DNA of 64,000 bases from Pseudooceanicola atlanticus (GTDB lineage Bacteria > Pseudomonadota > Alphaproteobacteria > Rhodobacterales > Rhodobacteraceae), in contig NZ_AQQX01000004.1 in assembly GCF_000768315.1 (NCBI RefSeq), forward strand, positions 1-64,000. Direction: 5' to 3'. The notes beneath the pieces were generated by a model. The model worked only from the letters and a program-made list of their open reading frames with translations. It ran no database searches and was not told the origin of the DNA. The translations under genes and the position numbers were made by a program. Shown here piece by piece: positions 1-64,000 of the stretch (position 1 is the first letter of the stretch; the number at the start of each line of letters is the position of its first letter).

Positions 1-437
1 GTTGGCGCAGACTCTACATTAAGGTGAGGGATTTCGCGGGGGGCAGGTCAAGGGCCTTAGGCGCTGTCCAGAACAGCGCAGGTCGGCCCAATGCAGACTT
101 TCATCGGTCGACATGTGGCCGCAGTGCAGCTTCACTAGCCCGGACATTCGAAGCGTCCCGCAGCATTTGTGACAGGGCAAGGTCGGAAATCAGAGGTTCG
201 CGGCGCAGCGGCAATTTTAGAGGTGCCCCGCATTGATAGGGCAATCTACACATGCTCTGCTATGTGCGCCGAGGATCACGCCCCCATCCTCGGCAGCAGA
301 CTCCCTTTTGACAAGTTGGTCTGCGAAGGCCTTGTGTGTAAGCAGTCAGCGCTACACGACCATCAAATACCGAAGCATTAAAAGGCGAGCGACGCACATG
401 CCATTTCCGTCGGGCGTGGCCTCCACCGTCAATACAA
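1..437. other. gene-free flank downstream of the RT operon
   Basis: No convincing protein-coding gene is visible here; the short open frames on both strands have no recognisable motif and mostly lack a ribosome site. On the minus strand, just after the RT operon stop, the segment contains several inverted repeats and an ACACACA run (see the ncRNA candidate at 265-385). The left part (1-240) shows nothing I can name. Confidence 0.5.
265..385 (-). ncRNA. candidate structured ncRNA of the DRT3-like system
   Basis: Seen on the minus strand, reading away from the drt3b-like stop: a hairpin with a UUCG loop (366-379, five-pair stem), the motif ACACACA (333-339), an inverted repeat GCAGAC/GTCTGC (319-324 with 296-301) and a perfect eight-pair hairpin CCGAGGAT/ATCCTCGG (269-293). 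DRT3 systems are known to need a ncRNA, and my recollection is that one RT copies an ACACAC template from it. Assigning this stretch as that RNA is inference: I have no covariance support, no promoter is obvious, and I am not certain on which side of the genes the RNA lies in described systems. Confidence 0.35.
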
Positions 438-2609
438 CTAACGCGACCGTTTCTTGTCAAGCTCCAAGGTCAAGTCAAAGCCTGACCAATCAATGAACCA
501 GTGCGTATGGCATTGGCCAAGGTCGCGCATGAAACTCGGTGACTTACCCGCCGCCTTTGACAAGGTTTGTTTTTCTACTGGCTTAAGATGCGGACAGGTC
601 GCCAAGTCTAAAAAGGTTATGAGTAGCTCTGCGTCTTTCTGCAGGTCGTGCTGTCGATTTCTGAAACGCTCAGCGAGTGCATCAATCAGACCCTTTTTGA
701 AATTAGAATATCTGGCCTGATTCCTGATGTATAGAAGGCATACATCAGCTGTAAACATATCAATGTCTGAAAAATTTATTTGCCCCGAGGCCCTGTCAAA
801 CTCGGCGCCCAAAAAAAGGCATAACTGCTCTTGATTGTACCGATAGTATCTCCCCAACTTCATGTTGGCCAAAATCAAGTAAAGAGTTTCGATTCGCCTC
901 GTTTCGGAGCCGCTGTACTTTCGTAGACACCAATGCAGGTTGTCCGCAATAGATTTGAGAACCCTTTCCTTGGTGTCAAACCCAACAATGATCTCATGTA
1001 TCTCATCTACAATCATGCAGATTAATCGAGTAAGTCTAACTGAAAAATTCACCTTGGGGGTGGTTGCAAAAACGAAAAAGCTGAATTCTATCAGGTTTTG
1101 AAGATTCCTGCTTAAATCCACTTCTGACAGCGGCATATCGGTTATACCGTTGTCCTGAAATTCTTTCATCGCCCTCTTGTGGGAGCGCAGCCATGAGGCA
1201 GTTCTCCACTCAAGGTTGGAAAGCGTGAAGTTTAGCAGACTTGCGTAGGTTGTGCTTGTAGACTTTATAGCGGCCTTGAATTCAACGATTAGCTTATTGG
1301 CGCTAATTTTGTGATCTGGATAGCGAATATCTCCGGCGGATTCTTGTGCATAATCTTTCTGCTCTGGATTTAGATGGCTGCTGAGAATCTCCTTAATCTT
1401 ATTTTTTGCTATAGTCTCGTTTGTTATGATGGGTTTCTCAATCGTGTGCTGCTTCTCTCGGCTAAGAGACAGTTTGAAATCTCGTAGCTGCGCCTCCAAA
1501 GTGTCGCAAAACAGCTTTGATGTGGCCTCTGAGTTGTAAAAGAGGAAATAGTCATCGACATATCGAAAAGCCTCGTAGTCCTTCCTGTGAAACGCACTTT
1601 GCCCACTTACGCCCATTCTCAACTGCTTTTCGACTTCTCCATCTACCTTTTGAAGAATTAGCTCAGCAAAAATTCTAGATATTTCCGGCCCAATGATGAT
1701 GCCATTTGTCTCGCCATCATTCATGTTTTGCATCAACTTATCAATTTTCGAGGCGAAAGTGCGCGAAGCGGTCGTATCATCCCTAGTGATCGCGTCCTTC
1801 TCAACTTCTTTTGACAGTATTGCCCAGGAGATGGAGTGCGAATAGATGCTATCGAAGCACCGACTGATGTCGAGCTTTAGAAGCTTGTCAAATTTTTTCT
1901 CGGCATTGTGGTATAGCTTGGATTCATAGAAGCGATAAACGTTGCTGTACCTGTGATATCTAAAGAAGGACCCTAGGTGGTCGTACTCTTTGTGGCTTTC
2001 CTCTAAGAAGTGAAAGCCCTGAGCCATTCTTTTTCCGTGAATTAGGTCATTGAAGTAAATTAATTGTGCTACAGAATCTGGCTTTCGGATGGAAAAAGGG
2101 CTGATTCCGGAGTAATAAAGTATATCTGAAGAGTATTTTCCGTAAAACTCAGACGCTAAAAATTGATTGACCGGGTGAGGTACGGATAGCCGTCGGAAGG
2201 ACGCCTCTTTGTGGCTAATGTCAAATGAGTACGCGCGGTTCCGACTGGAATAGTCTTTTAGCTTTATACGTCGCATTTTTAAGGTGTCGCCGTTTCGGGT
2301 GAAGCGGCCGCCAGACGTACTTCCACCGTCCACAGCCACTTCAAAATGCTCCACGCGGTTAACGTCATCGATCCCTTGAAGCACAAAGGAAATAGCGGAA
2401 TCATATTTTGAGTTGTTCGCTGACCACTCGATGTAGGTTTTGGTTTTCTTACTACCAGGAACTGCATGAGTTACTAGCTTGGGATTGGTTTTCTGAAGGA
2501 AGTCGAAGAAACCTCCAGAATTGAAACCTGGCGGCACCTCAAATGGTAGGAGCTCGGTGAGAACCGGTCGAAAGCTCCTCGACTTGGACAGACTAACCTT
2601 TTTCCGCAT
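438..2609 (-). CDS. drt3b: Drt3b-like antiviral reverse transcriptase
   Basis: A 723-residue RT-family protein, second gene of a two-RT operon. RT motif A is LKLDISRCFDSI (Asp near residue 247), motif B is GIIIGPEISRIFAEL (about 303-316), and the catalytic motif C is RYVDD (about 349-353), followed by LSLSREKQ as motif D. The long C-terminal region of about 300 residues has no recognised domain. I chose ATG at 2609 because GGAG lies about ten bases upstream; a TTG at 2627 is also possible. The start overlaps the end of the upstream RT frame by 17 bases, so translation is probably coupled. Two adjacent RTs of about 450 and 700 residues fit the defence system DRT3 (UG3 + UG8 classes). The gene appears intact. 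Its AT-rich codon use differs sharply from the core genes to its right, which indicates horizontal acquisition. The exact class assignment needs a profile search. Confidence 0.7.
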   Translation of the reverse strand: MRKKVSLSKSRSFRPVLTELLPFEVPPGFNSGGFFDFLQKTNPKLVTHAVPGSKKTKTYIEWSANNSKYDSAISFVLQGIDDVNRVEHFEVAVDGGSTSGGRFTRNGDTLKMRRIKLKDYSSRNRAYSFDISHKEASFRRLSVPHPVNQFLASEFYGKYSSDILYYSGISPFSIRKPDSVAQLIYFNDLIHGKRMAQGFHFLEESHKEYDHLGSFFRYHRYSNVYRFYESKLYHNAEKKFDKLLKLDISRCFDSIYSHSISWAILSKEVEKDAITRDDTTASRTFASKIDKLMQNMNDGETNGIIIGPEISRIFAELILQKVDGEVEKQLRMGVSGQSAFHRKDYEAFRYVDDYFLFYNSEATSKLFCDTLEAQLRDFKLSLSREKQHTIEKPIITNETIAKNKIKEILSSHLNPEQKDYAQESAGDIRYPDHKISANKLIVEFKAAIKSTSTTYASLLNFTLSNLEWRTASWLRSHKRAMKEFQDNGITDMPLSEVDLSRNLQNLIEFSFFVFATTPKVNFSVRLTRLICMIVDEIHEIIVGFDTKERVLKSIADNLHWCLRKYSGSETRRIETLYLILANMKLGRYYRYNQEQLCLFLGAEFDRASGQINFSDIDMFTADVCLLYIRNQARYSNFKKGLIDALAERFRNRQHDLQKDAELLITFLDLATCPHLKPVEKQTLSKAAGKSPSFMRDLGQCHTHWFIDWSGFDLTLELDKKRSR

Positions 2610-3975
2610 AGGACCACGCTCCAACAATTTTATTCATTTCATCGCGGTCGCCTGGCTTCTTATGCCGGTTAAACCTGACCATTCGACGACGCATGAAGCC
2701 GATTTCAAAAGAAAGCTTATTGACCTCTGATTTTAGTGTGGGTTTTGCGGAAAGCTCTCTCCAAGCCCAAAGCGACAGAATCATGTCCAAGTCCCTCAAC
2801 TGAGTGAGGTCGGTTAAAATCGGATTTGAGAAATATATCCCAGTATGCGCATTGCGCTTGGCGTTGCTCAGTTGAGTGTTTCCTGTTAGAAAGCGAAGTC
2901 TAGCAAGAAGCGACCTATATGCTCGCTTTTCATTTATGGATTTGTCCCTCTGGTATTCTTTCAGGGTCCTAATCAGCCTGGTGCGGTATCGGTCCATCTT
3001 TTTTTGAGAGAGTGCGACTTTAGAATTTTCTCCGCTACAGTGAAACACGCAACCAAGTTACTCTAAATTTGGCCTCTTCGAGAGAGAGACCTCGTATGTC
3101 TTGCCCTCATTTACCTCCAGACCAAAGGAAATAATGACCTGAGAGACACTGGGAAGGCGTGGTTGACTGTCTAAGTGTTTAGGTTGTGCAAAGAATACAA
3201 TAATGTCGTCAACATATCTTGCGTAAAAGCACACGCCTTCTAGCTGCTTTATTTTTTCATCTAAGTCGCGCATGTAGAGCTCAGCTAAATCCGCGCTCAC
3301 GTTCACTCCTCTCGGGATGCCCTTGTCCGTTCCGCCATTTGCAGTCGCATAGGTCTCTAGTACTTGCTTCAATATTCTTCTAGATTTTATACTCAAAAGG
3401 GAATCAAATTCAAGCTTCTCGATTAGCTTTTCTTGTGGGGCAGACTCATAAAAGGTCTTAATGTCCGCTCGGACAATATGATACTTGTATCCGTCCATTG
3501 CCATATTTAGGATTTGCGAGCATATTGCACTCCCGCTCGATTGCTTCACCCTATAAATTCGCCGGATGTTAATCGCAGTCTGCTTTAGTGCATAGTATTC
3601 GTCAGGCGTCTCTCCATACGCATAAGTCGGCTTTCCATTCGCGAAACCTGAGTGGAGTGATACGGAGAAAGATTTGCTTGATATTATTTCAGATATTCGT
3701 TGAAGTTCGTGAGTAAGAAGCTCACGCTTTCTTTTCTTTTCTGTCTTTAGGTTTTTGAATAGATTTCTAGCTTGCTCCTTGCGGGCCGCGGTTAGCTTTG
3801 AGCTTTGGGAGCTGTGCTTTTTGTAAAAATTCCTAATCGCACGTGCCTTCCGGTCAATTCTTAGGTTGGCCCGGTGAACGTTTGGGAAAAAGTCCTTATC
3901 TTTATTGACGCCGTTGCGGTTGTCTAAGTCATTGACTTCGAGAAAGCTTTCTGCAGAGTAAGCTTGTTGGCTCAC
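2593..3975 (-). pseudogene. drt3a: Drt3a-like reverse transcriptase, interrupted by one in-frame TAA
   Basis: Reading from GTG at 3975, the first part encodes 305 residues with RT motif A RADIKTFYES (Asp 171), motif B GIPRGVNVSADLAELYM (about 219-235), motif C YARYVDD (YVDD 254-257) and motif D GLEVNEGKT. A TAA at 3058-3060 then stops the frame. The same frame continues without another stop for about 154 codons to 2593 and encodes a typical RT thumb and C-terminal part (LLARLRFLTGNT, then GIYFSN). Around the stop the protein reads NLE*LGCVF, where relatives have a Tyr (EYLG-type motif), so one base change from TAT or TAC explains it. Full length would be 459 codons plus stop. It is the first gene of the operon with the Drt3b-like RT. 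Alternatives are a sequencing error, a recent nonsense mutation or stop readthrough. No clear Shine-Dalgarno precedes the GTG. Confidence 0.7.
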
Positions 3976-4068
3976 GGTTTTCGACTGTTTTAAAATTCTA
4001 GGACACTTCTGTGAGCTTCGATCGAAAGTGTCAGAATTTCAAGCCCTTGCTGGAAGGGGTTTCGTGCT

Positions 4069-4082
4069 TTGATGCAGATCAA
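4069..4082. promoter_or_regulatory. FNR/FnrL-type palindrome
   Basis: The sequence TTGATGCAGATCAA is a perfect TTGAT-N4-ATCAA palindrome, the consensus of FNR-family regulators (FnrL in Rhodobacteraceae). It lies about 95 bases upstream of the GTG of the first RT gene, between that gene and the transposase remnant. Whether it controls the RT operon or is a leftover of the inserted element is not decidable from sequence. Confidence 0.4.
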
Positions 4083-4142
4083 TGGCTGAATTGAGGTGAT
4101 GCGGCTTGATGGGGCTGCGCGGGGTTCATCGGCTTCGGTTTG

Positions 4143-4331
4143 GGCGACGCCGTCGGTGAACGTGCCGCCTTCGATCGTGTGCGGCAACTGGTTCTGGCAG
4201 TTCAGCTGGCGCCATTTCTGCGCTCTGACCAGAGTGGAGACTATCAGTTTTGAGGTTTTCTGTGAGTGGGCTCCCTTAGTCTGGATAGTGCGATGACGGA
4301 CAGTTGCTAAGAGGCTCATGATCAGATTCGA
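4143..4331 (-). pseudogene. IS256-family transposase C-terminal remnant
   Basis: The minus-strand frame contains LLATVRHRTIQTKGAHSQ, then a WRQL and NQLP segment and TIEGGTFTDG. This matches the C-terminal pattern of IS256 (mutator-type) transposases in proteobacteria: ATVRHRT..TKG, W+L, NQLP, I.G..F.DG. Only about 63 codons of similarity remain; the DDE catalytic part is missing and the frame upstream of it is unrelated. It points toward the RT operon, so the distal end of the element probably lay near 4.0-4.1 kb. I could not define the terminal inverted repeats. Confidence 0.65.
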
Positions 4332-4722
4332 GGCCCTCAGGGCACCTCGATATCGTGTCTGGTTTCTACGCACGGCATCCAATTTTGATCCCTGCAGCGA
4401 ATGTCGGCTACCCGCCCTCCCTGTAGGTGCCCCAGGGTTCCGCGGCGCGATCCTGGTCGAGTGTCCGCTTCCGTGATCTGGCTGAGCTCAGTTCGCACGC
4501 GCAGAGAAGGTCCGGAATCCGCCCTTCCGGCCCGCCTGCTGGCGCGTGAGTTGCCAGAGCTTCCTCCTCCCTACCGTAACTAGCAACTAAAGTACTTACA
4601 TCCTTCGTCGGATACCGTCACGACACGCCAAGCTGTTCCGCAATACGATCCGATCTGAGGTCGATTGGGTGGGCTCGCCAGCCTCGCGTCCGAATGTGCC
4701 CCACACACGCAACCGACCGCGC

Positions 4723-4763
4723 ACCGACGTAATACCGACGTTGTACCGACGTGATACCGACGT
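4723..4763 (+). repeat. four phased 11-bp direct repeats upstream of lexA
   Basis: ACCGACGT occurs at 4723, 4734, 4745 and 4756, an exact 11-bp period, with variable 3-bp linkers (AAT, TGT, GAT). The array ends 91 bases before the lexA start codon. A related array lies at 37121-37161, in the same orientation relative to coaD and 119 bases before its start. Spacing of one helical turn suggests a cooperative protein-binding site rather than a random microsatellite. Confidence 0.8.
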
Positions 4764-4805
4764 CCCGAAAAGCGCCCTGTTCCGCCGCCAGTTGACACAA
4801 AACGT

Positions 4806-4820
4806 GAACACGTGTAGAAC
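4806..4820. promoter_or_regulatory. LexA operator (SOS box) of lexA
   Basis: GAAC-ACGTGTA-GAAC is an exact GAAC-N7-GAAC, the reverse complement of the alphaproteobacterial SOS box GTTC-N7-GTTC. It lies 34 bases before the lexA start, where autorepression is expected. A second exact box precedes uvrA. Confidence 0.85.
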
Positions 4821-4854
4821 AAACGTTAACAGAAAGGGCGAGGGAGTAGTGCCT

Positions 4855-5556
4855 GTGCTGACCAAGAAGCAACTAGACCTGCTGGAATTCATCCACAAAC
4901 GGGTGCAGCGCGACGGCGTGCCCCCCTCTTTCGACGAGATGAAGGAAGCCCTTGATCTGCGGTCGAAATCCGGTATCCACAGGCTGATCACGGCGCTCGA
5001 GGAACGCGGTTTCATCCGTCGTCTCGCGCACCGCGCCCGTGCCATCGAGATCGTGAAACTGCCAGAAAGCCTCGGCGGTGACGCGAACGGCTTTGTTCCC
5101 CGCGTCATCGAAGGCGGCGCACCCGATCCCGAACCCGCGCTCAGCCCCTCCCTCCCCGTCGAACCTGTCCACGCGCTCGAGCTTCCGGTTATGGGGCGTA
5201 TCGCCGCCGGTGTCCCGATCGAGGCGATCAATCAGGTGTCGCATCACGTCGCCGTGCCGGGCTCCATGCTGGCGGGCAACGGCAATCACTTCGCGCTTGA
5301 GGTCCGGGGCGACTCGATGATTGATGCGGGGATCAATGACGGGGACGTGGTCGTCATCCGTGAAACCCAGACTGCTGATAACGGTGACATCGTCGTGGCC
5401 CTCGTCGAAGACCAGGAGGCGACACTTAAACGCTTCTTCCGCCGCACCGGCCAGGTCGAACTGGTCGCAGCGAACCCTGCCTACGAAACCCGTGTCCTGC
5501 CCGCCGACAAGGTGAAGGTGCAGGGCCGTCTGGTGGGCCTGATCCGCACCTACTGA
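4855..5556 (+). CDS. lexA: LexA repressor
   Basis: This 233-residue protein is the SOS repressor and a self-cleaving serine peptidase. The N-terminal winged helix contains [18 protein letters not shown] (about 23-40), typical of alphaproteobacterial LexA. The cleavage site is Ala118-Gly119 in GRIAAGVP, the catalytic Ser is Ser154 in RGDSM and the Lys is Lys192 in ATLKRF. I chose GTG at 4855 because it gives the conserved MLTKKQ start and AGGGAG lies eight bases upstream; GTG at 4849 is a weaker alternative. Starts further upstream would place the operator and the phased repeats inside the coding region. Its end overlaps the convergent comEC by seven bases. Autoregulation is supported by the box at 4806-4820. 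Confidence 0.96.
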
Positions 5557-7607
5557 TCGTTCGACGGCCAAAACGGCCTTTCGCGAATATCTTCGGTATT
5601 CCAAAGCCTTCGGCCCGCAACCTCGCGGGCCGTTTGCTGTTTCAACCCGGCTTCCGACCGGATCAGCGACACGGCCCCCATGTCCCGCAAACGCGCCGGA
5701 GAATAGACCGCGCAGGGCAAATCCCGCGGCGGATCATGGGTCATGACCAGAACCTCGCCCGCTGTGCAGGTCACCGAATCCGCGGCGCGCTTGCCGGTCA
5801 GGTGACGCACCCTGCCCTCGCCGGACCAGAGAGCCGCTGCAATGGCCTGATCCGCGGCCGAACCGTCATTTTCCAACCAGACGGAAGCGACGAACCCCGC
5901 CCCGCGCGGCTTGCTGAGGGCGCGACCCTCGGGGCCAAGCACGCCGACAAGCTCTCCGCGCGAGGCGATCAGGATGTCCGGACGCTGCGCCCCGGCCCAG
6001 AGCCAGATCATCGCGACCAGCGGCAGGACACCCAGCCATCGCAACCATCCCTGCCAAAGGACCAGGATCAGACCGCCGATAGCGTAGAGCGGCAGGACCG
6101 CCGGCCCGGGCGCCGGGACGTGTCGGACGGCCTCCGGCCAGGCAGCGACCTCTCTCGCCACCAGCAGGATCCAGTCGAGGCCCCAGCCCATGACCCAGAG
6201 GGGGATCGCCTCCAGACCGAACGGCATCAGCGCCAGTGCAACGACACCGGCCGGCATCACCAACACGCCCATCAGTGGCACCGACAGCAGATTGGCGATC
6301 AGCCCGTACTGTGACAGCGTGTTGAAATGCGCCGCGCCGACCGGGGCTGTCGCGCCCCCCGCCACGGCGGAGGAGAGGATGACCGTCAGCACCGCCGCCA
6401 CCGGTTTCGGCAATCCGCGTCCCTTGCCGCGCAACAGCCCGAAGACCGCGACCAGCGCAGTCGTCGCGGCGAAGGACATCTGGAAACCCGGGGATAACAG
6501 CGCCTCGGGGCGCAGGATCAGCACGACCAGCGCCGCAAGGGCCAGCGCCCTGAGGGAAAAGGCCCGGCGCATCACGACCAGCGCCAACAGCGCCACGGCA
6601 GCCATGACATAGGCCCGTTCCGTCGCGATGGCCGCGCCGGACAGGACAAGATACCCGGTCGCCGCAGCAAGAGCCGCCAGCGCCGCGATGGACCGCAGCG
6701 GCCAGTTCAGCGCCACCGGCCGGATCGCCGCCCCGATCATCCGCAAAGCGGCAAAGACAAAGCCGGCCACCAACCCCATATGCAGCCCGGAAATCGCCAA
6801 GAGGTGCGCGAGGTTCGTCTGCCTGAGCGACTCGATCAGCGGCTGCGGCAGGGCGGAGCGGTCGCCGGTCAGGATGGCAGACGCGAAGGCCCCGGTCTCC
6901 TCCGGCATGGCCGCGCGTATGCGGGATGCCAGCGTCAGGCGCAGGGACAGCACGCGCATCGCACCGGGCTGCGCTGGATGCAGGGTCAGCACCGGCACGC
7001 GGGTGTAGCCGATGGCGCCAAGGCCCTGAAACCACGCATGTCTTTGGAAATCGAAGCCGCCGGGTTCAACCGGACCACCGGGCGGTGACAGATGCGCGGT
7101 GGCCAGTATGGTTCGGCCCGGCTCCAACCGCGTGAAGCCCTGGTCGCCGTGCAGGGAGATACGGACGCGGTCCGGCGTGCGGGCGGGCGCCACGTCATCC
7201 AGCCGCACCCGGTCGAGGGTCAGGCGCACAGCATCGGAGGCCGAGCGGTCGATCCCGATGATCCGTCCCTCCACCGGGCCATAATAGCGAAAGCCCAGCA
7301 CCGGCGCGGCCATCATATGCGCGCGCACCGCCCCAAGAACCAGCCCCGCCGCGACGAGCGAAATCAGCCAGAGCGGCGGCCCGATCAGGGCCCCGCCGCG
7401 CAAGGCGAGGCCGCCGATGGTCACTGCGACAAGCCCGGCCAGACCGATCAGTGCAATCCCGGGTTCTTCGGGCAGCATGAAATAAAGTCCGATGCCGAAT
7501 GCCAGGCAGACCGGCACCCAGGGAAACAAATGCCCGCGCTGGATCAGCAGCAGCTGGGCCAGACGCTGCCGTCGGGACAGGGGCATCTCGGACGGGTCCT
7601 GCGGCAC
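5550..7607 (-). CDS. comEC: ComEC/Rec2-family competence channel
   Basis: A 685-residue inner-membrane protein of the ComEC family, which forms the channel for single-stranded DNA uptake. The N-terminal part carries a soluble segment after two membrane helices (DUF4131-like). The central competence domain is marked by [16 protein letters not shown] and many hydrophobic helices. Many ComEC proteins end in a metallo-beta-lactamase-like domain; here only about 140 residues follow the last helix and no HxHxDH motif is visible. GTG at 7607 has a G-rich site upstream; ATG at 7586 is an alternative start. The gene is divergent from gltX and convergent with lexA. In Rhodobacteraceae this protein has been linked to uptake of gene-transfer-agent DNA. 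Confidence 0.9.
5611..5635 (+). terminator. possible lexA terminator inside the comEC 3' end
   Basis: CGGCCCGC (5611-5618) pairs perfectly with GCGGGCCG (5625-5632) around a six-base loop, followed by TTTGCTGTTT. It lies 55 bases after the lexA stop, within the convergent comEC reading frame. The T tract is interrupted, so the call is tentative. Confidence 0.4.
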
Positions 7608-7683
7608 TTGTCACCCCCCTTCGGGCCAGCTAGATAATGCCCAGCTTGGCCCTCCCCTGGTTAATGAAAGGTTACAATCGACC

Positions 7684-9099
7684 GTGTCCACTCAACCCGA
7701 GACCGTCGAAACCGTTACCCGTTTCGCCCCTTCCCCCACTGGTTTCCTGCATATCGGCGGCGCCCGTACGGCGCTGTTCAACTGGCTGTATGCGCGTGGC
7801 CGTGGCGGAAAATTCCTGCTGCGGATCGAGGATACGGACCGCGAAAGATCGACCCCCGAAGCGACCGAGGCGATCCTGAAGGGCATGGAATGGCTGGGGC
7901 TGGACCACGATGGCGACGTGATCAGCCAGTTCGACCGCGCCGACCGTCACCGTGAAGTCGCGCTGGAGCTGCTGGAGGCCGGCAAGGCCTACAAGTGCTT
8001 CGCCACCCAGGACGAGATCCAGGCCTTCCGCGACGCGGCCAAGGCCGAGGGGAAATCCACCCTGTTCCGCAGCCCCTGGCGCGATGCCGATCCCGCGACC
8101 CACCCGGACGCGCCCTACGTGGTGCGTTTGAAGGCGCCCCGCGACGGCGCCACGGTGATCCGCGACCAGGTGCAGGGCGACGTGACCATCCGCAACGACC
8201 AGCTGGACGATCTTGTCCTGCTGCGCTCGGATGGCACGCCGGTCTACATGCTGGCAGTGGTGGTCGATGACCATGACATGGGCGTGACCCACGTGATCCG
8301 GGGCGACGATCACCTGAACAATGCCGCCCGCCAGATGGCCATCATCGAGGCCATGGGCTGGCCTGTTCCCGTCTACGCACATATCCCGCTGATCCACGGC
8401 CCCGACGGAAAGAAACTGTCCAAGCGGCACGGCGCGCTCGGCGTCGAGGAATATCGCGACATGGGCTATCCGGCCGCAGGCATGCGCAACTACCTTGCGC
8501 GGCTGGGCTGGAGCCACGGGGACGACGAGTTTTTCGACGACGCACAGGCCAAGGAATGGTTCGACATCACCGGGATCGGCAAATCGCCGGCTCGGCTGGA
8601 CTTCAAGAAGATGGACAATATCTGTGGCCAGCACATCGCCGCCACGGAGGATGCTGCACTGCTGCATGAACTGGAAGGTTTCCTGGCTGCAACGGGCCGC
8701 CCCGCCCTGGAACCGGCCAAGCGCGAGATGATGCTTTCGGCGATGCCGGTGCTGAAAGAGCGGGCCAAGACATTCCCCGAACTGCTTGATAAGGCTCACT
8801 TCTGCCTGACGGATCGCCCGATCGGGGTCGAAGACAAGGCCGCCAAGAACCTGACCGAGGACAGCCGCGCATGGCTGTCCGATTTGACGCCGCAGCTGCA
8901 AAGTGCTACGTGGGACCGTCAGACCTTGGAGGGCCTATTGAACAGCTTTGCCGAAGATCGGGGCCTCAAGTTTGGACAATTGGCAGGACCCTTGCGCGCC
9001 GCACTCGCCGGCCGGGCCGCCACACCCAGTGTTTTCGACATGATGCTTGTTCTCGGACAGGAGGAAACGCTCCTCCGCATCGGAGATGCAGGGGCGTAA
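7684..9099 (+). CDS. gltX: glutamate-tRNA ligase
   Basis: A 471-residue class I aminoacyl-tRNA synthetase that charges tRNA-Glu. It has the HIGH-type motif in [19 protein letters not shown] (start of the Rossmann fold), IEDTDRERS, and the KMSKS-type loop [11 protein letters not shown] near the middle, followed by an alpha-helical anticodon-binding part. GTG at 7684 gives [14 protein letters not shown], with GAAAGG about 12 bases upstream; this spacing is long, so the start is less certain than the product. It precedes gltA on the same strand with a 70-base gap. Confidence 0.95.
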
Positions 9100-9169
9100 C
9101 GCTCCGGCAACTCGCACCATTTAGAAGGGGCGCGCGGCGCTTACCCGCGCGGAATAGAGGAAGGGAAGT

Positions 9170-10465
9170 ATGACTGATACGAACAAAACGGCAACTCTGA
9201 CACTCGATGGTCAGAACTATGAACTGCCTGTACTTTCGCCGAGCGCCGGACCCGATGTGATCGACATTCGCAAGCTGTACGGTCAGGCGGATGTGTTTAC
9301 TTATGACCCCGGTTTCACCTCCACCGCGTCTTGCGAAAGCGCGATCACCTATATCGACGGCGAGGAAGGCGTGCTGCTGCACCGCGGCTACCCGATCGAC
9401 CAGCTGGCCGGCAAATCGCATTTCCTCGAAGTGTGCTACCTGCTGCTTTACGGTGAACTGCCCTCCGCCGCGCAGCTGGAGGATTTCGAGAAGCGTGTGA
9501 CCAACCACACCATGGTGCACGAGCAAATGCACCGGTTCTTCACTGGTTTCCGCCGTGACGCGCACCCGATGGCCGTCATGGTCGGCGTGGTCGGCGCGAT
9601 GTCGGCCTTCTACCACGACAGCACCGACATCTCGGACCCTTGGCATCGCGAGGTCGCCTCGATCCGCCTGATCGCCAAGATGCCGACGATTGCTGCGATG
9701 GCCTACAAGTACTCGATCGGTCAGCCCTTCGTGTACCCGCGCAACGACCTCGACTACGCGTCGAACTTCCTGCGCATGTGCTTTGCCGTCCCGGCCGAGG
9801 AATACCAGGTCGACCCGATCCTGAGCCGTGCGATGGACCGCATCTTTACCCTGCATGCGGATCACGAGCAGAACGCCTCGACCTCGACGGTGCGTCTGGC
9901 GTCGTCCTCGGGTGCGAACCCGTTCGCCTGTATCGCTGCCGGCATCGCCTGCCTCTGGGGCCCTGCCCATGGCGGTGCGAACCAGGCCGCGCTGGAAAGC
10001 CTCAAGGAAATCGGCACGCCGGATCGCATTCCGGAATTCATCGCCCGCGCCAAGGACAAAGACGACCCGTTCCGCCTGATGGGCTTCGGTCACCGCGTCT
10101 ACAAGAACTTCGACCCGCGCGCGAAGGTGATGAAGCAATCCGCAGATGAAGTGCTGGACCTGCTGGGGGTCGAGAACAACCCGATCCTCGCCGTCGCGAA
10201 GGAACTGGAAAAGCAGGCGCTGGCCGACGATTACTTCGTCGACCGCAAGCTGTTCCCGAACGTGGACTTCTATTCCGGTATCATCCTCGAGGCCATGGGC
10301 TTCCCGACCTCGATGTTCACCCCGATCTTCGCGCTGTCGCGCACCGTCGGCTGGATTTCCCAGTGGAAGGAAATGATCGAGGATCCGGGCATGAAAATCG
10401 GCCGTCCGCGCCAACTTTATACCGGTGCGACCGCGCGCGACTATGTCGAGGTCGAGAACCGCTAA
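9170..10465 (+). CDS. gltA: citrate synthase
   Basis: A 431-residue hexameric-type (Gram-negative) citrate synthase, condensing acetyl-CoA and oxaloacetate in the TCA cycle. Recognisable blocks are [18 protein letters not shown], the catalytic-His segment [29 protein letters not shown] with the second active-site His, and the C-terminal [15 protein letters not shown] strong site, GAGGAAGGGA, precedes the ATG. A clear intrinsic terminator follows the gene, so it probably ends the gltX-gltA unit. Confidence 0.97.
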
Positions 10466-10492
10466 GTCACTAGCTGACTGCACAAGATCAGG

Positions 10493-10522
10493 AACCGCCG
10501 GGCCCTGCCCCGGCGGTTTTTT
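10493..10522 (+). terminator. intrinsic terminator of gltA
   Basis: AACCGCCGGG (10493-10502) pairs with CCCGGCGGTT (10509-10518) around a six-base loop, and the right arm runs into six T residues. It lies 27 bases after the gltA stop. Confidence 0.9.
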
Positions 10523-10534
10523 CTTGGCCCGACT

Positions 10535-11686
10535 TTATAAGGCGGGGGCCAGGACCAGACCGTTCTGCCGCCGACCATGCGCCTTGCGGCGTGCGAAGCG
10601 GGCGGTCAGGTCGCGATACTCCCTGCCCCGCCCCAGGCGCCGGGCCGGCTGACGCGCGGGCGGGCAGGTGGTGAAATCGGGAAACAGCTCTTCCAGCTCG
10701 CGGCGATGCGCGCGGGGCAGATCGCGCGCAGCGGTTTCGCCGATCAGCATGCTTTCGGTGGGCATGCCGTTGGCATAGATGACCTCGTGCCGGTCCAGCA
10801 GGATATGCCGATAGGTGACCCCGTCCCCTGCCCCGATCCGCCGCACACCGGGCAGGAAATCCAGGTGCTTCACGGCGATCAGCAGGTCGATGTCGCCGCA
10901 CATCTTCTCGACGATGCGGCCGCCGGTCAGCAGGCGGTGCTGAGGCGACAGGGTCAGGTCGCGCATCGGCAGCCCGGCCCCGAAGCAATCGGCCTTCACC
11001 CTGTAGGGGCGCAGGTGTTTCTTTTTCTCGAGATCGGCCCCGGTTAGGACTGTCGCCCCGATCCAGCGGATCGGTTGGGGTCCGTGATCACGGGTCATGA
11101 CCAGATCACCCACCTTGAGCGCGGTGATCGGGCGGTTGCCCTCAGGCGTGCGGATCATCGCGTCGTCGGTGAAGCAGGCCACGAAATTCAGGTCGTCGCG
11201 GGTCGTCTGGAATAGCCCGCCGTAATCGGTGTTGTCGACGCTGGTGATCTGGAAGGACGTCACCGCGCGATCGTCCAGCGTGGTCTGGGTGTCCCAGATC
11301 GTCAGGAACAGCGCGCCGGTCTGATCCTGGAAGACAGCGAAGGTTCCGGATTCGGTCGACCCGTCGTTGTAGGTGATGATGCCCTGGACCTGGGCCGCGG
11401 AATCCATCTGTGTGGTGACCGGCCCGTCACCCACATCGTAGCTGATCGTGTCGGGCGTCCCCTGATCCGCATGATCCAGCGCCACCTGATCTTCGGCGTC
11501 GGAACCACCATCGCCGCTAGGGCTGTTGGTCGTCACGTCCGTGATGTGCTTGTAGAGCGGATCGCCCGAAGACCCGTAAGTGGTCACCAGGGCGCCCGGA
11601 TTCTCCATGACATTGTTACCCTCATCCGTATCCAGATCGGCAAACGTGCCGAGATAGAGGGTGGAAATCGTGACGTTCAGTGCCAT
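10535..11686 (-). CDS. Hint (hedgehog/intein) domain protein
   Basis: A 383-residue protein of unknown role. The N-terminal half (about 1-165) is acidic, rich in Asp/Gly/Thr and predicted to be beta-structured, as in secreted or calcium-binding modules. The C-terminal half is a Hint_2-type domain that begins at CFTDDAMIRTPEGNRPI (about residue 171), followed by LKVGDLVMTRDHGPQPIRWIG and the conserved LSPQHRLL and HEVIYANGMPTESM blocks. Such proteins are frequent in Rhodobacteraceae; no function in autoprocessing has been shown that I can cite. The gene is convergent with gltA and monocistronic, with AT-rich upstream DNA that could hold its promoter. Confidence 0.85.
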   Translation of the reverse strand: MALNVTISTLYLGTFADLDTDEGNNVMENPGALVTTYGSSGDPLYKHITDVTTNSPSGDGGSDAEDQVALDHADQGTPDTISYDVGDGPVTTQMDSAAQVQGIITYNDGSTESGTFAVFQDQTGALFLTIWDTQTTLDDRAVTSFQITSVDNTDYGGLFQTTRDDLNFVACFTDDAMIRTPEGNRPITALKVGDLVMTRDHGPQPIRWIGATVLTGADLEKKKHLRPYRVKADCFGAGLPMRDLTLSPQHRLLTGGRIVEKMCGDIDLLIAVKHLDFLPGVRRIGAGDGVTYRHILLDRHEVIYANGMPTESMLIGETAARDLPRAHRRELEELFPDFTTCPPARQPARRLGRGREYRDLTARFARRKAHGRRQNGLVLAPAL

Positions 11687-11823
11687 TTTCTGCTCGTTTG
11701 TGTGGCGGCTCGTGATTTGCCCCTTAGGTCACCCATCAAGCCGGCGGCACTATGAACAGAAAATGACAATATTGCGTTTAAGGTAATATTGTTTACCTGA
11801 TCTTTACAACTCAAGGGTGCAGA

Positions 11824-12600
11824 TCAGCGCCCCTCGAAATGCGGCGGGCGCTTTTCGATGAAGGACATCACGCCTTCCTTGAAGTCGCGGGATTGGCCGC
11901 AGGCGCCCTGTGCCTTGCCTTCGTGATCCAGCTGCCCTTCCAGGGTTTCACCCCAGCTGCCGCGCAGGGTTTCCTTGATCTTGCGGAAGGCCATGGTCGG
12001 CCCCTTGGCGAGGTAAGCCGCACGGGATTGCCATTGTTTTTCAAAGGCATCGTCCTCGACCGCTTCCCAGATCATGCCCCAGGCATCCGCATCCCGGGCC
12101 GAGATCTTCTCGGCGAACAGCGCCGCGCCCATGGCCTTGGGCGACCCGATCGAGCGGGGCAGCCAATAGGTGCCAGCTGCGTCCGGGATCAGGCCGATCC
12201 GGCTGAAGGCCTGCAGGAAATAGGCGCTTTCGCTGGCGATCACGACATCGCAGCTGAGCGCGATATTGGCGCCCGCACCGGCAGCGGCACCATTCACGGC
12301 GGCGATGGTGGGGATCGGGCTGTCGGCGAGGGCCCGGACCAGCGGCTGGTATTCGTCCCGCAGGGTGCGTTCGAGGTCGGGATTGGCCACGTCGCCGCTG
12401 TCGCTGAGGTCCTGGCCCGAGCAGAAGGCCGGCCCGTTCCCCGTCAGCACGATCACCCGCGCCTTGTCGGCAGAGCTGCGGACCGCATCGGTCAGTTCGG
12501 CCCGCATCAGGCCGTTCAGCGCGTTGTATTTTTCCGGGCGGTTCAGCCGAATGACCGCGATGTCGTCGGCGATATCCAGGGTGATGGTCTGATAGGTCAT
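11824..12600 (-). CDS. paaG: enoyl-CoA hydratase/isomerase, PaaG-like
   Basis: A 258-residue crotonase-fold enzyme. It has the CoA-binding oxyanion segments PAFCSGQDLSD and AAVNGAAAGAGANIALSCD, then FSRIGLIPDAAGTYWLPR, a block characteristic of PaaG-type 2-(1,2-epoxy-1,2-dihydrophenyl)acetyl-CoA isomerases. The start at 12600 (MTYQTITLD) is preceded by AGGGAGG. No other phenylacetate genes are visible nearby, so the substrate is not certain and a general enoyl-CoA hydratase role remains possible. It follows ccmH on the same strand with a 65-base gap. Confidence 0.8.
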   Translation of the reverse strand: MTYQTITLDIADDIAVIRLNRPEKYNALNGLMRAELTDAVRSSADKARVIVLTGNGPAFCSGQDLSDSGDVANPDLERTLRDEYQPLVRALADSPIPTIAAVNGAAAGAGANIALSCDVVIASESAYFLQAFSRIGLIPDAAGTYWLPRSIGSPKAMGAALFAEKISARDADAWGMIWEAVEDDAFEKQWQSRAAYLAKGPTMAFRKIKETLRGSWGETLEGQLDHEGKAQGACGQSRDFKEGVMSFIEKRPPHFEGR

Positions 12601-12665
12601 GGTGGCCTCCCTTGTCTCGGGCCCATCCAATCGGAACGGACCCGAGACGCAAGGAAAACCGAGCG

Positions 12666-13115
12666 TCAGCGGTCGAGAATTTCTTTCAGCCGCGCCTCTT
12701 CATCGGTGCTCAGCACCTCTTCCTGGCCCTGGCCCCGCTTGCGGACATAGGCAAAGCCGATCCCGAAGGCGAGCAGCAGCATCGCGGGCCCAGCCAGCCA
12801 CAGGATCATGTTGGTCCCGCCGGTGCGCGGCTGCAGCAACACGTATTCACCGTAACGCTCGGTGACGAAATCGATCACTTCCTCATCCGTGTCGCCCGCC
12901 ACCAGCCGTTCGCGCACCAGCAGGCGCAGGTCGCGGGCCAGGTCGGCATTGCTGTCGTCGATATTCTCGTTTCGGCAGACAAGGCAACGCAGGCCCTTGG
13001 ACAGCTCGCGCGCGCGGGTTTCCAGCGCCGGGTCGTCCAGCACCTCGTCGGGCTGCACCGCGAGGGCGGTCATCGGCATCAGGACCAGCAACAGGATCGT
13101 CAGAAAGCGTTTCAT
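12666..13115 (-). CDS. ccmH: cytochrome c maturation protein CcmH
   Basis: A 149-residue thiol-redox protein that keeps apocytochrome c reduced for heme ligation in the periplasm. It has an N-terminal signal peptide, the redox motif LRCLVCRNENI, and a C-terminal membrane helix (MILWLAGPAMLLLAFGIGF) followed by a charged cytoplasmic tail. Its start overlaps the ccmF stop by four bases (ATGA), so translation is coupled. The CcmI-like part found fused in some bacteria is absent here. Confidence 0.95.
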   Translation of the reverse strand: MKRFLTILLLVLMPMTALAVQPDEVLDDPALETRARELSKGLRCLVCRNENIDDSNADLARDLRLLVRERLVAGDTDEEVIDFVTERYGEYVLLQPRTGGTNMILWLAGPAMLLLAFGIGFAYVRKRGQGQEEVLSTDEEARLKEILDR

Positions 13116-15085
13116 TCCGCGGGCACCCCCTGCCCCTTGTTCGGCGTGGGCGTGCGACGGGCGCCAGCCGCAACGCGGTAGCGGCGATCCGACAGGCTGA
13201 GCGCGCCGCCGATGGCCATCAGGATGGCACCGCCCCAGATCCAGTTGGCCAGCGGTTTGACATAGCTGCGGAAGGCCCAGCCCCCGGCATCCTGCGGATC
13301 ACCGATCACCACGTAGACGTCCCGCATGATGCCATTGTCGATCCCAGCTTCGGTGGTGGGCATCCTTGCGACCGGATAGAAACGCTTCTCGGGGTTCAGT
13401 TGTCCGATCTCGCGCCCATTGCGCGACAGGGTCACGTGCCCGGTCGTCGAGATATAGTTCGGGCCCTGTATCCGCTCCACGCTGTCCAGTGTGATGTCGT
13501 AGCCGGCGAGGGTCAGGCTGTCGCCTTCCTGCATGACGCGGATATCCTCGCTCTGCCAGGCCAGCATGGCGGCAATCCCGGCGACGGTGACGCCCAGACC
13601 CGCATGAGCCGTGACGCGACCGTAATCATTGCGTGGCAGACGCAGCAGTCGCCCCGCCCCGCTGCGCCCGGTGCGCGCCCACAGGTCCGTCGCGGCCCCG
13701 GCCACCAGCCACGTGCCCAGCATCAGGCCGATGGGCCCAAGCGCGGACCGCCCCGTTTGCAGCGCGAAGACCAGCGCCAGAACGGCCACGGCCAGGATCA
13801 TGGCGGGCATCAATTGCCGCATGACGCGGCCCAGCTTGGCCCGTTTCCAGGCCATCATCGCGCCCACAGGCAATGCCAGGCCAAGGCCCACGAAGAAGGG
13901 GGTGAAGGCCATGTTGAAGAACGGCTCCCCGACTGAAAGCTTGCGGTCGAAGGCAAGCTCGGAAATCAATGGCCAGATCGTGCCGACGAAGACGACAAAG
14001 GCGGCCACGGCCAGCAGGATATTGTTCAGCACCAGCATGCTTTCCCGGCTGACCAGCGAAAACACCCCGCGCGAGGACAGCGCCTCGGCCCTTGCAGCGA
14101 ACAGGGTCAGCGCGCCGCCCATGAAGATCGCCGTGATCCAGAGCAGGAATACACCCCTTTCGGGGTCCGTCGCGAAGGCATGGACCGAGGTGATGATGCC
14201 CGACCGGGTGATGAACGCCCCGATCAGCGAGAAACCGAAGGCGACGATGGCCAGAAGGATCGTCCAGCTTTTCAGGCTTTCGCGCTTTTCCACCACGATG
14301 GCGGAATGCAGCAGCGCGGCCGCGATCAGCCAGGGCATGAAGGACGCGTTTTCCACCGGGTCCCAGAACCAGAAGCCGCCCCAGCCCAGCTCGTAATAGG
14401 CCCACCAGGAGCCGAGCGCGATGCCGATGGTCAGGAACACCCACGCAGCCAGCGTCCAGGGCCGGACCCAGCGGCCCCAGGCCGCGTCCACGCGCCCTTC
14501 GATCAGGGCGGCTACGGCAAAGGAAAACGCCATCGAAAGCCCGACATAGCCCAGGTAGAGGAACGGCGGATGGAAGGCGAGACCCGGGTCCTGAAGCAGC
14601 GGGTTCAGGTCGTTGCCATCCAGCGGCGGCTCCGCCAGGCGCAGGAACGGGTTCGAGGTGAAGATCAGGAAGGCGAGGAAGGCCACGCCGATGGCCCCCT
14701 GGACTGCGATGACCCGCGCCTTGAGCGTGGACGGCAACGCCCCGCCGAACCACGCGGCGGAGGCACCGAACAGCGCCACGATCAGCACCCAGAGCAGCAT
14801 GGACCCTTCGTGATTCCCCCAGACACCGGTGATCTTGTAGAGCATCGGCTTCAGCGAATGGGAGTTCTGCATCACCAGCCGCAACGAGAAATCGGACGTC
14901 ACGAAGGCATGGGTCAGCGCGGCAAAACTGAACGCGATCAGCAGGAACTGCGCATTGGCCGCGGGTTCTGCCACGGCCATCCAGCCCGGCCAGCGCCGAT
15001 GCGCACCGATAAGGGGAACGACCGTCTGCACGATAGCGACAGCCAGGGCGAGGATCAGGGCAAAGTGGCCGAGTTCATTCAACAT
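13112..15085 (-). CDS. ccmF: cytochrome c heme lyase subunit CcmF
   Basis: A 657-residue polytopic membrane protein of the CcmFH heme ligation complex. It carries the WWD-type periplasmic motif in GSWWAYYELGWGGFWFWDPVEN, about 14 or more hydrophobic helices, and GVWGNHEGSMLLWVLI near the N-terminus. The start at 15085 (MLNELGHFALIL) gives a normal N-terminus; a GTG or ATG seven codons upstream would add an unlikely extension. It is coupled to ccmH and separated from ccmE by a lysis gene pair. Confidence 0.95.
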   Translation of the reverse strand: MLNELGHFALILALAVAIVQTVVPLIGAHRRWPGWMAVAEPAANAQFLLIAFSFAALTHAFVTSDFSLRLVMQNSHSLKPMLYKITGVWGNHEGSMLLWVLIVALFGASAAWFGGALPSTLKARVIAVQGAIGVAFLAFLIFTSNPFLRLAEPPLDGNDLNPLLQDPGLAFHPPFLYLGYVGLSMAFSFAVAALIEGRVDAAWGRWVRPWTLAAWVFLTIGIALGSWWAYYELGWGGFWFWDPVENASFMPWLIAAALLHSAIVVEKRESLKSWTILLAIVAFGFSLIGAFITRSGIITSVHAFATDPERGVFLLWITAIFMGGALTLFAARAEALSSRGVFSLVSRESMLVLNNILLAVAAFVVFVGTIWPLISELAFDRKLSVGEPFFNMAFTPFFVGLGLALPVGAMMAWKRAKLGRVMRQLMPAMILAVAVLALVFALQTGRSALGPIGLMLGTWLVAGAATDLWARTGRSGAGRLLRLPRNDYGRVTAHAGLGVTVAGIAAMLAWQSEDIRVMQEGDSLTLAGYDITLDSVERIQGPNYISTTGHVTLSRNGREIGQLNPEKRFYPVARMPTTEAGIDNGIMRDVYVVIGDPQDAGGWAFRSYVKPLANWIWGGAILMAIGGALSLSDRRYRVAAGARRTPTPNKGQGVPAE

Positions 15086-15207
15086 GGGGCATGTATAAAG
15101 CCCCATGCGATTTCGGCCAATGACTTCGCACGGATCGGGCGGATCACATTGTCGCGGGGGCGCCTGGTGGCGGGGTCATTCGCCCCCGCCCGGACCCTGT
15201 CACCGCG

Positions 15208-15744
15208 TCACGCCGCACGACTGGCCCGCCAGTCGCTGAGGGCAGGATTGGGATCGCGCGCCGCGGCCTGCTGGGCCTCGTCCTCCAGGCTGCGCAAGAC
15301 CTTGGTGTTTTCGACCACCTGTGGAACGCGGGCCATGGTATGGGCGATATCCTTCTGGAATTGCTGCCCTTTCACCTGGTGACGTGCCCCGAAATAAAAG
15401 CTGACCACCGCCCCCATCAGCCACCACAACGCCTCTGGGACCAGGGCGAGGCCCTGCATCCGTTCCGCGAACCAGATCGGGTCCACCATGGCGGCGACGA
15501 ACAGGCCAAGCGTCCCGAGGGCCAGCATCGGGCGCGGCAGCCGGTTGATCCCGTCCATCACCTGGTCAAACCAGCCGCGGCGGGCCCGGAACTCGGCCTC
15601 GTGCTGGCGGATCACGGCGGCAAAGCGGTCGCTCTCCCGTTGCCCCGCGGCCTCGGCATTTTCGCGAAAGACCTCGGCCGTTTCGCGCACCGCATTGCGC
15701 CCGCCGCCGAAGACGAGCGTCAGAACCTGACCGATCAACCCCAT
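15208..15744 (-). CDS. holin-family protein, putative GTA-type lysis holin
   Basis: A 178-residue membrane protein. A charged N-terminal segment of about 60 residues is followed by two hydrophobic helices (PMLALGTLGLFVAAMV and ALWWLMGAVVSFYFGA) and a soluble coiled tail (HQVKGQQFQKDIAHTM). This matches the 3TM-type holin family of Rhodobacteraceae. It overlaps the upstream endolysin gene by ten bases, so the two form a lysis pair. In Rhodobacter capsulatus a comparable holin/endolysin pair, encoded away from the main gene-transfer-agent cluster, releases the particles. Assignment to that role here is inference from architecture; a prophage remnant is less likely as no other phage genes are present. 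Confidence 0.7.
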   Translation of the reverse strand: MGLIGQVLTLVFGGGRNAVRETAEVFRENAEAAGQRESDRFAAVIRQHEAEFRARRGWFDQVMDGINRLPRPMLALGTLGLFVAAMVDPIWFAERMQGLALVPEALWWLMGAVVSFYFGARHQVKGQQFQKDIAHTMARVPQVVENTKVLRSLEDEAQQAAARDPNPALSDWRASRAA

Positions 15745-16349
15745 GACGCCACCCGTTCCCGAAAGTCACGGTCGGACATGTGGTAGCGGGGGGATATGAA
15801 CTCCTCCGCCCGCGTGATCCAGCCACCTTTGCCGCCTGCCCGGCTGCGTGCATATTTGCGGCTCGCAGGGCGGCGGTCGGCCAGGGCGAAGTAGTAATTG
15901 CGCCGCGCGATCCCATAGGCGTCGGCGATATGATCCGGGGCGGCCTGCGCCGCCGCATGGGCCGCTGCAATCGTCTGCGGCCCGATTGCGCCATCAACGG
16001 TGATGTCGTGATCCATCCGGCGCAGCAGACGTTGCAGGATCTTCACCGCGTTGCGACCGGCATTGACCTGCATGTCAAAGACGCTGGCCCAGAGGACCTC
16101 TGGCAGATCAGAGATGCGGGGGCCGTGAAAGTATTGGTCGACGAAGAGCTCGACGGCCTGATCCCGGCTGAGCGCGCGGACGTCACGGGGGGTCACCGCG
16201 CCATCGCCATCCAGGTCCAGCCCAAGCCGTCGCATGGTGCCAATGGTCACGCCGAAATTGGTGGCTCCGCCCGGATCGTCCGGGTCGTTCACATAGCCGC
16301 CTTCCCGGGCCACGATCGCCCGGGCCATCTGCCTGATCGTCTGATCCAT
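15735..16349 (-). CDS. GH108-type N-acetylmuramidase (endolysin)
   Basis: A 204-residue peptidoglycan hydrolase. The N-terminal GH108 domain contains the catalytic signature AREGGYVNDPDDPGGATNFG (Glu near residue 16), then VELFVDQYF. The C-terminal part (ITVDGAIGPQT onward) is a PG_binding_3-like peptidoglycan-binding segment. No signal peptide is visible, as expected for a holin-dependent enzyme. ATG at 16349 is preceded by GGAGGG. It lies between ccmE and the holin gene, reading in the ccm direction. Confidence 0.88.
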   Translation of the reverse strand: MDQTIRQMARAIVAREGGYVNDPDDPGGATNFGVTIGTMRRLGLDLDGDGAVTPRDVRALSRDQAVELFVDQYFHGPRISDLPEVLWASVFDMQVNAGRNAVKILQRLLRRMDHDITVDGAIGPQTIAAAHAAAQAAPDHIADAYGIARRNYYFALADRRPASRKYARSRAGGKGGWITRAEEFISPRYHMSDRDFRERVASWG

Positions 16350-16411
16350 GAGGCCCTCCCGCAAGACACATTTGATGCGGGAAGGCTGGGCAAGATGGGT
16401 TAACGGAGGCT

Positions 16412-16870
16412 CTAGCTACCGCCCGTTGCGTCCTCTGGCTCCTGGTAGACGCCCTGTTCCTTCAACGCGTCCACGACCTCTTTCGGCATGTAGCTTTCGT
16501 CATGCTTTGCAAGGATTTCAGTGGCTTCGAAGGTGCCGTTCACCAAGCGCCCGGTGCCGATCATGCCCTGGTTCTCGGCAAAGAGGTCGGGCAGCAGGCC
16601 GGTGAAGGTGACCGGGATCGTGGCGTTGCCGTCGGTCACGGAAAAGCGGATCGCCTCTCCCTGGCCGCGCTGCAACGACCCTTCGGAGACCAGCCCGCCC
16701 AACCGGAAGGTTTCGGACGGCGATGGCGGTTCCTCGGCCACCTGGGTCGGCGAGCGGAAGAAATTGATGCCGTCCTGCATCGCGTAACCCACCAGCCCGG
16801 TTGCGATGGCCAGGGCCACGAAGGCCAGGACGATGATCTGGATACGGCGTTTCTTCTTCAGACCCTTCAT
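16412..16870 (-). CDS. ccmE: heme chaperone CcmE
   Basis: A 152-residue membrane-anchored periplasmic heme chaperone. It has a basic N-terminus, one membrane helix (IIVLAFVALAIATGLVGYAM), an OB-fold domain and the heme-binding His in AKHDESYMPKEV followed by the conserved Tyr. GAGGTG precedes the ATG. It starts nine bases after the argC stop, so argC, ccmE, the lysis pair and ccmFH may share transcription. Confidence 0.96.
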   Translation of the reverse strand: MKGLKKKRRIQIIVLAFVALAIATGLVGYAMQDGINFFRSPTQVAEEPPSPSETFRLGGLVSEGSLQRGQGEAIRFSVTDGNATIPVTFTGLLPDLFAENQGMIGTGRLVNGTFEATEILAKHDESYMPKEVVDALKEQGVYQEPEDATGGS

Positions 16871-16879
16871 GGCGTCACC

Positions 16880-17908
16880 TCATGGGAAAAGCGGAGCCAT
16901 CATCAGCCCGGTCGTCTCCTCGATCCCGAGCATCAGGTTGGCGTTTTGCAAAGCCTGGCCCGACGACCCTTTGCAAAGGTTGTCGAGCACCGTGACGATG
17001 GTCGAGCGGCCCTCGATCCGGTCATCCTTCACCCCGATATGCACGAAGTTCGAGCCGCGCACGTCGTGGGTCGACGGCATCTCGCCGAACGGCAGAACCT
17101 TCACGAAGGGCTCGTTGGCATAGGCATCGTAGAAGGCCTGCAGGATTTCGCCCGACTCGCCGCGGACATAGCAAGTCGACAGGATGCCCCGGTTGGCGGG
17201 GATCAGGTGCGGCGTGAACTGGACCGTGACAGGTTTGCCGGCGATGGCCGAAAATTCCTGTTCGAACTCGCCCATATGCCGGTGGGTGCCGCCCACGGCA
17301 TAGGCGTTGTAGCCCTCGGACAGCTCGGCATGGAGAAGGTTTTCCTTCAGGCTCCGCCCCGCCCCCGAGACGGCGCATTTCATGTCGAGGATGATATTGT
17401 CGAGGTCGATCACCCCGGCCCCGATCAGCGGACGCAGCGTGAACTGGCCCGTGGCCGCGTTGCAGCCCGTGCCGGCGACCAGCGAAGCCGCCTTGATCTC
17501 GTCTCGGTAGAATTCCGTCAGGCCATAGACGGCCGACTTCTGAAGCTCCACGGCGGCATGGTCATTGCCGTACCATTCCTTGTAGGCGGCCGGATCGCGT
17601 AGCCGGAAATCGGCCGACAGGTCGACGACCTTGGTGTGCTGCGCGATATGCGGGATCACCTCTTGCGAGGTCTTGTGCGGCAAGGCGCAGAAACACAGGT
17701 CGATCTGCGAGAAATCGATCTGTTCCCAGGTCACCAGCGTCGGCAGGTCCAGATGACGCAGGAAGGGAAAGACCGTGGACATGGCGAGCCCGGCCTTGGA
17801 ATTGGCGGCAAGCGCCGTGATCTCCATCTCCGGGTGGGAGGAGATCAGCCGGATGAGTTCGGCGCCGGTATAGCCCGACGCACCGATGATTGCGATTTTC
17901 TTGGTCAT
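16880..17908 (-). CDS. argC: N-acetyl-gamma-glutamyl-phosphate reductase
   Basis: A 342-residue NADPH-dependent enzyme of arginine biosynthesis that reduces N-acetylglutamyl phosphate to the semialdehyde. It starts [20 protein letters not shown] (nucleotide-binding loop), has the catalytic Cys in [12 protein letters not shown] and the His region [13 protein letters not shown]. The start at 17908 was chosen from the conserved N-terminus; the open frame upstream is antisense or out-of-frame to murI and not part of the protein. It is followed closely by ccmE. Confidence 0.96.
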
Positions 17909-17979
17909 GAGGCCCTCTTGAAGCCTTGGGTCGCCATTTTCATGGCGCATAGATAAGGGGTCGGCGTGGAAAACGCCAC

Positions 17980-18792
17980 TCAGGCTGCGGTGAACGTGAT
18001 TTTTCGTCGCAAGAACTGGGTCGCCCGCGAGGACACCTTGGCCGGGTCCCCGGTCGTCAGGAACAGGTTCTCTGTGCCCTTGCCCAGGAATTCCGGGCGG
18101 CGGTTCAGATAATCCTCGAGGCTGGCCGCCACGAGGTTGGCCTGGGAATAGACGTCCACATCCGCGCCCAGGGCGTCCTGGAACACGTCTTCCATCAGCG
18201 GATAATGGGTGCAGCCCAGGATCGCGGCCTCGGGTTTCGGCATCTTGCGCTTCAGCGCGTCCACGTGGGACCGCACCAGCGCCTCGGCCAGGATCATGTC
18301 GCCTTCTTCGATCGCATCGACCACGCCGCCGCAGGCCTGCGCCTCCACGTCCACGCCGATGGCGCGGAAGGCCAGTTCGCGCTGGAATGCGCGCGAGGCG
18401 ACGGTGGCGGGCGTGGCGAACAGGGCCACGTGCTTGACCGCCACTTCGCGCGGCGGGGAATTGTCGCCCCATTGCCGTTCGGTCAGCGCCTCGATCAGCG
18501 GCACGAAGACGCCCAGCACCCGCTTGTCGGTGGGCACCCAGCCCTCCTGCATGCGGCGCAGAGCGGCGGCGGAGGCGGTATTGCAGGCGATGATCACCAG
18601 GTCGCATCCGGCCTCGAACATGCGGGACACGGCGGCGGTGGTCAGCTCGTAGATATCGTCGGCATCGCGCACACCGTAGGGCGCGTGACCGTTATCCCCG
18701 AAATAGACGAAGGGGACGTCCGGCAGGCGTTTCTGCACCGCATTCAGCACGGTCAGCCCGCCCAGGCCGCTATCGAAGATGCCTACTGCCAT
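17980..18792 (-). CDS. murI: glutamate racemase
   Basis: A 270-residue cofactor-independent racemase that makes D-glutamate for peptidoglycan. It starts [16 protein letters not shown], has [10 protein letters not shown], and contains both catalytic Cys residues, in [13 protein letters not shown] and [10 protein letters not shown]. It sits between argC and an acyltransferase gene, all on the minus strand, nine bases after the acyltransferase stop. Confidence 0.96.
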
Positions 18793-18801
18793 CGCTTTGC
18801 C

Positions 18802-19731
18802 CTAGTAAACCCTGCGGGGCTCGTCCCCGTTTCGGTGCTTATCCTCGAATTCGAACCCGTATTCAAAGGATTTCAACGGCTCAGGCGAAAGCTCGTAGGT
18901 GCGGTGGCGCAGGAAATCCATCAGCGCCCGCGTATCGCCCGACCGCGCCTGCAATTCGGACCGGGGTATCGGGTCGCCGATCACCACCTCGACCGGCGTG
19001 CCGATGCGGGACCGGAATTCCTTGATCAGCAACCCCATCCGCAGGGTCGAATGCAGGTGGCTGGCCAGTTGGAACAGGCGCGAGGTATGGCCCGCAAAGA
19101 ACATTGGCACCACCGTCGCCTCGCTTTTCGTAATCATCCGGGCGGTAAAGCCGCGCCAGCCCGGATCCATCGGGCGCGAGAAGGGTTTCAGCCCGGTCGA
19201 CACCGTGCCGCCCGGAAAGACACCGATCGCCCCGCCATCGGCCAGATATTGCAGCGCGGCTTTCCGTGTCTCGATGTTCTTCTGAACCGCCTCCCGCGTC
19301 TCGTCGAAGGAGATCGGCAGGATGACGCGGTTGATGTCCTCGGCCTTGCGGAAGACCTGGTTGGCAAGGATGCGGAAATCACCGCGCCGCTCATGCAGCA
19401 CATGGCCCATCATCAGCCCGTCGAGGATACCGTAGGGGTGGTTCGAGATCAGGATCAGCGGCCCGGTGCGCGGGATATTCTCAAGCGACCCACCCGCGAC
19501 CCGTAGGCTCAACTTGTAACGCTCGACCATGACGGACCAGAAATCCCGCCCCGAGGCAATTTCCGACGCATAGCCGTCCGCCCGCTTGATCAGGCCGGGA
19601 CGGCCCGTGACGTTTTCCATCATCCGGATCAGCGCCCGCCCGCCCTTCGTCGCCGCGGAATGCGCGTAAGAGATATCGCGGGCAATCTGCCGGTTGCTGG
19701 GTTTCTCGGGTCTTGAGCTCTGCGCGGTCAT
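18802..19731 (-). CDS. lysophospholipid acyltransferase, PlsC/OlsA-like
   Basis: A 309-residue acyltransferase. The catalytic block is ISNHPYGILDG (an HX5D variant of the HX4D motif), followed by FPGGTVSTGLKPFSRP, which corresponds to the acceptor-binding FPEG-type motif. Length and motif resemble alphaproteobacterial enzymes that acylate lyso-ornithine lipid or 1-acylglycerol-phosphate, but the substrate cannot be decided from sequence. No olsB partner is visible in the window. Confidence 0.8.
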   Translation of the reverse strand: MTAQSSRPEKPSNRQIARDISYAHSAATKGGRALIRMMENVTGRPGLIKRADGYASEIASGRDFWSVMVERYKLSLRVAGGSLENIPRTGPLILISNHPYGILDGLMMGHVLHERRGDFRILANQVFRKAEDINRVILPISFDETREAVQKNIETRKAALQYLADGGAIGVFPGGTVSTGLKPFSRPMDPGWRGFTARMITKSEATVVPMFFAGHTSRLFQLASHLHSTLRMGLLIKEFRSRIGTPVEVVIGDPIPRSELQARSGDTRALMDFLRHRTYELSPEPLKSFEYGFEFEDKHRNGDEPRRVY

Positions 19732-19812
19732 GGCAACACCAAGGGGCCTGTTGGAGAGGATGTAATCCCCTCCAACGCTTCGATCCAGCCTTCTTCGCCG
19801 AAACGGGCGGCT

Positions 19813-22800
19813 TTATTCCGCCGCCTGCTTCATGCCGCCGCCGGCGCGGAAACTGGCCAGCAGGTCCTCGCGCTCTTTCGCGGCCTTGGTTTCGTTCGCC
19901 ATTTTCACCGGACCGAAGCCACGGATCTTCAGCGGCAGTTCGGCAATCGCCACGGCAATGTCGCGGGTCTCTGCGCTGACCTTGGGCAGGATTTCGGCCA
20001 TGTCCTTTTCGTATTGCTTGATCAGGGCACGTTCCATCTTGCGCTCTTCGGTGCGTCCGAACGGATCGAGCGGCGTGCCCCGCAGCGCCTTCATCTTGGT
20101 CAGCACGCGCAGCGGTGTGCGCATCCACGGCCCGAACTTGCGCTTGGCCGGGCGCCCGGCTGCGTCCGTGCCGCTAAGCACGGGTGGCGCCATGTGGAAG
20201 GACATGCGGAAATCGCCGTCGAATTGTTCCCGGGCCTTGTCCTCAGTTGTCAGAAGCAGGCGTGCAACCTCGTATTCGTCCTTGTAGGCCAGCAGCTTGT
20301 GATAGCCCTTGGCGACCGCAAGGCGCAGGCCCTCGTCCTCAATCCCGTCCACCAGCTTGCGGAACCGCTTGGAAAGTCGCTTGCCCTGGTAAGCCACCAG
20401 GTGATCGGCGCGGAAGTCGATCTTTTCCTTCGGGCTCATCGGCTTGGCGACGACCTCTCCGGCGACGCGCTTGGCGGCTTCCTCGGGGAAGAGCACGGCC
20501 CAGCGACCGATCTCGAAGGCTTCGAGGTTCTTTTCGACAGCCGCGCCGTTCAGCCGCACGGCCTGTTCGATCGCGTCATGCGACAGCGGCACGAGGCCGT
20601 TCTGCCAAGCCGCGCCCAGCACCATCATGTTCGAAAAGATCGAGTCCCCCAGCACCTTGCGCGCCAGTTCCGAGGCGTCGAACAGCGAAAGCCGATCCTG
20701 CATCCGCGCCGACAGCTGCATTTCCAGGCGGTCGAAGGGCAGCTGGAATTCCGTGTCGCGGGTGAAATCGCCGGTGATGATCTGGTGGGAATTAACCACG
20801 GCGCCGGTCTGGCCCGTGCGGGTCAGGCCAAGCGTCTTGGCACCGGCGCTGACAACCAGGTCGCCGCCGATCAGGGCATGCGCCTCGCCGGTGGCGACGC
20901 GGATCGCGCTGATATCCTCCGGCTTTTCGGCCAGACGGACATGGATATGCACCGCGCCGCCCTTCTGGGCGAGGCCGGCCATCTCCATCATGCCAGCGCC
21001 CTTGCCATCCAGCTGCGCCGCCTGGGCCATCACGGCCCCGATGGTCACGACGCCGGTCCCGCCGACGCCGGTGATGACGACGTTATGGGTGCCGTTGATC
21101 GCGGGCAGCTGCGGGTCCGGCATGTCGGGCAGGTCGATCCCCTGCCCTTCGGCCTTCTTCACCGTCGCGCCTTCGAGCGTCACGAAGGACGGGCAGAACC
21201 CCTTCAGGCAGGAGAAATCCTTGTTGCAGGCGGATTGGTCGATGGCACGCTTGCGGCCCAACTCGGTCTCTTCGGGAACGATGGCAACGCAGTTCGACTG
21301 CACGCCGCAATCACCGCAGCCTTCGCAGACATCCTTGTTGATGAAGACGCGCTGATCGGGATCGGGGAAATTGCCCCGCTTGCGGCGGCGCCGTTTCTCG
21401 GCCGCACAGGTCTGCACGTAAAGAATGACCGATACACCGTCGGTCTTGGCCATGTCGCGCTGGACACTGTCCATCTCGGCCCGCTCATGCCAGCCGATCC
21501 CCTTGGGGAAATCCTCGCGCCGCGGCTCTTCCTTCTCGTCATAGACCACATCGAGCTTGCTGACCCCCATGGCCAGCAATTCCTTCGCGATCTTGTCGGG
21601 GGTCAGGCCGCCCTCGTTCTTCTGGCCGCCGGTCATCGCTACGGCATCGTTGAAGAGCAGCTTGTAGGTCATGTTCACGCCCGACGCGATGGCCGCGCGG
21701 ATCGCCTGGACCCCGGAATGGTTGTAGGTGCCGTCGCCCAGGTTCTGAAAGACGTGGGTGGTTTCGGAAAACGGTGCCTCGCCGATCCAGTTCGCCCCTT
21801 CGGCCCCCATATGGGTGAAGCCCAGAGTCGAACGGTCCATCCACTGCACCATGTAGTGACAGCCGATCCCGGCATAGGCGCGCGACCCGTCGGGCACCTT
21901 GGTCGAGGTATTGTGCGGACAGCCGGCGCAGAAATACGGCAGGCGTGCCGCGATTTCGGGGGCGTTGTCGTTGCGCTTCGCCTCGTCCAGGGCGGACATG
22001 CCGGCCTTGATTCCGTCGGTCTCGCGCCCCTCTTCCAGAAGGATGGCGCCCAATTTCTGGGCGATCATGATCGGGTCAAGCGCCTGCTTGGTCTGGAACA
22101 GCTCAGGCCCGTGCATGGAGCCCGCACCGCCACCCTTGTGCCAGCCATAGACACGGCGCCCGTTGCGGTCGTCAAAGATCGCTTCCTTGATCTGCACCTC
22201 GATCAGCTTGCGCTTTTCCTCGACCACGACGATCAGGTCCAGCCCATCGGCCCATTCGTGGAAGCTCTGCATGTCCAGCGGCCAGACCTGCGCGACCTTG
22301 TAGGTGGTGATGCCCAGCCGTTCGGCCTCTGCCTCGTCAATGCCCAGCAGCGACAGCGCATGGGTGAGGTCGAGCCAGTTCTTGCCAGCCGCCACGAAGC
22401 CGATCTTGGCCCCCGGCTGGCCCCAGACCCGCTTGTCGATGCGGTTGGCACGGGCAAAGGCCTCTGCGGCAAAGCGCTTGTGGTCGATCATCCGCGCTTC
22501 CTGTTCGGGCGGACTGTCGGCCAGGCGAATGTTCAGCCCGCCTTCGGGCATCTCATAATCCTCGGGCGTGACCAGCTTCATCCGGTGCGGATCGCCATCG
22601 ACGACGGCCGTTGCCTCGACCGTGTCCTTCATCGTCTTCAGACCGACCCAAAGGCCGGAAAACCGTGACAAGGCATAGCCATAGACACCCAGATCGAGGA
22701 TTTCCTGAACCCCGGCAGGGCTGACGATGGGCATGTAGGCATCCACCAGCGCCCATTCGGATTGGTGCAGCACGGTAGAGGATTCACCGGTATGGTCGTC

Positions 22801-23235
22801 CCCCATGGCCATCAGCACGCCGCCATTGGGCGAGGTGCCCGCCATGTTGGCATGTTTCATCGCATCGCCCGACCGGTCGACGCCCGGACCCTTGCCGTAC
22901 CAGAGCCCGAAGACCCCGTCGAACTTGCCCTCGCCGCGCAGCTCGGCCTGCTGTGCGCCCCAGAGCGCGGTGGCGGCCAGGTCTTCGTTCAGGCCTTCCT
23001 GGAATTTCACGTCCGCCTGGGCCAATTGCTTGGCCGCGCGGTTCATCTGCATGTCGACCGCACCCAGCGGCGAGCCGCGATAGCCGGTCACATATCCTGC
23101 GGTGTTCAACCCCGCCGCCTGGTCGCGTGCTTTCTGCATCAGCATGAGGCGGACAAGTGCCTGGGTGCCATTCAGCAGCACAGGGCTTTTTTCGATATCA
23201 AAACGGTCGGATAGCGAAATGTCTTGCTTGGTCAT
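19813..23235 (-). CDS. ior: indolepyruvate ferredoxin oxidoreductase, fused subunits
   Basis: A 1140-residue single-chain enzyme that oxidatively decarboxylates aryl- or branched-chain 2-oxo acids to acyl-CoA with electrons to ferredoxin. The N-terminal part is a pyrimidine-binding and TPP domain pair (CAGCPHNTSTKVPDG and GEAPFSETTHVFQNLGDGTY). A ferredoxin-like segment with CEGCGDCGVQSNCVA and a second Cys cluster (SACNKDFSCLKGFC) follows near residue 640-690. The C-terminal gamma-type domain starts at VVITGVGGTGVVTIG. GGAGG precedes the ATG. A LysR regulator is divergent, with a palindromic box between them. Confidence 0.93.
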   Translation of the reverse strand: MTKQDISLSDRFDIEKSPVLLNGTQALVRLMLMQKARDQAAGLNTAGYVTGYRGSPLGAVDMQMNRAAKQLAQADVKFQEGLNEDLAATALWGAQQAELRGEGKFDGVFGLWYGKGPGVDRSGDAMKHANMAGTSPNGGVLMAMGDDHTGESSTVLHQSEWALVDAYMPIVSPAGVQEILDLGVYGYALSRFSGLWVGLKTMKDTVEATAVVDGDPHRMKLVTPEDYEMPEGGLNIRLADSPPEQEARMIDHKRFAAEAFARANRIDKRVWGQPGAKIGFVAAGKNWLDLTHALSLLGIDEAEAERLGITTYKVAQVWPLDMQSFHEWADGLDLIVVVEEKRKLIEVQIKEAIFDDRNGRRVYGWHKGGGAGSMHGPELFQTKQALDPIMIAQKLGAILLEEGRETDGIKAGMSALDEAKRNDNAPEIAARLPYFCAGCPHNTSTKVPDGSRAYAGIGCHYMVQWMDRSTLGFTHMGAEGANWIGEAPFSETTHVFQNLGDGTYNHSGVQAIRAAIASGVNMTYKLLFNDAVAMTGGQKNEGGLTPDKIAKELLAMGVSKLDVVYDEKEEPRREDFPKGIGWHERAEMDSVQRDMAKTDGVSVILYVQTCAAEKRRRRKRGNFPDPDQRVFINKDVCEGCGDCGVQSNCVAIVPEETELGRKRAIDQSACNKDFSCLKGFCPSFVTLEGATVKKAEGQGIDLPDMPDPQLPAINGTHNVVITGVGGTGVVTIGAVMAQAAQLDGKGAGMMEMAGLAQKGGAVHIHVRLAEKPEDISAIRVATGEAHALIGGDLVVSAGAKTLGLTRTGQTGAVVNSHQIITGDFTRDTEFQLPFDRLEMQLSARMQDRLSLFDASELARKVLGDSIFSNMMVLGAAWQNGLVPLSHDAIEQAVRLNGAAVEKNLEAFEIGRWAVLFPEEAAKRVAGEVVAKPMSPKEKIDFRADHLVAYQGKRLSKRFRKLVDGIEDEGLRLAVAKGYHKLLAYKDEYEVARLLLTTEDKAREQFDGDFRMSFHMAPPVLSGTDAAGRPAKRKFGPWMRTPLRVLTKMKALRGTPLDPFGRTEERKMERALIKQYEKDMAEILPKVSAETRDIAVAIAELPLKIRGFGPVKMANETKAAKEREDLLASFRAGGGMKQAAE

Positions 23236-23269
23236 GGGAACCTCCAGCCTTCAAGATAGCCCAATAATG

Positions 23270-23286
23270 GGTCAAGTTATATGACC
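23270..23286. promoter_or_regulatory. LysR-type operator between ior and lysR
   Basis: GGTCA-AGTTATA-TGACC is a perfect inverted repeat that contains the T-N11-A core of LysR-family sites. It lies 35 bases before the ior start and about 100 before the LysR start, the usual place for control of a divergent pair. Confidence 0.55.
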
Positions 23287-23388
23287 AAATTCGGATTTTC
23301 CGCCAAAAGCCCTTAACCTATGCAATGCTAGGGGCTATGGCACAGGAGATTTCAAGAACTCTGGCTAGGCGAACGGATCGTTACGAGT

Positions 23389-24312
23389 ATGGACTGGGAC
23401 AAGCTAAGAATATTTCACGCGGTGGCGGATGCCGGCAGCCTGACCCATGCCGGTGATGCGCTCCACCTGTCGCAATCTGCCGTGTCCCGCCAGATTCGCG
23501 GGCTCGAGGAATCGCTGAACGCCACCCTGTTCCACCGCCATGCCCGCGGCCTGATTCTGACCGAACAGGGCGAGTTGCTGTTCGACGCCACCCGCGCCAT
23601 GGCCAAGCGGCTCGACACCGCCACCGCCCGCATCCGCGACAGCGAAGAAGAAGTGTTCGGCGAATTGCGCGTCACCACGACGATCGGCTTCGGCACGTTG
23701 TGGCTGGCCCCGCGCCTGCCCAAGCTTTACGAGAAGTATCCCGACCTCAAGATCGACCTGATGCTCGAGGAACGCGTCCTTGACCTGCCCATGCGGGAGG
23801 CCGATGTCGCCATCCGCATGAAGGAACCCTCGCAGGCCGACCTGATCCGCAAGCGGCTGATGTCGGTGCGCATGCGTCTTTATGCATCGCCGGACTACCT
23901 GGACCGCGAAGGCCGCCTGACCCGGATCGAGGATATCAGCAAGCACCGCCTGATCTGCCAGAACCCGAGCGCGGCCCAGGTGTCGGCCGGCGCGCGGCTG
24001 GTGCAGGAACTGCTCAGCTACGAGGTTCCGTCCCTGCTGACGGTGAACAATTATTTCGGGGCGCTTCAGGGCGTCATCAACGGGCTGGGGATCGGCGTTC
24101 TGCCGGATTACCTGGTCGAGGATTTCCCGACCCTCGAACGCGTCCTGCCCGAGATCGAGTCGCAGGAAGTTCCCGTCTTCCTCGCCTTCCCGGAAGAGCT
24201 TCGCCATTCCAAGCGTATCGGCGCGTTCCGCGATTTCGTGCAGGAAGAGATCATCACGCATCGCCGCCACCTGCGGGAGCAGCGCCCCGACGAGGTCGAC
24301 CGCACGAAGTGA
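23389..24312 (+). CDS. LysR-family transcriptional regulator
   Basis: A 307-residue regulator. The N-terminal HTH is MDWDKLRIFHAVADAGSLTHAGDALHLSQSAVSRQIRGLEE in outline (about 1-60), followed by a linker helix and a periplasmic-binding-type effector domain (about 90-295). It is divergent from the indolepyruvate oxidoreductase gene, with a palindromic LysR-type site in the gap, so that gene is the likely target. The inducer is unknown. The SD site is weak. Confidence 0.92.
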   Translation: MDWDKLRIFHAVADAGSLTHAGDALHLSQSAVSRQIRGLEESLNATLFHRHARGLILTEQGELLFDATRAMAKRLDTATARIRDSEEEVFGELRVTTTIGFGTLWLAPRLPKLYEKYPDLKIDLMLEERVLDLPMREADVAIRMKEPSQADLIRKRLMSVRMRLYASPDYLDREGRLTRIEDISKHRLICQNPSAAQVSAGARLVQELLSYEVPSLLTVNNYFGALQGVINGLGIGVLPDYLVEDFPTLERVLPEIESQEVPVFLAFPEELRHSKRIGAFRDFVQEEIITHRRHLREQRPDEVDRTK

Positions 24313-24450
24313 GGCATGCACAACACGCATGTCAGCCTTGCCCCGCCTGCGTCATTTTGGTTCTTGAACGACTCTAAACCGGGGCTTATGTGCACCCGTG
24401 ACGGTGATGCTGCCTAGTGTTTCATCACCTTCATACCTCCCTGTTGGACT

Positions 24451-24480
24451 TGGCCGGACTTTTGTCCGGCCATTTTTTTT
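24451..24480 (+). terminator. strong intrinsic terminator
   Basis: TGGCCGGAC (24451-24459) pairs perfectly with GTCCGGCCA (24464-24472) around TTTT and is followed by eight T residues. It lies 139 bases after the lysR stop, with no gene between, so it either ends a long 3' UTR or an independent small RNA from about 24360. Confidence 0.9.
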
Positions 24481-24523
24481 GCCCTCTTTACATTCACCCG
24501 AATCGACGCCTGCGAAAAGCGAC

Positions 24524-25045
24524 TCATTCCACGCGCGTTCCGGTGGGCATCAGACGCCAGAACTGACCCGAAAAATCACCGCAGGGCACCAGGTGCGTCG
24601 CGTTGTTGTCCGGCCCGCCATTGACCACGTCGAGGCAGAAATTACCGCCCCGGAACATTGTCGTCAGCCGGTATCGGTCCGCCCCGGCATTGGTGATCCG
24701 CCACAGCTGACCCGAGAAATTGCCGCAGGGCGTCAGTTGGGTCTGGTTGTTGCGCGGCCCGCCATTCACCACGTCGAGGCACATCGCGTCACCGCGAAAC
24801 ATCGTGGTCAGACGGTAATGCCCGTCCTCTGCCGGGATCACATGCCACAACTGGCCCGACACGTCGGCCGCCCCTGCCACTTGGGTAAAGTTGTTGCGCG
24901 GACCGCCATTGATGACGTCCAGCGGCATGTTCAGGCTTCGGAATTCGCTGCTCAGCCGATGATATATAGTCGGATCAAAGCTCTGCGCCTGCGCGGCTGC
25001 TCCGCCCAGGAAAAGGGCGGTCACTACAGTCAGTAAAGTTTTCAC
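24524..25045 (-). CDS. secreted ricin-type beta-trefoil lectin protein
   Basis: A 173-residue exported protein. GTG at 25045 starts a clear signal peptide (VKTLLTVVTALFLGGAAAQA); GGGGAGA lies just upstream. The mature part is three repeats of about 42-45 residues, each with LDV(I/V)NGGP.NN and an SGQ(L/F)W block, the QxW signature of ricin B-like carbohydrate-binding modules. Repeats 2 and 3 each carry a Cys pair; repeat 1 lacks it. There is no attached enzyme domain. Role is unknown; binding of a surface or environmental glycan is a family-based guess. Confidence 0.85.
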   Translation of the reverse strand: MKTLLTVVTALFLGGAAAQAQSFDPTIYHRLSSEFRSLNMPLDVINGGPRNNFTQVAGAADVSGQLWHVIPAEDGHYRLTTMFRGDAMCLDVVNGGPRNNQTQLTPCGNFSGQLWRITNAGADRYRLTTMFRGGNFCLDVVNGGPDNNATHLVPCGDFSGQFWRLMPTGTRVE

Positions 25046-25204
25046 ACGAATCTCCCCAAAGATCGCGACGCCAAATCGGCGTCGGACGGACGTTAGCACG
25101 CGGTTTCAACACGCCAACGTTCAATCGCGCCTCTGGCCTTCCTTCCCCCCTTCCCCCTATCGCCCCCTTGTCGTAAACGGGGCCAAGTTGCCAAGGGGGA
25201 TACC

Positions 25205-27364
25205 ATGCAGGAACCGGCCATCACCGAAGAGCTGATCTCGAGCCACGGGATCAAGCCCGACGAATATGCCGAAATCCTTCGCATCCTGAACCGGGAGCCG
25301 ACCTTCACGGAGCTCGGTATCTTCTCGGCCATGTGGAACGAACATTGTTCCTACAAATCGTCCAAGAAATGGCTGCGCACCCTGCCCACCGAAGGCCCCC
25401 AGGTCATCTGCGGCCCCGGCGAGAATGCCGGCGTGGTCGATATCGGCGACGGACAGGCCGTGGTCTTCAAGATGGAAAGCCATAACCACCCCTCCTACAT
25501 CGAACCCTACCAAGGTGCTGCGACCGGCGTGGGCGGCATCCTGCGTGACGTCTTTACCATGGGCGCGCGTCCGATCGCGGCGATGAACTCTCTCTCCTTC
25601 GGGGAAAAGGACCACCACAAGACCCGTCAGTTGGTCCATGGCGTGGTCGAGGGCGTGGGCGGCTACGGCAATTGCTTCGGCGTGCCGACCGTCGGCGGCG
25701 AGGTTCGGTTCGATCCCGCCTATAACGGCAATTGCCTGGTCAACGCCTTCGCGGCCGGCCTCGCCGATGCCGACAAGATCTTCTACTCCGCCGCATCTGG
25801 CGTCGGCATGCCGGTGGTTTATCTCGGCGCCAAGACGGGCCGCGACGGTGTTGGCGGGGCCACCATGGCCAGCGCCGAATTCGACGAGACCATCGAAGAG
25901 AAACGCCCGACCGTTCAGGTCGGCGACCCCTTCACCGAAAAGCGCCTGATGGAGGCGACGCTGGAACTGATGCAGACCGGCGCCGTCATCTCGATCCAGG
26001 ACATGGGCGCCGCGGGCCTGACCTGTTCCGCCGTGGAGATGGGCGACAAGGGCCAGCTCGGCATCCGGCTCGACCTCGACGCCGTGCCCTGCCGCGAAGA
26101 GAACATGACCGCCTACGAGATGATGCTGTCGGAAAGCCAGGAACGCATGCTCATGGTCCTGCGCCCCGAGAAGGAGGCCGAGGCCAAGGCCGTCTTCGAC
26201 AAATGGGACCTCGATTTCGCTATTGTCGGGGAAACCCTGCCCGAGGATCGCTTCCTGATCGTGCATCAGGGCAAAACCTGGGCCGACCTGCCCCTGTCCA
26301 AGCTGTCCTCGATGGCCCCCGAATACGACCGCCCGCACCAGGCGACCCCGGCGGCGGACCCGCTGGAAGACCTGCCCGCCGTCGACCCGATCGACGCGCT
26401 GAAGGCGCTGATCGGGTCGCCCAATTACTGCTCGCGCCAGTGGGTCTATGAACAATATGACAGCCAGGTCATGGCCGACACGATGCGCATTCCGGGCTTC
26501 GGGGCGGGCGTCATCCGCGTGCATGGCACCGAAAAGGCGCTAGCCTTCACCTCGGACGTGACCCCGCGCTACGTCAAGGCAAACCCGGTCGAGGGCGGCA
26601 AGCAGGCGGTGGCCGAGGCCTATCGCAACCTGATCGCCGCCGGTGCACGCCCCCTTGCCACCACCGACAACATGAACTTTGGTAATCCCGAAAAGCCCGA
26701 GATCATGGGCCAGTTTGTCGGTGCCATCCAGGGGATCGGCGCAGCCTGCATCGCGCTCGACATGCCGATCGTGTCGGGCAACGTGTCGCTCTACAATGAA
26801 ACCGATGGCCAGGCGATCCTGCCGACCCCGACCATCGGCGCCGTCGGCCTGATCGAAAAGGCTGACGAGGCGATCACCGGCATCGCCCGCGAAGGCCACC
26901 TCGCCATGCTGATCGGCACGACCGACGGGCATCTGGGTCAATCAGCCCTGCTGGCCGAAATCTTCGGCCGCGCCGAGGGCGATGCTCCCGCTGTCGATCT
27001 GGACGCGGAAAAGCGCAACGGCGATTTCATCCTCGCCAACCGGGACTGGATCCGCGCCTGCACCGACCTGTCCGATGGCGGGTTGGCCCTTGCGGCCTTC
27101 GAAATGGCCGAAGCCTCTGGCGTCGGTGTCGTGATCGACGAAACCGACCAGGCGCAGCTTTATGGTGAGGACCAGGGCCGTTACCTCGTGGCCTGCAACT
27201 TCGACGCCGCAGAGGCGCTGATGGTGGCCGCCGGACAAGCGGGCGTGACGGTCACGACGGTGGGCCGTTTCACCGGCGACCAAGTCAGCATCGGGGGTGC
27301 CAGCGCGCCGCTGTCGGACCTGTCGGCGCTCTATCGCGGCGCCTTTGCCGACACCTTCGCCTGA
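25205..27364 (+). CDS. purL: phosphoribosylformylglycinamidine synthase subunit PurL
   Basis: A 719-residue small-type PurL, the ATP-dependent synthase subunit of purine biosynthesis that works with PurS and PurQ (neither visible here). It has [12 protein letters not shown] near the N-terminus, [29 protein letters not shown], the repeated AIRS-like domains, and [19 protein letters not shown] in the C-terminal half. Its length fits the small class lacking the fused glutaminase. The ATG has an AAGGGGG site directly upstream. Confidence 0.97.
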
Positions 27365-27500
27365 CGCAGGAGACGGCACGGGCGGCCTGTGCCCCCCCCG
27401 TGACCGTGATATCGCAGCCACCTGACCGGCCGGCCCTCCCCTTGCGGCGCTGCCTGTCAGGGTCTACATCTTACACACAGATCAAGCCCGGAGTTCCCGA

Positions 27501-27737
27501 ATGCCCATCCAGGCACATGAAATCGAAGCCCTCATCCGCGAAAGCTTCCCCCAGGCCCGGATCGACGTCCAGGGGGATGACGGTCAGCATTTCGCCGCCA
27601 CCGTCATCGACGAAAGCTTCCGCGGCAAGAACCGGGTGCAGCAGCAGCGCGCCGTCTACGCGGCCCTCAAGGGCAAGATGGACGGTGCGAACGGAGAACT
27701 GCACGCCCTGGCCCTCACCACCCGCGCGCCCGATTGA
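27501..27737 (+). CDS. bolA: BolA family protein
   Basis: A 78-residue BolA-fold protein, with the pattern IRESFPQARIDVQGDDGQHFAATVIDESF and the C-terminal QQRAVYAAL. BolA proteins bind monothiol glutaredoxins through a shared 2Fe-2S cluster and take part in iron sensing or trafficking. The grxD gene follows 24 bases downstream, which supports a paired function. Confidence 0.93.
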   Translation: MPIQAHEIEALIRESFPQARIDVQGDDGQHFAATVIDESFRGKNRVQQQRAVYAALKGKMDGANGELHALALTTRAPD

Positions 27738-27761
27738 GCGGCGCCCATTGCGAGACCTCAC

Positions 27762-28124
27762 ATGACCGACGCAAAGACCCAGATCGACGAAACCGTCAAA
27801 GCCAATGACGTTGTCCTGTACATGAAGGGCACCAAGTCCATGCCGCAATGCGGCTTCTCCTCCCGCGTGGCGGGGGTTCTGAACTACATGGGCGTGGATT
27901 ATTCCGACGTGAACGTGCTGGCCGATGACGCGATCCGCCAGGGGATCAAGGAATATTCCGACTGGCCGACCATTCCGCAGCTCTACGTGAAGGGCGAATT
28001 CGTCGGCGGCTGCGATATCATCACCGAGATGACCCTGTCCGGCGAACTCGACACCCTGTTCGACCAGAACGGCGTCTCCTACGACAAGGACGCGGCGGAA
28101 AAGATCCGGGCCGCCAACGCCTGA
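27762..28124 (+). CDS. grxD: monothiol glutaredoxin Grx4-type
   Basis: A 120-residue CGFS-type glutaredoxin that carries and transfers 2Fe-2S clusters. It shows the Lys of LYMKGTK, the active site [27 protein letters not shown] (cis-Pro and glutathione-binding loop) and a C-terminal helix. It is encoded directly after bolA. Its stop codon lies in an 8-bp tandem repeat and a bidirectional terminator follows. Confidence 0.95.
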
Positions 28125-28148
28125 CCGCCTGAACGCCTGAACGCCTGA
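28117..28148 (+). repeat. 8-bp tandem repeat over the grxD stop
   Basis: Four tandem units of ACGCCTGA (second unit CCGCCTGA). The first unit contains the grxD stop codon, so copy-number change would not alter the protein. Confidence 0.85.
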
Positions 28149-28180
28149 ACGGTTCTGACCGAACCGGCTGATACCAAAAG

Positions 28181-28218
28181 AAAAACCGGCGGAACGCTCA
28201 GACGTTCCGCCGGTTTTT
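28181..28218. terminator. bidirectional terminator between grxD and zapA
   Basis: AAAAACCGGCGGAACG (28181-28196) pairs perfectly with CGTTCCGCCGGTTTTT (28203-28218) around a six-base loop. A-tract and T-tract flank the stem, so it can end both convergent units. Confidence 0.93.
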
Positions 28219-28245
28219 CTTTATCGTTCAAAGTAATCGAAGCGG

Positions 28246-28671
28246 TCACTCCGCGTTGGTCGACGCCTTTTCCTCGACCTGTGCCGCCAGGCTTTCCGCC
28301 CGCGCGGCCAGTTCGGCCAACGTGTCGGTGACCGAAGACGGCACGACAGGCACCTCGACCCGTTCGGGCGGTGGTGCGGGACGATTCTGGGCGGCTTCGA
28401 GCGAGGTCTTCAGCCGCTCGTTTTCCGCCTTCAGCGCCTCGATCTCGTCCTCTTGGACCTTAAGGCGATCTTCGACACCCGCGGTGCGGTCAGCCAGCAT
28501 CAGCCCGGCCATCAGCAGCATCCGCGCCTCGGGGATGCGCCCGGTCTGGGCGATCAGGGCGGAGGCCTCGGTGTTCAGCATGTCGGCGGCAGCCTGGAGG
28601 TAATGTTCCTCCCCTTCCTGGCAGGCCACATCGAAGGACCGGCCACCGATCAGGATTTCCAGCTCGGGCAT
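28246..28671 (-). CDS. zapA: cell division protein ZapA
   Basis: A 141-residue ZapA-family protein that binds and bundles FtsZ. The N-terminal globular part is PELEILIGGRSFDVACQEGEE followed by LQAAADMLN, and a coiled coil follows (DEIEALKAENERLKTSLEAAQ). The C-terminus beyond about residue 90 is Pro/Val-rich and then helical, longer than in short ZapA proteins. The ATG overlaps the stop of the upstream coiled-coil gene by one base (TGATG), which implies translational coupling. Confidence 0.88.
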   Translation of the reverse strand: MPELEILIGGRSFDVACQEGEEHYLQAAADMLNTEASALIAQTGRIPEARMLLMAGLMLADRTAGVEDRLKVQEDEIEALKAENERLKTSLEAAQNRPAPPPERVEVPVVPSSVTDTLAELAARAESLAAQVEEKASTNAE

Positions 28672-29351
28672 CACACGTCCTCCTTGCTGGCCATGAGTTC
28701 CGCGGCAGGGCTGACCATCGGCGCCAGCGCGTCGATGATCGCGCGGGCCTCTGCCTCGCTGGCGGATTGTGCGGCGCGCAGGCCTTCCAGCTCGGTCATC
28801 ATCGCCTTGTTGATCAGGTTCGCATCGCCCAACTGGCTTTCATTGGCGCTGCGCAGCGACTGGTTCACCTCGCGCAGCTGCGCGTTGTTCTTGCGCAGGC
28901 GGTTCATTTCCCGGTTCATCTCGGCCAGGGCGGTTTTCTGTTCCGCAACCTGCGCTTCCAGCGCTTCGATGCGATCCTGGGCTTCGGTGTCGGGCTCGGC
29001 CACTGGGGTCGCGACCGGGGCGACGGGTTCGGGGGCCGGCGCGGGGGCCGCGGCGGCCTGTTCGACGGCCTCGCTCAGGCGGGCAATCTCCGACTGCGCC
29101 TCGCTCAGCTTTGCTTCGGCATCCGCGAGGGCGGTGCGCTGATCGGCCAGCGCGGATTGCTCCGCCTCCAGCGCGGCCTTGGCTTCGGCATGGGCACCCT
29201 GCTCTTCCGCCAGCGCGGTTTTCAGGCTTTCCACTTCCTCCGGATCGATGCCGGAGGCCGAAGGAGCAGCGACGGGCAGAGCTTCGATGCCGTCGCCGAT
29301 CCGATCCATCGCCGCGGTCAGACGTCGCTGAAACTCTTCGATATCACTCAT
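28671..29351 (-). CDS. coiled-coil protein upstream of zapA
   Basis: A 226-residue acidic, Ala/Glu-rich protein. Residues about 45-105 and 135-195 form long predicted coiled coils (EVESLKTALAEEQGAHAEAKA; QDRIEALEAQVAEQKTALAEM), separated by a Pro/Ala/Val linker (APAPAPEPVAPVATPVAEP). The ATG at 29351 gives MSDIEEFQRRLTAAMDRIG. It is translationally coupled to zapA and divergent from tkt. I do not recognise a named family; by analogy to ZapB, a coiled-coil partner of ZapA, a division role is a reasonable but unproved inference. Confidence 0.8.
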   Translation of the reverse strand: MSDIEEFQRRLTAAMDRIGDGIEALPVAAPSASGIDPEEVESLKTALAEEQGAHAEAKAALEAEQSALADQRTALADAEAKLSEAQSEIARLSEAVEQAAAAPAPAPEPVAPVATPVAEPDTEAQDRIEALEAQVAEQKTALAEMNREMNRLRKNNAQLREVNQSLRSANESQLGDANLINKAMMTELEGLRAAQSASEAEARAIIDALAPMVSPAAELMASKEDV

Positions 29352-29568
29352 TGCCGGGGACGCCCCTTGTGCCATTCTTGTTCGGTCCGCCTGCGGACCA
29401 TGTTGGACGGGCTGGCGAATCACCAGCCCGGTCGTATTTGGGCCAAGTCTACCGAAACATGAAGGAAAGCCCAAATGCCTCTGGAACGATGGGATAATTT
29501 CGGCTGGCCGCTCCGACACACGCGATAGCGCGACGACAGGCCGCTTGCAACTCGTGGACTGGCTGGTA

Positions 29569-29582
29569 TTGAGCGCTAACAC
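29569..29582. promoter_or_regulatory. LacI-type operator upstream of tkt (partly degenerate)
   Basis: TTGAGCGCTAACAC has one intact half-site GCTAACA around a central CG, matching the sites before both gap genes. It lies 33 bases before the tkt start. The left half deviates from TGTTAGC. Confidence 0.45.
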
Positions 29583-29614
29583 CGCCACAAATGGACCCAA
29601 AGGAGCCGATTCCC

Positions 29615-31630
29615 GTGGATCTCGAAGCCCTCCGTTCCGCCAATCCGGACCATTGGTCCAAGGCCACCGCCATCCGCGCCCTGACGCTCGACGCCGTGGC
29701 TGCCGCCAATTCCGGCCATTCCGGCATGCCGATGGGCATGGCCGACGTGGCGACCGTCCTGTTCGAGAAACACCTGAAATTCGACGCCTCTGCCCCACTC
29801 TGGCATGACCGCGACCGGTTCATCCTGTCGGCGGGCCACGGCTCCATGCTGCTTTACTCGCTGCTGCACCTGACCGGCTACGAGGATTTCCCGCTGGACG
29901 AGCTGAAGAACTTCCGCCAGCTCGGCGCCAAGACCGCCGGCCACCCGGAGAACTTCCTGGCCAACGGGATCGAGACGACGACCGGTCCGCTGGGCCAGGG
30001 TATCTCCAACGCCGTGGGCTTTGCCATCGCCGAGGAAATCCTGCGCGCCCGCTTCGGCAAGAAGATCGTCGACCATCACACCTATGTCATCGCCGGCGAT
30101 GGCTGCCTGATGGAAGGCGTCAGCCAGGAGGCGATCGCCCTGGCCGGCCGCCAGCAGCTGTCCAAGCTGGTCGTGCTGTGGGACAACAACAACATCACCA
30201 TCGACGGCACCGTCGACCTGGCGGACCGCACCGACCAGATCAAGCGCTTCGAGGCCTCCGGCTGGGACGTGCGCGAAATCGATGGCCACAACCCCGAGGA
30301 AATCGACGAGGCGCTGACCTGGGCCAAGACCGGCAAGCGTCCCAAGATGATCGCCTGCAAAACCCATATCGCCCTGGGCCACGCCGCGCAGGACACCTCC
30401 AAGGGCCATGGCGCGCTGACCGATGCCGATCAGCTGCAGGCCGCCAAGATCGCCTATGGCTGGGATGCCGGCCCGTTCGAAATCCCCGCCGACGTGAAGT
30501 CCGCCTGGGAGGAAATCGGCCGCCGTGGCACCGAGGACCGCTTCGCTTGGGAAGCGCGGCTGGAAGAGATCTCGGACCGCAAGCGCGCTGAATTCCACCG
30601 CACCATGAACGGTGAAGCGCCGAAGAAACTGGGCGCGGTAATCCGGGCCTTCAAGAAGCAATGCGCCGAAAGCCAGCCCAAGGCGGCCACGCGCAAGGCG
30701 TCTGAAATGGTGCTTGAAGTGGTCAATCCGGTCCTGCTGGACACCGTCGGCGGTTCTGCCGACCTGACCGGGTCGAACAACACCAAGACCGGCGACATGG
30801 AAGTCTTCGACGAGACCAACCGCGACGGTCGCTTCATCCATTACGGCATCCGCGAACACGGCATGGCCGCCGCGATGAACGGCATGGCGCTGCATGGCGG
30901 TATCCGCCCCTATTCCGGCACCTTCATGTGCTTCACCGATTACGCGCGCCCCGCGATGCGCCTGTCGGCCCTGATGCAGCAGCCGGTCGTCTACGTGATG
31001 ACCCATGACAGCATCGGTCTGGGCGAAGACGGCCCGACCCACCAGCCGGTGGAACACCTGGCCATTTCGCGCGCCACGCCGAACACCCTGGTCTTCCGTC
31101 CCGCCGACGTGGTCGAAACCGCAGAGGCCTGGGAACTGGCCCTGACGCAGACCGGCACGCCTTCGGTGCTGTCGCTGACCCGCCAGGGTCTGCCGGCCGT
31201 TCGCAAGGATCACAAGGCCAAGAACCTGACCGCCCAGGGCGCCTACGTGCTGGCGGATGCTGAGGGCAAGCGCCAGGCCATCCTGATCGCCACCGGCTCC
31301 GAGGTTGCCATCGCGATGGAGGCCAAGGCCCTGCTCGAGGCCGAAGGCATCGGCACCCGCGTCGTCTCCATGCCCTGCATGGAACTGTTCGCCGAACAGG
31401 ACGAAGCCTATCGCAAGCGCGTGCTGCCCGCGGGCCCCGTCCGCGTCGCGGTCGAGGCCGGGATGCGCATGGGGTGGGATCGCTGGCTGCTGGGCGAACG
31501 TGGCCGCGAGAAGAAGGCCGATTTCGTCGGCATGTCGAGCTTCGGCGCTTCCGCCCCCGCAGAGGTCCTCTACGAACATTTCGGCATCACCGCAAAGGCC
31601 GTGGCCGGCAAGGTCAAGGCCCTGCTCTGA
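29615..31630 (+). CDS. tkt: transketolase
   Basis: A 671-residue TPP enzyme of the pentose phosphate and Calvin pathways. It has [12 protein letters not shown], the TPP-binding [13 protein letters not shown] ... WDNNNI, and the pyrimidine-domain segments YFGIREHG-type ([15 protein letters not shown]) and [21 protein letters not shown] at 29615 is preferred over ATG at 29591 because AAAGGAG lies nine bases before it and the N-terminus [14 protein letters not shown] fits the family. It stands alone, divergent from the coiled-coil/zapA genes, and ends in a terminator. Confidence 0.95.
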
Positions 31631-31653
31631 TCGGCCCTGCGTTCGAAATTCAG

Positions 31654-31685
31654 AACCGCGCCGCCCCCGGGCTGGCGCGGTTTTT
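31654..31685 (+). terminator. intrinsic terminator of tkt
   Basis: AACCGCGCC (31654-31662) pairs with GGCGCGGTT (31674-31682) around an eleven-base loop that can itself pair; TTTTTCTTT follows. It starts 24 bases after the tkt stop. Confidence 0.85.
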
Positions 31686-31799
31686 CTTTGCAGGGGGTAT
31701 GCGCGGTCCTCGAAGCTGACCGGCGATGCGCCTGCCTGTCCCGGGGTGATTCCCCTCGCCACGGCATTCACGCTGCAGCGCAGCACCAGCCCTCCCATT

Positions 31800-31863
31800 G
31801 TTAGCGCCACCCCCGGAAACGGTTAGCGCCACCACATGGGAAACCGGCCAAGTTATCGCTAAC
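31800..31863. promoter_or_regulatory. three LacI-type operator copies upstream of gap1
   Basis: GTTAGCGCCACC occurs at 31800 and again at 31822, exactly two helical turns apart, and GTTATCGCTAAC at 31852-31863 is a near-palindrome with a central CG. The last copy is the best one. The same pattern precedes the second gap gene (34201) and tkt (29569). The pattern resembles the palindromes of CceR, the LacI-family regulator of central carbon metabolism in Rhodobacter sphaeroides; the motif comparison is from memory. Confidence 0.6.
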
Positions 31864-31948
31864 ACATTGTCCAGAAAGCGCTTTTTTTCTTACCCTGATG
31901 GGGGAGTCGCTGTATAGACCGGACCAAATCCCATTCAGGAGTTGTCCC

Positions 31949-32950
31949 ATGACCGTCACGCTTGGCATCAACGGATTTGGCCGCATTGGCCGCAGCACCC
32001 TCGCTCATATCGCCGAGAAGGCGCGCAATGATGTGCAGGTCGTGAAGATCAACGCCACCGGCCCGATCGAAACCAACGCCCACCTGCTGCGCTACGACAG
32101 CGTGCATGGCCGCTTCCCCGGCGAAGTGAAGGTCGCGGGCAACACGATGGACCTGGGCCGCGGCCCGATGGAGGTCTTTTCGACCTACAACCCCGATGAG
32201 CTTGACTGGTCCGGCGTCGATGTCGTGCTGGAATGCACCGGCAAGTTCAACGACGGCAACAAGGCCAATGTGCACCTTGAGCGTGGCGCGAAGAAGGTCC
32301 TGATCTCCGCCCCCGCCAAGAACGTGCAGAAGACCATCGTCTTCGGCGTGAACCACCGCGACCTGGAAGTTGGCGACACGATGATCTCCAACGGGTCCTG
32401 CACGACCAACTGCCTGGCCCCGCTGGCCAAGGTGCTGGACGAGGCGATCGGGATCGAGTCGGGCATCATGACCACGATCCATTCCTACACCGGCGACCAG
32501 CCGACGCTGGACCGCCGCCATAACGACCTCTACCGCGCACGCGCTGCGGCGATGTCGATGATCCCGACCTCCACCGGCGCCGCGAAGGCCCTGGGCGAGG
32601 TGCTGCCGAACCTGAAGGGCAAGCTGGACGGCTCTGCCATCCGCGTGCCCACGCCGAACGTCTCGGCCGTGGACCTGACCTTCATCGCCCAGAAGGACGT
32701 GACCGAGGCCGACGTGAACGAAGTGGTCCGCGAGGCCGTCGCAGGCCATATGGGCGCCGTGATGGGCTATGACCCGGAACCCAAGGTTTCCATCGACTTC
32801 ACCCATACCGAGCAGAGCTCGATCTTCGCGCCCGACCAGACCAAAGTGACTGGCAAGCGCCTGGTGCGCGTCCTGGCCTGGTACGACAACGAATGGGGCT
32901 TCTCGGCGCGCATGGCCGACGTGGCCGCCGCCATGGGCCGCCTGGTCTGA
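31949..32950 (+). CDS. gap: glyceraldehyde-3-phosphate dehydrogenase, paralog 1 (Ala at cofactor site)
   Basis: A 333-residue type [15 protein letters not shown] opens the Rossmann fold, the catalytic Cys is in [12 protein letters not shown] and the substrate-binding [12 protein letters not shown] lies near the C-terminus. The residue after INx at the end of the second strand is Ala36 (KINATG), where NAD-specific enzymes have Asp. Bacillus GapB, an NADP-using gluconeogenic enzyme, also lacks this Asp, so dual or NADP use is predicted. ATG at 31949 follows CAGGAG. Three operator copies precede it and a terminator follows. Confidence 0.95.
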   Translation: MTVTLGINGFGRIGRSTLAHIAEKARNDVQVVKINATGPIETNAHLLRYDSVHGRFPGEVKVAGNTMDLGRGPMEVFSTYNPDELDWSGVDVVLECTGKFNDGNKANVHLERGAKKVLISAPAKNVQKTIVFGVNHRDLEVGDTMISNGSCTTNCLAPLAKVLDEAIGIESGIMTTIHSYTGDQPTLDRRHNDLYRARAAAMSMIPTSTGAAKALGEVLPNLKGKLDGSAIRVPTPNVSAVDLTFIAQKDVTEADVNEVVREAVAGHMGAVMGYDPEPKVSIDFTHTEQSSIFAPDQTKVTGKRLVRVLAWYDNEWGFSARMADVAAAMGRLV

Positions 32951-32970
32951 TCGACCTGCCCCGAAACAAG

Positions 32971-33006
32971 AAAAACGCCCCGCTGGCCTGGCCGCGGGGC
33001 GTTTTT
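32971..33006 (+). terminator. terminator between gap1 and the convergent serine hydrolase
   Basis: AAAAACGCCCCGC (32971-32983) pairs perfectly with GCGGGGCGTTTTT (32994-33006) around ten bases. The flanking A and T tracts make it usable from both sides. Confidence 0.92.
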
Positions 33007-33032
33007 CGTTGTGCGCTTGTCTGGACCGGGCC

Positions 33033-34061
33033 TCAGGCGCTGCGGGCCGCCGACAGGACGGGGCCCCGGATCAGGTCCATCAAGTCGCCGAAATAGCCCC
33101 CGGACCGGGCCGGGCGCATCGGGTCCGACGTGATGGCAACCACGGTTTCCAACTCGGGCATCACGCAGATCACCTGGCCGCCATAACCGCGCGCCAGGGC
33201 AAAGCGCCCTTCGCCCTGCCCGCCCAGGAACCAGCCATAGCCATAGGACATGCCTGAAAACGGCGACCGGCCGCGCGGTTCGAACGACCTGTCCAGCCAA
33301 TCCTGGCTGATGACCCGCGTGCCATCCAGTGTGCCGCCCTGGCGCACCATTTCCCCAATCCGCAGCATCGCGCGCGGTGACAGCGCCATCTCGTTTCCGC
33401 CCATGAAACGGCCCTGCGGATCCCGCGTCCAGGGCGGGATCGACACGTCCAGCGGATTGCCAAGCCATTGCCGTGCAAGGGAAAGCAGGCTGTCGCCCGT
33501 GACCTCGGACAGGACAGCACCCAGGATATGGGTTGACCCGGTGGAATAGAGCATCCGGCCACCCGGCTCCGCCACCATCGGCCGGCCAAGCGCGTCGGCC
33601 ACCCAGTTGCCGCTGGCGACCCAGGCCCCGTATTCCGGGCCCGACGTCCGCTCCAGCCCGGCGCGCAGGGTGACCAGGTCTTCGAGCGTGATATCGGCCA
33701 CTTCGGGCGCCGCATTGGCCGGGATCAGGCCCGGGGCCAGTTCCCCGATTGTCGCGTCGACGCCCGGCACCACCTCGCGGTCGATCGCCGCGCCCAAGAG
33801 CAGGGCGACCAGCGTCTTGGACACCGATTTGACATTGGCGGCGGCACTCAGGCCCGGACCGCGCGGCGCCTCTGCCACGACTGTTTCGCCGCCCTGCGCC
33901 ACCAGGATTGCGTGAAGCTGGTCATGGCTTCGGGCGGCCTCTGCCACGGCCTCCCACGACGTCGCGGTCTGGGCAAGGCCGGGCCGCGCCAATGCGAGGG
34001 TTGCGGTGGTCATGGCCAGAAAGGCGCGGCGGTCGGGGGCAAGGGCGTGGATCTTTGTCAT
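33033..34061 (-). CDS. serine hydrolase, beta-lactamase class C-like family
   Basis: A 342-residue exported hydrolase of the penicillin-binding-protein-like fold. The start at 34061 (MTKIHALAPDRRAFLAM) gives a signal sequence with a twin-Arg-like RR before a hydrophobic stretch ending at GLAQ. The nucleophile is in NVKSVSKTLVA (SxxK = SVSK) and a YST motif in GRMLYSTGSTHI takes the place of YxN. No KTG is seen; YGGQV near the C-terminus may substitute. It lies between the two gap genes on the opposite strand, with no functional link evident. Substrate is unknown. Confidence 0.85.
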   Translation of the reverse strand: MTKIHALAPDRRAFLAMTTATLALARPGLAQTATSWEAVAEAARSHDQLHAILVAQGGETVVAEAPRGPGLSAAANVKSVSKTLVALLLGAAIDREVVPGVDATIGELAPGLIPANAAPEVADITLEDLVTLRAGLERTSGPEYGAWVASGNWVADALGRPMVAEPGGRMLYSTGSTHILGAVLSEVTGDSLLSLARQWLGNPLDVSIPPWTRDPQGRFMGGNEMALSPRAMLRIGEMVRQGGTLDGTRVISQDWLDRSFEPRGRSPFSGMSYGYGWFLGGQGEGRFALARGYGGQVICVMPELETVVAITSDPMRPARSGGYFGDLMDLIRGPVLSAARSA

Positions 34062-34200
34062 GACGCACAGACATGCAGCCCCCTGCCCAACCATCAAGCA
34101 ACGCCGCCTCACAATAGCGTGTCACCCTGGCCCTGCATCGCCGCAGGACCCGGTTTGCGGTGAGGGGTTATTTACCTCCCGGGCCTTATTGTATAGGCTT

Positions 34201-34212
34201 GTTAGCGTTAAC
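34201..34212. promoter_or_regulatory. LacI-type operator upstream of gap2
   Basis: GTTAGCGTTAAC is a near-perfect palindrome with a central CG, flanked by TT and GG, 29 bases before the gap2 start. It matches the sites before tkt and gap1. Its closeness to the start suggests repression. Confidence 0.6.
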
Positions 34213-34241
34213 GGAATCTTGCGCAGCGAACGGGGACCAGC

Positions 34242-35243
34242 ATGACCACCACTCTCGCCATCAACGGGTTCGGACGGATCGGCCGCAACGTGCTGCGCGC
34301 CATAGCGGAATCCGGCCGCAAGGATGTGGAGGTCGTGGCGATCAACGACCTCTACGACACCGAAACCAACGCCCACCTGCTGCGCTTCGACTCGGTCCAT
34401 GGCCGCTTTCCCGGCGAGGTGACGGAAGGCCCCGATTGGATCGACCTCGGCGCGGGCAGGATCACGGTCAGCGCGGAACGCAATCCCGCCGATCTGCCGT
34501 GGAAGGATGTGGACGTCGTGCTGGAATGCACCGGGCTTTTCACCGCCCGCGACAAGGCCGCCGCGCATCTGGATGCAGGCGCGGGGCGCGTCCTGATCTC
34601 CGCCCCCGGCAAGGAGGTCGACAATACCGTCGTGATGGGCGTCAACCATGGCTCTCTCGCGGCGGATCAGACGGTGATTTCCAACGCCTCCTGCACGACC
34701 AATTGCCTGGCACCGGTGGCCAAGGTTCTCAACGATACCGTGGGGATAGATCGCGGTTTCATGACGACCGTGCATTCCTACACGGGCGACCAGCCGACGC
34801 TGGATACCGGTCACAAGGACCTCTACCGCGCCCGCGCCGCGGCCATGTCGATGATCCCCACGACCACCGGGGCCGCCAAGGCCGTCGGCCTTGTCCTGCC
34901 GGAGCTTGCGGGCAAGCTGGACGGCGTGGCGATCCGCGTGCCGACGCCCAATGTCTCCTGCGTGGACCTGACCTTCGACGCCGGGCGTGATACCACCGTG
35001 GACGAGATCAACGAGGCGATGATCGCCGCTGCCAACGGGCCCCTGAAAGGCGTGCTGGACGTGACGGACAAGCCGCTGGTGTCGATTGACCTGAACCATG
35101 CCCCGGCCTCTTCGACCTTCGCACTGGACCAGACACGTGTGATGGACGGCCGTATGGTGCGGATCCTGACCTGGTACGACAATGAATGGGGCTTTTCCAA
35201 CCGGATGGCCGACGTGGCGGCCCTGATGGGCAAGCTGGGGTGA
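34242..35243 (+). CDS. gap: glyceraldehyde-3-phosphate dehydrogenase, paralog 2 (Asp at cofactor site)
   Basis: A 333-residue type I GAPDH, closely similar to the paralog 2.3 kb upstream. It keeps [10 protein letters not shown], the catalytic Cys in [12 protein letters not shown] and [12 protein letters not shown]. Here the second-strand end reads AINDLYD, with Asp36, the classic NAD-selecting residue, so this is predicted to be the NAD-dependent copy. One operator lies in its leader, and it is followed by a small membrane protein gene. The two copies probably serve opposite flux directions, as GapA and GapB do in Bacillus; this is inference. Confidence 0.95.
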
Positions 35244-35368
35244 CGGCATGCTCTGCCTGAAGAACGCCGCAACTACTCGAATGCATCTTTGGTCTCATAT
35301 GCCAAAAGCTTGATTTCGTTGCGGCCCTCAGGCATAGCGTGACCCCACGACATCGCACGGGGAAGCGC

Positions 35369-35512
35369 ATGACGAATCCGATCGCTCTGGTTCTGGGCGC
35401 CATCATTCTCGCCCTGGTCTTTGTCGATTGGCAGCTCTTCGACTGGACCTACGGCCTGTTCCTGGCCCGGAAATTCGCCGAATTGCTGGAATGGATCGCC
35501 TTCTGGCGCTAA
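35369..35512 (+). CDS. 47-residue membrane protein
   Basis: A short frame starting ATG at 35369, with GGGGAA just upstream. The product has one hydrophobic helix (IALVLGAIILALVFVDW, about 5-21) followed by an amphipathic, Trp/Phe-rich segment (LFDWTYGLFLARKFAELLEW). Composition and base use match neighbouring core genes. I believe small proteins of this kind follow gap genes in other Rhodobacteraceae, but I cannot verify that here. Function is unknown. Confidence 0.7.
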   Translation: MTNPIALVLGAIILALVFVDWQLFDWTYGLFLARKFAELLEWIAFWR

Positions 35513-35536
35513 TGGACGGTGCAATCGAGCTGAAAA

Positions 35537-36541
35537 ATGCCCAATCCTACGACTGTTGTTCTGATTGGCCTGCTGGTTCTGGTGGGCTTGGTTATCCTCG
35601 GGCTGATTGCGTTTGTCTGGAATTTCAAACGCCGCGCTGAACGGCTTGCCCCGCCGCGTGGCGCCTTTACCCGCATCTCGACCGGACGGCTGCATTACCT
35701 GGATTGCGGGTCCGGACCGGCGATCGTCCTGATCCACACGCTCGACGGCAACCTGGGCCATTTCGATCTTGGCGTGATCGACGAATTGGCCAAGAATTTC
35801 AGGGTTATAGCCGTGGATCGGCCGGGGTCCGGCTATTCGGACCGGCCCACCCATGCAGGGGCCAATATCCGCACCCAGGGCCGCCAGATGATCGAGCTGA
35901 TCGAGAAGCTGGAGATCGACAATCCCCTGATCGTGGGCCACGGCATCGGCGGCTCCATCGCGCTGGCGCTGGCCGTCGAACGGCCCGACCTGATCTGCGG
36001 GTTGGCGCTTTTGTCGCCTGTGTCGCTGCCCATCGACCCGGATGACGAAGTCGACGCCTTCAGCGATTACCAGATCGGCACCAATGCCTCGCGCTGGATC
36101 CAGGCCTGGACCACGGCGGTCCCGCACCGCATCCGCCATCCCGGCAACATCGAGGACCGCGTTTTCGGCCCCGATATCATGCCACCGGAATTCCTGATCA
36201 AGGGCGGCGCGATCCTGTCGCTGCGGCCGAACGCCTTCTTCAATGCCAGCCGCGACTATATGGCCCTGTTCGAGGACCTGCCCGGACTTTCCCGTGATTA
36301 CAAACGCTTGGCCGTGCCCGTGCGGATCCTGTTCGGCAGCGAGGACCGCCTGCTGAACCCCGATCACCACGGCACGACGCTGGTGACGCGTTACCCGCAG
36401 ATGGCGCTGAAGATGGTGGAGGGCGGACATATGCTGCCGCTCACGCATCCCGAGGATTGCGTGGCCTTCATCCGGGACAGTGCGGCGGCCCTGAAGGACC
36501 GCCGGTTCATTTCCCGAGCTTCGCCCGAAGTTTATCGTTGA
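35537..36541 (+). CDS. membrane-anchored alpha/beta hydrolase-fold protein lacking the nucleophile
   Basis: A 334-residue protein with one N-terminal membrane helix (about 7-29) and an alpha/beta hydrolase fold. The strand-turn after the cap reads IVGHGIGGSIALAL: the nucleophile elbow GxSxG is G-H-G-I-G, so the catalytic Ser is Gly136. The acid Asp270 (FGSEDRLL) and the His298 (EGGHMLPL) are kept, as is RPGSGYSDRP. An active hydrolase of the ordinary type is therefore unlikely unless Ser139 acts instead. It follows the 47-residue membrane protein and overlaps the convergent coaD by 35 bases. Confidence 0.85.
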   Translation: MPNPTTVVLIGLLVLVGLVILGLIAFVWNFKRRAERLAPPRGAFTRISTGRLHYLDCGSGPAIVLIHTLDGNLGHFDLGVIDELAKNFRVIAVDRPGSGYSDRPTHAGANIRTQGRQMIELIEKLEIDNPLIVGHGIGGSIALALAVERPDLICGLALLSPVSLPIDPDDEVDAFSDYQIGTNASRWIQAWTTAVPHRIRHPGNIEDRVFGPDIMPPEFLIKGGAILSLRPNAFFNASRDYMALFEDLPGLSRDYKRLAVPVRILFGSEDRLLNPDHHGTTLVTRYPQMALKMVEGGHMLPLTHPEDCVAFIRDSAAALKDRRFISRASPEVYR

Positions 36542-37001
36542 CCGCCGGGGTCACGAATTTCTGCACATCCCCGTCAAGCCGGCAGATCTCCTTGACCAGT
36601 TTCGAGGCGATGGCCTGGTGCTTGGCATCGGCCATCAGGAACACCGTCTCGACCTTGCTGTCGAGCGAACGGTTCATGCCAACCATTTGATATTCATACT
36701 CGAAATCAGCCACGGCGCGCAGGCCGCGAACGATGATCGACGCGCCGACATCGCGGGCGCAATGGATCAGGAGGTTCTCGAACGGGTGGGCGACAATCTC
36801 GGTCCCCGTCATTTCGGAGAGCTTGTCGCATTCCGCCTCGATCATCGCGACGCGTTCTTCCAGCGAGAAGAGAGGCCCCTTGTCACGGTTGATCGCGACG
36901 CCGATCACCAGCCTGTCTACAAGAGCGGAGGCACGGCGGATGATATCCACATGGCCGAGGGTGATGGGATCGAAGGTACCGGGGTAAAGACCAATGCGCA
37001 T
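36507..37001 (-). CDS. coaD: phosphopantetheine adenylyltransferase
   Basis: A 164-residue nucleotidyltransferase that makes dephospho-CoA from 4'-phosphopantetheine and ATP. It has YPGTFDPITLGHVDII with the TxGH motif (about 15-18), VRGLRAVADFEYEYQM and the ATP-binding end of the fold. Length is normal. A phased 11-bp repeat array lies 119 bases upstream of the start. Confidence 0.97.
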   Translation of the reverse strand: MRIGLYPGTFDPITLGHVDIIRRASALVDRLVIGVAINRDKGPLFSLEERVAMIEAECDKLSEMTGTEIVAHPFENLLIHCARDVGASIIVRGLRAVADFEYEYQMVGMNRSLDSKVETVFLMADAKHQAIASKLVKEICRLDGDVQKFVTPAVNDKLRAKLGK

Positions 37002-37120
37002 GGCGTCCTCTCGTCATCGCGATTTCGGCGCACGCAACATTATTGCGCCACGGAATGCAAGGGGGTGCGGGATATTAGTTTTACCGCCCGGCCTGCCCCA
37101 GGGTTAACCGACCGAACGGG

Positions 37121-37161
37121 ACGTCGGTATCACGTCGGTATCCGGTCGGCATTGCGTCGGT
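37121..37161 (-). repeat. phased 11-bp direct repeats upstream of coaD
   Basis: On the plus strand ACGTCGGT occurs at 37121 and 37132, with degenerate copies at 37143 and 37154, period 11. Read in the coaD direction this is the ACCGACGT motif seen before lexA. A stretch of more than 20 bases covering two units and linker is identical between the two loci. Confidence 0.75.
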
Positions 37162-37207
37162 GCGAAATCGGCGCCGGCGCGTCACCGCGAGGCGTAGATC
37201 GCCGTGA

Positions 37208-37642
37208 TCAATGCCCCGCGATCATCCCTTCCAGCGCGTCGCGCTCCATCGACAATTCGTTCAGGCGCGCCTTGACCACATCGCCGATGGTGACGATGCC
37301 GATCAGCTTGCCATCCTCGACCACCGGCATGTGACGGAAGCGGCCATCGGTCATCCGGCGCAGCACCTCGTCGGCGGTGTCGCGGCGGGTGCAGCAGATC
37401 GGGTCGGCGGTCATCAGGGCGCTGGCGGCCTCTTCGAGGATCGAACCGCCACGGCGGGTCAGCGCGCGGACGATGTCACGTTCCGACAGGATGCCGTCGG
37501 CCGTGTCGCCCTTGGCCGAGATCACGACGCCCCCGATCCGTTTATCGGCCAGCAATCGCACGACCTCGGCGATTGTCGTGCCGGGCTTGGCCGTCACGAC
37601 CCCGTCAATACCTTTGGATTGAAGGATTTGCTGTACGATCAT
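37208..37642 (-). CDS. CBS-domain pair protein
   Basis: A 144-residue protein of two CBS domains (about 8-62 and 75-135), with GGVVISAKGDTADGILSERDIVRAL and DGRFRHMPVVEDGKLIGIVTIGDV. Such stand-alone pairs usually bind adenine nucleotides and sense energy state. ATG at 37642 follows AGGAGG. No effector domain is attached. It lies upstream of coaD on the same strand, but the repeat array between them suggests separate control. Confidence 0.9.
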   Translation of the reverse strand: MIVQQILQSKGIDGVVTAKPGTTIAEVVRLLADKRIGGVVISAKGDTADGILSERDIVRALTRRGGSILEEAASALMTADPICCTRRDTADEVLRRMTDGRFRHMPVVEDGKLIGIVTIGDVVKARLNELSMERDALEGMIAGH

Positions 37643-37701
37643 CGGGGGGTCCTCCTCTGACTCCGCTGATTTTGGCGGCCCCGCGGGGGCCACTCGTACA
37701 G

Positions 37702-38619
37702 TTAAGCGTCTGACGCCTGCGACATTTTGTCAAGCTCGCCTTCAAGTCGAGCAACCTCCTGCCGAAGGCCTTCGGTCAGTTGTGCCGCAAAACGGTTCAT
37801 CCGCTCCAGCCGCGCATCATCGGCGTGGCGCACCAGGTAGAAGGCGCGGGAAATATGGACCCGGTCGACCAGCAGCCGCTGCAATTCCGGGGCGGAGGGC
37901 AGCGCGAAGTCATGCACGATGCCCAGCCCGGCCCCCTGCCGCAGCCAGTTCAGCTGCACCAGCACCGAATTGGAGGCGAGCGAGACGCGGGTCAGGCCCA
38001 GTTCGCCCAGGTAGTCGAGTTCCTTGTCGAAGATCATGTCGGGGATGTAGCCGACCATCCGGTGCCCGTGCAGCGCGTCAAGCGTCGTGATCGGCGGGTG
38101 CCGGTCCAGGTAGCTGCGCGCGCCCGCGAGATGCAGGTGATAATCGGCGATCTTCTGCACCAGAAGGCGCCCGGCCGAAGGCGGGCTGACGGTGACGGCC
38201 ATGTCGGCCTCGCGCCGGGACAGGTTGAAGAGCCGCGGCAGGGCGACGATCTGCACTTCGAGTTCCGGGTTGTCGGCGGCGATGCGGGCGCAGACCTGGG
38301 GCAGCAGGAAATTCGCCGCCCCATCCGGCGCGCCGATGCGGATCTGGCCCGACAGGCGGCCCGCCTGCCCCGCGATCTCTTCGCCCGCGGCCAGAACGGC
38401 CTGTTCGGCGCGCAGGGCGTGATCCATCAGCCGCTGGCCCGCATCGGTCAGCGCGTAGCCCTGGGGCGACTTGGCAAAGAGCGCGGCGCCGATCTGTTCC
38501 TCCAGCCGCGCGATGCGGCGGCTGACGGTGGCCGGGTCGATGCGCAGACGGCGCCCCGCCGCGGACAGGCTTTCATCGCGGGCGACACCCAGAAAAATGC
38601 GCAGATCATCCCAGTGCAT
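37702..38619 (-). CDS. LysR-family regulator divergent from mmsA
   Basis: A 305-residue LysR regulator. The HTH spans about residues 1-60 (LRIFLGVARDESLSAAGRRL, then IDPATVSRRIARLEEQIG) and an effector domain follows. It is divergent from the valine-catabolism genes, with an inverted repeat covering its own leader, so it probably controls mmsA and itself. The inducer is unknown. Confidence 0.9.
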   Translation of the reverse strand: MHWDDLRIFLGVARDESLSAAGRRLRIDPATVSRRIARLEEQIGAALFAKSPQGYALTDAGQRLMDHALRAEQAVLAAGEEIAGQAGRLSGQIRIGAPDGAANFLLPQVCARIAADNPELEVQIVALPRLFNLSRREADMAVTVSPPSAGRLLVQKIADYHLHLAGARSYLDRHPPITTLDALHGHRMVGYIPDMIFDKELDYLGELGLTRVSLASNSVLVQLNWLRQGAGLGIVHDFALPSAPELQRLLVDRVHISRAFYLVRHADDARLERMNRFAAQLTEGLRQEVARLEGELDKMSQASDA

Positions 38620-38630
38620 GGCGGCCTACC

Positions 38631-38646
38631 TTTGCAAAAACGCAAA
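38631..38646. promoter_or_regulatory. inverted repeat between lysR and mmsA
   Basis: TTTGC-AAAAAC-GCAAA is a perfect inverted repeat twelve bases upstream of the LysR start and overlapping its likely ribosome site. Another GCAAAAC copy follows toward mmsA. It is a candidate LysR-family operator. Confidence 0.45.
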
Positions 38647-38719
38647 ACCTCTTTGCCCTATTTCCCCTTTTCGCCGCAAAACCGCAACTCTATCCTTCGC
38701 GCAATCGATGGAGGATCCC

Positions 38720-40219
38720 ATGCAAGAAATGACCCATTATATCGGCGGCGAACATGTCAAAGGCACGTCCGGCCGCTTTGCCGATGTCATGAACCCGGCC
38801 ACCGGCGAGGTTCAGGCCAAGGTGCCGCTGGCCTCGAAAGAGGAGCTGGACAAGGCCGTCGAAGTGGCCGCCGCCGCACAGCCCGCCTGGGCCGCCGTGA
38901 ACCCGCAGCGCCGCGCCCGCGTTCTGATGGCCTTTGTCGGCCTGCTGAACCGCGACATGGACAAGCTGGCCGAAGCGCTGAGCCGCGAGCATGGCAAGAC
39001 CTTCCCCGATGCCAAGGGCGACGTGCAGCGCGGGCTGGAAGTGGTCGAATACTGCATCGGCGCGCCGCAGATGCTGAAGGGCGAATACACCGACAGCGCG
39101 GGCCCCGGCATCGACATCTACTCGATGCGCCAGGCGCTTGGCGTCACCGCGGGCATCACGCCCTTCAACTTCCCCGCCATGATCCCGATGTGGATGTTCG
39201 CCCCCGCCATCGCCTGCGGCAACGCCTTCATCCTGAAACCGTCGGAGCGTGACCCCTCGGTCCCGCTGATGCTGGCGGAGCTGATGGAAGAGGCCGGGCT
39301 GCCCAAGGGCATCCTGCAGGTCGTGAACGGCGACAAGGAATCGGTTGATGCGATCCTCGACAACGAGGTGATCCAGTCGGTGGGCTTCGTGGGCTCGACC
39401 CCGATCGCGGAATACATCTATTCCCGTGGCTGTGCGGCCGGCAAGCGCGTGCAATGCTTCGGCGGGGCCAAGAACCACATGATCATCATGCCGGATGCCG
39501 ACATGGACCAGGCCGCCGACGCGCTGGTCGGTGCGGGCTATGGGGCTGCGGGTGAACGCTGCATGGCAATTTCGGTCGCGGTGCCGGTGGGCGATGAAAC
39601 CGCCGACCGCCTGATCGAAAAGCTGATCCCGCGGGTCGAGAAACTGAAAGTCGGACCCTACACCGCCGGCGACGACGTGGATTACGGCCCCGTTGTCACC
39701 AAGGCGGCCAAGGAAAACATCCTGCGGCTGGTGCAAACGGGCGTGGATCAGGGCGCGAAGTTGGTGGTTGATGGCCGTGATTTCAGCCTGCAGGGCTACG
39801 AGGACGGTTTCTTTGTCGGCGCGCACCTGTTCGACCACGTGACCACCGACATGGACATCTACAAGACCGAGATCTTCGGCCCCGTCCTGTCCACCGTCCG
39901 CGCCAAGACCTACGAAGAGGCGCTTGGCCACGCGATGGACCACGAATACGGTAACGGCACCGCGATCTTTACCCGCGATGGCGACACCGCGCGCGACTTT
40001 GCCAACCGGATCAATATCGGGATGGTGGGTGTGAACGTGCCGATCCCGGTGCCGCTGGCCTATCACACCTTCGGCGGCTGGAAGAAATCGGCCTTTGGTG
40101 ACCTGAACCAGCACGGCCCGGACGCGTTCAAGTTCTACACCCGGACGAAAACGGTGACGGCGCGCTGGCCCTCGGGCCTGAAAGAAGGCGGCGAGTTCCA
40201 TTTCAAGGCAATGGACTAA
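38720..40219 (+). CDS. mmsA: methylmalonate-semialdehyde dehydrogenase (CoA-acylating)
   Basis: A 499-residue aldehyde dehydrogenase-fold enzyme that converts methylmalonate semialdehyde to propionyl-CoA in valine catabolism. It has GITPFNFPAMIPMWMFAPAI, FVGSTPIAEYIY, GAKNHMIIMPDAD and the catalytic Cys in AAGERCMAISV, all typical of the MmsA class. ATG at 38720 is preceded by GGAGG. Downstream genes complete the lower valine pathway. Confidence 0.96.
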   Translation: MQEMTHYIGGEHVKGTSGRFADVMNPATGEVQAKVPLASKEELDKAVEVAAAAQPAWAAVNPQRRARVLMAFVGLLNRDMDKLAEALSREHGKTFPDAKGDVQRGLEVVEYCIGAPQMLKGEYTDSAGPGIDIYSMRQALGVTAGITPFNFPAMIPMWMFAPAIACGNAFILKPSERDPSVPLMLAELMEEAGLPKGILQVVNGDKESVDAILDNEVIQSVGFVGSTPIAEYIYSRGCAAGKRVQCFGGAKNHMIIMPDADMDQAADALVGAGYGAAGERCMAISVAVPVGDETADRLIEKLIPRVEKLKVGPYTAGDDVDYGPVVTKAAKENILRLVQTGVDQGAKLVVDGRDFSLQGYEDGFFVGAHLFDHVTTDMDIYKTEIFGPVLSTVRAKTYEEALGHAMDHEYGNGTAIFTRDGDTARDFANRINIGMVGVNVPIPVPLAYHTFGGWKKSAFGDLNQHGPDAFKFYTRTKTVTARWPSGLKEGGEFHFKAMD

Positions 40220-40234
40220 GTCAAAAAGTCGCAA

Positions 40235-40246
40235 CCTGTATACAGG
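40235..40246. promoter_or_regulatory. 12-bp perfect palindrome after mmsA
   Basis: CCTGTATACAGG is a perfect palindrome of the kind bound by GntR-like regulators, 15 bases after the mmsA stop. No function is proved. Confidence 0.35.
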
Positions 40247-40290
40247 CTTGGATGTAGCGTTGAACCAATCGGTCAAATATGCATTCTGGT

Positions 40291-40316
40291 GGGTATGGTC
40301 TATCCTGACCATACCC
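40291..40316. promoter_or_regulatory. perfect 10-bp inverted repeat
   Basis: GGGTATGGTC (40291-40300) and GACCATACCC (40307-40316) pair around TATCCT. There is no T tract, so it looks more like an operator (TGGTC...GACCA, GntR-like) than a terminator. It lies 26 bases before the next gene. Confidence 0.5.
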
Positions 40317-40341
40317 AGCCAGAGTGTTCCGAGCCAATTCA

Positions 40342-40761
40342 ATGCCGCTGACCTACACAATTCTGCCCGAGATCGGACTGGTCTACGTTCGTTACTGGGG
40401 CGTGCTGAACGTGCAGGAAACGACAGAGACCTTCGCCCGGTTTTCCCGCGATCCGCTGTTCCGGCCCGATCTGAAGCATCTGATCGACATGAAGGACGTC
40501 GTCGAATACGAACGATCCTTCCTCGACCTCATGAAATTGCAGGCAAATGTCGCCGACACGATCCTGAAGGCACCCACCCCGGTGCACCTGGTCTATTACG
40601 CGCCGACCCGGATGAGCCTGTCGCTGGCCCGCACCATCCTGAAATCCTGGGACGGGCTTGGATCGGTGATCGGGCGGATCGCACAGGACGAAGAACAGGC
40701 GCTCGTGATGCTGGGGCTGGGCCATCAGCGTTTCGCCGACCTGCCGATGAACCGCGTCTGA
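40342..40761 (+). CDS. conserved hypothetical protein (possible STAS-like fold)
   Basis: A 139-residue soluble protein without signal or membrane segment. The pattern YTILPEIGLVYVRYWGVLNVQE, then a helix ETFARFSRDPLF, then HLIDMKDVVEYERS resembles the strand-helix order of SpoIIAA/STAS-like proteins, but I am not certain. The start is placed at ATG 40342; GTG at 40324 is possible and neither has a strong SD site. It lies inside the valine cluster, between mmsA and the acyl-CoA dehydrogenase. Confidence 0.7.
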   Translation: MPLTYTILPEIGLVYVRYWGVLNVQETTETFARFSRDPLFRPDLKHLIDMKDVVEYERSFLDLMKLQANVADTILKAPTPVHLVYYAPTRMSLSLARTILKSWDGLGSVIGRIAQDEEQALVMLGLGHQRFADLPMNRV

Positions 40762-40841
40762 GACGCAGACACCCCTATTGCTATCCGGATACCGCGCGGC
40801 TTTAGCGCGGCGGTTCGTGACGTTCTTGGAGGAGGACAGGA

Positions 40842-41981
40842 ATGGATTTTGCACTGAGCGAGGAACAGCAGGCGATTTTCGACATGGCCCATGCCTTCGG
40901 CCAGGACCAGATCGCCCCCCATGCCCGCGCCTGGGAAGAGGCCGGCACCATCCCCAAAGAGCTCTGGCCCGAAGTGGGCGCCCTGGGGTTCGGCGGGCTC
41001 TATGTCTCGGAGGAGAGCGGCGGCGCGGGGCTGGGACGGCTGGACGCGACGCTGGTCTTCGAGGCGCTGTCGATGGCCTGCCCCTCGGTCGCGGCCTTCC
41101 TGTCGATCCACAACATGTGCGCCAAGATGATCGACGCCTTCGCGGATGACGCGCTTCGCGACCGGGTGATGCCGGGGATCGTGTCGATGGACACCGTCCT
41201 GTCCTATTGCCTGACCGAGCCGGGATCGGGGTCGGACGCCGCCGCGCTGAAGACCCGCGCCGAGCGCACCAATGAAGGTTACCGGCTGAACGGGACCAAG
41301 GCCTTCATCTCGGGCGGGGGATATTCCGACGCCTATGTCGTCATGGCGCGGACCGGCGACGCGGGGCCGCGCGGTGTGTCCACGCTCTATGTCGAGGACG
41401 GCACGAAGGGGCTGTCCTTCGGCGGTCTGGAGCAGAAAATGGGCTGGAAGAGCCAGCCGACGCGCCAAGTGCAGTTCGACAATTGCGATGTTTCTGGCGG
41501 CAACCTGGTTGGTGAAGAAGGTAAAGGTTTCACATATGCGATGATGGGGCTGGATGGCGGCCGTCTGAACATCTCGGCCTGTTCGCTGGGGGCGGCGCAG
41601 GCCGCGCTGGACATGACGGTGGCCTACATGGCCGAACGCCAGGCCTTCGGTCAGCCGATCAACCAGTTCCAGGCACTGCAATTCCGCCTCGCCGACATGG
41701 AGATCGAGCTTCAGGCCGCCCGCACCTTCCTGCGCCAGGCCGCGTGGAAGCTGGACCAGGGCGCGCCGGATGCGACCAAGTTCTGCGCCATGGCCAAGAA
41801 GTTCGTGACCGAGGCCGGGTCGAAGATCGTCAATCAATGCCTGCAATTGCATGGCGGTTATGGCTACCTTGCCGATTACGGGATCGAGAAGCTGTTGCGC
41901 GACCTGCGGGTGCACGAAATCCTCGAAGGCACGAACGAGATCATGCGCCTGATCGTGGCGCGTCAGATGGTGGCAGCATGA
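40842..41981 (+). CDS. isobutyryl-CoA dehydrogenase
   Basis: A 379-residue FAD-dependent acyl-CoA dehydrogenase. It has YCLTEPGSGSDAAALKT (FAD/substrate loop), QMGWKSQPTRQVQF-like QKMGWKSQPTRQ, QLHGGYGYLADYGIEK and the catalytic Glu in HEILEGTNEIMR. The gene context (mmsA, 3-hydroxyisobutyryl-CoA hydrolase, mmsB) indicates the valine step isobutyryl-CoA to methacrylyl-CoA. GGAGG precedes the ATG. It overlaps the next gene by four bases (ATGA). Confidence 0.9.
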   Translation: MDFALSEEQQAIFDMAHAFGQDQIAPHARAWEEAGTIPKELWPEVGALGFGGLYVSEESGGAGLGRLDATLVFEALSMACPSVAAFLSIHNMCAKMIDAFADDALRDRVMPGIVSMDTVLSYCLTEPGSGSDAAALKTRAERTNEGYRLNGTKAFISGGGYSDAYVVMARTGDAGPRGVSTLYVEDGTKGLSFGGLEQKMGWKSQPTRQVQFDNCDVSGGNLVGEEGKGFTYAMMGLDGGRLNISACSLGAAQAALDMTVAYMAERQAFGQPINQFQALQFRLADMEIELQAARTFLRQAAWKLDQGAPDATKFCAMAKKFVTEAGSKIVNQCLQLHGGYGYLADYGIEKLLRDLRVHEILEGTNEIMRLIVARQMVAA

Positions 41982-43015
41982 GCGAAGAGATAGATATCCG
42001 CATCGTCGGCAAGGCCGGGCGGATCACCCTGAACCGCCCCAAGGCTTTGAATTCACTGACCTATGACATGGCGATGGCGATCGACGCCGCACTGAAGGAC
42101 TGGGCCGGTGATCCTGCGGTCGCGCTTGTCGTGATCGACGCGGAAGGCGACAAGGCCTTCTGCGCCGGCGGCGATATCCAACAGCTCTACGAGCGCGGCA
42201 CGGCCGGGGATTACGCCTATGGCCAGACCTTCTGGCGCGACGAATACCGGCTGAACGCACGGCTTTCGGAATTCCCCAAGCCCATCGTCAGCTTCATGCA
42301 GGGCTTTGTCATGGGCGGCGGTGTCGGCGTCGGTTGCCACGTCTCGCACCGGGTGGTGGAGGACGCGACGCAGATTGCCATGCCCGAATGCGGCATCGGC
42401 CTTGTGCCCGATGTGGGCGGGTCGCTGTTGCTGGCGCGGGCGCCCGGCCGGCTGGGCGCCTATCTGGGCCTCACCGCCGCGCGGATGGGCCCCGGGGATG
42501 CGATCGCGACGGGTTTTGCCGATCTGCATATTGGGCGCGACCATTGGGGCGGGCTGATATCCGATCTTGAAAATACCGGAGATATCAGCGCTCTGGACGG
42601 CAAAGCTCATGCAAATAGCGCGACGCCTTTGATGGAGAACTTCACCCAGGTCAACGATCTGTTCACCGGCGACCTGGAGGCGATCCGCGCCGCGCTTGCC
42701 GCGGCCGAGGGCGATTTCGCGGCATCCGCGGCCAAGGCCGTGGGGCGCAACTCTCCCCTCGCCATGGCCTGCACGCTGGAGATGCTGGCCCGGCTGGAGG
42801 GTGTGACCGACCTGCGCGAGGCGCTGGCGCTGGAATACCGCTTCACCGCCCGGGCGATGGAGCATGGCGATTTCCTGGAAGGCATCCGCGCGCAGATCAT
42901 CGACCGGGACCGCAACCCGCAGTGGAAACACGACACGGTCGCCGCCGGGGACGTGGCGGCGATGCTCGCGCCCCTTGGCGCGGAAGAGCTGACTTTCGAG
43001 GAGGAAAGATCATGA
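41978..43015 (+). CDS. 3-hydroxyisobutyryl-CoA hydrolase
   Basis: A 345-residue crotonase-fold enzyme, the length of the HIBCH class rather than of ordinary hydratases. The oxyanion segments are KAFCAGGDIQQLYE and MQGFVMGGGVGVG, and the active-site region is MPECGIGLVPDVGGSLLLARAPG. It hydrolyses 3-hydroxyisobutyryl-CoA to the free acid. Four-base overlaps on both sides couple it to the dehydrogenase before it and mmsB after it. The methacrylyl-CoA hydratase is not seen in the window. Confidence 0.9.
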   Translation: MSEEIDIRIVGKAGRITLNRPKALNSLTYDMAMAIDAALKDWAGDPAVALVVIDAEGDKAFCAGGDIQQLYERGTAGDYAYGQTFWRDEYRLNARLSEFPKPIVSFMQGFVMGGGVGVGCHVSHRVVEDATQIAMPECGIGLVPDVGGSLLLARAPGRLGAYLGLTAARMGPGDAIATGFADLHIGRDHWGGLISDLENTGDISALDGKAHANSATPLMENFTQVNDLFTGDLEAIRAALAAAEGDFAASAAKAVGRNSPLAMACTLEMLARLEGVTDLREALALEYRFTARAMEHGDFLEGIRAQIIDRDRNPQWKHDTVAAGDVAAMLAPLGAEELTFEEERS

Positions 43016-43884
43016 AAATCGGATTCATCGGATTGGGCAACATGGGTGGCCCGATGGCCGCCAACCTGGCCAAGGCCGGGCACGAGGTTACGGGCTTTGA
43101 CACCGCGAGCGTGTCGGTCGAGGGCGTGAGCCTGGCCGCCACGGCGGCCGAGGCCGCTGCGGGCCGCGACGTGGTGATCACGATGCTGCCCAATGGCCAG
43201 ATCCTGCGCGCGGTTGCAGGCGACATCGTCCCGGCGATGGATGCGGAGACGGTGTTCTTGGATTGTTCGACCGTCGATGTCGCCTCGGCGCGCGACGTGG
43301 CGGAACAGGCTGAAAAGGCGGGACTTCTGCCGCTGGACGCACCGGTTTCCGGCGGTGTTGGCGGGGCGCAGGGCGGCACACTGACCTTTATGGTCGGCGG
43401 CTCCGAAGCGGCGTTTACGAAGGCGAAACCCCTTTTCGACATAATGGGCCAGAAGGCGGTTCATTGTGGGCCGTCCGGAAACGGTCAGGCGGCGAAGATC
43501 TGCAACAACATGATCCTCGGCGTGACCATGATCGCGACGTGCGAGGCCTTTGCCCTGGCGGACAAGCTGGGCCTCGACCGGCAGGCGATGTTCGACGTGG
43601 TCTCCACCTCGTCGGGCTACAGCTGGACGATGAACGCCTATTGCCCGGCGCCGGGCGTGGGGCCGCAATCGCCGGCGGACAATGGCTATCAGCCCGGCTT
43701 TGCCGCGGACCTGATGCTGAAAGATCTGCGCCTGTCGCAACAGGCGGCAGAGGCGGCGGATGCGGATACCCCCATGGGGGCCGCGGCTGCGGCGCTCTAT
43801 GCCCAATTCGTCGAAGACGAGGATGGCGCAGGGCGCGATTTCTCGGCCATGCTGCCCCGGTTCGAAGGACGCGGGCGCGGCTGA
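43012..43884 (+). CDS. mmsB: 3-hydroxyisobutyrate dehydrogenase
   Basis: A 290-residue NAD-dependent enzyme of the beta-hydroxyacid dehydrogenase family that makes methylmalonate semialdehyde, the MmsA substrate. It has IGFIGLGNMGGPMAANL, FLDCSTVDV, DAPVSGGVGGAQGGTLTFMVG and the catalytic Lys region NGQAAKICNNMILG. GAGGAAAG precedes the ATG. It is the last gene of the valine operon. Confidence 0.96.
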   Translation: MKIGFIGLGNMGGPMAANLAKAGHEVTGFDTASVSVEGVSLAATAAEAAAGRDVVITMLPNGQILRAVAGDIVPAMDAETVFLDCSTVDVASARDVAEQAEKAGLLPLDAPVSGGVGGAQGGTLTFMVGGSEAAFTKAKPLFDIMGQKAVHCGPSGNGQAAKICNNMILGVTMIATCEAFALADKLGLDRQAMFDVVSTSSGYSWTMNAYCPAPGVGPQSPADNGYQPGFAADLMLKDLRLSQQAAEAADADTPMGAAAAALYAQFVEDEDGAGRDFSAMLPRFEGRGRG

Positions 43885-44053
43885 GGACACAAGACGCGGG
43901 TCGGACCGGTTGAGGCTGGTCCGGCGGCGGTTTCGCAACATGGCGGGCCAGAAGGCCTGTCCAAGGCATGGGCAAAGTCCTGCCATAGCGATTGCCGCGA
44001 GGGAACCGAACAGGGCGATGGCGACTTGATCCCCCAAGAATTGGAGGTTCGAG

Positions 44054-44473
44054 ATGAAGAAACTGATGATTTCCGCCCTCGCCCTGTCCCTGGCCGCACC
44101 GGTCATGGCGCAGGCCAATCCCGGCAAGGGGAACGGTCACGCCAAGGGCAATGGCAACCAGGCCGTGCAACAGGTCCGCGCGCCCGGCAACGTCGCCAAT
44201 TGCCCGCCCGGACTGGCCAAGAAGAACCCGCCATGCGTCCCGCCGGGGCAGGCGAAGAAGCTGAACGGCTACGACGATTACAGCCTGCGCGTGGGTGACG
44301 TGCTGGACCCGGACGGGTTCGGTGACCGCTACATCCTGGTGCGCGATCCGGGTGGCTACGGGCTGGACCCCTATGGCACCTATTACCGCGTCGGTGAAAA
44401 CGTGTACCGCGTGGACCGGGAAACCCAGGAAGTGTTGGCACTTGTCGGTGCAGTCACGGCGGTCCTGAACTGA
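44054..44473 (+). CDS. exported small protein, paralog A
   Basis: A 139-residue protein with a signal peptide (MKKLMISALALSLAAPVMAQ). The mature N-terminus is rich in Gly, Asn, Lys and Pro with two Cys (NCPPGLAKKNPPCVPPGQAKK). The C-terminal half has GDVLDPDGFGDRYILVRDP, YYRVGENVYRVD and a final VL.LV pattern, shared with the next gene. GGAGG-like sequence precedes the ATG. Such proteins have been misnamed excinuclease subunits because they lie near uvrA; nothing supports that. Function is unknown. Confidence 0.85.
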   Translation: MKKLMISALALSLAAPVMAQANPGKGNGHAKGNGNQAVQQVRAPGNVANCPPGLAKKNPPCVPPGQAKKLNGYDDYSLRVGDVLDPDGFGDRYILVRDPGGYGLDPYGTYYRVGENVYRVDRETQEVLALVGAVTAVLN

Positions 44474-44549
44474 TTGTTTCCAAATCGCGTCTTTTCCCCC
44501 CTTGCCGCGACGTGTCAAAGTTGACGCGTCGCTGCTTGGGGGAGCGCGC

Positions 44550-44993
44550 ATGCCAAGACCTGCCATTCTGGGCCTAGTATCGGCCCTTTGCCTGACGATC
44601 CCAGTCACGGAGGCTTCCGCACAATGTGCGGCGAGTGGCGCGCGTGTGCGTTGCGTCTACACCGGCCCATCGGCGGACGCCGGCGACCGCAGGGATATCG
44701 GGGCCCGTTTCGTGACCGCGACGCGACCCGCGGCTGGTTCGGCTGACGGCGTGCGGCGCGTGGGCCGGGTTGTGTGGCCCCTGCCCCGGACCCATTCCTC
44801 ACCTGACCGCATCTACACGACCGGAGAGGTCCTGCCGGGCGATGTGCTGATCCTGATCGATCCGACGCGGTATGGCCTACCGAGGCCGCGCGACGGGTGG
44901 ACCTATTTCCAGATGGGCCGCCAGATTTACCGCGCCACCATGCGGGGGCGCGAGGTTTTGAACCACGTCAATCCGCATATCGCCGGGTATTGA
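44550..44993 (+). CDS. exported small protein, paralog B
   Basis: A 147-residue protein with a signal peptide (about 1-24, ending EASAQ). Two Cys lie just after the cleavage site (QCAASGARVRCVY). The C-terminal half, GDVLILIDPTRYGL ... YFQMGRQIYRATMRGREVLNHV, follows the same pattern as the preceding gene, so the two are tandem paralogs. The middle segments differ. GGGGGAG precedes the ATG at 44550. Function is unknown. Confidence 0.8.
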   Translation: MPRPAILGLVSALCLTIPVTEASAQCAASGARVRCVYTGPSADAGDRRDIGARFVTATRPAAGSADGVRRVGRVVWPLPRTHSSPDRIYTTGEVLPGDVLILIDPTRYGLPRPRDGWTYFQMGRQIYRATMRGREVLNHVNPHIAGY

Positions 44994-45047
44994 GAACCGG
45001 CCCCGGCTGACCGTCGCCAAATGAATGAGCGCTTGAAACGCGGCGGA

Positions 45048-47945
<2,898 letters not shown>

Positions 47946-48010
47946 GGGCCCCCCGGGGATGATTGCCCTAGAAATAGTCGAGACCCCGCGCCCGTCCAAG
48001 CGAAAAAGAA

Positions 48011-48025
48011 GAACATTTCGTGAAC
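48011..48025. promoter_or_regulatory. LexA operator (SOS box) of uvrA
   Basis: GAAC-ATTTCGT-GAAC is an exact GAAC-N7-GAAC, the same pattern as the box at lexA. It lies between divergent uvrA and the rhodanese gene, on the uvrA promoter side, and might also touch the rhodanese promoter. Confidence 0.85.
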
Positions 48026-48102
48026 TTTCGCAGGCAGGTCTTCACATTCCATTTCTTGAATGCTATATGCGTCGGGAACCGGCATTCCACAGGAGCCCCA
48101 AG

Positions 48103-48459
48103 ATGCTGTCCCTCTTTTCCCGCAGCCCGGCGCAACCGGGCCTCACCGCCGCCGATGTCGTCGCCGACCCCGATGGCATCCTTGTTCTGGACGTGCGCGA
48201 GCATGGCGAGGTTTCGGCCTCGGGCAAGGCCAAGGGCGCGTTGCACATCCCCTTGATGATGCTGCAATTCCGCGCCGATCCGGCGCATCCCGATCACGAA
48301 CCGCTGTTGCAGCGCGATGCGCGGATCGCCGTCTACTGCGCCTCTGGCGGGCGGTCCCATGGCGCTGTGCAGATGCTGCGCAAGCTGGGCTATGACGACG
48401 TCCACAATATCGGCGGACTGGGTCACTGGGCCCAGGCCGGCGGCGCGATCGAGCGTTGA
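48103..48459 (+). CDS. rhodanese-like sulfurtransferase domain protein
   Basis: A 118-residue single rhodanese domain. It has [23 protein letters not shown] and the active-site loop [11 protein letters not shown], with the persulfide-carrying Cys. There is no signal peptide. ATG at 48103 follows AGGAG. It is divergent from uvrA and shares its upstream region. The sulfur acceptor is unknown. Confidence 0.9.
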
Positions 48460-48536
48460 AAAATTGGGCGGGGGCCGGTTTTCGCCGGTCCCTGCGTCGC
48501 TTTGTCCGGCCCTGATCCGCAGGGATCCGGGGCCGG

Positions 48537-49097
48537 TCAGGTCTTCTGGGCGATGGCCCAGGTCACCATCGGGAAATCCGGATCGTCCGTCAGGTCGTCC
48601 TCGCCCTCGCGGTATTCCGGCGGCCAGGGCGTTTCCAGGTTGCGCTGCGCCGCATGCCGATTGCCCCATTGCGCGGAGCGGATCGCGCTGTCCTCGAACC
48701 CGCATTCGATCAGCAGGTTCTTCATCCCCCGCGCCGACCACCGCGAACAGTCGATCGGAGCGCCGTGATAGGGGATGAAGAAGGGCGTGGCGACGTAGAA
48801 ATGCGCGCCCTTCCGCAGCATCTTGTAGACGTTCTTGGTCGCCGCGTAGGGGCGGTCGAGGTGTTCCCACACCTGGTCGGCGATGATCAGGTCGAACTTG
48901 CGCGGCTTGCCGTCGGCATCGGTGAAGGGGCCTTCGCAGATGTCGTAGTCCGGGTAGCGGAACTGGTCGTAGGACTTGAACTTGAAGCTTTCCCCCCATT
49001 TGCCCGAGATCTCGGCCACGCGGAGTCGGTCGGGCCCCAAGGCATTGACCCATTGGCGCGAGGATTTTCGCATGACGATGCGGTTGATGCTGGGCAT
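48537..49097 (-). CDS. class I SAM-dependent methyltransferase-like protein
   Basis: A 186-residue protein. It has DRLRVAEISGKWG in the position of motif I (a degenerate glycine loop), then FDLIIADQVWEHLDRPYAATKN, the acidic motif and helix of class I methyltransferases, and a final strand segment VATPFFIPYHG. Substrate unknown; the family often acts on polysaccharide or small-molecule precursors. It is convergent with the rhodanese gene and preceded by a long gene-free stretch. Confidence 0.75.
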   Translation of the reverse strand: MPSINRIVMRKSSRQWVNALGPDRLRVAEISGKWGESFKFKSYDQFRYPDYDICEGPFTDADGKPRKFDLIIADQVWEHLDRPYAATKNVYKMLRKGAHFYVATPFFIPYHGAPIDCSRWSARGMKNLLIECGFEDSAIRSAQWGNRHAAQRNLETPWPPEYREGEDDLTDDPDFPMVTWAIAQKT

Positions 49098-49558
49098 GGG
49101 CGGTCTCCTTGCCCGGCACTGAAGCAAGCGGGGGGACGCGACGCAAGCGCCGGGGCGGGTGTTCGGGGATGTCAGTTCCGGGGTGTGCGGTCAGGGCCTC
49201 AGATCCGGGGCAAGGCCATCGGGGTGGCACTGTCGCACCACCCCGCGGGCCCCGGCGGCATGGGCCGGAGGGCTGCCCCAAACCAGCCTTGTCCGACCGC
49301 CACCAGGACGTGGGTTGTCAGGGGTTGTTGGCCGTATTGCCGCCCGTCTGCAGCGACCTGGACGCGGAATGCCAAGGGCAGTCCCCGGCCGCGGGTGGGG
49401 GCGAGAGCCCCCGCCCAGGCGGGCGGTCGGGGGCTGCCCGGCGGTGCCCGCCGGGCGCGAGGCAGGATCGGAGATACGCGTGACGCCGTGGCGCGCCCCG
49501 GCGAGCAGAGGGAGAGAAGATATGATTGGCGTTGCCCCGCGCTCCATGCAGCCTCCCC
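49098..49558. other. 461-base GC-rich gene-free stretch with hairpins
   Basis: No supported gene; open frames here are long only because of GC content. It contains a six-pair stem with a GAGA loop (49397-49412) and a perfect eight-pair stem CCCGGCGG/CCGCCGGG (49437-49455). Both lie downstream of the hmuV stop and upstream of the methyltransferase, so they may end or protect the hmu transcript. Confidence 0.6.
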
Positions 49559-50371
49559 TCACAACGGCGGCGGCAGGACGACGGGCAGGTCGGTCTGCGG
49601 GTGCCGGCCGACCGTGACATCGCAGCCATAGGCGCGCGACAGCGTCTCGGCCGTGATGATCTGCGACACCGGACCGTCGGCCAGCACGCGGCCCGCCTTC
49701 AGCACCAGCACCCGGTCGGCAAAGAGCGCGGTGAGGTTGAGGTCATGCATCACCGCCAGCACGCCGCCTCCGGCCCGGGCATGGTCACGGGCGATGCGGA
49801 TCACCTGCATCTGATGCGCGATGTCGAGGGCCGAGACAGGTTCATCTAGGAACAGCCAGCGCGGCCCGTCGGGACCGGACGGATCGCGCACCTGAAGCAG
49901 CACGCGGGCCAGTTGAACCCGTTGCTGTTCGCCGCCCGAAAGCTCCTGGTAGAACCGGCCGCCGTAATCGCCCAGCCCGACCTCGGCCAGGGCATGGCGG
50001 ATCGGCACCGGGTCGCGGGCGGCGGGGCGGTCAAGGCCGACGACCTCGGCCACGGTGAAGGGGAAGGACAGCGGCGTTGCCTGCGGCAGCACCCCGCGCA
50101 TCCCCGCCAGTTCATGCGGCGCCATACCCGACAGGTCACGCCCGCCCAGGCGGATCGTGCCGGTATGGCCGATCTCTCCGGTCAGGGCGCGCAGGAGGGT
50201 CGTCTTGCCCGACCCGTTGGGCCCGACGATGCAGGTCACCTGCCCCGTCGCCGCCCCCATGTCGATGCCGTCGAGGATCGTCTTGCGCCCCAGCTGCACA
50301 CCGACATTTCGGGCGGTGAGGCCTGTTTCGGTCGCCGGGTCGGAGGACGGGTCCGGGTGGATGTCGGTCAT
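49559..50371 (-). CDS. hmuV: heme ABC transporter ATP-binding protein HmuV
   Basis: A 270-residue ABC ATPase that powers heme import. Walker A is GPNGSGKTTLLRAL, the signature is ELSGGEQQRVQLARVLL, Walker B is WLFLDEPVSALD, and the switch His is in LAVMHDLN. The start at 50371 (MTDIHPDPSSD) lies five bases after the hmuU stop; longer starts would overlap hmuU. It is the last gene of the hmuSTUV operon. Confidence 0.94.
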   Translation of the reverse strand: MTDIHPDPSSDPATETGLTARNVGVQLGRKTILDGIDMGAATGQVTCIVGPNGSGKTTLLRALTGEIGHTGTIRLGGRDLSGMAPHELAGMRGVLPQATPLSFPFTVAEVVGLDRPAARDPVPIRHALAEVGLGDYGGRFYQELSGGEQQRVQLARVLLQVRDPSGPDGPRWLFLDEPVSALDIAHQMQVIRIARDHARAGGGVLAVMHDLNLTALFADRVLVLKAGRVLADGPVSQIITAETLSRAYGCDVTVGRHPQTDLPVVLPPPL

Positions 50372-50376
50372 CAGGG

Positions 50377-51450
50377 TCACAGGTCCAGTGCTCCTTTCTG
50401 GCGGAAGAGGATCCACAGGAAGACCGGCGCACCCAGAACGGCGGTGACGATCCCGATGGGCAGTTCCGACGGAGCGATAATCGTACGGGACACGATATCG
50501 GCGAGCAGCAGCAGCGCAGCACCCAGCAGGGCCGAATTGACCAGCAGGTGCCGGTGATCGGGGCCGGATGCGAGGCGCAGCAGGTGCGGCACGACGATGC
50601 CGACGAACCCGATGCCGCCCGACATGGCGACGGCGGCACCGGTGGCGGCGGCGACCGACAGGATCGCCACGTTCTTGACCCGCTGGACATGGATGCCGAG
50701 GTGGAAGGCCGCCGCCTCGCCCAGGGCCAGCGCGTTCAGGCCACGGGCCAGGAAGGGTGCGGCGATCAGCGCGGGCAGCATGATCGGCAGACCGGTCAGC
50801 ACCTTGGACCAGGTGGCCCCGGCCAGCGATCCCAGCCCCCAGAAGGTCAGGTCGCGCAGCTGGGCGTCATTGGCCATGTAGACCAGGATGCCCGACACCG
50901 CGCCGGCCAGCGCCCCAAGGGCGATGCCTGCCAGCAGCATCATCGCGACCGAGGTCCGCCCGGCCCGCGTCGCCACGCGATACAGCAGCAGGGTCGACCC
51001 CCAGCCGCCGAGGAACGCCGCGGCGGGCACGATGTAATAGCCAAGCGCATCGGCCAGCGCGACGGGCAGCAGCCCCGCCAGCACGATGGCGGCAATCGCG
51101 CCAAGGCCCGCCCCTGCCCCGACCCCGACGATGCCGGGATCGGCCAGCGGGTTGCGGAACAGCCCCTGCATCAGTGCACCGGACACGGCGAGCGAGGCGC
51201 CCACCCCGATGCCCAGCAGGGTGCGGGGCACGCGGATTTGCCACAGGATGACACGGTCGGCCAGGGCGATCTCCTCGCCCCGGGCCAGGGCCGCGAGGGT
51301 CGACCAGAGCGACGTGCCCGCCGCCCCGATCGCCAGGCTGAGCAGCACCGCACCGGCCAGCATCAGGGCCAGCAGGATGGTCAGCAGACGCGCGCGGTCG
51401 GCGCGGTCTCCGCTGGCCTCGGCGGAGGCGGAAAAGCCGATCGCGACCAT
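50377..51450 (-). CDS. hmuU: heme ABC transporter permease HmuU
   Basis: A 357-residue FecCD-family permease with about ten membrane helices. Typical blocks are RVPRTLLGIGVGASLAVSGALMQGLFRNPLADPGIVGVGAG near the N-terminus and GFVGIVVPHLLR in the C-terminal half, the contact site for the ATPase. It starts four bases after hmuT ends and precedes hmuV. Confidence 0.95.
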   Translation of the reverse strand: MVAIGFSASAEASGDRADRARLLTILLALMLAGAVLLSLAIGAAGTSLWSTLAALARGEEIALADRVILWQIRVPRTLLGIGVGASLAVSGALMQGLFRNPLADPGIVGVGAGAGLGAIAAIVLAGLLPVALADALGYYIVPAAAFLGGWGSTLLLYRVATRAGRTSVAMMLLAGIALGALAGAVSGILVYMANDAQLRDLTFWGLGSLAGATWSKVLTGLPIMLPALIAAPFLARGLNALALGEAAAFHLGIHVQRVKNVAILSVAAATGAAVAMSGGIGFVGIVVPHLLRLASGPDHRHLLVNSALLGAALLLLADIVSRTIIAPSELPIGIVTAVLGAPVFLWILFRQKGALDL

Positions 51451-51454
51451 CCGA

Positions 51455-52297
51455 TCAGCCCTGCACGTGCGACAGCGCCCGGGCCAGGTCGCGCACCGCC
51501 TGCGGCGTGCGCACCGAGAAGCCCAGCAGGTACATGCCGTTCATCCGCACGACGGCGCGATTGGCCGCCGCCGGCGTGGTGGAAATCGCCGGATGGGCCA
51601 GCAGCTGATCGTTGGCGGCGGCGTGGTCGCCGTCGCGGTCCATCATCAGGATGACATCGGGGGCAGCCTGGGCCACGGCCTCGTCCGTCAGGGGCTTGTA
51701 GCCCTCGAAGGCGTCGACCGCGTTGGTCGCCCCGGCCAGCCGGATGATCCCGTCGGCGGCGGTGCCGGTGCCGGAGGCCAGCACCCTGCCCCCCTGCATG
51801 GACAGGATGAAGAGCACCCGCTTGCCCGAGGCGTCGATGCCGTCAAGCGCGGTGTCGAGGTCGCTGGCCACCTGGTCGGCCAGCGCCTGCGCCTTTTCCG
51901 GCACGTCCAGCGCCGCGCCCACCGTGGTGATCTTGGACAGGATCGCGTCGCGGGTGAAGCCGTCGGGCACCTCGGCGAAGGGGATGGCGGCGCTTTTCAG
52001 CAGCTCCACCGCTTCGGGCGGGCCGGCGCCCTCCTCGGCCAGGATCAGGTCGGGCGACACCGACAGGACCCCTTCGGCGGACAGGGCGCGGATATAGCCG
52101 ACATCCGGCAACTCTTCCGCGGCCGCCGGGTGGTCGGACGTCGTGTCGCGGGCGACAAGGCGGTCTTCTTCGCCCAGGGCATAGACAATCTCGGTCACGG
52201 CCCCGCCGAGCGAGACAACGCGCGAGGCTGGATCGGCCAGCGCCTGCCCGGCCAGCGCCGCGGTGAAGGACAGGGTCAGAAGCGCGGGACGGATCAT
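51455..52297 (-). CDS. hmuT: periplasmic heme-binding protein HmuT
   Basis: A 280-residue class III substrate-binding protein. A signal peptide (MIRPALLTLSFTAALAGQALA) is followed by RVVSLGGAVTEIVYALGEEDRLVARD and YIRALSAEGVLSVSPDLI, the pattern of heme or siderophore binders; a Tyr near the N-terminal lobe is the likely heme ligand. Its ATG overlaps the hmuS stop by four bases. Confidence 0.94.
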   Translation of the reverse strand: MIRPALLTLSFTAALAGQALADPASRVVSLGGAVTEIVYALGEEDRLVARDTTSDHPAAAEELPDVGYIRALSAEGVLSVSPDLILAEEGAGPPEAVELLKSAAIPFAEVPDGFTRDAILSKITTVGAALDVPEKAQALADQVASDLDTALDGIDASGKRVLFILSMQGGRVLASGTGTAADGIIRLAGATNAVDAFEGYKPLTDEAVAQAAPDVILMMDRDGDHAAANDQLLAHPAISTTPAAANRAVVRMNGMYLLGFSVRTPQAVRDLARALSHVQG

Positions 52298-53385
52298 TCC
52301 GCCACCTCTGCCGCCGGGGCGTTGTCCGCATCCTGTGCGTCATCTGCAGAGGGCATGGAGGCGACAAGCTCCATCCAGGCGTCGTTATGGTCGACCTCGG
52401 CGGTGCGGTGGCCGAAGACCTGGGTGATCAGGCCGCCCTGGGCATCGAAAGCCTCGACCGAGACGGCAGGGCCACGGCGGGTCGGCTTGGTGACGGCCCA
52501 GACCTCGGCCACGTGATCGCCGCGCAGGTGCATGTCGAAGCCCGGATCGAGCACGTTGAGCCACGGCCCCATGGTCGAGATCGGGCCGATCGGGCCGGAC
52601 TTGATCTGGATGCAGCCTTGGTTGCCGACGAAGATCATCCCCGGCACCCCGGTTTCGCCCATCCGGATCAGCAGCGCGCCCAGCCCTTCGGCGTTCAGGC
52701 GGCGGGCATAAGGCTCACCGGCCATGCGGTAGGCGCCCAGCCGGTTGATCTTGAGCCGCCGGGTCAGCATCAGGAACTGGTGGGTGTCGGTCAGCGCATC
52801 CCATTCCTGGCGCAGCTTGTCGGCCTTTTCGGGATCGGTGCGGGCGTCTTCGACGGCGGGGCGCGGTGCCGTTTCCAGCCGGTCGGAGCTGTCGCCGGTC
52901 GCGAGGCTGTCGCGCAGCGCATCCCAGTCGGAGGGGTCGGCATCGAGCGGCAGGTAGACCTTGTGGATCGCGTCACCGGCGGCATCGAAGACCTGGAAGG
53001 ACCGGCGCAGGCCCTGCTTGGTCTCGGCCTCGACCGCGAAGCCGTGCACCCAGTGCTTGGGGAAGATCCGCAGGTCAATCTCGTCGCCCAGCACCAGCGC
53101 GGCGTGATCCCCGGCGCGGTAGCCGCCATAGGTGCCGTGCACCTCGGAGACGATGGAATCGTTGCGCGTCAGGGCCATCAGCCGGCCAAGGCTTTCCAGC
53201 CCGGGCAGCAGGCGGTCGGGGTTCGGGTCGATCCGGGTGACGCCATGGCCGGTGCGCGCGGCCAGCAGATGCGCCTCGGACACCGAAAGCGATTCTGCCA
53301 GGTCACGGGGGCGCAGGGTTGCCTCGGCCTGGGCCTGGCGCAGCGCCTGGGGGTCGTTTGCGGGAATATCGGTTTGCACAGCCAT
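52294..53385 (-). CDS. hmuS: heme-degrading / heme-carrier protein HmuS (HemS family)
   Basis: A 363-residue cytoplasmic HemS/HmuS-family protein of two repeated halves (about 20-170 and 190-345). Each half has the conserved block: VMALTRNDSIVSEVHGTYGGY-type in the first and IFVGNQGCIQIKSGPI in the second; the His in SEVHGTY is the probable heme ligand. The C-terminus has an acidic tail. It is the first gene of the minus-strand operon and divergent from the receptor, with an iron box between. AAAGGAT precedes the ATG. Confidence 0.93.
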   Translation of the reverse strand: MAVQTDIPANDPQALRQAQAEATLRPRDLAESLSVSEAHLLAARTGHGVTRIDPNPDRLLPGLESLGRLMALTRNDSIVSEVHGTYGGYRAGDHAALVLGDEIDLRIFPKHWVHGFAVEAETKQGLRRSFQVFDAAGDAIHKVYLPLDADPSDWDALRDSLATGDSSDRLETAPRPAVEDARTDPEKADKLRQEWDALTDTHQFLMLTRRLKINRLGAYRMAGEPYARRLNAEGLGALLIRMGETGVPGMIFVGNQGCIQIKSGPIGPISTMGPWLNVLDPGFDMHLRGDHVAEVWAVTKPTRRGPAVSVEAFDAQGGLITQVFGHRTAEVDHNDAWMELVASMPSADDAQDADNAPAAEVAE

Positions 53386-53479
53386 CGTGGGATCCTTTGC
53401 GTGCTGGCGGTTGAGACCTGGTCAGCTGGCGCGCGGATGCGGCTGGCGAGCCGGATCGGATTGACCCGGCGACATTTGT

Positions 53480-53494
53480 TGACAACTTTAGTCA
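53480..53494. promoter_or_regulatory. Iron-Rhodo-box-type site between hmuS and hmuR
   Basis: TGA-CAACTTTAG-TCA fits TGA-N9-TCA, the pattern of the RirA Iron-Rhodo-box. It lies 95 bases before hmuS and 106 before hmuR in the divergent gap, overlapping a TTGACA. Iron-responsive repression of both directions is inferred. Confidence 0.6.
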
Positions 53495-53599
53495 GATAAA
53501 ATAGCCAATGCAAGAGCCGGGCCCATCAACCGGCCAAAATCATTCAAAAATCGCCAGCCCCGCGCCAGCCGAACCCACGAAAAACTGGAAGGGGACACT

Positions 53600-55636
53600 A
53601 TGCCCGTGCAATCCATGCGCGCGCTGCTGATGTGCAGCGCCGCCCTTTGTCTTGGTGCCCAGAGCGCTGCCGCGCAGGACCAGACAGACCCAACCCTCGC
53701 CACCCAGGACACGATTGTGCTGGAGGCGATCAACGTCGACAGCAAACGCGCCGTCCAGACCGATGAGACAACCTCCGAGACCGTGGTCGACGCCGAAGAG
53801 ATCGAGGATCGGCAGGCTGGCACCATCGCCGAACTGGTCGATAGTGTCCCCGGCGTGAACCTGATCAACGGCGGCTCGCCCGTCGGATCGGGGATCAACA
53901 TCCGCGGCTTTGGCGCCGGCGGCACCTATGGCACCGACCAGAAGGTCGGCATCCAGGTCGGCGGCGCGGCCAAGGGCAGCGAAGAGCTGTACCGGATCGG
54001 CACGCAGCTGTTCACCGATCCCGCGCTCTACCGCGAGGCGGTGGTCAAGCGCGGCATGGGCGGCACCTTCGAATACGGGTCGGGCAATTTCGGCGGCCTG
54101 CTGCTGCTGGAACCGATCCAGGCCAGCGACATGACCGGCGGCGAAGACGGCGTGCGGCTGCGCCAGACGCTGCAATATTCCTCGAACGGGGACGGACTGG
54201 TCAGCTCCACCACCGGGGCGGTGCAGCATGGCAACCTGGAAGTGCTGGGGAATTACACCTACCGCAAGGAAGGCATCACCACCGATGGCTCCGGCGTGGC
54301 GCGGTCCTTGCAGGGCTACGAACTGCCCTCCTGGCTGGTCAACGGACGGCTGACCTTCGGCGATGCGGATCAGCACGAGATCAGCCTGCTGCTGTCGGAA
54401 ACCCAGACCGACGAGTCGGACGTGCCCTACGATTCCTTCGGCACCACCGGCGGCAGCTTTGGCAACGTGGACCGGCAGACGCGGGACAAGACCGCCGTGC
54501 TGCGCTACGATTTCAATGCGCCGGATACGGACCTGGTGAACCTGCGGGTGGAATTGTCCTATTCCGATCAGCAGATCGACCAGGAATACGTGCCCGGAAG
54601 CTCTACCTGCGAAGGCCCGGGCATGCCCTGCGGGATGCCCTTTCCGGCCGGTGGCTTTGCCTCGGTCAATGCCGATCACCGTTACCAGACGACCGGCCTC
54701 ACGGTGCGCAACGTGGCGCGGTTCGACACCGGATCCATCGCGCATGAACTGCGCACCGGGGTGCAGTATTCGCATCGCGAACGGCTGGACGCGGCCTCCG
54801 CCCCCGGCGGGATCGACGAACGCGTCGCGGTCTTTGCGGTGGACGAGATGCTGATCGGCAATGCCGTCACGCTGATGCCCGAACTGCGCTACGAACATCA
54901 GCAGATCGGCGGCGCGACCTATGGCAATTACACCAATGACGCGCTGATGGGCGGGATCTCGGGCTCTGTCGCGCTTGGCGGCGGGTTCAAGATGCTCGCC
55001 GGTGCCTGGTACAACGAGAACCTGCCGATCCTCGACGACCTGAGCACGCCCGCCTACATGACCCAGTCCGAGAAGGCGACGACCTACGAGGTCGGCTTTG
55101 CCTATGACGGGGTCGACGTTCTGGCCGCGGGCGATGCGCTGGCCTTCAAGGCGGTGGCCTACCGGACCAACATGTGGGACGTCACCAGCTATACCACGCC
55201 GACACGGGTGCCCTACACCACGGTCGACCTGGAAGGCATCGAGATCGAGGCAGCCTGGTCCCATGGCTCGGGCTTCTATGTCGACATGAACGCCAATATC
55301 GCGCGCGGCAGCGGGTCCGCGGCGGGCACGCGCTACGATTGGGGCGGCATCCCGGCGGACGAACTGCGCCTGACGCTGGGAAAGAAGTGGGACGACACGT
55401 TCGACGTCAGCTGGGAGATGGTGGCCGCGGCCGACATGACCCGTTCGACCACCCCGACGCCGGGCTACGCGGTGCACAACCTGCGTGCCGTCTACCGCCC
55501 CGAAGCGGGCGTGCTGCGCGGGGCCGAGATCCGCGTGGGCGTCGAGAACCTCTTCGACCGCGACTACCGCCCGCACCTGGCCACCCGCCAGGCCACCGGC
55601 CGCAACATCAAGGTCACGCTGGCCAAGACGTTCTGA
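53600..55636 (+). CDS. hmuR: TonB-dependent outer-membrane receptor, probable heme receptor
   Basis: A 678-residue receptor. A signal peptide (about 1-25, ending AAAQ) is followed by a TonB box-like segment IVLEAINV, a plug domain (about 45-165, with VDSVPGVNLINGG and SGINIRGFG) and a 22-strand-type barrel ending in the aromatic F at ...VTLAKTF with GVENLFDRDYRPHL. Divergence from hmuSTUV supports heme uptake. The FRAP and NPDL boxes of classic heme receptors are not visible, so the ligand is inferred from context. GGGG precedes the ATG. Confidence 0.88.
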   Translation: MPVQSMRALLMCSAALCLGAQSAAAQDQTDPTLATQDTIVLEAINVDSKRAVQTDETTSETVVDAEEIEDRQAGTIAELVDSVPGVNLINGGSPVGSGINIRGFGAGGTYGTDQKVGIQVGGAAKGSEELYRIGTQLFTDPALYREAVVKRGMGGTFEYGSGNFGGLLLLEPIQASDMTGGEDGVRLRQTLQYSSNGDGLVSSTTGAVQHGNLEVLGNYTYRKEGITTDGSGVARSLQGYELPSWLVNGRLTFGDADQHEISLLLSETQTDESDVPYDSFGTTGGSFGNVDRQTRDKTAVLRYDFNAPDTDLVNLRVELSYSDQQIDQEYVPGSSTCEGPGMPCGMPFPAGGFASVNADHRYQTTGLTVRNVARFDTGSIAHELRTGVQYSHRERLDAASAPGGIDERVAVFAVDEMLIGNAVTLMPELRYEHQQIGGATYGNYTNDALMGGISGSVALGGGFKMLAGAWYNENLPILDDLSTPAYMTQSEKATTYEVGFAYDGVDVLAAGDALAFKAVAYRTNMWDVTSYTTPTRVPYTTVDLEGIEIEAAWSHGSGFYVDMNANIARGSGSAAGTRYDWGGIPADELRLTLGKKWDDTFDVSWEMVAAADMTRSTTPTPGYAVHNLRAVYRPEAGVLRGAEIRVGVENLFDRDYRPHLATRQATGRNIKVTLAKTF

Positions 55637-55666
55637 TCGGGCCGACCGGCCCCCTGCCCTGAAAAA

Positions 55667-55699
55667 GAAGGACCCGGCGCCATGGCGACCGGGTCCTTT
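55667..55699 (+). terminator. terminator of hmuR
   Basis: GGACCCGG (55670-55677) pairs perfectly with CCGGGTCC (55689-55696) around eleven bases, with GAAAAAGAA before and TTTG after. The T tract is short. Confidence 0.7.
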
Positions 55700-55817
55700 G
55701 CGTTTGGGAGTGGGTGTCGGGCGACCTGAAGACCTTGGCGGCCGATCTGCCGAATACTTTTTCCCGGCAAAATCTGGTAGGATGCCAACATACCGGACAA
55801 ATGGGAATTTTCACCGC

Positions 55818-57479
55818 ATGACCGATTATCCATTCGACCTTGGCGCCTATTCCCGTCACGTATCGACACAAAGCGCGGACGCTCAGACCTGGTTCGACCG
55901 GGGCCTGAACTGGACCTTCGGCTACAATCTCGAAGAAGCCGTCCGCTGCTACCAGCGCGCGACAGAAGCCGACCCGTCCTGTGCCATGGCCTGGTGGGGC
56001 ATCGCCTACGCCGTCGGCCCCCATTACAACATGCCCTGGTGGAGAATGGACCCGGCCGGCCAGGCTGCATCGCTCGAAGCGGCGCGTGGCGCGCTGCAGC
56101 AAGCGCTCGGGCTGATCGAAGGCGCGTCGGCGTCGGAGCGCGCCCTGATCGAGGCATTGCAGGCCCGCTATCCGCACCCCACGCCGGCCGACGACATGAG
56201 CCCCTGGGACGATGATTATGCGGATGCCATGCGCCGGGTCCATGCGGCCTTTCCCGACGATCTGGACGTCGCCTGCTTCTTCGTCGAGGCCATGATGAAC
56301 CGGACGCCATGGCAGATGTGGGACCTTGCCACGGGCACCCCGGCAGAAGGCGCCGACACACTGGAATGCCGCCGCGTGCTGGAACGGGCCTTCGAACGGG
56401 CCGAGGCCTGGTCCCATCCCGGCCTGCTGCACCTCTACATCCATCTCATGGAGATGTCGCCGACGCCCGAAGCGGCGCTTCGAATGGGGGATGCCTTGCG
56501 GACCCTGGTGCCGGATGCGGGCCACCTCATCCACATGGCCACTCATATCGACGTGCTTTGCGGCCAATACCAGAATGTCGTGCACTGGAATCAGGCGGCC
56601 ACGGCGCCGGACCTGCGGTTCTTTCAGCGCGAGGGGGCGGAGAATATCTATACCGGTTACCGTCAGCACAATTACCATTTCACCATTTACGGCGCGATGT
56701 TCCTGGGCCAGATCGGCCCCGCCCTGGAGGCCGTTCGGGGCCTGCGCGACACGACCCCGGAAGAGGTGCTTCGCATCCCGTCGCCGCCCATGGCCGACTT
56801 CTTCGAAGCCTATCTGAGCTTCGAGCCGCACATCCTCGTGCGTTTCGGACGCTGGCGCGACTGCACCGAGCTGGCTTTGCCCGAGGATCAGGAGCTCTAC
56901 TGCACGTTGACGGCGTTCGTCTGGTATGCACGCGCGTTGGGGCATGCCGCCTTGGGTGAAATTGCCGAGGCCGAGGCGGCGGAGGCAGAATTTCAGGCCG
57001 CTCGGGGCCGAGTTCCCGAAACGCGGGTGCTGCACAACAACACCATCGTCGACCTCCTGGACATTGCCGACGCGATGCTCACCGGCGAAATCCTCTACCG
57101 CAAGGGCGCCTTCCCGGCCGCCTTCGACCATTTGCGGCGCGCCGTGACGGTGGAGGATTCCCTGCCCTATGACGAACCCTGGGGCTGGATGCAGCCCACA
57201 CGCCACGCGCTAGGCGCATTGCTTTTCGAACAGGGGCAAATCGAAGAGGCCGAAGCCGTGTTCCGCGAAGACCTTGGTCTGGGCGGCACGATGCGCAGGG
57301 CCACCATCCATCCCGACAATGTCTGGGCTCTGAAAGGGCTTCACGATTGCCTGCAAGCACGCGGCGAAACTGTGGAAATCAAGCAAATCAAACAGCGCCT
57401 CGATCTCGCCCAGGCCCGAGCGGACACCCCGGTCAAGGCCCCATGCGGATGCGCCCAGGCGGCATTGGTTGCCGAGTGA
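55818..57479 (+). CDS. tetratricopeptide-repeat protein with conserved histidines
   Basis: A 553-residue soluble protein. TPR-like helices run through most of it, for example WFDRGLNWTFGYNLEEAVRCY (about 22-42) and the C-terminal HALGALLFEQGQIEEAEAVF. The middle contains His-rich blocks HLYIHLMEMSP and HLIHMATHIDVLCGQY, then YRQHNYHF; the C-terminus ends with a CGCAQ motif. The pattern suggests metal binding, but no enzyme activity is known to me. ATG at 55818 has GGGA upstream. It follows the heme receptor after a terminator, so it is probably a separate unit. Confidence 0.8.
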   Translation: MTDYPFDLGAYSRHVSTQSADAQTWFDRGLNWTFGYNLEEAVRCYQRATEADPSCAMAWWGIAYAVGPHYNMPWWRMDPAGQAASLEAARGALQQALGLIEGASASERALIEALQARYPHPTPADDMSPWDDDYADAMRRVHAAFPDDLDVACFFVEAMMNRTPWQMWDLATGTPAEGADTLECRRVLERAFERAEAWSHPGLLHLYIHLMEMSPTPEAALRMGDALRTLVPDAGHLIHMATHIDVLCGQYQNVVHWNQAATAPDLRFFQREGAENIYTGYRQHNYHFTIYGAMFLGQIGPALEAVRGLRDTTPEEVLRIPSPPMADFFEAYLSFEPHILVRFGRWRDCTELALPEDQELYCTLTAFVWYARALGHAALGEIAEAEAAEAEFQAARGRVPETRVLHNNTIVDLLDIADAMLTGEILYRKGAFPAAFDHLRRAVTVEDSLPYDEPWGWMQPTRHALGALLFEQGQIEEAEAVFREDLGLGGTMRRATIHPDNVWALKGLHDCLQARGETVEIKQIKQRLDLAQARADTPVKAPCGCAQAALVAE

Positions 57480-57661
57480 GGTTTTGCTCCTCGGGGCTTT
57501 CGGTGGTCCGTTAGCGAAGTTGCGCCTCAACGTCCGACCTGCCTTGGCACGTTGTTCGCGGCGTCCGGATAGTGGTCCATTAATTGTGGCTACGTCAGGT
57601 TTGTGCCGTTAGAGCCAATCGCTACCGTTCAGCAAATCCGCTTCAAGCGCCACGACCGTTT

Positions 57662-58051
57662 TCATCGCGATTGGCCAGCGGTATCGCGCCCAGAATCCTT
57701 AGACTTTTCCCATTTGTCGAATGCACCTGATAGCCGCGCTTCTTCGACGCGCAAGGCCGTTTCTATCTGCTCCAGCTCGCTCAATTTACTCTGCAATTCA
57801 GAGGCTTTTCGAAGGTTTATCTGCCGGCGCCATCGACGCCATAAAATGCGGGATATCGCGAGGCAAACCATCAAAAACAAGGCAAACCAATTTGGGTTTT
57901 CAAAACCGGCGGCAGACAAAAAGAACCGAATTACCACGAAGGTAAACAGAACTACCGCGATTTTTCCGAGGATATTGAACTCGTGGATGCGCGGGCCGTA
58001 GACTCCATTGCTATCGGTAGTCCAAGAATCATTGTGACCTTCCATGCTCAT
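57662..58051 (-). CDS. small two-helix membrane protein
   Basis: A 129-residue protein with two predicted membrane helices (about 28-49, LGKIAVVLFTFVVIRFFLSAA; about 54-72, WFALFLMVCLAISRIL), then a basic segment WRRWRRQ and a coiled-coil tail (ELQSKLSELEQIETALRVEE). Base composition is more AT-rich than the flanking core genes. I do not recognise a family. A later ATG two codons in is possible. Confidence 0.6.
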   Translation of the reverse strand: MSMEGHNDSWTTDSNGVYGPRIHEFNILGKIAVVLFTFVVIRFFLSAAGFENPNWFALFLMVCLAISRILWRRWRRQINLRKASELQSKLSELEQIETALRVEEARLSGAFDKWEKSKDSGRDTAGQSR

Positions 58052-58221
58052 CCACCTTATACAGCTGACTTGATTAGTTGAGCACGATGATAGCTTTTTT
58101 GCTCCAGCACACCAACGGTTGAAAACCAGTAAGTTCCATCAAGTCCGTATGATCAGCGAAAATCTTTAGCAAAACCAACTCCTGTTGACTCAACCGAAAC
58201 GAACATCGGCGAGCAGGCGCT

Positions 58222-58806
58222 TTGGCCGCACCGCGCAACTTGGCCGGTCAAACAATGCTGCACGACGCCATGGATGACCATATAGGGGCAGTTGCGCCAC
58301 TGCAGAACCGATTTGCGCAGATGTCCGATAGCGGCCACGCGCGCCCCAATTGGCCGAAAACTCCAGACGGGCGGTCTACTGAGGCATTAAATGACCGTTT
58401 TGACCTCAAAAGGGCCATGCCGCAACCTGAATGGACTTCTGCATTGCGAGTTGCAGAACGCTCCATTTGCTTTTATCTTAATCACATGCTCAATGTCGCC
58501 GACGCCCTAAGGTCATTGCTAACTGCTAATGCTTTCATAGCATTTGCGATCGCCTTCTATTGGCATGCAAGGGTCATCTTCACGCTATTCAATATCTCGA
58601 ACTGGGACGGTGCGTTTCTTCCGTGGAAGGCTTTGAGAAACCCAGCCAGCTTTCAAAACAGTTTCCGCCGGTTCATTGCGGGAGAAATTTTTCCCGAGCT
58701 ACGGCGAAAGTGGTCTATGGCTATCGGATATGTGGCAGTGAGTTTCTTGGTGCTCTTCTTGGTGGATGGTTTTTTACAGATAGTCGCCCCAGAACACCTT
58801 CTGTGA
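58222..58806 (+). CDS. putative membrane protein, start uncertain
   Basis: A reading frame of up to 194 residues. The C-terminal 105 residues look real: helices AFIAFAIAFYWHARVIFTLF and MAIGYVAVSFLVLFLVDGF, with a charged loop FRRFIAGEIFPELRRKW between them. The first 65 residues are of ordinary composition and may not be translated; ATG at 58417 (MPQPEWTS) or 58486 (MLNVADAL) are alternatives, none with a good SD site. Composition resembles the preceding small membrane gene, with which it forms a low-GC pocket. Confidence 0.45.
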   Translation: MAAPRNLAGQTMLHDAMDDHIGAVAPLQNRFAQMSDSGHARPNWPKTPDGRSTEALNDRFDLKRAMPQPEWTSALRVAERSICFYLNHMLNVADALRSLLTANAFIAFAIAFYWHARVIFTLFNISNWDGAFLPWKALRNPASFQNSFRRFIAGEIFPELRRKWSMAIGYVAVSFLVLFLVDGFLQIVAPEHLL

Positions 58807-58952
58807 CAGGAGCGCCAGTGGAGCATCGCCAACAAAGCTGCCGTTCAATTTGTGTGATCCAACGGCCGCTCCGTCCGCATAGCGGCCATCCGCCCCGAAC
58901 ACGCAGCAACGTCCTCCGCCGCCTTGGGGCCACCTAAGCGCCCCTGCCCCCC

Positions 58953-59840
58953 TCAAACCAACCGGTCCGCCAACGTCTCATGGCAATACCGGCTGATCTC
59001 GCCGGCACGGGTCAGCCAGATGTCGTCGCGCCGGGCCGCTACATGGGCCAGCGCGCGGCGCAGGTGGCGCAGGCGGTAGGGCTGGCCCACCAGGTAGGGA
59101 TGCAGGGCGATGCCCATGACCAGCGGCTGGGCCACCGATTGCTCCAGCATCTCGTCGAAATTGTCGATGATCATCTCCGCGAAATCCCGCGCCCCGTCCT
59201 TGCGGGCGACGATAGCGGGGATGTCGTTGACCTCCTGCGGGTAAGGGAGCGAAAGGAGCCGCCCGGCGCGGGTGCGTATCCAGACGGGCTGGTCGTCCAT
59301 GCACCAGTTCAGCGTGTAGCGATAGCCCGCCTCGGCCAGCAGGTCGGGGGTGACATGGCTTTCCGATATCCAGGGGCTCAGCCAGCCCTCGGGCGCCACG
59401 CCTTCGGCACCGGTCAGGATATCCGTCGCCTCCTCGATCAGGGCGCGTTCCTCGGGTTCGGGCAAAGGTCCCTGGCGTTCGGCATTGGTGCGGCCATGGC
59501 CCGCGATCTCGTCCCCGCGGCGGCGATGCGCCTCCAGCAGCGCGGGGGCGTAGTCGTACATGGCGGAATTGACCAGCACGGTGGCCGGCAGGTCGAGCCG
59601 GTCCAGCAGATCGAGCATCCGCCACGCCCCCACCCGGTTGCCGTAATCGCGCCAAGCATAGTTCAGCACGTCGGGCTGTTCGACCGCGGGGGCCAGTTCA
59701 GCCCCTGCCCCTTCGCCGAACGCGAAATGTTCTAGGTTCACGCCCAGGTAGACCGCCAGCCGCTTGCCGCCGGGCCAATCGTAATCGGGACGCCGGTCGA
59801 TCGGCACGTAATCGTAGCGGCCGTGGCCCGGCAGGCTCAC
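58953..59840 (-). CDS. polysaccharide deacetylase-family hydrolase (PuuE-like)
   Basis: A 295-residue NodB-fold protein. It has VYLGVNLEHFAFGEGAG near the N-terminus, then LVNSAMYDYAPALLE, GDEIAGHGRTNAERQG (the metal-site HxxxH-type region), GWLSPWISESHVTPDLLAEAGY and a late His in GIALHPYLVG. Members of this subfamily act on allantoin or other amides rather than on glycans. GTG at 59840 overlaps the upstream stop by four bases (GTGA). It is the last gene of the transporter-racemase operon, which suggests a ureide or hydantoin-like substrate; this is inference. Confidence 0.85.
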   Translation of the reverse strand: MSLPGHGRYDYVPIDRRPDYDWPGGKRLAVYLGVNLEHFAFGEGAGAELAPAVEQPDVLNYAWRDYGNRVGAWRMLDLLDRLDLPATVLVNSAMYDYAPALLEAHRRRGDEIAGHGRTNAERQGPLPEPEERALIEEATDILTGAEGVAPEGWLSPWISESHVTPDLLAEAGYRYTLNWCMDDQPVWIRTRAGRLLSLPYPQEVNDIPAIVARKDGARDFAEMIIDNFDEMLEQSVAQPLVMGIALHPYLVGQPYRLRHLRRALAHVAARRDDIWLTRAGEISRYCHETLADRLV

Positions 59841-60253
59841 AACGGCGCCTCGGCCAGGCCATGGGAATGCAGCAGGATTTCCGCGCTGTCGTTCCAGACC
59901 TGAGTTTCGGTGATCCGCCCGTCGCGCACGGTGAAGATGTCGATGTATCGGTTGGTCTCGAACGGCGTGCCATCGGGCCATTCGCCGTAAAGGTAGCCGG
60001 TGTTGAAGACCCGTACCTCTCCGGTTTCGGGGTCGAGCGCGGCATCGGTGCGCAGGAACCGCTTCTTGACCCAGGCATAACGCCTGGCGTTGAAGGCGGC
60101 GCTGTCGGCGGGGCCGGACATGCGCCGCCCGCCGGTAAAGGTCATGCGGAAATCGGGCGCCAGCCAGGCCGAGGCGCCCTCGGGGTCGGGCACCATCGAC
60201 AGCTCGAGATAGGTTTCGACGACTTTCTTGGCCTCGGCCACCGGATCGCTCAT
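59837..60253 (-). CDS. SnoaL-like / nuclear transport factor 2-fold protein
   Basis: A 138-residue protein of the SnoaL-like fold: AKKVVETYLELSMVPDPEGA, then WLAPDFRMTFTGGRRM, and DIFTVRDGRITETQVWNDSAEILL. It carries no diagnostic catalytic residues. ATG at 60253 follows GAGGAGG. It is coupled to the deacetylase-family gene and follows the racemase, so it probably acts in the same pathway. Confidence 0.85.
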   Translation of the reverse strand: MSDPVAEAKKVVETYLELSMVPDPEGASAWLAPDFRMTFTGGRRMSGPADSAAFNARRYAWVKKRFLRTDAALDPETGEVRVFNTGYLYGEWPDGTPFETNRYIDIFTVRDGRITETQVWNDSAEILLHSHGLAEAPL

Positions 60254-60263
60254 CACGTCCTCC

Positions 60264-60920
60264 TCAGGATGCCAGGGCGACATAGCCCGCCGCTGCCTGA
60301 GCCAGCCAGGCCGCCGCCGACACGCCGTCGATCAGCTGCACCCCGGTGCGCGCCTGTAGATCGCCCTGCAACGGCGCCATGCCGGCACAGCCCAGGATCA
60401 CCGCGCCGGCGCCGTCCTCGTCCCGTGCGCGGCAGATCTCGGTCGCGAGGGTCGCGCGGGTGGCGGGGCTGCCCTCGTCGATCTCGAGCACCGGCAGGCC
60501 ACTGGCCCGGACCGAGGCACAGGCCCCCGCGAACCCCATGGCGGCGATATTGCCCTCGATCACCGGGATCGACACGGGCAGCGAGGTCACGACCGAGAAC
60601 CGCCGCCCCAGCATCAGCGCCATCAGGTAGCTCGACTGGCCGATCCCCAGCACCGGGCAGCTGGCCGCCGCCTGCGCCTCGGCCAGGCCGGTATCGTCGA
60701 AACAGGCGATCACGATGGCATCCGCCCCCTGCACGCCGCGCACCAGGCGCAGCACCCCGGGCACGGCCGCATCGCCATCCTCGGGCCCTTCGATGGCGGG
60801 CGGGCCATCGGCATTGGTCAGGGCCGTGATCTCGGCCCCGGGCATGGCCTGCCGCGCGACCTGCGCGATCCCGGCGGTCATGGACGCCGTGGAATTCGGG
60901 TTGATGTAGACAAGACGCAT
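60264..60920 (-). CDS. aspartate/glutamate (hydantoin) racemase-family protein
   Basis: A 218-residue cofactor-independent racemase-family enzyme. It starts MRLVYINPNSTASMT, the hydantoin-racemase type N-terminus, and has both catalytic Cys segments: IVIACFDDTGLAEAQ and VILGCAGMAPLQ. Its ATG overlaps the permease stop by one base (TGATG); GTG at 60923 is an alternative. The context with an ABC transporter and an amidohydrolase-like enzyme suggests use of a chiral amide or hydantoin. Confidence 0.9.
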   Translation of the reverse strand: MRLVYINPNSTASMTAGIAQVARQAMPGAEITALTNADGPPAIEGPEDGDAAVPGVLRLVRGVQGADAIVIACFDDTGLAEAQAAASCPVLGIGQSSYLMALMLGRRFSVVTSLPVSIPVIEGNIAAMGFAGACASVRASGLPVLEIDEGSPATRATLATEICRARDEDGAGAVILGCAGMAPLQGDLQARTGVQLIDGVSAAAWLAQAAAGYVALAS

Positions 60921-61756
60921 CACACACCCTTGCCCGCGTCAGAGCCAAGCCGGGCTCGCCGTTTCGCCATCACCCAGGCGCCCAGCAGGAAGACCCCGAT
61001 GATCGCAAAGGAAAACAGTGTCGTCAGCGTGCCAAGCGCGTAGATCACCGGCGAGGTCACGTTGGTCGTCATGCCGAACACCTCGAGCGGCAGCGTGTTG
61101 TAGCTGCCCGCGGTGAGCAGGGTCCGGGCAAATTCGTCATAGCTCAGCGTGAAGCCGAACAGCGCGACCCCGATCAGCGACGGCGCGATGATCGGCAACA
61201 CCACGTGACGGATCGTCTGCCAGGAGGTCGCCCCCTGGTCGCGCGCGGCCTCCTCATAGCTCTTGTCGAAGCGGTTGAAGACCGCGAACATGATCAGCAG
61301 GCCGAAGGGCAACGTCCAGGTCAGCTGCGCGCCGAAGCCCGACGTGGCCCAATGCACCTTCAGCCCCAGCTGGTTGAAGATCAGCCCGATCCCCAGCGAG
61401 ATCAGGATCGACGGGATCACCAGCGAGGTGATCGCGACGTAGAACAGCAGCCCCGAGCCGACGAACCGCTTGCGGAAGGCCAGCCCCGCCATGACCGACA
61501 CGACCACGGTGGTGACCATGACCATCAGGCCCAGCCCCAGCGACCGGCGGAAGGCGCCCCAGATATCGCCCACGGCCTGTTCCTGGAACAGGTCGCGGAA
61601 CCAGTGGACCGACACGCCCCGCATCGGGAAGGTCAGCCCGCCCTGCGGCCCCTGAAAGCTGAGGATGCCGATGGTGATCGTGGGCCCGTAGAGGAACAGC
61701 ACGAACAGGCAGAAGAAGGCGGCGAGGACGTAGAACGAGATCGGACGCTTTTCCAT
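60920..61756 (-). CDS. ABC transporter permease, PotC-like
   Basis: A 278-residue membrane subunit with six predicted helices and the ATPase-contact loop EEAARDQGATSWQTIRHVVLPIIAPS (EAA motif). It resembles the second permease of polyamine/opine-type importers. It lies one base after the stop of the other permease gene, so the two are translated together. Confidence 0.93.
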   Translation of the reverse strand: MEKRPISFYVLAAFFCLFVLFLYGPTITIGILSFQGPQGGLTFPMRGVSVHWFRDLFQEQAVGDIWGAFRRSLGLGLMVMVTTVVVSVMAGLAFRKRFVGSGLLFYVAITSLVIPSILISLGIGLIFNQLGLKVHWATSGFGAQLTWTLPFGLLIMFAVFNRFDKSYEEAARDQGATSWQTIRHVVLPIIAPSLIGVALFGFTLSYDEFARTLLTAGSYNTLPLEVFGMTTNVTSPVIYALGTLTTLFSFAIIGVFLLGAWVMAKRRARLGSDAGKGV

Positions 61757-61757
61757 C

Positions 61758-62684
61758 TCACAGCTCCTTGCGGATATTGACGAAGCGCAGCAGGATCCCG
61801 ATGACCATCAAGACGGTCAGCAGCAGGATCACCGCCGTCGCCGCGGCCGACGGGTATTGCAGCAGCGAAATATCGTTCGAAATCAACCGTCCGACATTGG
61901 CGCGCTGCGATCCGGACATGAAGCGCACGGTGATGAAATCGCCCATCACCAGCGTCACCACGAAGATCGTGCCGATCATGATGCCCGGCTTGGTCAGCGG
62001 CAGGATCACGTGGCGCAGGGTCTGGAACCCGCTGGCGCCATTGTCGCGCGCGGCCTCCAGCAACGACCCGTCGATCCGCATCATCGTGTTGAAGATCGGC
62101 ACCACCATGAACAGCGTGTAAAGGTGCACGAAGGCCAGGATGACCGAGAAATCGGAATAGAGCAGCCATTCCAGCGGCTCGTCGATCAGCCCCCAGTCGA
62201 TCAGGGTCGAATTGGCGATGCCGTTGCGCCCCAGGAAGGGGATCCAGGAAATCATGCGGATGATGTTCGAGGTCCAGAACGGGATCGTGCAGAGCAGGAA
62301 CAGCGCGATCTGCATGGTCTGCGACCGCACGTGGAAGGCCAGGAAATAGGCCACGGTGAACCCGATCGCCAGGGTCAGCGCCCAGGTGATCGCGGCATAT
62401 TTGAAGGTGGCAAAGAAGACCCGGTAGGTCACTTCCGACCCGAAGAGAAAGGCGTAATTGTCCAGCTGGAAATCGGGATAGATCGAGAACTCGGTCGCGC
62501 CCCAGAAGCTCACGATGACGATCATCACGATGGGCGCCAGCAAAAAGCCGATCATCACCACGCTCAGCGGTGCGGCCTGCAACCAGCCCAGCACGTCCGG
62601 GCTCAATTTCCGCCCGGCGCGCTTTGCCGGCGCCGGCTGTGCCGGAGGCGCGTCGCCTGCCATGTCTGTCACCGAATTGGCCAT
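61758..62684 (-). CDS. ABC transporter permease, PotB-like
   Basis: A 308-residue membrane subunit. A Pro/Ala-rich cytoplasmic N-terminus of about 40 residues precedes six helices; the EAA loop is LEAARDNGASGFQTLRHVILPLTKPG. The start at 62684 (MANSVTDMAGD) avoids an unlikely 33-residue extension. The ATPase gene is not in the window and may lie beyond the right edge. Confidence 0.93.
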   Translation of the reverse strand: MANSVTDMAGDAPPAQPAPAKRAGRKLSPDVLGWLQAAPLSVVMIGFLLAPIVMIVIVSFWGATEFSIYPDFQLDNYAFLFGSEVTYRVFFATFKYAAITWALTLAIGFTVAYFLAFHVRSQTMQIALFLLCTIPFWTSNIIRMISWIPFLGRNGIANSTLIDWGLIDEPLEWLLYSDFSVILAFVHLYTLFMVVPIFNTMMRIDGSLLEAARDNGASGFQTLRHVILPLTKPGIMIGTIFVVTLVMGDFITVRFMSGSQRANVGRLISNDISLLQYPSAAATAVILLLTVLMVIGILLRFVNIRKEL

Positions 62685-62757
62685 GAGCGGACCATCCTCT
62701 TCATCTTGCCGAAAATACTCTCGGGGGGTGCGGGGGGGCAGACAGCCCCCCGCCTGC

Positions 62758-62816
62758 GCCGCGGGCCGCGTGGCCCGTGGCAATCAGATCGTGTCACGGG
62801 CCCCGCAGGGCCCGTG
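62758..62816. repeat. two related REP-like hairpins between binding protein and permease genes
   Basis: GCCGCGGGCC (62758-62767) pairs with GGCCCGTGGC (62772-62781), and CACGGGCCC (62795-62803) pairs with GGGCCCGTG (62808-62816). The right arms share GGCCCGTGGC. Hairpins at this point of an ABC operon often stabilise the binding-protein message and reduce permease expression. Confidence 0.7.
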
Positions 62817-62841
62817 GCCTTTGGATCAAGCGGTCTTTGGA

Positions 62842-64000
62842 TCAGGCGGCGATGAACTCGTTCCACTTGCGGACCATGTACTGGTTCTCGTCCATGACGG
62901 CGTTCCAGCACGCGACCGATCCCATGCGGTCGTAGAAGGACCCGCCATCGCGGACCTCGCCGGCCTCGGCCAGCTTGTCGCCGGTGGGCGAGGTGATGAC
63001 GTCGGTGGCTTCCTTGCCCTCGAACCAGTAGCCCCACTCGTTTTCCGACATGAACTCCTTCGAGGTTTCCGGAACGGCCGAGTAATAGCCCTGGCGCATC
63101 AGGTAGCCGCCGACCCAGCCCGACAGGTACCAGTTGATGTATTCGTAGGCCGCATCCAGCTCCATGCCGGACAGCGACGACGACAGGCCGATGCCGCCGC
63201 CCCAGGACCGGTAGCCCTCTTTCAGCGGCTGGTAGACGCAGGGGATGCCGCGCGACTTGACCGCGGTGATGGCCGGCGACCACATGGACTGGATCACCAC
63301 TTCGCCCGACGCCATCAGGTTCACCGACTCGTCGAAGGTCTTCCAGAAGGCGCGGAACTGCCCGTTGCGCTTGGCTTCGGTGAAGATCGCGAAGGTGGCG
63401 TCGATTTCCTCCTTCGTCATGTTGCCCTTGTCGCCATACTGGATCTCGCCCATGGCCTCGCAGACCATCGCCATGTCCATGATGCCGATCGAGGAGATGT
63501 CGAGGATCGAGGCCTTGCCCTTGAATTCGGGGTTCAGCAGCTCGGTCCAGCTTTCGATCGGACGGCCGATCAGGTCGGGGCGGATGCCCAGCGTGTCGGC
63601 GTTGTAGATCGTCGGGATGAGGGTCATCCAGTTGGTTTCTTCGTCCGCGAAGGTCTTGGCGCCCGGTTCGGGGATGAAGCCAACGGTATGCGGCGCGGTG
63701 CCCTGGGCGATCTCGGAGTCGGGCGTCAGCTTGCCCGAGCGGAAGATGCCGACGATCTTGTCGTAATTGGCGATCTTGGAGGTATCCATCGCCTGCAGGT
63801 TGCCGGTCGGCCAGACCTTCTTGCAGATCCAGTATTCGATATCGGCGATGTCGAAGCTGTCGGGCTGGGTCGCCGCGCGCTGCGTCACGCTGTCGGAATC
63901 GAGCGCGGTCATCTCAAGCGTGAAGCCCAGGTCTTCCTTCACCTTGTTGGCCACGTCGTTCAGGTTCGACACGCCGGTGCCGAACTGGCGCAGCACGATG
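62842..64000 (-). CDS. ABC transporter substrate-binding protein, 5' part beyond window
   Basis: At least 385 residues of a periplasmic solute-binding protein of the spermidine/putrescine type; the start and signal peptide lie beyond the right edge. Visible blocks include VLRQFGTGVSNLN, NWMTLIPTIYNADTLGIRP, ELLNPEFKGKASILDISSIG and the C-terminal AAYEYINWYLSGWVGGYLM. It is the first visible gene of the operon with two permeases, the racemase, the SnoaL-like protein and the deacetylase-family enzyme. The ligand is not a certain polyamine; operon context points to an amide or ureide. Confidence 0.9.
   Translation of the reverse strand, partial: IVLRQFGTGVSNLNDVANKVKEDLGFTLEMTALDSDSVTQRAATQPDSFDIADIEYWICKKVWPTGNLQAMDTSKIANYDKIVGIFRSGKLTPDSEIAQGTAPHTVGFIPEPGAKTFADEETNWMTLIPTIYNADTLGIRPDLIGRPIESWTELLNPEFKGKASILDISSIGIMDMAMVCEAMGEIQYGDKGNMTKEEIDATFAIFTEAKRNGQFRAFWKTFDESVNLMASGEVVIQSMWSPAITAVKSRGIPCVYQPLKEGYRSWGGGIGLSSSLSGMELDAAYEYINWYLSGWVGGYLMRQGYYSAVPETSKEFMSENEWGYWFEGKEATDVITSPTGDKLAEAGEVRDGGSFYDRMGSVACWNAVMDENQYMVRKWNEFIAA

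Follow-up and report, generated by a model that had tools for sequence, protein, structure and literature searches.

The closest described system is DRT3 of Escherichia coli, composed of the reverse transcriptases (RTs) Drt3a (group UG3) and Drt3b (group UG8) and a noncoding RNA (ncRNA). According to its description (PMC13174585), Drt3a in the working system copies an ACACAC motif of the ncRNA into poly(dTdG), while Drt3b makes poly(dCdA) without a nucleic-acid template, primed from its own C-terminal tyrosine. This tyrosine, Y666, is the last but one residue of E. coli DRT3b, and the mutation Y666F abolishes the poly(dCdA) product and defence (PMC13174585). The two strands anneal, and the resulting double-stranded DNA is linked to abortive infection; in strains without RecBCD, E. 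coli DRT3 could not be maintained (PMC13174585). The corresponding structures are PDB 9z6y and 9z6z, together with 26cz, whose record is named RNA-directed DNA polymerase. In the numbering of PMC13174585, E22, R71 and R241 fit the sequence of 26cz when a 108-residue tag is allowed for, and on this ground we treated 26cz as the E. coli DRT3b described there.

The window, the whole 64-kb stretch of Pseudooceanicola atlanticus DNA analysed here, starts at the first base of contig C34. Two adjacent RT genes were found on its minus strand, at 3975-2593 and 2609-438, each encoding YVDD, with lexA beside them; all of this had been proposed in a first-pass annotation. The two stops and the downstream RNA listed below were absent from that annotation. 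The features are as follows.

1-50, no strand assigned: end of a multi-copy element, read as IS3-type, at the contig break point; recurs at 15 other places in the genome
51-4783, no strand assigned: segment of the island to which the lexA neighbourhoods of other genus species show no blastn similarity
267-426, minus strand: predicted DRT3 ncRNA (covariance model, 14.1 bits, E = 0.044; position and covariation)
334-339, minus strand: template motif ACACAC within the ncRNA; distance from the natural end of drt3b, 89 nt
429-437, minus strand: codons beyond the drt3b TAG (Leu, Tyr, TGA), the normal end of the Drt3b family; the tyrosine corresponds to the priming Y666
438-2609, minus strand: drt3b, 723 codons from ATG 2609 to TAG 438-440 (NF041748, 582 bits)
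2593-3057, minus strand: 3′ remainder of drt3a, the C-terminal part, open to the natural stop (NF041747, 98.9 bits for 2596-3048)
3058-3060, minus strand: in-frame TAA within drt3a, directly 5′ of LG in the conserved (F/Y)LG motif
3061-3975, minus strand: 5′ piece of drt3a, 305 codons with GTG start, RT palm with YVDD (open reading frame list; NF041747, PADLOC Drt3a PDLC03768)
4855-5556, plus strand: lexA, right flank in the core genome, start codon chosen by similarity

The pair had been read as Drt3a plus Drt3b in an intact, working defence operon. The family name stood when the profiles were searched, with the Drt3a and Drt3b models far above every other RT class; the working operon did not, as each RT gene carries a stop and the encoded Drt3b lacks the priming tyrosine. 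The 5′ piece of drt3a alone scored 219.7 bits against NF041747 (cut-off 200), and 317.9 bits when the stop was passed over; Drt3b scored 582 bits against NF041748 (cut-off 350). In PADLOC, Drt3a was the best model for both pieces of drt3a (206.8 bits for the first, 102 for the second); the next non-Drt3a class reached 81.0 bits with the first piece, and no other class matched the second. For the second RT, the best model was Drt3b (555.2 bits) and the next class was Drt6 (162.8 bits). In the PDB, the second RT matched best to 26cz and 9z6y (there named Drt3b), and the first piece of drt3a to 9z6y (there named Drt3a). In agreement with the earlier claim that no maturase or endonuclease domain is present, the sole Pfam match was RVT_1, in the first drt3a piece and in Drt3b; the second drt3a piece had no match. 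Weak matches to group II maturases (59.0 and 42.7 bits, cut-off 300) and to a retron St85 model (38.7 bits, cut-off 235) are what could be cited for a group II intron, retron or other UG group. They lie under their family cut-offs, which refutes a maturase or retron RT identity, while the Drt3a and Drt3b scores exceed theirs, and the gene order, the C-terminal tyrosine of the relatives and the ncRNA are likewise in keeping with DRT3. Membership of another RT class thus has a negligible chance of being right, and DRT3 identity is supported by the profile scores.

The locus shares with E. coli DRT3 the gene order, the RT motifs, YVDD in both RTs, the nucleotide-gating residues E22/R71/R241 and a downstream ncRNA with ACACAC, the last likeness being one of position and motif. 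The gene drt3a lies immediately 5′ of drt3b on the same strand, an order common to L002, L003, L022 and L024-L029 among the loci described next. Unlike in the E. coli system, drt3a of P. atlanticus is interrupted by a TAA and drt3b is closed by a TAG three codons early, which leaves the encoded Drt3b without the priming tyrosine.

For comparison, we used 93 other loci, which came from genomes of the family and genus (L002-L005, L030), from plasmids (L022-L029, the best 8 of 164 matching plasmid records) and from 80 further genome loci (L034-L113, the best 80 of 356 relatives in an alignment scan). Because they were drawn as the best rows of genome and plasmid scans, they are not a random sample. 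The counts leave out the P. atlanticus locus (L001), L021, which is the same as L004, and RT matches under the Drt3b cut-off (L006-L020, L031-L033). A scan of phages gave 9 matches, none over 80% of the query, and none of 9 candidates from the first scan of genome contigs was confirmed. We found no literature coupling DRT3 with Rhodobacter.

Drt3b was above the cut-off in 5 of the 394 genomes of the bacterial family sampled and in 2 of 22 genus genomes. The second genus locus (genome G406, L030), a divergent one, is on a different contig from the lexA of that genome. Three of the six loci above the cut-off in the family and genus samples are broken. In genome G302 (L004/L021), of the same family as P. 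atlanticus, drt3b has a frame change and a TAA, and drt3a is interrupted by a TGA; its ncRNA and drt3b end resemble those of L035. In genome G386 (L005), also of this family, drt3b is cut after 304 codons, near a putative transposase open reading frame. Elsewhere, drt3b is in two frames in L023, on an E. coli plasmid, drt3a is in two pieces in L082, and the drt3a match is partial or missing in L040, L043, L058, L066, L075, L093 and L102; contig ends may explain some of these partial or missing matches.

The closest relatives found, with the best 80 of 356 included, form a sister clade (clade support 0.999) with Drt3b identity of 37-42%. This clade is mostly alphaproteobacterial and includes loci of Zymomonas mobilis (pZYMOP02, L022), Jannaschia seosinensis (L041), Tritonibacter mobilis (L036), a Methylocystaceae metagenome-assembled genome (L034) and others. 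Its members L022, L034-L038, L041 and L057, in which both genes are covered, have no in-frame stop, unlike P. atlanticus.

The first protein had been described as having roughly 450 residues; there is no single open frame of that kind. From GTG 3975 to the stop at 2593-2595, the frame has 305 codons, the TAA at 3058-3060 and, without a shift of frame, a further 154 sense codons, so that an uninterrupted Drt3a, a feature of DRT3, is absent here. A residue is present at the position of the TAA in all 11 aligned relatives (matched by eye), and all 11 keep the (F/Y)LG motif. The first in-frame GTG of the 3′ remainder is at 3048, 9 bases after the TAA.

The second RT, described as roughly 720 residues long, does have 723 codons, but it ends early. 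Its first 17 bases are shared with the end of drt3a, and its TAG lies three codons ahead of the usual end of the Drt3b family. The frame ends in KKRSR-stop-LY-stop in P. atlanticus and in KKR(T/A)REVY-stop in most of the sister clade. Among the 93 other loci (with the best 80 of 356), a tyrosine is among the last five Drt3b residues in 92, the exception being L005 with its shortened drt3b, and in none does a stop stand just ahead of the terminal tyrosine. The last 70 encoded residues of the P. atlanticus protein contain no tyrosine that could replace Y666. In an alignment to 26cz and relatives, the equivalents of E22, R71, D182, F187, R241 and YVDD, in the residue numbering of PMC13174585, are kept as E24, R139, D247, F252, R312 and YVDD 350-353, counted from ATG 2609.

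There is no indel at either stop, and the frames beyond both are clean; two stops without any frameshift are a slightly unusual way for genes to decay. The isolation of the stops, together with the mostly kept conserved residues and the closeness of drt3b to the contig end (438 bases), would fit an operon that is intact in the living organism, one or both stops being sequencing or assembly errors. For both stops to be artefacts, errors would have had to arise twice independently and each time give an in-frame stop, which is unlikely. With lexA and core genes on it, the contig is also no stray fragment. We regard such errors as an unlikely source of the stops.

A search at the Rfam gathering thresholds found no DRT3 RNA, so we built our own covariance model from ten sister-clade RNAs, with the P. 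atlanticus locus excluded. It gave a single match in the 64 kb, at 426-267 on the minus strand, with the layout of the sister clade: P1, a double hairpin stem and a terminal hairpin. In a larger covariance search with 39 sources, matches were obtained in 31; the P. atlanticus RNA was 30th of 31 (E = 0.28) and 8 more distant DRT3 sources (L003, L024-L030) had no match, so its score is weak when taken by itself. Of 20 model pairs, 18 are standard in P. atlanticus in an alignment fitted to the model, which biases toward pairing; 11 of these are altered on both sides relative to the commonest pair of the clade (one a tie), and 8 pair types are absent from the ten clade members. In the alignment of 30 distinct rows, 91.4% of cells pair, versus 34-48% when the partners are slid. 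The motif ACACAC occurs within 330 nt 3′ of drt3b in 92 of the 93 other loci (with the best 80 of 356), L005 being the miss, at a median distance of 41 nt (range, 29-221); it arises in 3.4% of shuffles of the P. atlanticus downstream stretch. Position and covariation thus back a weakly scoring candidate as the downstream ncRNA with ACACAC that is a feature of DRT3.

Retention of this RNA, in template and structure, would also be expected of a system that works despite the stops. In such a system, a two-piece Drt3a, re-started at GTG 3048, would assemble, and Drt3b would act through read-through of the TAG or by priming without its tail. The second drt3a piece has a start codon right after the stop and still matches the Drt3a family, and L-Y-stop is retained beyond the TAG. 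On the other hand, the mutation Y666F kills activity in E. coli (PMC13174585). Across the 93 other loci, the terminal tyrosine is kept in 92 and is nowhere preceded directly by a stop, and no suppressor was seen among the tRNA genes found. No context known to be leaky was recognised at either stop, which counts against read-through. We consider continued function improbable, more so than sequencing or assembly error, and a shade less probable still that the locus is a DRT3 variant with a two-piece Drt3a and a Drt3b tail reached only by amber read-through, as a translational on/off switch, or with tail-free priming.

Compensation for the stops appears to be absent. No suppressor anticodon was found among 43 tRNA genes, a list that is incomplete, tRNA-Tyr also having been missed, so that a suppressor could have been missed as well. 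A tRNA pattern search gave two matches, one locus of which was checked by ARAGORN, and no suppressor or tRNA-Tyr gene. A second DRT3 copy able to use the ncRNA was rejected: there is no other Drt3b match in the genome, and the second-best match to the Drt3a profile (on contig C22, 56.3 bits) is under the cut-off. We also considered loss of AddA, the RecBCD-type helicase-nuclease, as the cause of breakage. It is no explanation in P. atlanticus, because addA is full-length there: addA was above the cut-off in all six DRT3 genomes and was one full-length stretch in five, P. atlanticus included. In G386, addA is in two pieces and there may be damaged.

Because the encoded Drt3b lacks the priming tyrosine, we file the operon as a degenerate DRT3 copy rather than a working DRT3, a member by descent that is probably inactive. 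Stops aside, both proteins look largely constrained. Four of 78 near-invariant Drt3b columns are altered in P. atlanticus (rank 8 of 90, median 1), as are 2 of 26 in Drt3a (rank 7 of 85, median 0), and the members with more altered columns are mostly divergent and without a stop. Root-to-tip distances are close to those in the rest of the clade: measured from the clade node, the distance is 0.94 for P. atlanticus Drt3b (0.66-0.87 in nine relatives), the longest of the ten-member clade, and 0.91 for Drt3a (0.76-0.96 in eight relatives). The altered columns, above the median, and the longest Drt3b distance leave room for a mild relaxation of constraint. Advanced decay is not supported by the two checks, though P. 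atlanticus is above the median, and with so little wider decay the inactivation looks recent.

The earlier reading of a foreign base composition beside lexA was borne out. In 500-base windows, GC is 0.42-0.47 across the RT genes, versus 0.56-0.71 for windows starting at or after 4501, up to 12000. lexA was found in 21 of the 22 genus genomes searched, P. atlanticus included. In the comparison of the locus in related genomes, the DRT3 side had no match in the 20 lexA neighbourhoods of other genus species (L115-L134; about 1.5 kb on each side, one shorter), whose similarity to P. atlanticus begins no earlier than 4784. In L115, lexA is preceded by a gene that we take, from its sequence, to be moeA; its P. 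atlanticus counterpart is at C45:737-1759, near the start of contig C45. C34 and C45 start with an identical tip, GGGGGCAGGTCA; the next four bases are AGGG in one contig and the complement, CCCT, in the other (by eye), a pattern that a single IS copy lying between the two contigs, with a 4-base target duplication, would leave. At least 8 of the 15 other occurrences of the first 50 bases are at contig ends, and an internal copy of this tip, 88% identical, adjoins an HTH_Tnp_1 transposase open reading frame, from which we read the element as IS3-type. From the shared tip, the AGGG/CCCT pair, the recurrences and the transposase frame, the island probably runs from about C45:733 across the IS to about position 4783. 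The AT-rich island is located between moeA and lexA.

Overall, we consider it likely, with a probability of about 0.85, that the locus is an anti-phage system of the DRT3 type which probably came into the moeA-lexA gap horizontally and recently lost its activity through a single in-frame stop in each of the two RT genes; the template and structure of the ncRNA were retained. The Drt3a product would then stop short of the (F/Y)LG motif and of the C-terminal part beyond it, while the product of drt3b, three residues short, would lack the priming tyrosine; with both changes, the encoded proteins should make neither DNA strand.

The locus is a further, divergent DRT3: its ncRNA covaries, the catalytic and gating residues checked are kept, and a stop stands immediately ahead of the priming tyrosine. 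Within this bacterial family, DRT3 has a patchy distribution (5/394 genomes) and can be damaged (three of six loci). Patchiness and damage would fit a costly system, compatible with what PMC13174585 describes for E. coli DRT3 in strains lacking RecBCD.

The gap between the divergent genes lexA and drt3a contains a short repeat upstream of lexA:

Window 4806-4820, minus strand: GTTC-N7-GTTC site.

The LexA box of Alphaproteobacteria has this form. The pattern is matched 3 times in the 64 kb window, compared with 2.08 matches expected by chance.

Two further frames lie on other contigs of the same genome, G000:

G000:C22:540-1337 (locus L190): reverse transcriptase-like frame, a 644-residue open frame.
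L185:77-364 (G000:C45), minus strand: 95-residue ORF between the IS element and moeA, within the island's other half.

The L190 frame scored 56.3 bits against the Drt3a profile, which is under the cut-off. The 95-residue ORF had no Pfam match.

Only one match within the window exceeded its Rfam gathering cut-off:

Window 24393-24477, plus strand: SorX, singlet-oxygen resistance sRNA (49.9 bits; cut-off 46.6).

None of the 43 tRNA genes found in G000 was a tRNA-Tyr gene; therefore, at least one tRNA gene is missing from the search or the assembly.

In two DRT3 loci from the same bacterial family, YVDN replaces YVDD at catalytic motif C of Drt3b:

L003:1450-3450, plus strand: Drt3b with YVDN.
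L005:1480-2394, minus strand: Drt3b with YVDN.

Drt3a retained YVDD in both. L005 belongs to the DRT3-bearing genome G386, in which drt3b is shortened and the gene for a RecBCD-type helicase-nuclease appears to be split:

G386:C5:2560835-2564076: addA, apparently as two fragments that cover model positions 1-895 and 926-1138.
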